Positions 1-37,594 of a stretch of 37,594 bases of DNA are shown in pieces (positions within the stretch are counted from its first letter, which is position 1; the number at the start of each line of letters is the position of its first letter). The translations under genes were made by a program, and so were the position numbers. A model generated the notes under the pieces. That model did no database searches. It worked only from the letters and a program-made list of their open reading frames with translations, and had not been told where the DNA came from. This stretch comes from Nitrospira sp. (lineage in GTDB: Bacteria; Nitrospirota; Nitrospiria; Nitrospirales; Nitrospiraceae), in contig SWDI01000005.1 of the NCBI GenBank assembly GCA_005116955.1, positions 572,319-609,912 on the forward strand, in the 5' to 3' direction.

Positions 1-35
1 AGCAACGCATCCGTGTTGGTATCTGGCTTGGTCAT
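1..35 (-). CDS. Start of a gene cut by the left edge, downstream of the ZorB-like gene
   Basis: Only the first 11 codons plus two bases are in the window (reads M-T-K-P-D-T-N-T-D-A-L). The start is supported by a strong purine-rich ribosome binding site (GAGGAGGGAGGG) immediately upstream of the ATG at 35. The gene follows the ZorB-like gene on the same strand after a gap of about 230 bases in which I see no other gene. In Zorya operons a zorC, zorE or zorF-type effector follows zorB, so this could be that effector, but too little is visible to name it. Confidence 0.55.
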   Translation of the reverse strand, partial: MTKPDTNTDAL

Positions 36-265
36 CAAACCCTCCCTCCTCTCTAGAAGAAGCATGATAACCAGTTACACAGTTAATCTTACACGCCCGC
101 CCATTAGGGCCTGTCGTGTTGCACTTGGATTTAGAACTCAAGATGAGACTTCTCGCCCATCTATCATTAACAGTCGGAGACAGTCGAGAGCCGACTGGCT
201 CTGAAGTCTTACTCCACCCAAGCCAGCGCTGGCAGGAAAGAGGTCCGCCTTGTGTAGCTCACACC

Positions 266-898
266 CTACGCGGGGCGCATGTGGATTTTGAACATGACGC
301 GGCGGCTTTTTTCGCGGGCTGGTTGCCCTATCTCATTCCGTAAAAGATCCTGCCGCCCACGTCCATTCGCGGTAGCCTTTTGCAGGAAGCACTCGTAGGC
401 CCAGGGAAGCTTCTCGCGGATCACTTCCAAGCTTTTGGCCAGCACCGCAAATGAGCGTTCCTGACTGAGTCTCAGATTGCGTATATCGTCACCCAGATCA
501 TCGGTGTATCCCTCGATCACAAAGGCTTCTACTTCTTGCTCTCCAGGCTTGCAGACGAGTGAGGCATAGTGTGGCATGGTCTCGGACAAGAAGATCTCGG
601 CCGTCGGGAGCAACGTGCTTTTCCCAAACTCAAAATTAATCGCCGTGTCCGGCACCGTAATCGTATGCGTGCTTGGCATTTTGGTTTCCAGTACTGGATG
701 AGGTGGATCGATTCTCGGTGTGCTGTCCGTTGGCGTGCCACGGCTCTTGGCCGAATTGGTATTTCCATCCTCGACGCGAGTCATATAGGCCACGAGCAAG
801 AGAATGAAGATGACGGCGAGCGAGGTCATAAGATCGGCAACCCCACTCGTCACCACCGCTGAGTTGTCACGCGAGTCCTGTGTAAAGCTCGACTTCAT
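266..898 (-). CDS. ZorB-like OmpA/MotB-type membrane protein
   Basis: A 210-residue inner-membrane anchored protein. It has a short cytoplasmic N-terminus and one transmembrane helix (about residues 20-39) with an acidic residue at its start (D22 in ADLMTSL), as in MotB and ZorB stator units. A linker follows, then an OmpA-like peptidoglycan-binding domain (about 80-207) with the EGYTDD motif near 129-134 and a closing R-R-V-x-F-K-I strand. ATG 898 has a GGAGAG site about ten bases upstream. It lies 24 bases after the ZorA-like gene, so the two are probably co-transcribed. By family knowledge this half binds peptidoglycan and forms a proton channel with its partner. It could instead be a generic ExbD/MotB-like energiser; Zorya is favoured by the pairing, order and single OmpA domain. 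Confidence 0.72.
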   Translation of the reverse strand: MKSSFTQDSRDNSAVVTSGVADLMTSLAVIFILLLVAYMTRVEDGNTNSAKSRGTPTDSTPRIDPPHPVLETKMPSTHTITVPDTAINFEFGKSTLLPTAEIFLSETMPHYASLVCKPGEQEVEAFVIEGYTDDLGDDIRNLRLSQERSFAVLAKSLEVIREKLPWAYECFLQKATANGRGRQDLLRNEIGQPAREKSRRVMFKIHMRPA

Positions 899-922
899 CC
901 CTTTCGCTCTCTCCGTGCTATT

Positions 923-2134
923 TCAGGTGAGACGAGATGGTTTTCCTGAGTTGCGATCCTTATGCATCGGACGTGCAGGTTCAGTCGTTGCTGTAGTGGT
1001 GCTTCTGAGACCCTGCAGCATCGTTTCGATTTCGCCTTGAGACAGCCGCACCGGGGAGGCATGCTCCTTCATCGAACGGTTGAGGTCTTGAATAGCCTCC
1101 AGTATGGGATTCATTATGGGTCGTAGCGCCCGCTGGACCTCGTGACCGATCTCCGCTGGCAAATCATCAAACTTCATCGGTACATGCTTGGATTGCAACG
1201 CCGTGAGCGCTTCTGCGGCTGAGTTCAGTGCTGCGACGGTGGACCCGAGGCGCTGCTGCACGACCTCGACAAGCTGATGCGCGGTGTCGTTTCGGATGGG
1301 AGTGGCGATGGCCACCGGAGATCCGTTCGGCGATAGGCCCCCCTGGGAATGTTGGTCCGTAGCCCTCTGCGGAAACATTTCGTCCAGGAGGGAGATGCAC
1401 TCACGGTGTCGGTTGTCCAACCGATGCCAGAAAGAATGTTCGAGGAGGGTGAATGCATTGGCGCACGCCAAGCCAACGATGGATGTCACAAACTTACCTG
1501 ACAGGCCGTTGATCAGTCCTTGGATGCCATCGATCTCCGACCCGTTTGCATGGAGTTTGCTGAGACCGATCAAGATGGCCAGGAAGGTGAACATCAACCC
1601 CATGCCCGTCATGAAGGCGGGGAGTTGCCGATAAAATCGGACGTTGAGATGGGCGGCGCAGAGAGATTCGAACGAGAAAAACTCACTTGCGGAACGCTGA
1701 CTATGGACGGTCGGCTCAAGAAACCAGGCGGACTGCTCTACCGCGAGGGTCTTGCGGTATGAAAACCAGTCTCTGGCAAAATCCTGTTCCGACCGTACCG
1801 CGCGATCCAATGTGTGCAGATCGTCAAGATCGTGTCGCGTTTCTGACGACACATCAATACGCGCTCGTTTTTTTTCCAAAGCCGGAATAACCAACCAATC
1901 TTTGGACACCTGTTGCCGTGCCAGCACCAGAGGTGCGACAGACGAGTGAAAGCGCCCAAGCGTCCCTTGGATTTGTAACAAACCCCTGAGGAGCACAGCG
2001 CTATGCCAGAGACACAGGGTCAAGATCCCCGCAGCACCAATCCAGCTAAGCGCGGGACTCTGGAGCCCACCAACAACCGTGACATCGCGAGTGAGCCATT
2101 CCCAAAGAGCGGTGATCGAATCCACCTCATTCAT
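923..2134 (-). CDS. ZorA-like MotA/TolQ/ExbB proton-channel protein
   Basis: A 403-residue membrane protein with three hydrophobic segments (about 30-50, 172-192 and 213-233). The last two carry the MotA/TolQ/ExbB signature: a G-x-G-L-x-F-T-F helix, then a G-K-F-V-T-S-I-V-G-L helix. Residues 52-170 form a cytoplasmic helical insert and 260-403 a charged helical tail. ATG 2134 is preceded by GTGAGG at good spacing. In Zorya defence ZorA and ZorB form an ion-driven membrane motor that signals through ZorA's cytoplasmic tail; this tail is shorter than in the best-known ZorA proteins. The first gene of a minus-strand operon ending at the left edge. The exact Zorya type cannot be read without the missing effector. 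Confidence 0.72.
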   Translation of the reverse strand: MNEVDSITALWEWLTRDVTVVGGLQSPALSWIGAAGILTLCLWHSAVLLRGLLQIQGTLGRFHSSVAPLVLARQQVSKDWLVIPALEKKRARIDVSSETRHDLDDLHTLDRAVRSEQDFARDWFSYRKTLAVEQSAWFLEPTVHSQRSASEFFSFESLCAAHLNVRFYRQLPAFMTGMGLMFTFLAILIGLSKLHANGSEIDGIQGLINGLSGKFVTSIVGLACANAFTLLEHSFWHRLDNRHRECISLLDEMFPQRATDQHSQGGLSPNGSPVAIATPIRNDTAHQLVEVVQQRLGSTVAALNSAAEALTALQSKHVPMKFDDLPAEIGHEVQRALRPIMNPILEAIQDLNRSMKEHASPVRLSQGEIETMLQGLRSTTTATTEPARPMHKDRNSGKPSRLT

Positions 2135-2413
2135 CAGGCAAACCTCACTGGAGCCCTACACACCATTCTCAATAAGAGCAAAACTCGATTGTCACCCTCA
2201 ACTTCTGTGCCAGAGAGAAATGCGAGAAATGGCCGCGTATCCTTGCACGGTTGGAATAGCGCCATAACAGGAGGGAAGTTTTTGCCGAGAGGGCGGCAAG
2301 TTCTATCGGGCTCACGGAGGCACAGTTGCCGTAACAAAACTCTTCGTTGCTTTTGAGGCGTGGGAACTTGGTGTATGCTCACCCTTCGTTGACAACTAGA
2401 AAGAGGAAACGCT

Positions 2414-2611
2414 ATGCACTTTGTCCGAATCGGCAACCATGCGTTCAACCTGGATCTGATCTCTCACTGTGAGGTGCAGATTTGGCATGATACAGTCTCG
2501 ATCAAGATCTATATGACAGGGACCGCCAATAATACTCCGGTGGTCTTGAACGAAGAGGACGCTAAGCAGTTCTGGAAATACATCGAGTATATCGCAGAGA
2601 AGCCGGTCTAA
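2414..2611 (+). CDS. Small conserved-looking hypothetical protein
   Basis: A 65-residue acidic soluble protein of no family I recognise. It has a good ribosome binding site (AGAGGAAA, seven to eight bases before ATG 2414) and coding-like composition, and its predicted pattern is beta-rich N-terminus followed by a helix ending in K-Y-I-E-Y-I. It stands alone, divergent from the ZorA-like gene. The 2135-2413 gap between them holds a short TTGCC/GGCAA hairpin near 2282-2299 and no convincing promoter. The product may be cytoplasmic because no signal peptide or membrane segment is present. Confidence 0.6.
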   Translation: MHFVRIGNHAFNLDLISHCEVQIWHDTVSIKIYMTGTANNTPVVLNEEDAKQFWKYIEYIAEKPV

Positions 2612-2767
2612 TTCGGTCAGTGTTCCACGGCTCTTCCCTTTCACCCCCGCTGAACCGTTCAAGCGCAAGTTATTGTTCGGTCGATTGGGAGAGGTTGTTC
2701 GTGTTATGGTTTGGTGTTGTGTCGGCGATGTGCCCGTGGACAAACCTGCTGGATGGGGGCGATTCAG

Positions 2768-3109
2768 ATGGGTCGAAGGATAGTGCTCGGTCGACTTGGC
2801 GGTATTCTATGTGTCCTGCTCTTAGTCGCAGGATGCGCAAGCGAATTCTCCGTTCTCAGCGCATCGGGTGATCCGCTCTTGATTTCGCGTCGCGGTTATT
2901 CACCTGGTGAATGCACTGAGAAGGTAAAAGACGACGCCGCTCGCATGGGTGTCACATTGCGATATATTCACATCCGTGGCAACGCCGTTGGCCGTTCATT
3001 ACTATGGCCCTTCGAAGCGGGATATGCCTGTGAAGCTGGAATCGGCCCAGAGCAGGGCCCAATCGGCACTTATCCGAGCAATCTCAGGACCCTTTCCCGG
3101 GGATCGTGA
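2768..3109 (+). CDS. Small predicted lipoprotein
   Basis: A 113-residue protein whose N-terminus (M-G-R-R then a hydrophobic stretch ending L-V-A-G-C) is a classic lipoprotein signal with Cys as the first mature residue, so it should be lipid-anchored in the cell envelope. ATG 2768 is chosen because it places the basic and hydrophobic parts correctly and has GGGGG just upstream; an ATG at 2753 or an in-frame start at 2711 would only add a non-signal extension. The mature part has two further Cys residues and no recognised domain. The region towards the C-terminus is Gly/Pro-rich and looks flexible. Confidence 0.6.
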   Translation: MGRRIVLGRLGGILCVLLLVAGCASEFSVLSASGDPLLISRRGYSPGECTEKVKDDAARMGVTLRYIHIRGNAVGRSLLWPFEAGYACEAGIGPEQGPIGTYPSNLRTLSRGS

Positions 3110-3550
3110 TTCAATCTTTCGAGCATGGTCCTACTGTTCTCTTTTGCCTAAGAGTGATGTAACGTATTCGGAGTGCCCAGACTACTAGTGGGTCTTGGCC
3201 AGAACAAATTCCACCGGTCTCCCAAGTTCTCGCTGGCGAGTGTCTCATTGGCCAACCAGCCTACCGCAATTCTGTCCCGCGTAAACCGCCAAAGAGCTAT
3301 ACCTGCAGGCGATATTATTTTCTCCTAGTCGAAGCATCTTTCTCATGGTATTCCGCCCTCTATTTCCTTCGTACGGATCGCACATCCAAGATACCGACCA
3401 GACCGTTGCGGTGCAGACACTCTGACGAGGGCTCGAGCATGTCAGCACTTCCTGGATTTGCTTGTTGATTCAGTCTCTTAAGCTATACTTAGTACGTGCG
3501 TGAAGCAGTGGTTGGGAGGAGGTTAGGAAAAAGCTCAGGCCTGGAGCGCG
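3110..3550. other. Non-coding stretch before the diguanylate cyclase gene
   Basis: About 440 bases with no gene I can support. Short open frames here lack ribosome binding sites and known domains. The only structured sign is a weak promoter candidate for the next gene near its end, at 3462-3489. No tRNA or repeat was seen. Confidence 0.5.
3462..3489 (+). promoter_or_regulatory. Weak sigma-70-like promoter candidate
   Basis: TTGTTG (3462-3467) and TATACT (3484-3489) are separated by 16 bases, about 60 bases before the REC-GGDEF gene. The -10 is good and the -35 is poor, so this is only a candidate. Confidence 0.3.
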
Positions 3551-4474
3551 ATGATCAAGATCCTATTAGTCGAAGACAACGACGTTGATGCACGCCTGAC
3601 TCAAGATATTCTGGCGGAATGGGGCACAGAAGAATTCGAGATCACCCATGTGACCCGCCTGAGCGACGCTGTCACCCGCCTAGCTCGCATACGTTTTGAC
3701 GCAGTCCTTCTCGACCTCTCACTCCCGGACGGTTATGGGCTCTCAACCGTGCGTCAAATGCAAGCCGCGAATCCAACGATTGCCATCATTGTGCTCAGTG
3801 GGCTCAACGATCAAACGCTCGCGCTACAGGCACTCCAGAATGGAGCACAGGATTACCTCGTCAAGGGACAAGGGCCGTCGGAGCTTTTGGCTCGCTCAAT
3901 TCGCTATGCCATCGAACGAAAACGGGCCGAAGAGCGGCTGACCTACCTGGCCCAATATGATCAGCTGACGGGCCTTGTGAACCGCACGTTGTTTCGTGAT
4001 CGCCTGATCCAAGCCATGGCCCGCAGCAAACGGCTCCAACAGCCTCTCGGCCTCATGCTGCTCGATCTTGATCACTTCAAGCCGGTGAACGATACCATGG
4101 GTCACAGTGTCGGTGATCAGCTTTTGAAGGCCGTCGCTGAACGACTGCAAGAGTGTGTCCGCGAAGTAGACTCAGTCGCCCGTATGGGAGGAGATGAATT
4201 TACCATCATCCTGGAAGGCCTGACGTGCGAAGAGGATATCACGTTGGTCGCCCAGCGAATCACCAAGCGATTGGCGGAACCATTCCACCTTGGGGAGCAC
4301 CGAGCGTTAATTGGCGTCAGTATCGGGATTACCATCTACCCAACCGATGATCACGAAGTTGATGAGCTCTTGAAGCATGCCGACGCCGCAATGTATCGAG
4401 CCAAACAACAAGGGGGAAGTTCTTTTCAATTTCACATTCCTGATGCTTCGTCTTCCTCTACCTGCTTAAGTTAA
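3551..4474 (+). CDS. Response regulator with GGDEF diguanylate cyclase output
   Basis: A 307-residue cytoplasmic two-component output protein. Residues 1-120 form a REC receiver domain: acidic pocket E8-D9, phospho-acceptor D55 in L-L-D-L-S-L-P-D, and K105. Residues about 135-295 form a GGDEF domain with an intact active-site loop (GGDEF at 213-217), the D-x-D-x-F-K-x-x-N-D motif near 172-181, and an inhibitory RxxD site (R204-D207) five residues before GGDEF. It should therefore make cyclic di-GMP from two GTP, be switched by phosphorylation and be subject to product inhibition. No sensor kinase gene is adjacent. The ATG at 3551 gives a complete receiver domain at the N-terminus. Confidence 0.93.
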   Translation: MIKILLVEDNDVDARLTQDILAEWGTEEFEITHVTRLSDAVTRLARIRFDAVLLDLSLPDGYGLSTVRQMQAANPTIAIIVLSGLNDQTLALQALQNGAQDYLVKGQGPSELLARSIRYAIERKRAEERLTYLAQYDQLTGLVNRTLFRDRLIQAMARSKRLQQPLGLMLLDLDHFKPVNDTMGHSVGDQLLKAVAERLQECVREVDSVARMGGDEFTIILEGLTCEEDITLVAQRITKRLAEPFHLGEHRALIGVSIGITIYPTDDHEVDELLKHADAAMYRAKQQGGSSFQFHIPDASSSSTCLS

Positions 4475-4507
4475 CGATCATCTATCTTCGGCAACTCCTG
4501 ATTGCTC

Positions 4508-5299
4508 TTATCGACCAATCTGAGCAAGCGGTTGATCAGAGATTGAATACACACCGATTCCATTTGGTTCGAGTCGATTCATCGTCGGAAGCACTGATGA
4601 AGCAGGGTTGGGATGGGAATCGGGTGTCAGGAGGATGCCCCAGTGCTGATTGTTCCGACACACATTATCCACAATCAGCCCTTCGGCGTGCTGGAACATG
4701 AGTATGCCACTCAGCATGTTGTCTTCACACAGATTCCGCACCAGTTCCGGACGGCTGCCCGGATCTCGGACCGCGATACCAAAATGGTGATTCTCGACAC
4801 AGCGATTATCCGCCACTCGCGGTTGGGCGCCGGCAAACACGAAAATGCCCGACTCCCGATTGCGGCACACTTCGTTGTCGGTGAAGGCGACCCGACATTC
4901 GGGTCCATACAACACCACGCCCGATAAAATCCCTTCCATTGCTCGGCACTGCGTGATGATGCATGTGGAATTGAGTATGTTGAGCGCTGAATGCTGGTCA
5001 CTGCCGACATAGCGGAACGTGATGCCGGTAATCCACCCTTCCGGTACCTCTTGAAGATACAACGGCCCGCTGCGGCGGCAGAAGATTTGGACGCTATCTC
5101 GTCCGGCACCGACAAGCCGTATCGGCCGTTGGGTAACGACTATCTTATCCTCATAAATCCCGGGACGGACATAGACCTGATCCGATTCAGCGGCATCCTT
5201 CAGCGCGGCGCTTGGAGTGGGATAACAGTGCTGATCGGTCGGATCGACAATCAAGGTTCGTCCGCCCAGGGGGTTGGTCGGAATGGACTCTTCACTCAC
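4508..5299 (-). CDS. Right-handed parallel beta-helix repeat protein
   Basis: A 263-residue protein built of short beta-helix coils: repeated patterns such as N-x-C-x-x-N, S-G-I-x-x-F and F-G-I-A-V-R from about residue 60 to 235. This is the pectin-lyase fold, NosD/PbH1 type. The N-terminal part (D-P-x-D near 19-22 and R-P-G-I-Y-E-D near 45-51) resembles the opening strand of carbohydrate-binding NosD-like helices. There is no signal peptide, so the product may be cytoplasmic, and no catalytic residues can be named. The start is a GTG at 5299 with an ideal GAGGAG site six bases upstream. It converges on the diguanylate cyclase gene. Confidence 0.8.
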   Translation of the reverse strand: MSEESIPTNPLGGRTLIVDPTDQHCYPTPSAALKDAAESDQVYVRPGIYEDKIVVTQRPIRLVGAGRDSVQIFCRRSGPLYLQEVPEGWITGITFRYVGSDQHSALNILNSTCIITQCRAMEGILSGVVLYGPECRVAFTDNEVCRNRESGIFVFAGAQPRVADNRCVENHHFGIAVRDPGSRPELVRNLCEDNMLSGILMFQHAEGLIVDNVCRNNQHWGILLTPDSHPNPASSVLPTMNRLEPNGIGVYSISDQPLAQIGR

Positions 5300-5397
5300 A
5301 ATGTTCTCCTCGGAAAGGTTGGTCGCGTTCTTACGGCCTTGACGGGATATGGAGACCCTTTGAATACTGAATGAGACTAGTCAGGAACTTGAACCAC

Positions 5398-5471
5398 ATT
5401 GTACAAAACTGTGTCTTCATTAACACGCCCCTGGGAAACCCTCAAGCCGATTGGCTTCTGCGATTGTACAA
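5398..5471 (+). promoter_or_regulatory. Pair of identical ATTGTACAA palindromic sites upstream of a sigma-54 promoter
   Basis: ATTGTACAA occurs at 5398-5406 and again at 5463-5471; each contains the palindrome TTGTACAA. Their spacing is 65 bases, about six helical turns, and they sit roughly 140 and 75 bases before the transcription start expected from the -24/-12 element at 5517-5533. That layout is typical for paired activator sites of sigma-54 promoters. The binding protein is unknown. Confidence 0.4.
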
Positions 5472-5516
5472 GATCCTGTTTTTTTAAACGTTTCGCATTC
5501 GTAAATGGCAGAAGCC

Positions 5517-5533
5517 CTGGCATACTGATTGCG
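5517..5533 (+). promoter_or_regulatory. Sigma-54 (-24/-12) promoter of the TPR gene
   Basis: The sequence CTGGCATACTGATTGCG matches the RpoN consensus: TGGCA, then TTGC, with exactly ten bases between the invariant GG (5519-5520) and GC (5531-5532). Transcription would begin near 5544, leaving a leader of about 34 bases before ATG 5578, which has its own GGAGG site. This also argues against the upstream in-frame GTG at 5533, which lies inside the promoter. Confidence 0.7.
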
Positions 5534-5577
5534 TGTCTAAGCCTCTCGACTGCCGTTTGAACAGATGGAGGCCTGTT

Positions 5578-6069
5578 ATGGTCCAGAAATGTCTCGGAAT
5601 TCTCATCCTCCTATTCATGTTCTTCTCGGTGGACCAGTCCCTAGCTGTTCCTACTCAACGGCAGGATACGACCCGCCGATTATATGATCGCGTCATGGAT
5701 GAATTTAAGCACCGCGACTACAAAGCAGCCATGGCGGGTTTCCAACTCTTCATCGAACTGCATAGCGAATCCGCCTTAGCCGCCAATGCGCAATATTGGA
5801 TCGGGGAATGTCAATATCGGATGGGACGATATCGAGATGCGCTCAAGTCGTTCAATGAGGTCGTGTCTAATTACCCACTCAGCCCTAAATTGGCAGCTTC
5901 CACGCTGAAGCTCGGCCAGACGTACAGCAAACTAGGAGATCATGAGACGGCACGACTGATGTTTGACCGAGTGGTGGGCCAATACCCGGATAGCTCTGAA
6001 GCAGAACTCGCTCGCAAGGCCATCGAGGCAACGGCACCCGCCGAAGACTCGACGAATCAATCGCCGTAG
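5578..6069 (+). CDS. Exported TPR protein, YbgF/CpoB C-terminal type
   Basis: A 163-residue protein with an N-terminal signal peptide (M-V-Q-K, hydrophobic core, cleavage likely near S-L-A) and tandem tetratricopeptide repeats from about residue 35 to 150 (patterns such as Y-D-R-V-M-D-E-F, A-Q-Y-W-I-G-E-C and L-K-L-G-Q-T-Y-S-K-L-G). The repeats match the C-terminal half of the periplasmic Tol-Pal accessory protein YbgF/CpoB, but the N-terminal coiled-coil is absent and no tol or pal gene is nearby. A scaffolding role in the periplasm is likely. ATG 5578 is selected by its GGAGG site and by the sigma-54 promoter just upstream, which suggests activator-dependent expression. Confidence 0.82.
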   Translation: MVQKCLGILILLFMFFSVDQSLAVPTQRQDTTRRLYDRVMDEFKHRDYKAAMAGFQLFIELHSESALAANAQYWIGECQYRMGRYRDALKSFNEVVSNYPLSPKLAASTLKLGQTYSKLGDHETARLMFDRVVGQYPDSSEAELARKAIEATAPAEDSTNQSP

Positions 6070-6098
6070 GCATCGTCGTGTTCGATTGATGCGACTCG

Positions 6099-6605
6099 TC
6101 ACTCCTCCGCAGTGATCCCCAATCGAGTGGTCAGATCAGGCAGCGTGTGGCTTTTCTTTGGCTGCAACGTTGTCAGCCTGATCCCCGCTGCGTTCAGCAC
6201 CGACTCGATGACGTGCTGGCGTTCGGCCTGATGCAGTGGTGAAGATTCACGCTCGATCTGGACGACATGTTCGACGCGACATGACCCAGGATGGACCAAG
6301 ACAAAATCGACTCGTTTCAGTGCAATCTCTCGCAGAAGATCGGAACGCACTGTTCCCTCCGCTTCGACCTCGACGAAGGACCAGAGCGGCACCTGACTAA
6401 AGACAAGGTAGCGCTCTTGGACAGCCATTTGCAGGAGGCTATACAACGCGATTTCTTCTTCCTCGAGTAATCGGGTAGGCCCGATGGTAACGCCGGAAGG
6501 AATGGCAAATGGCGTTGTCCGCTTCTTCTTCCGTCGTGTCTTCCTCAGATAACGCCAAAGCATGATGATCCCCATAATGACCGTACCAACCAGAAGAAGT
6601 CTCAT
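6099..6605 (-). CDS. Membrane-anchored DUF2726 protein
   Basis: A 168-residue protein: an N-terminal transmembrane helix (about 2-18), a basic stretch (R-K-T-R-R-K-K-K-R), then a DUF2726-type domain (about 45-150) with the typical F-S-Q-V-P-L-W start and K-R-V-D-F-V-L-V core. DUF2726 is related to nuclease-like folds, but its function here is unknown. The start ATG overlaps the anmK stop by four bases (6602-6605), so the two are translationally coupled. It converges on the TPR gene. Confidence 0.8.
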   Translation of the reverse strand: MRLLLVGTVIMGIIMLWRYLRKTRRKKKRTTPFAIPSGVTIGPTRLLEEEEIALYSLLQMAVQERYLVFSQVPLWSFVEVEAEGTVRSDLLREIALKRVDFVLVHPGSCRVEHVVQIERESSPLHQAERQHVIESVLNAAGIRLTTLQPKKSHTLPDLTTRLGITAEE

Positions 6606-7801
6606 TTCTTTTTGCTTCCGCCTTTGCGTGACCGTAACTGCTCATACCACTGTGGGCCGCTTGGGACGATGCACCCTAATATCCTTGGGGATGTTGCTCC
6701 CGTAACCGAGGGAACGTTTCCGCACTGTTCCATAACGGTCTGATACGCGAGGACGGCAAACGCCACCGATTCCAGCGCTTTACTGTCCCAGCCATGAGCC
6801 TCAAAGGATGTGACTGGCACTGGAGCAAAGATATCCGTTAAATGTCCCATGATCGCCCGGTTCCGGACACCGCCCCCTCCCACAATCACGTCATCGATTC
6901 CCCCCTTGATCCACCGTCTGGCCGTCCCGACCGCTTCAGCAGTCCAACGGCTACAGGTGGCCAGAAGATCTTCAACCGATAACCGGCGTGTGTGTTGCCA
7001 ATTGAGCAATTCGTCCAGCATCTTTGTGCCGAACGCTTCGCGACCGGTCGATTTTGGCGGCGCCTGAGACAGATAGGGATGAGCGAGAAGTTTGGCTAAT
7101 AGTCTCGTATCGACCTGGCCTTTTGCCGCCAATCGCCCCTCACGGTCCATCGAGGCCCGGCCATTCGTGATGCGAGACATGAGCCCATCGAGCACCATAT
7201 TTGCCGGGCCCGTATCAAATGCGGCGAGTTCCGCAGAGCCTGAGCCCTTGGGAAGATAGGTCACGTTGCTGATGCCGCCAAGATTCACGATCAGCCGCGC
7301 GCGGCGCGGATGCCGAAACAGCAGCGCGTGGACCCCCGGGGTCAGCGGTGCGCCCTGTCCGCCGGCCGCGATATCGCGTGGCCGAAAATTGGCCACCGTG
7401 GTAATCCCCGTGCGTTCGGCAATGACGGCTGGCTCAGCGATTTGCAGTGTCGACCGTATGGCGCCGACACCGGTATCTTTGATGCCATGCGGCAGGTGAT
7501 GCACGGTTTGGCCGTGAGATCCGATGAGATCGACGTCCTCTGGCGACAGTTGAGCTGACCGAATGGCTCCTAAGGCAGCGTCGGCGAACCATTCACCTAA
7601 GAGCGCATTCAGGTGGCAAATATCCGTCACCGTTCCCGACACCGATGCAGAGAGAATGCGCTGCTGCAGCGAACGCGGATAGGAAAGTGAATGAAACGCA
7701 ATCATCTCGACTCTGAGACCGGCTTTCTTGCGGACAATGGTCACCAGCGCCGCATCGACTCCATCGGCTGAAGTTCCTGACATCAATCCGACAACGTTCA
7801 T
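6602..7801 (-). CDS. anmK: Anhydro-N-acetylmuramic acid kinase
   Basis: A 399-residue cytosolic sugar kinase of the usual family length. The start M-N-V-V-G-L-M-S-G-T-S-A-D-G-V-D is the AnmK N-terminal phosphate-binding motif. G-S-H-G-Q-T-V near 94-100, N-L-G-G-I-S-N near 173-179, F-D-T-G-P-A-N and a late G-G-G-V-R-N-R are all present. AnmK opens the 1,6-anhydro ring of anhydroMurNAc and phosphorylates it, feeding murein recycling. It is followed by a translationally coupled DUF2726 gene; no other recycling gene (such as murQ) is visible in the window. Confidence 0.95.
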   Translation of the reverse strand: MNVVGLMSGTSADGVDAALVTIVRKKAGLRVEMIAFHSLSYPRSLQQRILSASVSGTVTDICHLNALLGEWFADAALGAIRSAQLSPEDVDLIGSHGQTVHHLPHGIKDTGVGAIRSTLQIAEPAVIAERTGITTVANFRPRDIAAGGQGAPLTPGVHALLFRHPRRARLIVNLGGISNVTYLPKGSGSAELAAFDTGPANMVLDGLMSRITNGRASMDREGRLAAKGQVDTRLLAKLLAHPYLSQAPPKSTGREAFGTKMLDELLNWQHTRRLSVEDLLATCSRWTAEAVGTARRWIKGGIDDVIVGGGGVRNRAIMGHLTDIFAPVPVTSFEAHGWDSKALESVAFAVLAYQTVMEQCGNVPSVTGATSPRILGCIVPSGPQWYEQLRSRKGGSKKK

Positions 7802-7939
7802 CTCCGGTATCCTTTCACGATCGCCTGAATGCTGAGCGGCTCATGAGCGTGCTACGCTAATCGAACTTTCGTGTAGGGTCAAGGAGGCGAATGGACAGGG
7901 CCTAACAGGATATAGCGTCGTTGACACCATCATACGCGG

Positions 7940-8890
7940 ATGGTACCGTCCCCGCCGATGTTTCCTCTCAATCATGTACGGAAGTTATCTTCTTTCTTTC
8001 TCCTCGCCCTGCTAACTGGCTTCTTTCCACCCCTTAGCACCGTGACGGACGCTCGCGACCCGATTCCGATTGTGGTCACCATTCCTGTTCTGAAAGATTT
8101 GGCAGAGCAGGTCGGTGGCCCCCATGTACGAGTCACATCGTTGTTGAGCGGCTATGAAAATGAGCATACCTATTCACCCAAACCCACCGATCTGATCGCA
8201 GTCCGGAAGGCCAGACTGTTATTGGAGATCGGCATGGGACTTGAGGTGTGGGTTTCATCGCTGGTGAAGAACGCGGGTGGCCAATCGTTACGTGTGATTA
8301 CGACCTCTCACGGCGTCGAGCTGATTCAAGACGATACGGATGCACATGAAGGGACACATCACGACGGGAAAGCCGGGAATCCGCATGTCTGGCTGGACCC
8401 CGAAAATGTCACCATCATGCTGCGCCACATTACCGACGCTCTCATTGAAGTGGACCCAAGTCATACAACGGAATTCCGGACCAATCAAGCGGCCTATCTT
8501 CAACAGCTTGGTCAGTTGCAAAAGGAACTCTCCGCGCGTATCCAGCGGCTCTCCGACCGACGATTCATCGCCCATCATCCAGCGTGGCCCTATTTGGCGA
8601 AACGATTCAGCCTCGACATTGTTGGCACGATCCACATGCAATCCGGCACAGAACCCTCCGCCCTTCATCTGCAGGCGCTCATCCAGAAGATGAGACGAGA
8701 CCATATCAAGGTGATCGTATCCGAGATTCAACTCAGTCAGCGACTCCCTGAGTTACTGGCAAGGGAAACCAAGGCCCACGTCGTCGTCTTGACCACGATG
8801 CCAGGCGGTTTGGAGGGAACGGCGACCTACCTCGACATGCTTCGCTATAATGTGCTCCAATTGGCCCGCGCATTAGAAACGACCTCGTAG
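7940..8890 (+). CDS. znuA: Zinc/manganese ABC transporter, substrate-binding protein
   Basis: A 316-residue exported protein of the cluster 9 metal-binding family (ZnuA/TroA). The signal peptide lies at about residues 14-38. The metal-ligand positions are visible: H76 in N-E-H-T-Y-S-P-K-P, H149 in N-P-H-V-W-L-D-P, and the later A-H-H-P-A-W. A short His/Asp/Glu-rich loop (about 132-142, D-A-H-E-G-T-H-H-D) favours zinc. It starts a znuA-znuC-znuB operon. ATG 7940 lacks a clear ribosome binding site; ATG 7958 would give a shorter but still acceptable signal peptide. A TTGACA lies at 7921-7926 but is too close to the start to be assigned confidently. Confidence 0.9.
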   Translation: MVPSPPMFPLNHVRKLSSFFLLALLTGFFPPLSTVTDARDPIPIVVTIPVLKDLAEQVGGPHVRVTSLLSGYENEHTYSPKPTDLIAVRKARLLLEIGMGLEVWVSSLVKNAGGQSLRVITTSHGVELIQDDTDAHEGTHHDGKAGNPHVWLDPENVTIMLRHITDALIEVDPSHTTEFRTNQAAYLQQLGQLQKELSARIQRLSDRRFIAHHPAWPYLAKRFSLDIVGTIHMQSGTEPSALHLQALIQKMRRDHIKVIVSEIQLSQRLPELLARETKAHVVVLTTMPGGLEGTATYLDMLRYNVLQLARALETTS

Positions 8891-8928
8891 TCTTGAGCAG
8901 ACGACCCCCAAAAGGAGCTTCGGATTCC

Positions 8929-9720
8929 GTGTCAGATCCCCGTGAGCCAATCATCCGTTTTGAGCATGCCTCCTTCGGGTTTCCCGGGCTCATCGCCCTC
9001 AAAGACATTTCGTTGGCTATCTACGACGGCGAGTTCGTAGGAGTCATCGGCCCAAACGGATCAGGCAAGACGACGTTGTGTCGTGCCGTACTGGGGCTTC
9101 TTGCCCCCGTGGAAGGACATCTTCATATCTTCGACTGTGCCTGCAACGAACTCCGCTGCTACCATCGCGCAAAAATCGGCTATCTCCCGCAGAAAGGGGT
9201 TGTCGATCGGAATTTTCCGGTGACGGTCCTTGAAACAGTGATGATGGGTCGTTACGGAGCGCTGGGCCTGTTCAAACGTCCAGGGAAAAAGGATCGTGAC
9301 ATCGCGCAGGAAGCTCTGGCTCAGGTGGGAATGGATTCTCACAAGGATCATTCCCTTGGACACCTGTCCGGCGGTCAACAACAACGCGTCTTTATTGCGA
9401 GAGCCCTGGCACAACAGCCCAAGGTCTTAATATTAGATGAGCCGACAACCGGTCTGGATATTACCGCTCAACACAATGTCATCGAGCTCGTACAACAGCT
9501 GCATGATGAACTCAAATTGACCGTCCTCTTGATTACACACGACATAAATATGATTCGCTCACGGGTCGATCGATTGGTTCTTCTCAAAACTAGACTCTTC
9601 GCCGCCGCCCCCCCCGCAGAAGTCCTCAAGCCGGAGATTCTTCATCAGGTCTATGGGAAAGACCTGGTGATTACAGAGAAAGATCTCGTCATCGTCGAAG
9701 ACTACCACCATCATCACTAG
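8929..9720 (+). CDS. znuC: Zinc/manganese ABC transporter, ATP-binding protein
   Basis: A 263-residue ABC ATPase. Walker A G-P-N-G-S-G-K-T-T at 41-49, signature L-S-G-G-Q at 146-150, Walker B V-L-I-L-D-E at 166-171, and the H-loop in L-I-T-H-D. It powers metal uptake with the permease that follows. The chosen start is GTG 8929, preceded by AAAGGAG; a TTG at 8893 also opens the frame but has no ribosome binding site and would add twelve unconserved residues. The C-terminus ends with four histidines, a possible metal-responsive tail. It follows znuA by about 40 bases. Confidence 0.93.
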   Translation: MSDPREPIIRFEHASFGFPGLIALKDISLAIYDGEFVGVIGPNGSGKTTLCRAVLGLLAPVEGHLHIFDCACNELRCYHRAKIGYLPQKGVVDRNFPVTVLETVMMGRYGALGLFKRPGKKDRDIAQEALAQVGMDSHKDHSLGHLSGGQQQRVFIARALAQQPKVLILDEPTTGLDITAQHNVIELVQQLHDELKLTVLLITHDINMIRSRVDRLVLLKTRLFAAAPPAEVLKPEILHQVYGKDLVITEKDLVIVEDYHHHH

Positions 9721-9736
9721 GAATGGACTTCAGACA

Positions 9737-10567
9737 ATGTTGGATCTCCTCGCCTACGACTTCATGCAACGTTCACTCCTCGCCGCCGCGATGGTGGGTG
9801 GGCTCTGCTCCGTCATCGGCGTATTCGTCGTCCTGCGTGGATTGGCGTTCGTCGGTGCCGGGACGTCACATGCCGCATTTGCGGGCGTGGCGCTTGGCTA
9901 CTTGATGGGCTGGCCTCCCCTCTTGCTGGCCATTGTGTTCGGTCTTGCGACAGTCTGGATTACCGGCTGGGTCGAAGAACGTGGCAGAATGAAACTGGAT
10001 GTTTCAATCGGTATTCTCTATACCACGACAATGGCACTGGGTATTCTCTTCATTGGGTTGATGAAAAGCTATAATGCCGAGGTGTACGGCTACTTATTTG
10101 GCAGCGTGCTATCGGTCACTCCTGAGGAACTGAGCATTATTGGAGCGTTGACCGTCCTTGTCTTGGGGCTCCTCCTGCTGTTCTCAAAAGAACTCTATTT
10201 TATCGCTTTCGACCAAGAGATGGCTGAGGCCTCCGGCGTCCCTGCACGGCAAATATTTTTTCTCCTCCTGACGTTGGTCGCCTTGACGGTGGTGGTCTCC
10301 CTAAAAACCGTCGGAGCGATCTTGGTATTTGCCATGATCCTGATTCCGGCCTCGACCGCCTACCAACTCACGCATAGCCTTGCAACACTGACTCTATATT
10401 CCGCAACGATCGGGATATTCACGTCGATCGCAGGTGTCTTGATTTCCGCGTTTTGGGATGTGCCCTCAGGGCCGGCCATCGTCCTCTTAGCGACCACCAT
10501 ATTTTTCATCGCAGTCTTCTTCTCGCCAAAACGCGAGCGGCGCACCAGGCTCGCTCATACGCATTAG
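9737..10567 (+). CDS. znuB: Zinc/manganese ABC transporter, permease
   Basis: A 276-residue polytopic inner-membrane protein of the ABC-3 family with about eight hydrophobic segments and the family motif G-T-S-H-A-A-F-A-G-V-A-L near residues 42-53. It forms the membrane channel for the ZnuA-delivered ion. It begins 16 bases after znuC and ends the operon. No Zur gene or clear Zur box was seen. Confidence 0.92.
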   Translation: MLDLLAYDFMQRSLLAAAMVGGLCSVIGVFVVLRGLAFVGAGTSHAAFAGVALGYLMGWPPLLLAIVFGLATVWITGWVEERGRMKLDVSIGILYTTTMALGILFIGLMKSYNAEVYGYLFGSVLSVTPEELSIIGALTVLVLGLLLLFSKELYFIAFDQEMAEASGVPARQIFFLLLTLVALTVVVSLKTVGAILVFAMILIPASTAYQLTHSLATLTLYSATIGIFTSIAGVLISAFWDVPSGPAIVLLATTIFFIAVFFSPKRERRTRLAHTH

Positions 10568-10619
10568 GCATCTTGCTTCGTTCGCCCCTACTTGCCGCTA
10601 CTCCTTCCACATCTCTAAC

Positions 10620-11273
10620 TCAGAAGGTATGTCGGACACCGAAAATCAAACCCATGGTGGAAGCATCACTACCCGATGGATGGTTCCGTTTCCAGACCGC
10701 CTCTACATTAAACATCATTCCACTTGGGGCATTCGGGAACCAGTTGGTGGCGGCATAGTCGAGACCACCGCCGATTCGCCATGCGAACGTATCTGAGACG
10801 TTCTTTGTGTTGATGTTGACACCAATCCCGGTGGTCAGATAGGGAATGAGGTTCCCGAAATGCCCAGGACGATACTCCAAGTTGACAGGGAGCAGAGTGA
10901 CCGTATTGACTGATCCAGTTCCCGGGTCAACTCCGTGATTTTGCCATTCGAGCATCATCCCGACACGGAACCATCTGTTGAGCCCGTACATGCCTTGGAA
11001 ATTGACGAGTGGCCCAACGGTCGATAGGCCTGAACTTTGGGTGGTGAAACTCGGTCCCACTCGAAACCCGGCGGTGATTTTTCCTTCTTCCGCCATCCCT
11101 TCATGAACCCAACTCAAATCGGTGGTGTTGGCGGTACCGATCGTGAGACTGGGGATCTTACCTTCTTCCTCCATTGGTCCGTGGACCCAGGTCAAATTGG
11201 CGGCTTTGGCGGTACCGGTCATGAGACTGAGGGTGACAACAACAATGGCCAAGTGCTGGCTGATCCTATGCAT
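10620..11273 (-). CDS. Outer-membrane beta-barrel protein with a tandemly duplicated N-terminus
   Basis: A 217-residue exported protein: signal peptide to about T-A-K-A-A, then alternating beta strands with aromatic girdles ending in H-T-F, as in small eight-strand OmpW/PagP-like barrels. A 26-residue unit is tandemly duplicated (residues 16-41 and 42-67), copying the end of the signal peptide and the following L-T-W-V-H / E-E-G-K-I segment. The body closely matches the broken paralogue at 11710 (shared P-L-V-N-F-Q-G-x-Y and V-G-M-M-L-E-W motifs). ATG 11273 is the only sensible start. It converges on znuB. The ligand or role is unknown. Confidence 0.8.
   Translation of the reverse strand: MHRISQHLAIVVVTLSLMTGTAKAANLTWVHGPMEEEGKIPSLTIGTANTTDLSWVHEGMAEEGKITAGFRVGPSFTTQSSGLSTVGPLVNFQGMYGLNRWFRVGMMLEWQNHGVDPGTGSVNTVTLLPVNLEYRPGHFGNLIPYLTTGIGVNINTKNVSDTFAWRIGGGLDYAATNWFPNAPSGMMFNVEAVWKRNHPSGSDASTMGLIFGVRHTF
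11073..11228 (-). repeat. 78-bp tandem duplication inside the barrel gene
   Basis: Two adjacent 78-base units, 11151-11228 (first copy) and 11073-11150 (second copy), encode S-L-M-T-G-T-A-K... and S-L-T-I-G-T-A-N..., each ending in E-E-G-K-I plus one residue. They diverge at about a third of the residue positions, so the duplication is not recent. The frame is preserved (26 codons). Confidence 0.85.
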
Positions 11274-11709
11274 AACCCCTCCTGTGTGGCAAAACCTTCT
11301 TGACGATGCACTGTAACTGAGCCCTATTCTGCTTGCAATCGCACGGAAGGATTCTCAAGAAGTGAACTCATTGACGACGGAGCCAGGAGGAGCAGCAGAC
11401 ACCTAGCTGGGATCTGCTCAACTCTGTACCAAAGGGTTGCTTGTTGATTTGCCCGAACAGATCACAGTATTTCGTTAGCGATTGCGTGTTTTTTGTTGTA
11501 CTGTTAGGCGGAACACAGGGACTTCCAGTTCTGTGCAACAACTGACTCCGGGGTACCTTCGACACTCGCGTCAGATGCATGGCTTCTCGAATCAGAGTCC
11601 CCCTGACTCATCTCCATCGAGTCAGGGCGTGCGTGACGAGGCCGACGGGTGCAATCGTGTGAGCGAGGAATGACCGTGATTCGCCCGACTTTACGAGAGG
11701 AGGCAATTC
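11274..11709. other. Divergent intergenic region between the two barrel genes
   Basis: About 436 bases without a supported gene. It must hold both divergent promoters; I could not pick either with confidence. It contains one perfect hairpin (see 11601-11627). An open frame at 11482-11673 lacks a ribosome binding site and looks random. Confidence 0.5.
11601..11627 (+). promoter_or_regulatory. Perfect 9-bp inverted repeat, possible operator or leader hairpin
   Basis: CCCTGACTC (11601-11609) and GAGTCAGGG (11619-11627) are perfect inverted repeats with a nine-base loop, about 80 bases before the start of the broken barrel gene. No T-tract follows, so an operator or leader structure is more likely than a terminator. 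Confidence 0.4.
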
Positions 11710-12429
11710 ATGCGTAAGCAGTCGTTCAAAACTTGGTTGATCGGAGTACTGCTCACTGTTCTCACCACCGTCCCTACACTTTCAACCCCTACTCTGGCGG
11801 AAGAGTTCGGCGGGACTGAACCAGGTAAATGGATGCTCGGCTTTCGCGTGGGATTTGCTCCGTTGACTCAACAGCTCTCGGACAATACCTCAACATCGAT
11901 CGGACCACTGGTCAATTTTCAAGGACTGTCAGTAGTGTCCCAACGTTTGTGTCATCAATGAACGAAACACGTTAAAAATTGGTATTTTCTTTAACGTTGG
12001 GACACTACTGAAGGACTGTATAGCCTCAATACATGGCTCTTGGTCGGAATGATGCTTGAGTGGGAGCGGCATGGTGTGAGCGTTGAGAGGCCGGACGTGG
12101 ATCTAGGACATCAAGACACCGTATCAGTGCTGCCGACCCTGGAAATTCGACCGGTCAGATTAGGTCAGGTCATCCCGTATGTGAACATGAGCTTTGGCGT
12201 GAATGTGAACAGTTTCGGCGAGGACACGGCGATTCGCATCAGTCCCAGCAATACCTTTGCCTGGCGACTCGGGTGGGGAGCGGATTACAAGCTCAATGAC
12301 CGGTTCGCTCTCAATGCAGAATGGGCCTACAAACGGAACGACGGCCATACGACCGGTACCGGCGGAAGGAATGATGATTGGAATGCGTCTTCGTTTGGCT
12401 TTCTCTTCGGTGGAAAGATGTTCTTCTGA
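11710..12429 (+). pseudogene. Outer-membrane beta-barrel gene interrupted by a MITE
   Basis: Signal peptide (M-R-K-Q-S-F..., cleavage near T-L-A) and barrel strands related to the 10620-11273 protein; the C-terminus ends G-G-K-M-F-F. A GAGAGGAGG site precedes ATG 11710. An 81-bp element plus a 9-bp duplication sits after V-N-F-Q-G-L. The 90 inserted bases keep the frame but bring in-frame stops TGA (11959-11961) and TAA (11992-11994). Removing element and one duplication copy restores V-N-F-Q-G-L-Y-S-L-N-T-W-L, matching the paralogue's V-N-F-Q-G-M-Y-G-L-N-R-W-F. The intact protein would have been about 209 residues. No other lesion is visible, so inactivation looks recent. Confidence 0.9.
11930..12010. 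mobile_element. 81-bp MITE with 18-bp perfect terminal inverted repeats
   Basis: The left end CAGTAGTGTCCCAACGTT (11930-11947) and right end AACGTTGGGACACTACTG (11993-12010) are perfect 18-base inverted repeats. The element is flanked by the direct repeat AAGGACTGT at 11921-11929 and 12011-12019, a 9-bp target duplication. The 45-base interior has no coding capacity. It must have been moved by a transposase acting on the same ends; none is in the window, and I cannot assign the IS family from the ends alone. Confidence 0.92.
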
Positions 12430-12456
12430 TCTTCAGACCTTTGCTCACATCATGAT

Positions 12457-12488
12457 CACCCCTTCTAGTCCTAATGGTAGGAGGGGTG
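12457..12488. terminator. Hairpin between convergent genes, possible bidirectional terminator
   Basis: CACCCCTTCTA (12457-12467) pairs with TAGGAGGGGTG (12478-12488), eleven pairs with one G-U-type mismatch and a ten-base loop. It lies between the 3' end of the broken barrel gene and the 3' end of the GNAT gene. No strong T-run follows. Confidence 0.5.
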
Positions 12489-12509
12489 TAACGGATTCGG
12501 GTTCAGCTT

Positions 12510-12941
12510 CTACTCAAGCCGACCCTGCTTGCTTCGACTCCACACCAGACCTATCTGTTCTTTTGAGCTGAATCCTAGTTTCTCATAAAAGCCAGGTCGT
12601 CTGGTACAAAGCCAAACGAGCTCCACCCGCTCGAGTCGTGGATGCTTGAGGATGCGCTGGACGATCTCCGTCCCCACGCCTTGTCCCTGATACGCCCGGT
12701 CGACGATCACATCCCAGATCGTCGCGCGATAGATAAAGTCGGTGAGGACTCGACCAAACCCGATAAGACGCTCTCCATCCCATGCACAGAGTGTTAGATC
12801 CGTATGGAGGAGCATCTCCTTCGCGTCTTCGAGAGATCGGCCCTTGGCCCAGGGGGCTTGCTGGAATAGCCCAAGGAGCTGAGACACGTCAGGGGGCTCG
12901 TGATGGGAGTAGGTGACAGCGGACTTGAGGGTTGGAGGCAT
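12510..12941 (-). CDS. GNAT-family N-acetyltransferase
   Basis: A 143-residue acetyl-CoA-dependent transferase. Motif A is clear (D-V-I-V-D-R-A-Y-Q-G-Q-G-V-G-T, about 78-92, with the Q-x-x-G-x-G pyrophosphate loop), and motif B ends in F-Y-E-K-L-G-F near 118-124. The substrate cannot be read from sequence. The start ATG 12941 lacks a Shine-Dalgarno site; a small palindrome (ATACTAGAGTAT) lies directly upstream in the 49-base space shared with the divergent zinc-ribbon gene. Confidence 0.88.
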   Translation of the reverse strand: MPPTLKSAVTYSHHEPPDVSQLLGLFQQAPWAKGRSLEDAKEMLLHTDLTLCAWDGERLIGFGRVLTDFIYRATIWDVIVDRAYQGQGVGTEIVQRILKHPRLERVELVWLCTRRPGFYEKLGFSSKEQIGLVWSRSKQGRLE

Positions 12942-12990
12942 CTTATACTAGAGTATCCCCCGAATGGTCTTGGAGTGTACGAGGAAACCG

Positions 12991-13170
12991 ATGTCAACGC
13001 AAGTCCGAACCTGTCCAAAGTGCTTCCAATTAATGTGGCTGAAGGCAGATGAGTATGAAGTGCTCGACGAGGAAACCGTTCGAGCGAAGTGCCCCCACTG
13101 TGGGAGCGCGGCTCGCTTCAAACTCGTCACTGCTGGAGCGAACGCGTTGGGGCCCAAGATGGGCCACTGA
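12991..13170 (+). CDS. Small zinc-ribbon protein
   Basis: A 59-residue protein with two C-P-x-C knuckles (C-P-K-C and C-P-H-C) about 25 residues apart, expected to bind one zinc ion. ATG 12991 is chosen because GAGGAAA lies just upstream; an in-frame ATG at 12964 has no such site. The ribbon resembles those in nucleic-acid-binding or rubredoxin-like small proteins, but its partner is unknown. It is divergent from the GNAT gene. Confidence 0.7.
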   Translation: MSTQVRTCPKCFQLMWLKADEYEVLDEETVRAKCPHCGSAARFKLVTAGANALGPKMGH

Positions 13171-13266
13171 TTGCTTCCCTGAGTGTTTGATCGTCGTACT
13201 GTATTCGGCAGGTGGACTGCCGCTGAAACGCTCATGGCAAGCCGCTCAGAAGCCACCAAAACGGCA

Positions 13267-13689
13267 TTACAGGCCTCCTCCCGCGCCATCCAATTCTGGC
13301 TGATTGCCGGGAAGTATCTTGTGCAATGCAGCGCGGTATTCGTTGAGACGCTTGTCATCGATTCGCCCGATCTCGATCTCGTGATCCCGCCGCATGCGTT
13401 CTAAGTGATCCAATACCGAGAGCAATGGATGAACGGCCCCAAGCAGGTTTCCGATTTCAAATGCCTCCAGCGATGACACGAAGGGTTCATTCAGCGCCTT
13501 GTACGGAGTCCCAGCACTCTGGCTTCGAACACGAGATACAATGGTTTCATAACCCTCAACCGCCTCGAACGACGGCTTCACTGCCGAGGGTACGGCGCTC
13601 AAGTGGACAATGGGTGGAAGTTTAGCCGCATAGGACTTGATGTGAGACGTGATCCCCCCCACCGCATCGAGGACTTCGGCGGTCAACAT
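13267..13689 (-). CDS. Hypothetical helical protein coupled to rluD
   Basis: A 140-residue mostly helical soluble protein of no recognised family. Its ATG (13689) overlaps the end of the pseudouridine synthase gene by seven bases, which indicates translational coupling and supports it as a real gene. The C-terminal half (about 72-125) is charged and amphipathic (L-D-H-L-E-R-M-R-R-D-H-E). The tail is Gly-rich. Its 3' end faces the zinc-ribbon gene. Confidence 0.55.
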   Translation of the reverse strand: MLTAEVLDAVGGITSHIKSYAAKLPPIVHLSAVPSAVKPSFEAVEGYETIVSRVRSQSAGTPYKALNEPFVSSLEAFEIGNLLGAVHPLLSVLDHLERMRRDHEIEIGRIDDKRLNEYRAALHKILPGNQPELDGAGGGL

Positions 13690-14687
13690 GCATCCTCTGC
13701 CACGTAAAGATCGGCGAGTGGCTCACGCGGGTTTTTCTCCCCAGGGGTGCCGAGCTGTTCAAACGCGGACATCACCGTCTCCATATCGGCTGGCACCGAC
13801 TTCGTGAAGTCTTCCACCTTGCCCGTCACCGGATGGGTAAAGCCGAGAGTTCTGGCATGGAGCATCACCCGAGGAACCTCCATGTCGGCGATCGTGCAGA
13901 CCTTTCGCCCACCGTACGTGTGATCCCCCAGAATGGGATGACCCAATGACGTGAGGTGAACCCGAAGTTGGTGTGTTCGCCCCGTTCGCGGGTACAGCAA
14001 TACATGAGCAGCCACTTTGCCATACCGCCGGTCGACCACATAGTCGGTCACGGATTCCTTGGGACTGGTCGTTCTCGATGAAAAGGTCTTCCGGTCTTTG
14101 ACGTCTCGACCAATCGCTAGTTCGATCATTCCTCGACCTTTCTTAGGCACGCCCCAGACCAACGCCTCATAGACGCGGGTGATGGTATGGAGCTTGAATT
14201 GCGCGGCGAGAGCCCGATGCGCTGTATCAGTTTTGGCAATCACCATGACGCCGGACGTTTCCTTGTCTAGTCGATGAACAAGGCCGGGGCGCTCTTTCCC
14301 TCCGATGGCCGACATCGTTCCGCCCGACGTTTGGAAATGATGCAACAGTGCGTTGACCAGCGTTCCGGTCCAATTCCCTGGGGCTGGATGCACCACAATG
14401 CCGGATGGCTTATTCAACACGAGAAGGGATTCGTCTTCGAACAGGACTTCCAGTGGGATTGCCTCCCCCTTCATTGAAAGAGGCTCAGGCTTTGGCACAT
14501 CCATCGTGATCCGATCACCAGGTTTGATCTTGTGACTCGGTTTCACGACCTGATCGTTGATGCGAATACGGCCCAGCTCGATCAGACGCTGCAACGCTGA
14601 CCGCGACATGTCTCGTTCTCGATTGACGAGGAAGAGGTCGAGTCGCTTAGGTTGCTCCCCTGATGTAACCAGAAACTCCGTAATCAT
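13683..14687 (-). CDS. rluD: RluD-type 23S rRNA pseudouridine synthase
   Basis: A 334-residue enzyme of the RluA/RluD family: S4 RNA-binding domain at about 14-75, then the catalytic domain with the motif H-R-L-D-K-E-T-S-G containing the catalytic aspartate D141, followed by Y-E-A-L-V and G-R-T-H-Q-L-R-V-H. It isomerises uridines in 23S rRNA (helix 69 in the E. coli RluD). The length and S4 domain fit RluD better than RluA. It precedes a coupled small gene and lies downstream of the atp operon on the same strand. Confidence 0.9.
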   Translation of the reverse strand: MITEFLVTSGEQPKRLDLFLVNRERDMSRSALQRLIELGRIRINDQVVKPSHKIKPGDRITMDVPKPEPLSMKGEAIPLEVLFEDESLLVLNKPSGIVVHPAPGNWTGTLVNALLHHFQTSGGTMSAIGGKERPGLVHRLDKETSGVMVIAKTDTAHRALAAQFKLHTITRVYEALVWGVPKKGRGMIELAIGRDVKDRKTFSSRTTSPKESVTDYVVDRRYGKVAAHVLLYPRTGRTHQLRVHLTSLGHPILGDHTYGGRKVCTIADMEVPRVMLHARTLGFTHPVTGKVEDFTKSVPADMETVMSAFEQLGTPGEKNPREPLADLYVAEDAC

Positions 14688-14822
14688 GGAATCTACGCTA
14701 CAGTAGAGGTGAGATTGATTTCAAATGAGATGAAGCGGCTCAGAGCGCCCTATTGTTCTCGTAGGGACAGCCAGCGGCTGGACGTAGTTGACCTGGTAAA
14801 GAGGGAGGTGGATTTGGCCGCA

Positions 14823-15245
14823 CTAGGCGTGGCCGGTCTTTTTTGTACGTTCCGCAATCTTTTTTCGAAGCCGGGCCTTTTCCAGGCTGATCTGCGCGTC
14901 TTTCACTTCCGACGGCAAGCCGCCCGCTTGAAGGCGTCGCTCCGCTTCAGCGACTTTGGCAGTGGCCCGCTCCACGTCAATGTCTTCCGCCTGTTCCGCA
15001 ATTTCAGCCATGATGGTGACTTTAGTAGGAGTGACTTCGGCAAAGCCCCACAGAATGGCCATGGAATGGGTCTGACTATCAACACGGTAACGAAGTTCGC
15101 CGATGCGCAGGGTCGACAGGAAATGACAGTGCCCGGGAAGTACCCCAAACTCTCCTTCAGACCCCGGGGCAATGACTTCATCCACCTGCTGACTCAGCAG
15201 CTGTTTCTCCGGCGTCACGACTTCTAATAGAAACTTTCCAGCCAT
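14823..15245 (-). CDS. atpC: F1-ATP synthase epsilon subunit
   Basis: A 140-residue epsilon subunit of usual size: an N-terminal beta-sandwich (V-V-T-P-E-K-Q-L-L and P-G-S-E-G-E-F-G-V-L-P-G-H motifs) and a C-terminal helical hairpin (about 88-135) that can inhibit ATP hydrolysis. Last gene of atpHAGDC. It is separated from atpD by about 130 bases holding a palindromic repeat. Confidence 0.96.
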   Translation of the reverse strand: MAGKFLLEVVTPEKQLLSQQVDEVIAPGSEGEFGVLPGHCHFLSTLRIGELRYRVDSQTHSMAILWGFAEVTPTKVTIMAEIAEQAEDIDVERATAKVAEAERRLQAGGLPSEVKDAQISLEKARLRKKIAERTKKTGHA

Positions 15246-15291
15246 TCTTTCTTTTCCTTTACCTTCCCCCTACAGGCGGGGAAGCGAGGCG

Positions 15292-15353
15292 TCCTCTACT
15301 GCGCGCATGCAACGAGGGTCTTCCGAGACCGCGCGTTGCGCGAGCAAAGAGGA
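15292..15353. repeat. Palindromic intergenic repeat, copy A (atpD-atpC spacer)
   Basis: A 62-base core, TCCTC...GAGGA, containing GCGCGC, an inner hairpin GGTCT-TCCG-AGACC (15317-15330) inside GCAACG/CGTTGC arms, and GCGCGTTGCGCGAGCA. By hand alignment about 44 positions match copy B at 29488-29548, with equal spacing between the conserved blocks. See 29473-29562. Confidence 0.6.
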
Positions 15354-15374
15354 TGGTCGGTTCATCCGCCTCCC

Positions 15375-16896
<1,522 letters not shown>

Positions 16897-16921
16897 ACAC
16901 GTCTCCGCGCTCAGAACTGTC

Positions 16922-17800
16922 CTATTTAAGAGCTTCCGCGCCGCCGACGATGTCCATCAGTTCCTTGGTGATCGCCGTCTGTCTGGTCTTGTTGTAATAG
17001 AGCGTGACCTTCTTAATGAGCTGGCCGGCGTTGCGTGTCGCCCCATCCATGGCGGCCATCCGGGCGCCATGCTCAGCAGCTGCTGATTCCAAGAGAATTC
17101 GATAGGCCTGTACCTGGAAATGTTTCGGCACGAGCGCACTCAGCAGCGCCGCTTCATCCGGCTCGTAGAGGTAGGCGCCTGACGCCACGCCCTCAGCCGG
17201 AGCCGCGCTGAACTCAGTCGCCGCATCCACCGGAAACAGCTTCTCCACGATCACACGCTGCTGGATGGCCGACTTGAATTCGTTGTACACGACATGCAGC
17301 TCGTCGAATGTGCCCTTCACGAAATTGTCGGTCAGGTCGCCGCCGATATCGAGGGCATGTTCGAAGCTGAGCTTGTCGAACACACCGGTCCATTCCTGAC
17401 GAATCGGCCATGAACGGCGCCTGAAATAGTCGCGGCCTTTTCGACCGACGATGCTCAGCCCAACTGTCAACCCTTGGGCCTCGCACTGCCGCACAAACTC
17501 AGCGCTCTTCCGCGCGATATTGCCGTTGAATCCTCCACAGAGCCCTCGATCGCTGGTGATCACGAGCACCTCGATCTTTTTCACCTCGCGCTTCTGGAGG
17601 AGCGGATGGGCGGAGCGGTTGACGCGCCGGCTCAGATTGCTCAGGACTCCGCGCATCTTGTGGGCGTAGGGACGAGCGGCCAGGATACGGTCCTGCGAGC
17701 GTTTGAGCTTCGCCGCCGCCACCATCTTCATGGCCTTGGTGATTTTCTGGGTATTCTTAAATGCCGCGATCTTGCGGCGCAAACTTTGTAAACTTGGCAT
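16922..17800 (-). CDS. atpG: F1-ATP synthase gamma subunit
   Basis: A 292-residue subunit with the conserved N-terminal helix (M-P-S-L-Q-S-L-R-R-K-I, then T-Q-K-I-T-K-A-M-K-M-V-A) and C-terminal helix (N-K-T-R-Q-T-A-I-T-K-E-L). It forms the rotating central shaft. Gene order and length are normal. Confidence 0.97.
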   Translation of the reverse strand: MPSLQSLRRKIAAFKNTQKITKAMKMVAAAKLKRSQDRILAARPYAHKMRGVLSNLSRRVNRSAHPLLQKREVKKIEVLVITSDRGLCGGFNGNIARKSAEFVRQCEAQGLTVGLSIVGRKGRDYFRRRSWPIRQEWTGVFDKLSFEHALDIGGDLTDNFVKGTFDELHVVYNEFKSAIQQRVIVEKLFPVDAATEFSAAPAEGVASGAYLYEPDEAALLSALVPKHFQVQAYRILLESAAAEHGARMAAMDGATRNAGQLIKKVTLYYNKTRQTAITKELMDIVGGAEALK

Positions 17801-17819
17801 TGTCTTTCATCAGGGCTGT

Positions 17820-17891
17820 GGACTGAGTGCTGAGGGTGCAGATCCGGCACCCTGGCGTCCGCCTCCGCCCTGAGTCCTCGATACTCAGTCC
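17820..17891. repeat. Nested inverted repeats in the atpA-atpG spacer
   Basis: GGACTGAGT (17820-17828) pairs perfectly with ACTCAGTCC (17883-17891), and a GGGTGC...GCACCC hairpin lies inside. The words CTGAGTGCTGAG resemble those at 16838-16896, so the two spacers may carry the same small element. Confidence 0.45.
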
Positions 17892-17896
17892 TGTGC

Positions 17897-19417
17897 TTAG
17901 GCTTTGGCTCCGTACCCCATCTTCTGCTTGAAGGTCGTGATGATCTCTTTCACGCGACCGCCAACCTTGTCGTCGATCTTGCCGATGGTAGTGACTTCTT
18001 TTTTCAGTTCAGCATGGTTCTGCTGAACATAGTGCAGGAAGTCCGCTTCGAACTGCAGCACCTTGTCGACAGGCACGTCGTCGAGAAATCCGTTAACACC
18101 CGCATAGATCGAGAGCACTTGATCGGCGACCGGCATCGGCTTGTACTGCCCCTGCTTCAACAGCTCGACCATGCGCGCGCCACGCGCCAGCTGCATTTGT
18201 GTGGCCTTGTCGAGTTCGCTGCCAAATTGGGCGAACGCCGCCATTTCGCGATATTGGGCCAAGTCCAGCCGAAGCGTACCGGCCACTTGCTTCATCGTCT
18301 TGATCTGCGCCGATCCGCCGACGCGGGAGACCGATAGTCCGACGTTAATGGCTGGGCGGATACCGGAATAGAACAAATCACTGCCGAGGTAGATCTGGCC
18401 GTCCGTAATTGAAATGACGTTCGTCGGAATGTAGGCCGACACGTCGCCCGCTTGCGTTTCAATGATTGGCAACGCCGTAAGGCTTCCTCCGCCGAGCTTT
18501 TCGCTCAGCTTGGCGGCCCGCTCCAACAACCGCGAATGGAGATAGAACACGTCGCCGGGATAGGCTTCGCGTCCCGGGGGGCGACGAAGCAAGAGCGAGA
18601 GCTCACGATAGGCGACGGCATGTTTGGACAAATCGTCATAGACAATCAACGCATGCTTCCCGTTATCGCGGAAATACTCGCCGATCGCGGCACCGGCGAA
18701 GGGCGCCAAGAACTGCATAGGAGCGGGATCGCTGGCGCTGGCCGACACGACCATGCTGTATTCCATCGCATGACTCTCTTCGAGGGTCTTGACGACACGC
18801 GCGACGGTCGACCGCTTTTGGCCGATGGCGACGTAGATACAAAATACGCCGAGGCCCTTTTGATTGATGATCGTATCGACCGCGATAGCCGTCTTGCCGG
18901 TCTGGCGGTCTCCGATGATCAGCTCGCGCTGTCCACGCCCGATGGGGATCATGGCATCGATGGCCTTGATGCCGGTCTGCAACGGTTCCCGCACCGATTG
19001 GCGGGTATTGACGCCAGGAGCCACCATCTCAATGCGTGAAGAGAGCGTCGACTTGATGGCGCCTTTGCCATCAATCGGCTGGCCGATTGCGTTCACTACA
19101 CGGCCGATCAACGCCTCACCCACCGGAATTTCCGCGATGCGGCCGGTGCGCTTGACAGGATCGCCTTCTTTGACCCCGACCGAGTCGCCCATTAACACGG
19201 CACCGACATTGTCTTCTTCCAGGTTCAACGCAATGCCATACAGTCCACCTGGGAATTCGAGCATCTCACCGGCCATGGCTCCGTCGAGGCCATAGACCTT
19301 GGCAATACCGTCGCCCACCTGGATGACGGACCCCGTTTCCTTGACATCGACCTGCTTGTCGAAGCCTTTGATCTTCTCTTTAATAATCGCACTGATTTCT
19401 TCTGCCCTGATCTGCAT
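17897..19417 (-). CDS. atpA: F1-ATP synthase alpha subunit
   Basis: A 506-residue non-catalytic nucleotide-binding subunit. P-loop G-D-R-Q-T-G-K-T at 169-176, then the conserved arginine-finger region ([10 protein letters not shown]). ATG 19417 has AAGGAG upstream and follows atpH by nine bases. Confidence 0.98.
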
Positions 19418-19426
19418 GGCTACTCC

Positions 19427-19966
19427 TTATTCTCGCGTCAACAGGACTTGCAAATCGCGCAAGCGACCTTGGACGGTGCTGTCGACTACTTTGCTACCGA
19501 TCTGAATCTGCAAGCCGGCGAGGTGACTGGCATCGGTCTGAAATGTGACATCGACGTCGCGCTTCAACGTGTCACGGAGGCGCGTCCTGATTCGATCTTG
19601 TTCCGCCGGCGGAAGAGCCGTCGCGGAAGACACGGTCACCGGCTGCGTTCGCTTTAATTGATCAACCAACTTGCCGAAGGCGTCGGCGATTTCCGGCAGA
19701 AATCCCACCCGATTTTTCTTCACCAATTGACCCAGGAATGCTTTACCGGCTGGAGGGCACCCCAGCTTCTCGCCGAGTGCGGTCAGGACGGCAATTTTCT
19801 CCTCCACCCCGAACGCAGGTGACGCCACCACATGACGAAGATGGGCGGATTCCTTCATGGCCAGACCGAGGTCAGTAAGTGTCCCCCGCGTGGCTTCGAT
19901 GGTTGAATGATCGAGGAGCTCGAAGAGGGCCTGGGCGTAACGTCGCGCAACTGTTGTCTTAATCAC
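19427..19966 (-). CDS. atpH: F1-ATP synthase delta subunit
   Basis: A 179-residue delta (OSCP) subunit with the family start A-R-R-Y-A-Q-A-L-F-E-L and helical N-terminal domain; it links F1 to the b-subunit stalk. The start is GTG 19966. It is the first gene of the operon here: upstream lies a divergent unrelated gene, so atpB, atpE and atpF must be elsewhere. Confidence 0.95.
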   Translation of the reverse strand: MIKTTVARRYAQALFELLDHSTIEATRGTLTDLGLAMKESAHLRHVVASPAFGVEEKIAVLTALGEKLGCPPAGKAFLGQLVKKNRVGFLPEIADAFGKLVDQLKRTQPVTVSSATALPPAEQDRIRTRLRDTLKRDVDVTFQTDASHLAGLQIQIGSKVVDSTVQGRLRDLQVLLTRE

Positions 19967-20215
19967 CGTTTAGCATCCACATGCGTTATTTTGACAAACC
20001 TAAAGATTTCGTGCGAGGCACGAAGCAGAGCGCGAAAATTAGCACTGAGACCTATGAGCTGTCAATACGCGACAGGCACGGGCGGACAAGTTACTCGTCA
20101 ACACAGTCAGGCGAGGAATACGGTGTATACTGGACGTCGATCGGCGGCGTACGCCCGGTTCCTCAAGCAATCCCACTCACACCAGGGTTCGATAACGAGT
20201 GGGCGGAGGTGAGCC

Positions 20216-21298
20216 ATGCGAAAACAATTGACCTTATCGACCCTCGCACTCTGTCTCGTTCTGAGCCTGATGCCCTCATCTGCCTCTGCCTACCGTGAAT
20301 ACTTTACGCCAGAGCAAAAGAATCGGCTGGGAAAAATTCAGACCGTGTTAGTCGATGTCCTCACCATCACGGATAAGGGCGGAGTGGATGCTGGCGCCTT
20401 AGCCGAGGTCGTCGCCCAGCGTCTGACTGAAGCCGGGTATGCAACCGTTCGCGATCCGGCCAACCCTCACGATGTCGTCTTTCGCGTGAAATGCGAGCAA
20501 CGTAAAACCTGGGAAGGCACGACGGCCACGGGAGGAGATGCCGACCTGCCCGACGCCCCATCGCGCCTCTGGAAGGGGCCTGCCTGCCAGCTGACCTACC
20601 TGCTCGGCGGGATGAAGATCAAATGGCAGAAAGAAGTACGCACGGAGTTCGAAGATGCCGTGGCGGCCGCACAGGCGGCCCACGTCGCTGATCCCGGCCT
20701 GTATGCAATGACCAAGTTGCAGGAAGCGCTCGCCACGTACGACTTTCCACTCCTTCTCGCGGCGGAATGGGGCCATGCCGATCGGCTCCTCACCATGCTC
20801 GACTCCCCGGATGTCAGTCAGGCCCGGAAGATCAAAATCATGTCATTGCTTGGTGAGATGCAGGCTGACGAAGCCCTGCCCAAGTTGAAAGAAGCGCTGA
20901 AAAATAGGGATCTGGCTAAGCAGGCCATTCTCTCCATGGGCAATCTCGGCAAAGACGGCATTCCATTGCTCGTCGACTTGATGAATACCTCGCCTCAGCT
21001 GGAAATTCAGGCAGCGGCTGCCAAAGGGCTTGGGCAGATCGGCGGCATCAACGGTGATGCGTCTGTCGTGCTGCCGCTGCTGGCAAAACTTCAAGATTCA
21101 AAGACCGACTGGACGGTCCTCACGGAAGTGGCCTGGGCGCTAGGCAAAATTCCCGATAAGCGATCGATCCAACCACTGTATGATCTCGACAAAAAGCTGC
21201 AGGCCATCCGTGATCCTGACAACGTGATCCTCAAGAAGCTCAAGGAAGCCGTCTTCTGGTCGATCAAACAATGCGATACGTGGGATCAATTTAGTTGA
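20216..21298 (+). CDS. Exported HEAT-repeat protein
   Basis: A 360-residue protein with a signal peptide (M-R-K-Q-L-T..., cleavage near S-A-S-A), an N-terminal alpha/beta domain (about 26-170) with two cysteines, and HEAT/PBS-like helical repeats from about 190 to 320 (A-L-P-K-L-K-E-A-L, A-A-A-K-G-L-G-Q-I, V-A-W-A-L-G-K-I). Such repeats form protein-binding solenoids, so a periplasmic scaffold is likely. ATG 20216 has GGAGG directly upstream. The 249-base gap to atpH holds no gene. Confidence 0.8.
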   Translation: MRKQLTLSTLALCLVLSLMPSSASAYREYFTPEQKNRLGKIQTVLVDVLTITDKGGVDAGALAEVVAQRLTEAGYATVRDPANPHDVVFRVKCEQRKTWEGTTATGGDADLPDAPSRLWKGPACQLTYLLGGMKIKWQKEVRTEFEDAVAAAQAAHVADPGLYAMTKLQEALATYDFPLLLAAEWGHADRLLTMLDSPDVSQARKIKIMSLLGEMQADEALPKLKEALKNRDLAKQAILSMGNLGKDGIPLLVDLMNTSPQLEIQAAAAKGLGQIGGINGDASVVLPLLAKLQDSKTDWTVLTEVAWALGKIPDKRSIQPLYDLDKKLQAIRDPDNVILKKLKEAVFWSIKQCDTWDQFS

Positions 21299-21462
21299 TG
21301 GGGGAGGCGCGCTCTATCGGTAAGCTTGGTGACTGTACCTACCGTCAGCTAGTACTGCGAGAGCAGTTTAGAGAGTGTGCGTTCATTTATTATGCCTGTC
21401 CCCGCTTTACAACCCGTGCCTTCCATTTAATGGCAACTCCACCAATTCATGACGCCACCCTC

Positions 21463-21491
21463 TTGCCAATGTCCTAAATTTGAGACATACT
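21463..21491 (+). promoter_or_regulatory. Promoter of the toxin-antitoxin pair
   Basis: TTGCCA (21463-21468) and CATACT (21486-21491) are 17 bases apart. Transcription would start about six bases later, at or next to the GTG (21498) that begins the toxin, suggesting a leaderless message. No Shine-Dalgarno site precedes that GTG. Confidence 0.45.
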
Positions 21492-21497
21492 CCATAT

Positions 21498-21830
21498 GTG
21501 AAGTCGATCACCTTTCACCCGAAAGCCCTGGCATTTATCCGTGACCAGTCGCCGGCGCTCAAGCGGGAAATCGGTGAGGCACTGCGGGATCTGCAGAAAG
21601 GCATCAGCATTGGGCTCCCGCTCAGCAGACCAATGCCTTCAGTCGCAACAGGAGCGTATGAGCTCAGAGTGCGAAGCGCGACAACGACGGTGCGAGTATT
21701 CTACTTTGTTAAACTGGCCAACACGATTCTGGTGTTTCATGGGTTTCAGAAGAAGACGCAGAAAACACCGGCCCACGAACTTGCACTCGGCCAACAGCGT
21801 TTACAGGAGATGATAGATGGCAACGACTAG
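21498..21830 (+). CDS. HigB/Gp49-like toxin (RelE superfamily)
   Basis: A 110-residue protein of the phage Gp49-like (DUF891) branch of RelE-type toxins: basic, with the closing strands Y-E-L-R-V-R..., V-R-V-F-Y-F and I-L-V-F-H-G-F-Q-K-K-T-Q-K-T-P followed by an A-x-x-R-L-Q-E-M helix. Members cleave mRNA at the ribosome. The GTG at 21498 gives the usual family N-terminus; the TTG at 21480 would add six residues inside the promoter. It overlaps the antitoxin gene by 14 bases. Confidence 0.85.
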   Translation: MKSITFHPKALAFIRDQSPALKREIGEALRDLQKGISIGLPLSRPMPSVATGAYELRVRSATTTVRVFYFVKLANTILVFHGFQKKTQKTPAHELALGQQRLQEMIDGND

Positions 21831-22128
21831 ATCCAGCAAACGAGTGACGGTTCGATCAGCCAAAGATCTGGGGCATGCGCTGGGCTTGTCCGCGGCGGAT
21901 ACCGCTGAAATGGAATTTCGGTCGGAACTCACCGTCGCCCTGGCCAAAATCATTCAAGCCGGTCGGCTGACCCATCTCGCGATTGCAAAGAGTGCCGGAA
22001 CATCACGAACACGGGTGACGGCGATTGCGAATGGGAATACCCACGGGGTCTCGACCGATGTGCTGATTCGGGTCCTGGCCGCAACCGGTCATCGGGCAGA
22101 AGTCCGGGTCAAAAAGGCAGCAGCCTAA
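21817..22128 (+). CDS. HigA-like XRE-family antitoxin
   Basis: A 103-residue helix-turn-helix protein (HTH about 45-93: L-T-H-L-A-I-A-K-S-A-G-T-S-R-T-R-V) with a basic tail. It should neutralise the upstream toxin and repress the promoter. Toxin-first order with overlapping genes is characteristic of HigBA. Downstream, 22129-22412 holds no gene I can support. Confidence 0.85.
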   Translation: MATTRSSKRVTVRSAKDLGHALGLSAADTAEMEFRSELTVALAKIIQAGRLTHLAIAKSAGTSRTRVTAIANGNTHGVSTDVLIRVLAATGHRAEVRVKKAAA

Positions 22129-22412
22129 TCCGATCATCTGCCGATGAAAGGACGCAACAAGCTCGCCGCCATTCCGGCGGAGTGGATCGAAGTAGTCCTG
22201 CCGGCGGCCTTCAAGCAGGACATTCCCGCAGCCCCACCGGCTGAACTCAATCAACCGCCACCGACCTCCTCTACCTCGTACCCTTACCGGTCCAAGGAAA
22301 AATTCATCGCAGCGACACTCACCTTCAGCTTCCCGCTTTGTGTAGTCTTGCTTTCTACTCACCAGAGGGGTAGGACATTGGCCATCCAATCTACTAGCCG
22401 GAGCAGGACTTC

Positions 22413-23693
22413 ATGTCAGAACCAACGATTACCTGTCCAAACTGCAAGACTGAAATCAAGTTAACTGAATCCCTCGCCGCTCCCTTGATCGAGTCAACTC
22501 GTCGCGACTACGAGAAGCGGCTGGCGCTGAAAGACACGGACATTGCCAGGAAAGAAGAGTCTCTACGCGAGCGGGAGGAAGCGGTCTCGAAGGCTAAGCA
22601 GGCCATCGACGATCAGGTTGCCGAAAAGCTCACAGCGGAACGAGCGAAGATTATCAGCGAGGAATCCAAGAAGGCCAAACTCGCCCTGCAATCGGATATC
22701 GACCAGAAAGCACGAGAACTCGCAGAACTTCAAGATGTCCTCACTCAACGAGACGTCAAACTTGCCGAGGCTCAGAAGGCACAGGCCGATCTCATCCGAC
22801 AAAAGCGCGAACTTGACGATGCTAAGCGTGAGCTAGAACTCACGGTCGAAAAGCGTGTCCAAGATGGGCTTTCCGTCACCCGCGAGCAGGCCAAGAAGGA
22901 AGCCGAGGAAGGCCTGAAGCTCAAGGTGATGGAGAAGGAGCAAACCATCGCCTCCATGCAGACCCAGATCGAGGAACTCAAACGCAGAGCCGAACAGGGC
23001 TCGCAGCAGCTCCAGGGCGAAGTCCAGGAGTTGGAGCTGGAAGCCTTGCTACGGGCAAAGTTCCCCAGGGACACAATCGAACCTGTGCCTAAAGGTGAGT
23101 TCGGCGGGGATGCACTCCAGCGAGTCATGGGGCCTCTCGGTCAAGTCTGTGGAACCATCTTATGGGAGTCTAAGCGAACGAAAAATTGGAGTGACGGTTG
23201 GTTGGTCAAACTCCGTGACGATCAGCGAACGGCGAAAGCAGACATTGCTATTATCGTCAGTCAGACTCTTCCCAAGGACGTTGAGTCTTTTGATCTGGTT
23301 GATGGAATTTGGGTGACGAACGCAAAGTCGGTGTTCTCCTTGGCAGTTGCTCTCCGCCATTCCTTAATCGAACTCGCCTCGGCTCGACAAGCCTTAGAAG
23401 GACAGCAGACAAAAACCGAAATGGTCTATCAGTATCTCACCGGCCCCCGGTTCCGCCATCGCGTTGAAGCCATCGTCGAGGCCTTCTCTTCGATGCAGGA
23501 GGATCTAGACAGAGAAAAAAAGGCCATAACCAAGCAATGGGCCAAGCGCGAAGAGCAAATCGAGCGCGTAATGGGTGCGACGGCGGGCATGTATGGCGAT
23601 CTGCAAGGAATAGCCGGAAAGTCAATCCAAGAAATCGAGGGATTGGAGCTGAAAGCCTTGGAGATCGATCCAACAAGACGCTTGTTCGAATAG
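22413..23693 (+). CDS. DUF2130 coiled-coil protein with a PD-(D/E)xK-like nuclease core
   Basis: A 426-residue protein. C8-x2-C11 at the N-terminus looks like half a zinc ribbon. About 30-205 is a long charged coiled coil. About 205-345 is the DUF2130 core, where E208/E210, D233 and E252-S-K254 in W-E-S-K, followed by D-D-Q near 269-271, line up like a PD-(D/E)xK nuclease site. A second short coil and an L-E-x-K-A-L-E tail end it. DUF2130 has no settled function; the nuclease reading is mine. The next gene, an ABC ATPase with a zinc hook, starts 63 bases later on the same strand. ATG 22413 has AGGA upstream. Confidence 0.8.
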   Translation: MSEPTITCPNCKTEIKLTESLAAPLIESTRRDYEKRLALKDTDIARKEESLREREEAVSKAKQAIDDQVAEKLTAERAKIISEESKKAKLALQSDIDQKARELAELQDVLTQRDVKLAEAQKAQADLIRQKRELDDAKRELELTVEKRVQDGLSVTREQAKKEAEEGLKLKVMEKEQTIASMQTQIEELKRRAEQGSQQLQGEVQELELEALLRAKFPRDTIEPVPKGEFGGDALQRVMGPLGQVCGTILWESKRTKNWSDGWLVKLRDDQRTAKADIAIIVSQTLPKDVESFDLVDGIWVTNAKSVFSLAVALRHSLIELASARQALEGQQTKTEMVYQYLTGPRFRHRVEAIVEAFSSMQEDLDREKKAITKQWAKREEQIERVMGATAGMYGDLQGIAGKSIQEIEGLELKALEIDPTRRLFE

Positions 23694-23756
23694 TCAAAAG
23701 ATCACCAGATCAGCGATCCCCGATTGCCAACGGAGAAGGGGATTCGAGGAGACGAC

Positions 23757-26039
23757 ATGCTTGAGCGGATCGAGGAGATCCAGGGCATAGGCTTGTTACA
23801 CGCGGCGAACGGCAAGCCACACAAATATCTTAGGACGACGCTCATCTATGCTGACAACGGACGGGGTAAATCTACACTGGCCACTGTGTTGCGATCATTA
23901 TCCACTGGCGACGCATCCTTAATTTTGAATCGCAAGACAGTCGACGGAACCTTACCCCCTCAAGCAGTGCTGCAGTTTGCAAACGGCCACAAGGTTACCT
24001 TTTCCCGAAACGTTTGGTCCGAACTACGTCCAGAACTGTTGGTCTTCGACTCTGCCTTCATCGAACGGAATGTGCATTCCGGCTCAGTGATCAATACGGG
24101 ACACCGAAAGAACCTTCTTGAATTTGCACTTGGCGAGCCGGCAGTTGCCGCACGCGGCGCAGTTGACCAGGCAACGGCGACAGCAAAGGCAGCAACAGAC
24201 AAGGTACAAGAGATCATCGGTCAGCTCTCTGGACACCATCCCGGCTTGTCGTTGGTTGAGTTTGAAAAGCTTCCAAGCGCGCCCGACGCTGACGGGCAGA
24301 TAGCAGCACTACAAAAGCGCCTCATTGACGCAGGCAATGTTGCCGCGATCATCGCGAAGCCGATGCCAAAGCAGGTCCCAGAACCTACCTTTGATTTAGC
24401 GAGGTTGTTTGAAGGGCTTAGAAGTTCCCTCAAAGATGTACATGCGGATGCAGAACAGGTCGTCAAGCAGCATGGTCGAAAGATTGGAGGCAATGGCGCG
24501 GAAGCCTGGTTAAGCCAAGGGCAACAGTACGAAGGCGACAATACATGTCCGTACTGTGGCCAAGGCACGAAGGACAATGACCTAATTCGAGCGTACCAGA
24601 CTCATTTTAACGCCGCTTATGCGGCGCTGAAAAAAGAGGTTGTAGACCTACACGCCACTGTCGTCGCAGGCACCGATGCAGCCATCATCGATGCGTTTTC
24701 TCAAGGTATTTTCACTGCTAAGGCGCAAGCAGCAGCATGGAGTGAACTGGTACAAACAAAGCCCATCGAATTCGTCGATGCACCAGCACGTTCGGCACTC
24801 GCTGAACTCCAGGAGCTAGTTCTCGATCTAGCTCGACGCAAACAGGCCTCGCCCGCCGAGCCGATTGGCACTGCTTCAGATTTGGAAAAGGCGAGGTCTT
24901 TGTGGCAGCAGATGCTCGCACCCATGCAGTCCGCAAACGAGATCGTGAAGGATGCCTCTGCGTTAATTACGGCATACCAGGGGCAGCTTGCCACTGACAG
25001 TGCGCAGCAGTTACAGGAACAGATCGAGCGGCTTCAAGCGTGTAAGCGCAGACATGATTCAGTCGTAGTTGGTCTGTTCGACCAGCTCGTTACATTGCGC
25101 GCTGATGCGGCCAGCGCGGAAATTACTAAAACAACGGAACGCGACAAGCTAGACGCACTGATGGCGACGACGTTGCAGCAATACGAGACAACGATCAACG
25201 CGCTTCTAAAGAATTTTGGCGCCTCGTTTAGCATAAAGGGAATGACCGCAAACTTTAGAGGCGCAGGCCCACGAACCGAATACGGTCTGGTATTGCGAGG
25301 CAAAGACGTTGCTTTGGAAGGTGCCCCACCATCATTTGCCACAACCTTGAGCGAAGGTGACAAGCGCACCTTAGCCTTCGCCTTCTTCATCGCCAGCACG
25401 CTCGCCGACACCACATTAGCCAACCGGATCGTCGTTGTTGACGATCCGATGTGTAGTTTGGATCTAAATCGGAAGCACCACACGAAGTCAGTGCTGAAGA
25501 ATTTGCGATCTAAGGCTGAGCAACTTATCGTCCTCGCGCATGATCCGTACTTCATTCGTGACCTACGAGACGCGATGTGCAAGGATGATCCTGCGACTCC
25601 AATTGCCATTTTCCAACTCGCCCTCGCCGCAAACAATTACACAGACTTTTCATCTTTCGATGTAGACAAAGAGTGTGAGTCTGCCTATTTTCAGCACCAT
25701 CGTCTGTTAAACGAATTCACCGAAGGGAGCGCAGCGGATTCGCGGATGGTCGCAAAGACAATCCGGCCAATGCTTGAAGGATATCTTCATCGCAGATTCC
25801 CCGGTCTTATTCCGAAATCGTTGATGTTTGGCCAAGTAGTCGCATTGATCCGCGATGCGCCACCTTCTAGCCCTTTGACTTACGCACAAAATCTCGTTGT
25901 CGCACTGAACGAGATCAATGAATATGCCGGCCAGTTTCACCATGACGACCCAAGCACCGCTCAAATAGCCATTGTATCTAACGAGCTAAAGACAATCGTT
26001 GATAGGTCTCTAGGACTGGTTCATCGGGGAACGCCGTGA
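23757..26039 (+). CDS. PrrC/RloC-like ABC ATPase with CxxC zinc hook (AAA_13)
   Basis: A 760-residue protein. Walker A A-D-N-G-R-G-K-S-T at 32-40; coiled-coil arms at about 135-200 and 380-475; a C-P-Y-C hook at 264-267; ABC signature L-S-E-G-D-K-R at 531-537; Walker B I-V-V-V-D-D-P at 558-564; H-loop H595. This is AAA_13 architecture as in the anticodon nucleases PrrC and RloC; the CxxC hook points to RloC. In the C-terminal domain R670-x3-E674 and H728/H729 resemble the Arg-x3-Glu...His triad reported for PrrC. tRNA cleavage is inference. ATG 23757 is chosen for its GAGGAG site. Partner gene: DUF2130 just upstream. Confidence 0.85.
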   Translation: MLERIEEIQGIGLLHAANGKPHKYLRTTLIYADNGRGKSTLATVLRSLSTGDASLILNRKTVDGTLPPQAVLQFANGHKVTFSRNVWSELRPELLVFDSAFIERNVHSGSVINTGHRKNLLEFALGEPAVAARGAVDQATATAKAATDKVQEIIGQLSGHHPGLSLVEFEKLPSAPDADGQIAALQKRLIDAGNVAAIIAKPMPKQVPEPTFDLARLFEGLRSSLKDVHADAEQVVKQHGRKIGGNGAEAWLSQGQQYEGDNTCPYCGQGTKDNDLIRAYQTHFNAAYAALKKEVVDLHATVVAGTDAAIIDAFSQGIFTAKAQAAAWSELVQTKPIEFVDAPARSALAELQELVLDLARRKQASPAEPIGTASDLEKARSLWQQMLAPMQSANEIVKDASALITAYQGQLATDSAQQLQEQIERLQACKRRHDSVVVGLFDQLVTLRADAASAEITKTTERDKLDALMATTLQQYETTINALLKNFGASFSIKGMTANFRGAGPRTEYGLVLRGKDVALEGAPPSFATTLSEGDKRTLAFAFFIASTLADTTLANRIVVVDDPMCSLDLNRKHHTKSVLKNLRSKAEQLIVLAHDPYFIRDLRDAMCKDDPATPIAIFQLALAANNYTDFSSFDVDKECESAYFQHHRLLNEFTEGSAADSRMVAKTIRPMLEGYLHRRFPGLIPKSLMFGQVVALIRDAPPSSPLTYAQNLVVALNEINEYAGQFHHDDPSTAQIAIVSNELKTIVDRSLGLVHRGTP

Positions 26040-26100
26040 CATAAGCATTGCGCACAGCAAGAGGTATCTTCGCATACGAACTTCGTCTCGGGCATAGCCC

Positions 26101-26544
26101 ATGACTGAAAATTATCATCTCCACCGCTTCCTCCACGCCCAAGAGGGCGTCTATGACACAGTCCTTGCTGAGCTTCGATCCGGGGAAAAGTCCAGCCACT
26201 GGATCTGGTTTATCTTTCCGCAGATCACCGGTCTTGGTCAGAGTAGCATGGCGCAGCAATTCGCCATTACCTCACTCGACGAAGCCAAGTCCTACCTGCA
26301 ACACCCAATCCTAGGCCCCAGGCTCAGGGCCTGTACGCAGATTGTGCTCGACGTGAACGGTCGCAGCGCTGAAGAGATTTTCGGATATCCCGACCATCTC
26401 AAATTCCGGTCCTGCATGACCTTGTTTCTGACCGCTGCCACCGACAACGCCCTCTTCAACAACGCCCTGCTCAAATACTTCGACGGCAAGCCGGACCACC
26501 TGACGCTGGATCTCCTGGCCCAGCACAACATGCCACGGTGCTAG
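26101..26544 (+). CDS. DUF1810 family protein, copy 1
   Basis: A 147-residue soluble protein with the family's H-R-F-L-x-A-Q start, S-H-W-I-W-F-I-F-P-Q motif (about 32-41) and A-L-L-K-Y-F-D-G-K-P-D-x-x-T-L-D end. The function is unknown. It is about 76% identical (my hand count, 110 of 144 positions) to copy 2 at 28901-29335 and shares long nucleotide blocks with it. Confidence 0.85.
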   Translation: MTENYHLHRFLHAQEGVYDTVLAELRSGEKSSHWIWFIFPQITGLGQSSMAQQFAITSLDEAKSYLQHPILGPRLRACTQIVLDVNGRSAEEIFGYPDHLKFRSCMTLFLTAATDNALFNNALLKYFDGKPDHLTLDLLAQHNMPRC

Positions 26545-26610
26545 GCCCCCTTTCGGGCTGACCCACCCCACTCATTACGTTCAACCCCGTTTGTCGCGAT
26601 CGGCGTGATG

Positions 26611-26901
26611 CTAGGAGGCTTTGGCGGGTTTGTGATGCAACTCGGCCTGAACACGTTCGAGCACGAAGAGCTTGAGCAGTGTCTGATACGGGACGTCGCG
26701 TTTGTTTGCGATCGTCTTGAGTTGATCCAAGAGGGATTTTGGCAGGCGGAGCGAAATTGTCTCGGTGGACGGCTTCAACCGGGGAAACACCATCCGACGA
26801 CTCTTGGAGTAGTCGACATACTCCGTTGAGTCGTGTGACGCCCAAAACTCAGCTTCCTGCTTCTCACTCTTGAACGTCGGTCTTTTTTTGAGTTTGGTCA
26901 C
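26611..26901 (-). CDS. CopG-type (BrnA-like) antitoxin
   Basis: A 96-residue ribbon-helix-helix antitoxin of the BrnA type: F-K-S-E-x-Q-E-A-E-F-W-x-x-H-D-S-T-E-Y near 10-28, then P-S-T-E-T-I-S-L-R-L-P-K-S-L-L-D-Q-L-K and V-P-Y-Q-T-L-L-K. It should bind DNA as a dimer. The GTG start (26901) lies inside the end of a decayed BrnT toxin gene, which is the normal overlap of such pairs. The antitoxin thus survives without its toxin. Confidence 0.85.
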   Translation of the reverse strand: MTKLKKRPTFKSEKQEAEFWASHDSTEYVDYSKSRRMVFPRLKPSTETISLRLPKSLLDQLKTIANKRDVPYQTLLKLFVLERVQAELHHKPAKAS

Positions 26902-27025
26902 GATACGTCCTCCGCTCCTTGGGACTCATATCTCTGGCTGAAATAATGCGGATGCGCCGTCGACGGGGGGAAGGAGATCAGTCCCCAAAGCTCCGCGTGG
27001 AAACCCCAGCACGGGTAACTTCTTC
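26864..27025 (-). pseudogene. Decayed BrnT (DUF497) toxin remnant
   Basis: Reading from about 26977 to the TGA at 26864-26866, the frame gives R-R-R-I-R-I-I-S-A-R-D-M-S-P-K-E-R-R-T-Y-R, the signature C-terminal end of DUF497/BrnT toxins. Upstream an in-frame TGA (26978-26980) breaks it, and the sequence beyond (…G-V-S-T-R-S-F-G-D) only faintly resembles the BrnT middle, suggesting an internal deletion. No intact N-terminus was found. Confidence 0.65.
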
Positions 27026-27143
27026 AGCATCGTAATCGCGCTTCAGAAGACGGCTCACGTCAAATTACGCGTAACGGCAACGGCCAGCTGAAGGAGCACT
27101 GGCTCATCTCACAGCCTACTCGACTTCTACAACTTGGCCTTGC

Positions 27144-27455
27144 CTACGCTGCGCCTTTGCGCGGTTCGCGATGCAGGGCCTCGGCAACCGCGCGAGGGTT
27201 CCGAGTCGCAACGCGCAGAAGCGCGAGTGCCGGGCCGTCTGGGATGCGCCTTCCCTGCTCCCAGTTGCGCAAGGTCGCCACGCTCACCCCGATCATCAGG
27301 GCAAACTCGGTTTGTGACGCCTTGAGCTTTTCCCGAACACTCTTCACATCGGTCGGTCGAAAGGTCGTCACTCGAGCAGGCTTCATGACCCCTCGCCGTA
27401 TTTTCCCCGCCTGCCGGATGCTCGTCAGTAGTTCCTGAAATGCCGCGTCCTTCAT
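27144..27455 (-). CDS. XRE-family antitoxin (NadS/HigA-like)
   Basis: A 103-residue helix-turn-helix antitoxin (HTH about 48-82: S-Q-T-E-F-A-L-M-I-G-V-S-V-A-T-L). ATG 27455 overlaps the toxin stop by four bases (27452-27455). Longer in-frame starts within the toxin gene have no domain support. It is a type II toxin-antitoxin unit with the RelE-like gene upstream. Confidence 0.85.
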   Translation of the reverse strand: MKDAAFQELLTSIRQAGKIRRGVMKPARVTTFRPTDVKSVREKLKASQTEFALMIGVSVATLRNWEQGRRIPDGPALALLRVATRNPRAVAEALHREPRKGAA

Positions 27456-27769
27456 GTGAATTCCTCCCGAACCAGTTTCGCCAGCGCCTTGAGCTGTGTG
27501 GCCGTCAAATCGCCCTGCTCGTTCTTCGCATAGAGATACAGCATGTAAAATGTCCGGCTTGCCGGTTCCCAATAATAGATGAGGCGTACGCCCCCGCGCT
27601 TACCTCGACCCGGCGCCGCCCAACGAAGCTTTCTCAATCCTGCTCCACCCTGAATAAGTGAGCCTTGGGCAGGACGAAGCAACATTGCCAACTGGAGTTC
27701 GCGATACATCTCATCGTCAAGATGACGACGGAGCGCGGCGGTAAATACCGGGGTCTCGACAAACCGCAT
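27452..27769 (-). CDS. RelE/HigB-like toxin
   Basis: A 105-residue basic RelE-superfamily protein: F-V-E-T-P-V-F-T at the start, G-A-G-L-R-K-L-R-W, R-G-G-V-R-L-I-Y-Y-W, then L-Y-A-K-N-E-Q-G-D-L-T. This is the HigB-like branch usually paired with XRE antitoxins, and it is here. It would be a ribosome-dependent mRNA interferase. ATG 27769; an in-frame ATG slightly upstream cannot be excluded. Confidence 0.85.
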   Translation of the reverse strand: MRFVETPVFTAALRRHLDDEMYRELQLAMLLRPAQGSLIQGGAGLRKLRWAAPGRGKRGGVRLIYYWEPASRTFYMLYLYAKNEQGDLTATQLKALAKLVREEFT

Positions 27770-27868
27770 AGCCCATGCTACGCCAATGGCGCAGTCTCTT
27801 GCAAGATGGTTCCATTGCCCTATTCAGAAATGAGCCGGAACAATACCCCTGGCGCAGCAGCAGTCTTA

Positions 27869-27926
27869 GCTGCACCTTTGTGAGGTTCGTGTTGCAGGGC
27901 CTCGCCAACCGCGCAGGCTTGCGCGC
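27869..27926 (-). pseudogene. Fragment of a second XRE antitoxin (3' end)
   Basis: This stretch is a diverged copy of the end of the neighbouring antitoxin gene (27145-27202): it reads A-V-G-E-A-L-Q-H-E-P-H-K-G-A-A against A-V-A-E-A-L-H-R-E-P-R-K-G-A-A. The stop is lost and nothing upstream encodes the rest. It is about 700 bases from the intact copy and on the same strand, so a second pair probably once stood here. Confidence 0.6.
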
Positions 27927-28020
27927 CGTGATACACACAAGTCTGTACATGCCAATAATGGCCAAAGCCAAACAGATCCGGCTCATCACATCGATTCGCC
28001 TCGGTGCTTGCCAACAGGCC

Positions 28021-28048
28021 TTGCTGAAGCCGCCAATCTGTGTAGAAT
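28021..28048 (+). promoter_or_regulatory. Sigma-70-like promoter of the DUF6883-DUF4926 pair
   Basis: TTGCTG (28021-28026) and TAGAAT (28043-28048) with 16-base spacing; the -10 matches the consensus at five of six positions. The start would be near 28055, about 46 bases before ATG 28101. Confidence 0.5.
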
Positions 28049-28100
28049 GTTTACATCAGGAGCTGAGAGGAACGTTGAGACCACGTAGCCGGCACGCGCC

Positions 28101-28436
28101 ATGACTGTTCCAAACGCTGCTCACTGCATCATTGAATCTGAAAAGGTACGAGACTACCTGCTCAATCTCGCTCATCCTGCCGGAAAGGGTAAGGCAGCGT
28201 TTTTTATTGCCATGGGATTCCGACAACCGGAGTGGGAGCTTTTGGCCAACGCGTTGCGACTATTGATCCAGCATTCCCCAATCACAATAACCATGACATC
28301 CCGCCATGGCCAGAAGTATATTGTAGATGGTCCGCTGGTCACTCCACAGGGCCAGCTGCCTCTCATTCGTACGGTGTGGGTTGTTGAAACAGGAACCGAT
28401 AGGCCTCGGCTGGTCACGGCCTATCCACTCGATTAG
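28101..28436 (+). CDS. DUF6883 protein
   Basis: A 111-residue protein with N-A-A-H-C-I-I near the start, Y-L-L-N-L-A-H-P-x-G-K-G-K-A-x-F-F (about 19-35) and V-T-A-Y-P at the end. These fit the DUF6883 pattern, known mostly from toxin- or immunity-like gene pairs. The product is cytoplasmic and its function unknown. It is followed eleven bases later by a DUF4926 gene, so the two form a small operon. Confidence 0.75.
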   Translation: MTVPNAAHCIIESEKVRDYLLNLAHPAGKGKAAFFIAMGFRQPEWELLANALRLLIQHSPITITMTSRHGQKYIVDGPLVTPQGQLPLIRTVWVVETGTDRPRLVTAYPLD

Positions 28437-28447
28437 GAGTTGCCATC

Positions 28448-28678
28448 ATGATTAAAGAGCATGACCTTGTGGTACTGGGAACCGCAGTGCCCAGTGAGGG
28501 GCTGGTGGCTGGTGATGTTGGCACTGTCGTGCATATCTATCGTGACGGGCAAGCGTACGAGGTGGAATTCACCACCTTAGAAGGAAAGACCGCCGCGGTT
28601 ATCACGGTGGAAGCTTCACAAATTCGTTCCGTTGGGCAACGTGAAATCTCACATGCGCGCGAGCTGACGCCACGGTAA
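28448..28678 (+). CDS. DUF4926 protein
   Basis: A 76-residue beta-rich protein with the family pattern D-L-V-V-L-x-x-x-V-P-x-x-G-L-x-x-G-D-V-G-T-V-V-H-I-Y and Y-E-V-E-F. It has TAGGAG before ATG 28448. Small SH3-like barrels of this family often sit next to DUF6883 genes; an antitoxin or immunity role is possible but unproven. Confidence 0.78.
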   Translation: MIKEHDLVVLGTAVPSEGLVAGDVGTVVHIYRDGQAYEVEFTTLEGKTAAVITVEASQIRSVGQREISHARELTPR

Positions 28679-28900
28679 TCCATACCGGTAGGCTCTTTGT
28701 GTAAGGAGCATTCTGAATTTGGCAGAGCGTTCCGCTACGCCTACCTCGCGATCTCAACATTCCGTTTAGGGACTGGCTCCCGCCGCAGGCGAGGTGCCTG
28801 TCCTGGCTCGAACAACAAGAAAACTGTGTCCGGCCTTGCAATCCAACATTGCCAGGCATGATATCGTCCTGGGAAGAATCTACTACACTGCGGATAGTTT

Positions 28901-29335
28901 ATGACCGACGCTTACAATCTCCACCGCTTTCTCGACGCGCAAGAGCGCGTCTATGACACAGTCCTTGCTGAGCTGCGGGCCGGGAGCAAGTCCAGCCACT
29001 GGATCTGGTTTATCTTTCCGCAGATCGCCGGCCTTGGTCACAGCGCAATGGCGCAGCAGTTTGCCATTGCCTCACTCGACGAGGCCAAGGCCTACTTCAA
29101 ACATCCTGTCTTAGGTCTTCGGCTCCACGAATGTACGCAGCTTGTACTTGATGTGGAGGAACGCGGCGCAGAGCAGATTTTTGGATATCCCGACTATCTC
29201 AAGTTCCGGTCCTGCATGACCTTGTTTCTGACGGCTGCCACCGACAACACCATCTTCAAAGACGCCCTGCTCAAATACTTCGACGGCAAGCCTGACCAAT
29301 CGACTCTCGACATCCTGGCACAGCAATCGTTTTAG
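28901..29335 (+). CDS. DUF1810 family protein, copy 2
   Basis: A 144-residue paralogue of the protein at 26101, with the same S-H-W-I-W-F-I-F-P-Q and F-G-Y-P-D-Y-L-K-F-R-S-C-M-T motifs. Both copies look intact and both are on the plus strand, bracketing a 2.4-kb segment with three toxin-antitoxin-like units. The function is unknown. Confidence 0.85.
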   Translation: MTDAYNLHRFLDAQERVYDTVLAELRAGSKSSHWIWFIFPQIAGLGHSAMAQQFAIASLDEAKAYFKHPVLGLRLHECTQLVLDVEERGAEQIFGYPDYLKFRSCMTLFLTAATDNTIFKDALLKYFDGKPDQSTLDILAQQSF

Positions 29336-29416
29336 AGTAGATACAGGTGACAGGAACCATTCGGCTAGATGAGCGTTCGCACGATCTGCGCGCAACTTTT
29401 TCGCCCGCCCAACCCC

Positions 29417-29436
29417 GAGCGCGCTGAGAAGCGCTC
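29417..29436 (+). terminator. GC-rich hairpin after the DUF1810 gene
   Basis: GAGCGC (29417-29422) and GCGCTC (29431-29436) with an eight-base loop, followed by TTGT. A weak terminator candidate. Confidence 0.3.
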
Positions 29437-29472
29437 TTGTCCCAAGCGAGCCATTTCTATTCTCTCCCTTGA

Positions 29473-29562
29473 GGGTGGGCTGGTTGATCCTCGATTGCGC
29501 GCGTCGAGCGAGCACATTCCTATCGTGCGCGTTCCGCGAGCAGGAGGACGACCAGGCTACCC
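29473..29562. repeat. Long palindromic repeat, copy B
   Basis: A 90-base imperfect inverted repeat. Outer arms GGGTGGGCTGGT (29473-29484) and ACCAGGCTACCC (29551-29562), then TCCTC/GAGGA, then an inner GCAC...GTGC hairpin. Its 61-base core matches copy A in the atpD-atpC spacer at about 70% of positions, with the blocks GCGCGC, CGAG, TTCC, GCGCGTT and CGCGAGCA equally spaced. It looks like a dispersed REP/MITE-like element in this genome. Confidence 0.65.
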
Positions 29563-29648
29563 ATCCCTTCCCCCTGCTCATTGACAATCCTCTATACAGA
29601 GACTTATCGTCCCCCACGCTGCGCAATGTCCGGCTCGGAGATCCCACA

Positions 29649-31235
29649 ATGGACCATTCCCCTTCTTCGCCCCCTTCCCCTCCTTCTTCCAATTCTCACA
29701 ACGTATTGGAGCGCATCGCACTCCAGATGGCCTCGAGTCTGGATCTGCAGCAAGTCCTGACCACCATCACGCAAGGACTCGTAGACGAGCTCGACGGTGC
29801 CTTTGCTCGCATCTGGCTGTTAGGTCCCGGCGATCTCTGTGCCGATTGTTACAAAGCGACAGACTGCACGAATCGGGCTCGCTGCCTGCACCTTGCGGCG
29901 AGCGCGGGGCTCTACACCGATCTCAACGGGGAGTACCGTCGCATTCCGCTGGGGGCGCTCAAGATTGGAAAGATCGCCCAAGGTTTTGGGGCCATGCACA
30001 CAAACGACATACTCGGTGACGACCGGCTGCCGAACAAACAGTGGATGCAAGACAACGGGCTCCGCTCCTTTGCCGGCTACCCGCTGAAATTCCGCTGGGA
30101 GCTGCTCGGCGTCATTGCGATGTTCGGCCGTAGGCCTCTGAGCGAGGATGAGTTCCAACGGTTGGCCATTTTTGCCAATCAAGCGGCGATTGCGATCAAG
30201 AACGCGCAGCTTTTTACGGAGGTGGCACAGCTCACACATCGACTCGAAGCGGAGAACCTCTACCTGCGTGAAGAGGTGAAGTCTCAACACAATTTCGAGG
30301 AGATCATCGGTGAAAGTCCGAGCATCATGGCGGTGCTCCGACAGATCGAACAGGTTGCCCCGACCGATTCCACCGTACTCATCCGAGGAGACACTGGAAC
30401 GGGCAAGGAATTGCTCGCGAGGGCCATTCACAACCTAAGCCCACGGAGGGCTCGCCCGCTGGTGAAGGTCAACTGCGGAGCGATCCCCGCGAATTTGGTC
30501 GAAAGCGAGCTCTTCGGCCATGAGAAGGGATCGTTCACCGGAGCAGTACAACGCCGCATCGGCCGGTTTGAGTTGGCGGACGGGGGGACCATCTTTCTGG
30601 ATGAAGTCGGAGAGTTACCGCTGGACGCACAGGTCAAGCTGCTCCGAGTACTACAAGAAAGGGAGATTGAACGGGTTGGAAGTGGCCATTCGATCAAAGT
30701 CGATGTCCGAGTCATTGCCGCGACGAATCGAGATCTTCATGCAGCGGTGAAGGCTGGTTCCTTCCGAGCCGACCTTTTGTATCGACTGAACGTATTCCCG
30801 ATCGAAGTACCTCCTCTGTCCGCCCGTGCCGCTGATATCCCGCTCTTGGTCAACAAATTTGTCGGGAAGTTCTCACACAAGATGGGCAAGAAGATCGACG
30901 GCGTGGCGCAATCAACCATGGATCGCCTCATGAAATACTCCTGGCCCGGTAACATCCGGGAGTTAGAAAATGTCATCGAACGGGCCACGATCCTCGCGAA
31001 TGGACCGATGCTTCAGATCGACGACGTGCTGCTTCAGGGGAACTCCGCCCCACTGTTGCCGGTAGCCGATTCCCTGGAAGAGGTGGAACGAGCCCACATC
31101 CTCCGCATCCTTCAGGATGTGAACTGGGTCATTGAAGGAAAACAGGGCGCCGCGACGCGACTTTCTCTCCATCCCAATACCCTTCGATCCCGGATGCAGA
31201 AGCTCGGCATCAAGAAACCTCTCCCCGCCACATAG
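29649..31235 (+). CDS. Sigma-54-dependent transcriptional activator with GAF sensor
   Basis: A 528-residue enhancer-binding protein. GAF domain about 20-190 with a cysteine motif C64-x2-C67-x5-C73-x5-C79; AAA+ domain about 217-455 with Walker A G-D-T-G-T-G-K-E (247-254), loop G-S-F-T-G-A (294-299; Ser replaces Ala of the usual GAFTGA) and Walker B I-F-L-D-E-V (315-320); Fis-type helix-turn-helix at 497-520. It uses ATP to open sigma-54 promoters. The GAF cysteines could hold metal or an Fe-S cluster. ATG 29649 is chosen for GGAG upstream and because earlier in-frame codons run through the palindromic repeat. A sigma-54 promoter lies just downstream at 31391. Confidence 0.93.
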   Translation: MDHSPSSPPSPPSSNSHNVLERIALQMASSLDLQQVLTTITQGLVDELDGAFARIWLLGPGDLCADCYKATDCTNRARCLHLAASAGLYTDLNGEYRRIPLGALKIGKIAQGFGAMHTNDILGDDRLPNKQWMQDNGLRSFAGYPLKFRWELLGVIAMFGRRPLSEDEFQRLAIFANQAAIAIKNAQLFTEVAQLTHRLEAENLYLREEVKSQHNFEEIIGESPSIMAVLRQIEQVAPTDSTVLIRGDTGTGKELLARAIHNLSPRRARPLVKVNCGAIPANLVESELFGHEKGSFTGAVQRRIGRFELADGGTIFLDEVGELPLDAQVKLLRVLQEREIERVGSGHSIKVDVRVIAATNRDLHAAVKAGSFRADLLYRLNVFPIEVPPLSARAADIPLLVNKFVGKFSHKMGKKIDGVAQSTMDRLMKYSWPGNIRELENVIERATILANGPMLQIDDVLLQGNSAPLLPVADSLEEVERAHILRILQDVNWVIEGKQGAATRLSLHPNTLRSRMQKLGIKKPLPAT

Positions 31236-31257
31236 CAACACATCTCACGTTCTACTC

Positions 31258-31291
31258 CCACGAGATATCGTAGCTCCACGATATCTCGTGG
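31258..31291 (+). promoter_or_regulatory. 14-bp perfect inverted repeat: terminator or activator site
   Basis: CCACGAGATATCGT (31258-31271) and ACGATATCTCGTGG (31278-31291) with a six-base loop, 23 bases after the activator gene. A T-rich tract (TCTCTCTTTTCTTCT) follows, so it can act as a terminator. It also sits about 125-160 bases before the start of the sigma-54 promoter at 31391, an ordinary place for an enhancer site. Confidence 0.7.
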
Positions 31292-31390
31292 AGGCGTCTC
31301 TCTTTTCTTCTGCTTCATCTTGCTGCGAATAGTGCGGCAACTGCCTGTTTCTCCAGCGCTTTATCGTGTTTCCCTGATAGTCGTGACGCG

Positions 31391-31406
31391 TGGCATCGGC
31401 CTTGCC
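31391..31406 (+). promoter_or_regulatory. Sigma-54 (-24/-12) promoter of the dsrE-like operon
   Basis: TGGCATCGGCCTTGCC matches the RpoN consensus with exactly ten bases between GG (31392-31393) and GC (31404-31405). Transcription would begin near 31417, about 83 bases before ATG 31500. It directly follows a sigma-54 activator gene, which makes local control likely. Confidence 0.6.
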
Positions 31407-31499
31407 ATGACAGATAGATATCGCGATCGATCCGTAGGGCACAACAAGGCAACCAGACATCCACAATCTCGTGAGTGTCATTCAATCAAGGGAGAACCC

Positions 31500-31874
31500 A
31501 TGAAAACAGCGATCATCATTCTGTCCGATCCGAAGAGTGGTTCAGAGGAAGCGCTTGGACGAGTCTTTAATGCGCTGGCGCTCGCGTCTGAATGTAAACA
31601 GAAGGGCGATGAGGTCGCCGTCGTCTTCAATGGCGCTGGTACTCGTTGGCCGGCTGAGCTCACCAAGCTCTCACATCCAGCCAATGGCCTCTACAATTCG
31701 GTGCGTGACGTCGTGCAAGGCGCCTCCTGCGGTTGCGCCGAGGTCTTTGGGGCGACAGAAAGCGTCAAGGCTTGCGGTGTGCCGGTTGTGAAGGACCATG
31801 CCCTTGCTGGGACAGCGGGGCTCTTGAGCCTGCGCCGGTACGTAGCCGAAGGGTGGAATACGATCGTGTTCTGA
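31500..31874 (+). CDS. DsrE-family protein
   Basis: A 124-residue DsrE/DsrF-like protein (K-T-A-I-I-I-L-S-D-P at the start, V-A-V-V-F-N-G-A-G-T-R-W near 39-50, and S-C-G-C-A-E-V-F-G-A near 74-83). Family members carry sulfur on cysteine or bind small ligands; the C-G-C and K-A-C-G cysteines are candidates. ATG 31500 is set by AAGGGAG; a longer frame upstream runs through the promoter. First gene of a probable operon. Confidence 0.85.
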   Translation: MKTAIIILSDPKSGSEEALGRVFNALALASECKQKGDEVAVVFNGAGTRWPAELTKLSHPANGLYNSVRDVVQGASCGCAEVFGATESVKACGVPVVKDHALAGTAGLLSLRRYVAEGWNTIVF

Positions 31875-31940
31875 GATTGAGCATGAGAGGGCATGCGGCG
31901 TGACCCGTCGTCATGTCCTCTCGACAGGGAGTACACAACC

Positions 31941-32582
31941 ATGGCGTTGAAATACTTGGAGCTGGCGATGACGGATGCCGTACATCGCGCACAGACGCAG
32001 TACTACGGAAGGGCCGTGCACATCCCAGGGGCGCCCGAACGAGATCCATTAGGTCATGACGAGGCTGAGTTTATTGCAGAGCGTGACAGCTTCTATCTGG
32101 GTTCGATCAACGAAACTGGATGGCCCTACGTTCAGCATCGTGGTGGGCCCAAGGGGTTCTTGCGGGTGGTCAACGAGACGACGTTGGCCTTTGCCGACTA
32201 CAAGGGCAATCGCCAGCTGCTCACAACCGGCAACGTTTCAGTGAACGACCGTGTGGGGCTGTTTCTCATGGACTACCAGAACCGAGCACGCTTGAAGATT
32301 CTTGGTCATGCCCGTGTGGAAGATGCTCGCACCCATCCAGAACTCGTCGCACAGCTCGCTGATCCCAAGATGCAGCAGGCGGTGGAGCGGCTCGTCTTCA
32401 TCGACGTGGTCTCGTTCGATTGGAACTGTCCCAAGTACATCACGCCACGGTACTCGGCGGAAGAGGTCGAAGCGTATGTGGGTCCGCTCAAGAGCCGGAT
32501 TGCCGAGCTCGAAGCCCAACTGCATACGGCGACATTGTCATTAAATTCGCAACAGACGCTCGTTTTCTATCGAAGGAGTTGA
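31941..32582 (+). CDS. Pyridoxamine 5'-phosphate oxidase-like flavoprotein
   Basis: A 213-residue protein with a split-barrel FMN-binding fold: F-Y-L-G-S-I-N-E-T-G-W-P-Y-V-Q-H-R-G-G near 51-69, D-Y-K-G-N-R-Q near 85-91 and G-H-A-R-V near 121-125. Such proteins reduce or bind flavins, F420 or haem. ATG 31941 has GGGAG upstream. A MOSC gene follows four bases later. Confidence 0.85.
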   Translation: MALKYLELAMTDAVHRAQTQYYGRAVHIPGAPERDPLGHDEAEFIAERDSFYLGSINETGWPYVQHRGGPKGFLRVVNETTLAFADYKGNRQLLTTGNVSVNDRVGLFLMDYQNRARLKILGHARVEDARTHPELVAQLADPKMQQAVERLVFIDVVSFDWNCPKYITPRYSAEEVEAYVGPLKSRIAELEAQLHTATLSLNSQQTLVFYRRS

Positions 32583-32586
32583 AACC

Positions 32587-33252
32587 ATGAAGGTCGCACA
32601 GATTTGGCGATATCCGGTGAAGTCGATGGCCGGTGAACAGATAGATCACGCGCGCATCGGACCACTCGGCATCGAAGGAGATCGCGTCGTGCATGTGGAG
32701 AATGAGGAGGGTCATATCATCACGTCCAGAACACACCATCGATTACTCGGCCACCATGCCACGCTCAATGAATCCGGCGAGCCTGTGGTTGATGGCCTGC
32801 TGTGGAGCAATCCCAAAGTCCGCACAGATGTTGAGGATATCGTGGGGCTTGGCGCCCGGCTTGTTCGTGACGATTCCAGCGATCGTTTTGACGTGCTGCC
32901 CTTGTTGGTGGCAACGGATGGAGCGATTGCGGCATTCGGACGTGATGGCCGGCGCCTCAGACCGAATCTGGTCATCGGCGGGGTCGAGGGTCTGGCTGAG
33001 CGCTCATGGCCGGGGCAGTGCCTGCACATCGGAGACGTCATCATCGGGATACAGGACCTCCGTGGGCGCTGCATCATGACGACCTTTGACCCCGATACCC
33101 TGAAACAAGACCGTCAGGTGCTGACTGACATTGTGCGGAGATTTGACGGCACGCTCGCCCTGAATTGTTTTGTGATCCGGGGCGGAGACATTCGAGTTGG
33201 CGACACGGTTGAGGTAGCCCGGCACCGTGAATGCGAGGCCGCTCATGCGTAG
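32587..33252 (+). CDS. MOSC-domain protein with N-terminal beta barrel
   Basis: A 221-residue protein: MOSC_N domain (V-A-Q-I-W-R-Y-P-V-K-S-M-A-G-E at 3-17) then the MOSC core with R-P-N-L-V-I-G-G and the conserved cysteine in R-G-R-C-I-M-T-T-F-D-P. Relatives bind molybdenum cofactor and handle sulfur or reduce N-hydroxylated compounds. It is adjacent to a flavoprotein gene, which could supply electrons (inference). Confidence 0.9.
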   Translation: MKVAQIWRYPVKSMAGEQIDHARIGPLGIEGDRVVHVENEEGHIITSRTHHRLLGHHATLNESGEPVVDGLLWSNPKVRTDVEDIVGLGARLVRDDSSDRFDVLPLLVATDGAIAAFGRDGRRLRPNLVIGGVEGLAERSWPGQCLHIGDVIIGIQDLRGRCIMTTFDPDTLKQDRQVLTDIVRRFDGTLALNCFVIRGGDIRVGDTVEVARHRECEAAHA

Positions 33253-33338
33253 AGAGACTAACGTTTTACCATCACTTGTGTGGGAGCTTCTGGCTTTCAC
33301 ACATTATAACGCCGCAAGGCATAGAGGGAGGAATCATC

Positions 33339-33698
33339 ATGAGCAAGTCAGTGAAGGACACGTTGGAAGAAATGTTGGGTATTTTGAAGCAGGGTCAAAT
33401 GACTGAAGGTCAGAAGATCTACTTTGCGGATTCGGTTGTGACACAGGAGGGCAATCAGCCACCCGTCGTGGGCAAACAGGCCTCCATTGAGCGACTGGAC
33501 AAATTTAGAGAGACGATTGGAGTGGCGGCATTTGTCAGCTACGCCATCGGTGCCGTGGCTATTTCTGGAAATACCAGCTTCTACGACTCGGTGCTGACTG
33601 TGAAATTGAAGAACGGGGAAACCATCAATCTTGAACAAGTCGTCAAGACTGACTGGCAGGACGGCAAGATCGTCAAAGAGCGTTACTACCATAGCTGA
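33339..33698 (+). CDS. SnoaL/NTF2-like small protein
   Basis: A 119-residue protein of the NTF2 fold: N-terminal helices, then beta strands ending in [12 protein letters not shown] 33339 is chosen for GGGAGGA upstream; an earlier in-frame start overlaps the MOSC gene. The fold serves enzymes and binding proteins; the catalytic residues are unclear. Confidence 0.75.
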
Positions 33699-33714
33699 TC
33701 ACGCGTGAGGCCGC

Positions 33715-33748
33715 GTGGGAGCGGATAGCTAAGGCCATTCGCTCCCAC
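33715..33748 (+). terminator. Hairpin after the SnoaL-like gene
   Basis: GTGGGAGCG (33715-33723) and CGCTCCCAC (33740-33748), nine perfect pairs with a 16-base loop, 17 bases after the stop codon. ATTGATTCT follows. It separates this gene from the hydrolase gene. Confidence 0.6.
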
Positions 33749-33799
33749 ATTGATTCTCAAATCTGCAGCAAGGATGTTCAATCACACGAGGTTGATATC

Positions 33800-34813
33800 A
33801 TGAAAATCCAAGAACAAACATATCGATATAGGCAGGCGAACCTGGGCCGACGAATTGTGTCACTCATGTTGTTGGGTCTGATACTGCTGACAACGGGAGT
33901 CTCGGTGTCGGCGCAAACGACGGAACAATTGAACTCGACTCGCGTGACGTACCACACCGTCAGGATTGATGGCGTTGACGTGTTCTATCGCGAAGCAGGG
34001 CCGAAGGACGCTCCCGTTCTTCTGTTACTGCACGGATTTCCGACATCGTCGCACATGTTCAGGAATCTCATCCCTCAATTGGCCAACAAGTATCGCGTCA
34101 TCGCGCCTGATTACCCTGGATTTGGCCAGAGCGGGATGCCGGACCGGTTGAAGTTCTCGTACACATTCGATAACTACGCGCAGGTGGTGAGCAAGCTGAT
34201 CCATCAACTTGGCGTGAATCGTTATGCCCTGTATGTGATGGATTATGGGGCGCCGGTTGGTTTTCGTCTGGCGGCGAAAAATCCGGAACGAGTGCTCGCG
34301 CTTATCGTGCAGAACGGCAACGCCTACGACGAAGGACTCGAAAAGTTCTGGGACCCTATCAAAGCCTATTGGGGCACAGGGGGATCAACCGAGCGTGAAG
34401 CGATCCGGTGGCTGACCTCACTGGCGGCGACGAAGTGGCAGTATACGAATGGCGTGAAGGACGCATCCTTAGTGAGCCCCGATACATGGACGATGGACCA
34501 AACATTCCTCGACCGACCGGGTAACCCAGAGATTCAGCTCGACTTGTTCTACGACTATCGCACGAACATTCCGCTCTATCCTCAGTGGCAAACCTATTTC
34601 CGCGAACACAAGCCGGCGACACTTGTCTTATGGGGCAAGAACGACGCCATCTTTGTGGCAGCTGGTGCCGCGCCGTATAAGCGCGACATCCCGAATACGG
34701 AGGTCCACCTGTTGGATACGGGACACTTCGCCTTGGAGACGCACGGCCACGAGATCGCGAAGCTGATTCGCGAATTCCTCGGCCGCTCCCTGAAGTCCAA
34801 CGGCCAAAATTGA
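33800..34813 (+). CDS. Exported alpha/beta hydrolase, epoxide hydrolase/dehalogenase type
   Basis: A 337-residue protein with a signal peptide (to about S-V-S-A, residue 38), the oxyanion motif H-G-F-P (78-81), nucleophile D148 in V-M-D-Y-G-A-P, D282 in G-K-N-D and catalytic H309 in T-G-H-F. An aspartate nucleophile points to the epoxide hydrolase/haloalkane dehalogenase branch and away from esterases. The substrate is unknown. It would act in the periplasm. Confidence 0.88.
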
Positions 34814-34828
34814 CTAGGTGATGAACGC

Positions 34829-34856
34829 CCCCCTGACAGGCCTGCCTGCAAGGGGG
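34829..34856 (+). terminator. Hairpin after the hydrolase gene
   Basis: CCCCCTG (34829-34835) pairs with CAAGGGGG (34849-34856) around a GGCC-containing loop, 16 bases after the stop. No T-run, so a modest terminator candidate. Confidence 0.4.
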
Positions 34857-34946
34857 AAGATGGGAGAGCAGAGGTCACTCGATGCGCGCAGTGACGGAAT
34901 GTTCTGCCGCCCGCTAATTTGAGAACAACGCAAGGAGGTCATCATC

Positions 34947-35426
34947 GTGAACACGCTCGAACAGCCTAGGCCTCCATTTCCCCCATTCGATGCCGAGTCC
35001 GCGACCCAGAAAGTACGCATGGCAGAGGACGCATGGAATACTCGAGACCCTCATAGGGTTTCGCTCGCGTACACACCTGACAGCCTGTGGAGAAACCGTT
35101 CGGAATTCCTGGCCGGCCGGGAGGCCATCGTTCAGTTTTTAACTCGCAAGTGGAGCCAAGAGCTAGATTACCGCCTCATCAAGGAATTGTGGACGTACCA
35201 CGGTAACCGCATCGCCGTTCGATTTGCGTATGAGTGGCACGATGACTCGGCCAACTGGTTTCGGTCATACGGGAATGAGAATTGGGAATTCGATGAACGT
35301 GGATTCATGCACCGTCGATTTGCATGCATCAACGACGCGCCAATCTCCGAGAAGGATCGAAAGTATTTCTGGCCCATTGGTCGCCGGCCCGATGATCACC
35401 CCGGGCTGTCTGAACTTGGCCTCTAG
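34947..35426 (+). CDS. DUF1348 / NTF2-like protein
   Basis: A 159-residue protein of the DUF1348 branch of the NTF2 superfamily: [10 protein letters not shown] near 29-38, W-R-N-R near 48-51, F-A-Y-E-W-H-D near 93-99, [10 protein letters not shown] near 106-115 and P-I-G-R-R-P at the end. The start is GTG 34947, with an ideal AAGGAGG upstream. The function is unknown. Confidence 0.88.
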
Positions 35427-35577
35427 AGTTCCTCGTCATTGCGCCGGCCGCGAGTCCTATCCTGATTATGAACTATGACCAGGCTCGACTTCGGAATGCA
35501 GGGGCAGCGTCCTGACCGACATGTATATGGTTGAAAGTTTTACCTCTAAAGGAAAGAGTCCCTAAAAAGGATGCTGG

Positions 35578-36300
35578 ATGATGTTTGATATGTCCGGACA
35601 TGTCGTGATTATCACGGGGGCGTTGGAAAATCTTGGAACTGCGGTTGCGCATAGATTTAAGTCGGCAGGGGCTAGGATGGTCTTGGTAGATCGCGCTACC
35701 GATGATCATTTGCCAAAGGCCTATCCAGAGCTGGCCAATTCACCTGATCACTTCTTAGCCAGCGGCGTTGATGTGACGGACGTTACATCGCTTGCTCAAC
35801 TTGCCAAACAGGTCGCAGAGCGTTTCGGTCGCATCGACGGGCTCGTAAATACCATAGGAGGTTTCCGGGGTGGTAAGCCGGTTCATCAGGAAGATCTGGA
35901 GACTTGGGAGTTTCTCTTTAAAGTGAATCTTATGTCCACCCTCAATAGTTGCCGCGCGGTTATTCCACACTTGCTTGCGAACGGCAAAGGAACAATCGTG
36001 AATACTGCAAGCCTCAGTGCTCGTACAGGGACTGCTGGGTTTGGTGCCTATAGCGCGTCGAAGAGCGCGGTGTTGCGGTTGACCGAGAGTCTTGCGAGCG
36101 AATTAAAAGACCATGGGGTCACTGTCAACGCGATCCTACCCGGAACCCTGGACACGCCACAGAATCGTAAGGCAATGCCGGACCAGGATGTGAGCAAGTG
36201 GGTTGAGCCTGACGCCGTTGCAGATGTCATTCTGTTCTTATCTTCTGCTGCTGCTCGATCTGTGACCGGCGCGGCTATTCCGATTACGGGCAAGGCGTAA
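35578..36300 (+). CDS. Short-chain dehydrogenase/reductase
   Basis: A 240-residue SDR. Nucleotide-binding loop T-G-A-L-E-N-L-G at 13-20, where Asn takes the place of the usual first Gly of G-x-G; acidic D38 in V-L-V-D-R suggests NAD(H) preference; catalytic S145, Y158 and K162 (Y-S-A-S-K). The usual N-N-A-G is N-T-I-G here. ATG 35578 follows AAGGATG. Confidence 0.88.
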   Translation: MMFDMSGHVVIITGALENLGTAVAHRFKSAGARMVLVDRATDDHLPKAYPELANSPDHFLASGVDVTDVTSLAQLAKQVAERFGRIDGLVNTIGGFRGGKPVHQEDLETWEFLFKVNLMSTLNSCRAVIPHLLANGKGTIVNTASLSARTGTAGFGAYSASKSAVLRLTESLASELKDHGVTVNAILPGTLDTPQNRKAMPDQDVSKWVEPDAVADVILFLSSAAARSVTGAAIPITGKA

Positions 36301-36358
36301 CCTTGGGTACAGAAGTGGTGTTGACGCAAAATGGAAGTGACCGGTGTCTGTTACATCA

Positions 36359-36377
36359 GGGGGTTTCACCAGCCCCC
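36359..36377 (+). terminator. GC hairpin between the SDR and DedA genes
   Basis: GGGGG (36359-36363) and CCCCC (36373-36377) with a nine-base loop, 59 bases after the SDR stop and 40 bases before the next start. It could end SDR transcription or lie in the DedA leader. Confidence 0.35.
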
Positions 36378-36416
36378 ACGCGGTCATGAATGCACTGAGA
36401 GAAATAGGGTCTCAGT

Positions 36417-37385
36417 ATGAATGACGTCCATGCGTTTGTATCTCAATATGGGGAAGTCCTGCTCTTTGCCGTGGTCTTTGCGGAACAAGTCGGATTGCCC
36501 CTGCCTGCCGTTCCGGTTCTGCTTGCGGCTGGAGCCTTGGCCGGTGCCGGAAAGATGGATCTCACGGGTGCGGTCGTCCTCTCCGTTATGGCTTGCGTGG
36601 CCGGCGATCTGATCTGGTATGCGCTGGGGCACCGGCGAGGCAGATATGCGTTGAACCTCCTGTGCCGGATCTCGATGGAGCCGGATTCCTGCGTACGGCG
36701 CACGGAGAATTTCTTTGCCCGGCACGGCGTACGATCTCTCGTCTTGGCCAAGTTCATTCCAGGATTGAATACGCTGGCGCCGGCGCTTGCCGGATTGTTC
36801 CGAATACGCATGCAACGATTTCTCCTCTACAACGGATTAGGTGCTGTCCTCTGGACCCTCGCGTTTGTTCTTCCTGGCTATCTGCTCAGCGACCACATCG
36901 AACGCCTGGCGGGAGAGGCCGAGCGGTTAGGCTTATGGCTGGCCGTCTTCATCGGCGCAGGGATCGCCGCCTACCTCGTATACAAGTTCGTCCATCGACA
37001 GCTTCTTCTAGGCAAGTTGCGGACCACCCGCATCACGGCGGAGGGTCTGAAGCAGATGATGGATAACAACCATGAACTCCTGGTGGTGGATTTGCGGGGC
37101 GCGCTGGATCATGAAGCCGACCCCTATACGATTCGAGGCGCGCTCCGTATGACGACGGATGAATTGGAGCAGCGTCACCATGAAATTCCACGTCACCAAG
37201 ATGTGATCCTCTTCTGCGCATGCCCAAATGAAGTCACGGCCGCCAGGATGGCATTGATGCTCCGAAGTAAGGGGATCACCAGAGTTCGACCTCTTGTTGG
37301 AGGAATCGACGCATGGCGCGAAAAGGGTTTCCCCCTGGATGCTCTGACGGTGGTCGAGGTCTCAACGCCAAACAAGACTAGATGA
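36417..37385 (+). CDS. DedA-family membrane protein fused to a rhodanese domain
   Basis: A 322-residue protein. The N-terminal 195 residues are a DedA/SNARE-associated (VTT) domain with four to five membrane segments and motifs E-x-x-G-L-P-L-P (23-30), A-G-D-L-I-W-Y (62-68) and K-F-I-P-G-L-N-T (112-119). Residues about 205-310 form a cytoplasmic rhodanese domain with probable catalytic C267 in L-F-C-A-C-P-N-E. DedA proteins act in lipid scrambling and membrane homeostasis; rhodaneses move sulfane sulfur. ATG 36417. Confidence 0.92.
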   Translation: MNDVHAFVSQYGEVLLFAVVFAEQVGLPLPAVPVLLAAGALAGAGKMDLTGAVVLSVMACVAGDLIWYALGHRRGRYALNLLCRISMEPDSCVRRTENFFARHGVRSLVLAKFIPGLNTLAPALAGLFRIRMQRFLLYNGLGAVLWTLAFVLPGYLLSDHIERLAGEAERLGLWLAVFIGAGIAAYLVYKFVHRQLLLGKLRTTRITAEGLKQMMDNNHELLVVDLRGALDHEADPYTIRGALRMTTDELEQRHHEIPRHQDVILFCACPNEVTAARMALMLRSKGITRVRPLVGGIDAWREKGFPLDALTVVEVSTPNKTR

Positions 37386-37435
37386 CGCGCCTTCGTAAAG
37401 AGGTCGGTGGTGAAGCATCGTGAACAGGATGCGCC

Positions 37436-37552
37436 ATGATGCGACGGATAGACCGGACGTTCTTGCTATACCTGGCCCTGTTCGTAGCCGGACTCATCCC
37501 GGATTCCGCAGTAGAGAGGTGCTTACGGGGAGGCTCTTGGCGTGTGGGGTGA
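37436..37552 (+). CDS. Very short putative secreted or membrane peptide
   Basis: A 38-residue frame, M-M-R-R-I-D-R then a hydrophobic stretch (L-L-Y-L-A-L-F-V-A-G-L), with AGGA about six bases before ATG 37436. It could be a small membrane peptide, a signal-peptide remnant, or chance. Nothing else supports it. Confidence 0.25.
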   Translation: MMRRIDRTFLLYLALFVAGLIPDSAVERCLRGGSWRVG

Positions 37553-37594
37553 CGGGTAACTTGTCGGCACCGGGACATTCGCGACGTGCACAGC

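Follow-up and report, generated by a model that had tools for sequence, protein, structure and literature searches.

The described proteins closest to the ATPase studied here are the anticodon nucleases RloC and PrrC and the prophage-borne ABC-HEPN family APECO1_4465, all of which have a Rad50-like ABC head with a CxxC hook in a coiled-coil insert (PMC2610378, PMC3710099). RloC and PrrC occur in prophages and islands and end in an R-x3-E...H motif, which in RloC, a protein of 658 to 897 aa (PMC2610378, PMC3710099), takes the form R-x3-E-x36-52-H (PMC2610378). The PADLOC entry PDC-S06 is a positional single-gene candidate without a mechanism. A hooked Rad50-like ATPase adjoining a nuclease gene is also the arrangement of Mre11-Rad50 and SbcCD, in which the nuclease is calcineurin-like. 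Among nucleases, RmuC is encoded by a single bacterial gene and has a long coiled coil, and its nuclease core is PD-(D/E)xK-like. At the level of gene order, defence hotspots such as the old/tin region of phage P2 have fixed flanks with variable defence genes between them.

We analyzed a stretch of 37,594 nucleotides from Nitrospira sp. (contig SWDI01000005.1; the window), in which a DUF2130 gene lies upstream of a zinc-hook ATPase gene on the same strand. The ATPase, at 760 aa similar in size to RloC, shares the head, the hook and the presence in prophages and islands with RloC and PrrC and has a C-terminal R-x3-E...H motif with an E-to-H spacing of 53 against 36-52; a relation to APECO1_4465 is suggested by context. 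DUF2130 is no part of PDC-S06, and it differs from the nucleases of Mre11-Rad50 and SbcCD both in its predicted PD-(D/E)xK core and in being untied to this ATPase. It shares the long coiled coil and the type of core with RmuC but belongs to a different Pfam family, and the genes 3' of RmuC are rarely defence genes; to our knowledge, RmuC has no zinc ribbon, unlike the putative ribbon of DUF2130. Compared with hotspots of the P2 old/tin type, DUF2130 is instead one conserved edge found in many unrelated places. On the reading that we prefer, with moderate confidence, DUF2130 would be a DNA nuclease of generic action that travels with exchangeable defence cassettes, and the ATPase would be one such self-contained cassette. 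The two would then be mutually independent modules sitting together.

The DUF2130 protein

22413-23693, + strand: DUF2130 gene (426 aa; Pfam PF09903, 6e-80)
22434-22445, + strand: putative zinc ribbon C8-x2-C11, with conserved cysteines
23109-23174, + strand: predicted active site, D233 (23109-23111), E252 (23166-23168) and K254 (23172-23174)

The protein begins with a CxxC motif (residues 8 and 11), followed by a coiled coil (25-216), a PD-(D/E)xK core (about 196-321) and a helical C terminus. The CxxC end, the coiled coil and the D...E-x-K arrangement (here E252-S-K254) listed in a first-pass annotation of this DNA are all present. The residues are no product of chance: C8, C11, D233, E252 and K254 are invariant among 13 divergent members of the family, which are 38-92% identical to the protein studied here. 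In the AF2 model, the core follows a long helix and consists of strands 221-224, 234-239 and 245-254, helix 263-273 and strand 278-283, the beta-beta-beta-alpha-beta order required for the PD-(D/E)xK superfamily, with D233, E252 and K254 at the second and third strands. The best structural matches of the model are nearly all PD-(D/E)xK nucleases, with Z scores of 9.3 for McrC, 8.6 for Hjc, 8.3 for FokI and 8.2 for Bax1, and lower ones for Card1 (7.7), I-Ssp6803I (7.0) and DdmD (7.0). The nuclease core anticipated by the annotation is therefore borne out by the fold model, on which DUF2130 is a predicted PD-(D/E)xK DNA nuclease. Sequence searches were less informative: against solved structures they returned coiled-coil noise only, and against the PADLOC profiles (PADLOC-DB 2023) there was no match at E<=0.1. 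The titles and abstracts found for DUF2130, PF09903 and COG4487 include none on function or defence. The N terminus of the protein has low confidence in the AF2 model.

The zinc-hook ATPase

23757-26039, + strand: AAA_13/Rad50-like ATPase gene (760 aa; PF13166, 8.6e-39)
23850-23873, + strand: Walker A, ADNGRGKS (residues 32-39; N34-G35-R36-G37-K38 invariant)
24546-24557, + strand: zinc hook C264-P-Y-C267 between coiled-coil arms (C264, P265 and C267 invariant in 10 sequences)
25347-25463, + strand: ABC signature LSEGD (531-535) and Walker B IVVVDDPMCSLD (558-569), core residues invariant
25764-25943, + strand: putative RNase triad R670-x3-E674-x53-H728/H729 in a predicted helical C-terminal domain

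The gene starts with the ATG at 23757, with an AGGAG-like ribosome site upstream. In its product, a coiled-coil insert with a CxxC hook divides the ABC head, the architecture of RloC and PrrC, and every motif that the first-pass annotation had listed is in place with its key residues invariant. Residues 1-682 of 760 match PDC-S06 (PDLC04895) at 4.1e-63. The head matches SMC, Rad50 and RecF structures, with Z scores of 17-19.6 for Rad50/SMC, and the sequence search against solved structures found Rad50 only. Its architecture, its invariant motifs and the occurrence of relatives without DUF2130 fit a self-contained protein.

The C-terminal helical domain is, as judged from its motif, a probable HEPN-type RNase: R670, E674, H728 and H729 are invariant, like C264 and C267, in 10 ATPases with identities down to 33%, and the spacing of 53 residues between E674 and H728 is one beyond the published RloC range. 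The PrrC-like C terminus claimed previously thus holds as far as the invariant motif in a helical domain is concerned, but no homology emerged at the level of profiles, where the alignment of the tail with PrrC proteins scored 13.4 in hhalign, within the range of shuffled columns. This score would suit an inactive or DNA-binding helical domain without RNase activity, which would leave the ATPase solely a DNA sensor, a reading that we think rather unlikely given the invariance of the four residues and the near-canonical spacing. On the preferred reading, the ATPase would be an ABC-HEPN-type defence protein of the RloC, PrrC and PDC-S06 kind, the zinc-hook head of which may read the state of the DNA during infection and then release the C-terminal RNase, causing growth to stop; what triggers the protein, that it cuts RNA and which RNA it cuts are inferred.

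Genomic setting in Nitrospira

20216-21298, + strand: HEAT-repeat-like protein gene, adjoining the atp operon
21480-22128, + strand: HigBA-like toxin-antitoxin pair (Pfam: Gp49 toxin, 21480-21830; HTH_37 antitoxin, 21817-22128)

The HEAT-repeat-like gene is found in 60 of 77 Nitrospira genomes and is followed by different genes, and it marks a genus-wide turnover spot that holds DUF2130 and its cargo. The toxin-antitoxin genes on both sides of the pair, also seen previously, are real by Pfam, with CopG, HTH and RelE genes downstream of the ATPase. The HigBA-like pair is a separate module, since in relatives it lies 5' or 3' of DUF2130 or occurs without it. A homing endonuclease was also considered for DUF2130, with solo copies edged by a HEAT-gene fragment, a weak I-Ssp6803I match and an undefined target site.

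Range and exchange of DUF2130 partners

The genes adjoining DUF2130 belong to OLD/AAA_15, PDC-S06, SIR2-HerA, Lamassu, LmuB-like SMC and PHP-ATPase systems, as well as to IetAS, Lit, Fic, SIR2 and PLD-helicase. Type IV and type III restriction systems adjoin it too, Gabija does so on an Aliarcobacter plasmid, and HEC-01 and OLD are found on its upstream side. In a third phylum, Verrucomicrobiota, all four readable subfamily-A loci (4/4) have a defence system beside DUF2130, at gaps of -4 to +19. A PADLOC-matching gene comes next downstream in 17 of 50 Nitrospirota DUF2130 loci, versus no more than 2 of the 20 genes that follow RmuC (Fisher p = 0.036, counting close relatives as independent and with an RmuC control unmatched for defence-island residence). 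Over half of the sampled DUF2130 genes adjoin no recognisable defence gene. In phages, DUF2130 adjoins genes for an Enc34 ssDNA-binding protein, DNA polymerase A and an SNF2 helicase.

DUF2130 pairs that are 91-97% identical carry different cargo, and because near-identical proteins accompany unrelated systems, DUF2130 cannot need one specific partner. Loci L067 and L069 share 88.8% identity along 6.7 kb; this homology ends about 25-50 bp ahead of the DUF2130 stop codon, and past that point the two loci are unrelated. Such a break at the 3' end is also what would be seen if DUF2130 were functionally untied to its cargo, an island or mobile-element gene whose conserved sequence serves as a homology arm for insertions. 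The copies that stand alone at the HEAT-marked hotspot of Nitrospira, those within plasmid backbones next to ArdC and partition genes, and the loci with intact cargo beside a broken DUF2130 fit this explanation as well. We nevertheless regard it as improbable, as defence cargo adjoins members of two DUF2130 subfamilies, across three or more phyla, and the DUF2130 stop codon and the cargo start codon often overlap, which, being repeated, suggests co-translation of both.

Recurrence of the pair

The first-pass annotation saw in the two genes a candidate defence operon, the ATPase of which would sense DNA damage or phage and either control the DUF2130 nuclease or cut tRNA itself, and it had set recurrent adjacency beforehand as a test. 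The first of these options amounts to a dedicated pair, with a DNA-sensing zinc-hook ATPase that governs DUF2130 much as Rad50 works with Mre11. Both genes were found at the coordinates that the annotation gave, with a gap of exactly 63 bp, and DUF2130 and AAA_13 ATPases do recur together in three phyla. Three Nitrospira genomes, and likewise Methyloglobulus, have DUF2130 paired with the same ATPase subfamily, at gaps of 48-63 bp, and other AAA_13/PDC-S06 subfamilies lie 3' of DUF2130 in Nitrospirota, Pseudomonadota and Verrucomicrobiota. These ATPases are among the commonest DUF2130 partners (the window and seven further loci), and the Rad50/SMC-like head likewise speaks for a dedicated system.

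However, we hold a dedicated system to be unlikely, and the proposed control of DUF2130 by the ATPase is not supported. ATPase relatives do not obligately co-occur with DUF2130: they often lack an adjoining DUF2130 (13 loci), on plasmids and P2-like prophages as well as in Verrucomicrobia and Pseudomonas. A megablast-level search of E. coli genomes for the P2-prophage ATPase gave no match. DUF2130, for its part, lies beside a dozen unrelated systems, including Lit and Fic, which have no Rad50-like part; the ATPase carries an RNase-like motif of its own; and of two genomes with 92%-identical DUF2130 proteins, one has Lamassu as the cargo and the other this ATPase. An exclusive link of DUF2130 to Rad50-like ATPases is ruled out by the neighbouring Lit, Fic, SIR2-HerA, IetAS and restriction genes. 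The Methyloglobulus DUF2130 paired with the same ATPase subfamily is 51% identical, and this convergent pairing, together with the gaps of -4, could reflect a real functional coupling, counter to independent modules.

Possible roles of DUF2130

DUF2130 would form the conserved head of the defence cassettes and may act generically on DNA ends. Its position among phage replication genes suggests a role in recombination, and we tentatively, and only slightly, favour an exonuclease that helps cassettes to move and exchange over a first DNA-degrading layer of defence, giving neither role better than even odds. A broader proposal, likewise speculative, sees in DUF2130 an accessory nuclease that serves bacterial immunity universally and whatever its partner. 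It would work in recombination or DNA-end processing, be co-transcribed with any inserted defence system and either drive cassette exchange or give each cassette a shared DNA-degrading arm. No PADLOC model (PADLOC-DB 2023), and no paper found by our search as far as titles and abstracts go, covers DUF2130 in defence, and it would be a so far unrecognised general companion of bacterial immunity. If so, the fast exchange of content in defence islands becomes testable, as does the idea of a single nuclease common to many unrelated systems. The position of DUF2130 would on its own also flag the sites of exchangeable defence genes, and the gene could be used as bait for new defence systems; several unidentified genes already occupy the position adjoining it.

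The two genes and their predicted folds

The two genes, which lie 63 bp apart in a Nitrospirota genome (G000), have their closest relatives in Nitrospira MAGs:

22413-23693 (+), DUF2130 protein, 426 aa (PF09903, 6e-80)
23757-26039 (+), AAA_13 zinc-hook ATPase, 760 aa (PF13166, 8.6e-39; PADLOC single-gene defence candidate PDC-S06, 4.1e-63)

The residues singled out in the first-pass annotation are all present and conserved far above chance in alignments of 13 DUF2130 proteins and 10 ATPases: C8, C11, D233, E252, and K254 are invariant in 13/13 of the former, and the CPYC hook cysteines, R670, E674, H728, and H729 in 10/10 of the latter.

An AlphaFold2 model of DUF2130, built on the 13-sequence alignment (mean pLDDT 77.6, pTM 0.40), has a helix of 190 residues that leads into a strand-strand-strand-helix-strand core, in which D233 sits at the second strand and both E252 and K254 lie on the third. 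Foldseek gave no significant match for this model (best E 0.011); in a second look with VIA-align, residues 196-321 matched almost only PD-(D/E)xK nucleases (Z of 9.3 for McrC, 9.2 for AF1548, 8.7 for the R.BspD6I small subunit, 8.6 for Hjc, 8.3 for FokI, 8.2 for Bax1, 7.7 for Card1, 7.5 for HindIII, 7.0 for I-Ssp6803I and DdmD, and 6.4-7.2 for SPARDA). One Z near 8, taken singly, is insufficient to assign a fold, and it is the agreement of the whole list with the invariant D...E-x-K that makes the PD-(D/E)xK fold of the model well supported. The nuclease core proposed earlier thus holds, and DUF2130 may be an active nuclease.

In the ATPase model (pLDDT 79.1), the head matches SMC, Rad50, and RecF heads (Z 17-19.6), and the tail is a helical domain with R670-x3-E674-x53-H728. 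The motif that defines RloC is R-x3-E-x36-52-H, its triad confirmed by mutants of the G. kaustophilus protein (PMC2610378), so the E-to-H spacing differs (x53 versus x36-52); R-x3-E...H with spacings of 38-54 occurs in most AAA_13 proteins checked. PrrC and RloC tails are classed as HEPN RNases, and related ABC-HEPN proteins are known from prophages (PMC3710099). The PrrC-like C terminus proposed for the ATPase survives as this motif but not in a profile comparison with PrrC proteins gathered from genomes, which was no better than shuffled columns, so the RNase assignment stays at the motif level. Judging from its sequence, the protein is probably an ABC-HEPN defence protein with a candidate RNase tail, which would act upon some trigger.

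Recurrence of the DUF2130-ATPase pair

The pair had been read as a dedicated defence operon. It is real and recurs: DUF2130 directly precedes the same ATPase subfamily in two Nitrospira genomes besides this one, at 84-95% identity, and in Methyloglobulus, where DUF2130 is 51% and the ATPase 61% identical and the gap is 48. However, members of this subfamily also occur with no DUF2130 beside them, in three other Nitrospirota, a Verrucomicrobia MAG, a Pseudomonas, and a Rhodoferax plasmid, and DUF2130 stands beside many other systems, which argues against a single dedicated system. ATPase relatives without DUF2130 are also found in seven virus-collection contigs, two of which are P2-like prophages (L166 and L167, 6001-8280) with a ~37% identical relative between what we read as a replication-like gene and portal/terminase-like genes, an interval known as a phage defence hotspot. 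As the Methyloglobulus DUF2130 groups apart from the Nitrospira proteins in the tree, either the pairing has two origins or one of the partners was swapped.

Defence systems beside DUF2130

DUF2130 is present in 48/246 Nitrospirota, 33/398 Pseudomonadota, and 16/289 Verrucomicrobiota genomes. When flanks were read, the next same-strand gene was often a defence gene, of many kinds.

Defence genes adjoining DUF2130 in individual gene neighbourhoods (L-numbers); downstream unless stated
PDC-S06 proteins from a different subfamily: L066, L069, L074, L121, L251
OLD/AAA_15: L061, L067, L070, L079, L081, L135, L144, L253
SIR2-HerA: L084, L088, L134, L136, L250
Lamassu LmuAB: L087
LmuB-like SMC: L065, L078
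PHP-ATPase: L064, L076
IetAS: L058
Lit: L139
Fic: L096
PLD-helicase: L099
Type III restriction: L127
Type IV restriction: L102
Gabija (plasmid): L116
HEC-01, OLD (upstream): L057, L123

In Chryseobacterium, DUF2130 lies within a type I-like restriction cluster. Many Nitrospirota loci share a larger arrangement of a DrmD-like SNF2 helicase, DUF2130, the variable system, and a type III methylase and restriction subunit, in this order, which is seen in two phyla (L065, L067, L069, L078, L081, L084, L088, L251, and L253, though not all of these reach the downstream part).

Near-identical DUF2130 proteins are followed by different systems (L067/L069, 96.5%; L067/L088, 94%; L005/L087, 92%; L065/L069, 91%). 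Between L067 and L069, 6.7 kb of DNA spanning helicase and DUF2130 is 88.8% identical; roughly 25-50 bp ahead of the DUF2130 stop codon the homology ends, and the cargo is unrelated. L066 and L069 share DUF2130 and cargo as one 4-kb block whose beginning coincides exactly with the DUF2130 start codon. Junctions are frequently short or overlapping (gap -4 in L061, L079, L096, L136, L137, L139, L251, L253, and L254). DUF2130 is broken by an internal stop in L058 and split in L101 and L102; the cargo is intact in L058 (IetAS) and L102 (type IV restriction), so it does not obviously depend on DUF2130.

A PADLOC match came next downstream in 17/50 Nitrospirota DUF2130 loci versus at most 2/20 genes after RmuC (one-sided Fisher p = 0.036), a modest control from the same phylum at the same threshold, in raw counts regardless of island residence; one of the two RmuC matches looks like an ABC-F housekeeping protein. 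In Verrucomicrobiota, 4/4 readable subfamily-A loci had a defence system beside DUF2130, matched through BLAST against cargo proteins from the other loci rather than through PADLOC. Contiguity, swapping, and this replication are stronger evidence than the RmuC control. DUF2130 is a widespread, uncatalogued PD-(D/E)xK protein directly beside exchangeable defence systems, a finding worth keeping.

Three genes near DUF2130 without a PADLOC match are possible unknown defence genes:

L137:16-1509 (-), 498 aa, after DUF2130 with a 4-bp overlap, also without a Pfam match
L082:7328-10660 (+), 1111 aa, 544 bp downstream
L085:4465-5484 (-), 340 aa, 444 bp downstream

On virus-collection contigs, DUF2130 occurs without defence genes, adjoining an Enc34-type ssDNA-binding protein (L153), family A DNA polymerases (L153, L154, and L158), or SNF2 helicases (L157 and L160), and on plasmids it is also near partition and ArdC antirestriction genes. 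These neighbours suggest a DNA-end or recombination function, which would be its generic role.

The Nitrospira atpH-HEAT locus

The atpH-HEAT locus (window 19427-21298; L172-L201) is a turnover hotspot in Nitrospira, where the HEAT-repeat-like gene is followed, depending on the genome, by the HigBA toxin-antitoxin pair, DUF2130, DUF2130 together with type IV restriction, or no recognisable gene. Six solo DUF2130 loci (L077, L080, L082, L086, L090, and L092) carry an extra copy of the HEAT gene's final ~240 bp (window 21047-21288), beginning about 4 bp past the DUF2130 stop codon, apparently a duplication that an insertion left behind. Downstream of the pair, the window contains:

26101-26544, DUF1810 gene
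26611-26901 (-) and 27144-27769 (-), CopG-type antitoxin and RelE/HTH toxin-antitoxin pair
28901-29335, DUF1810 gene

The DUF1810 genes are repeated downstream of DUF2130 at the same locus in several Nitrospira genomes.
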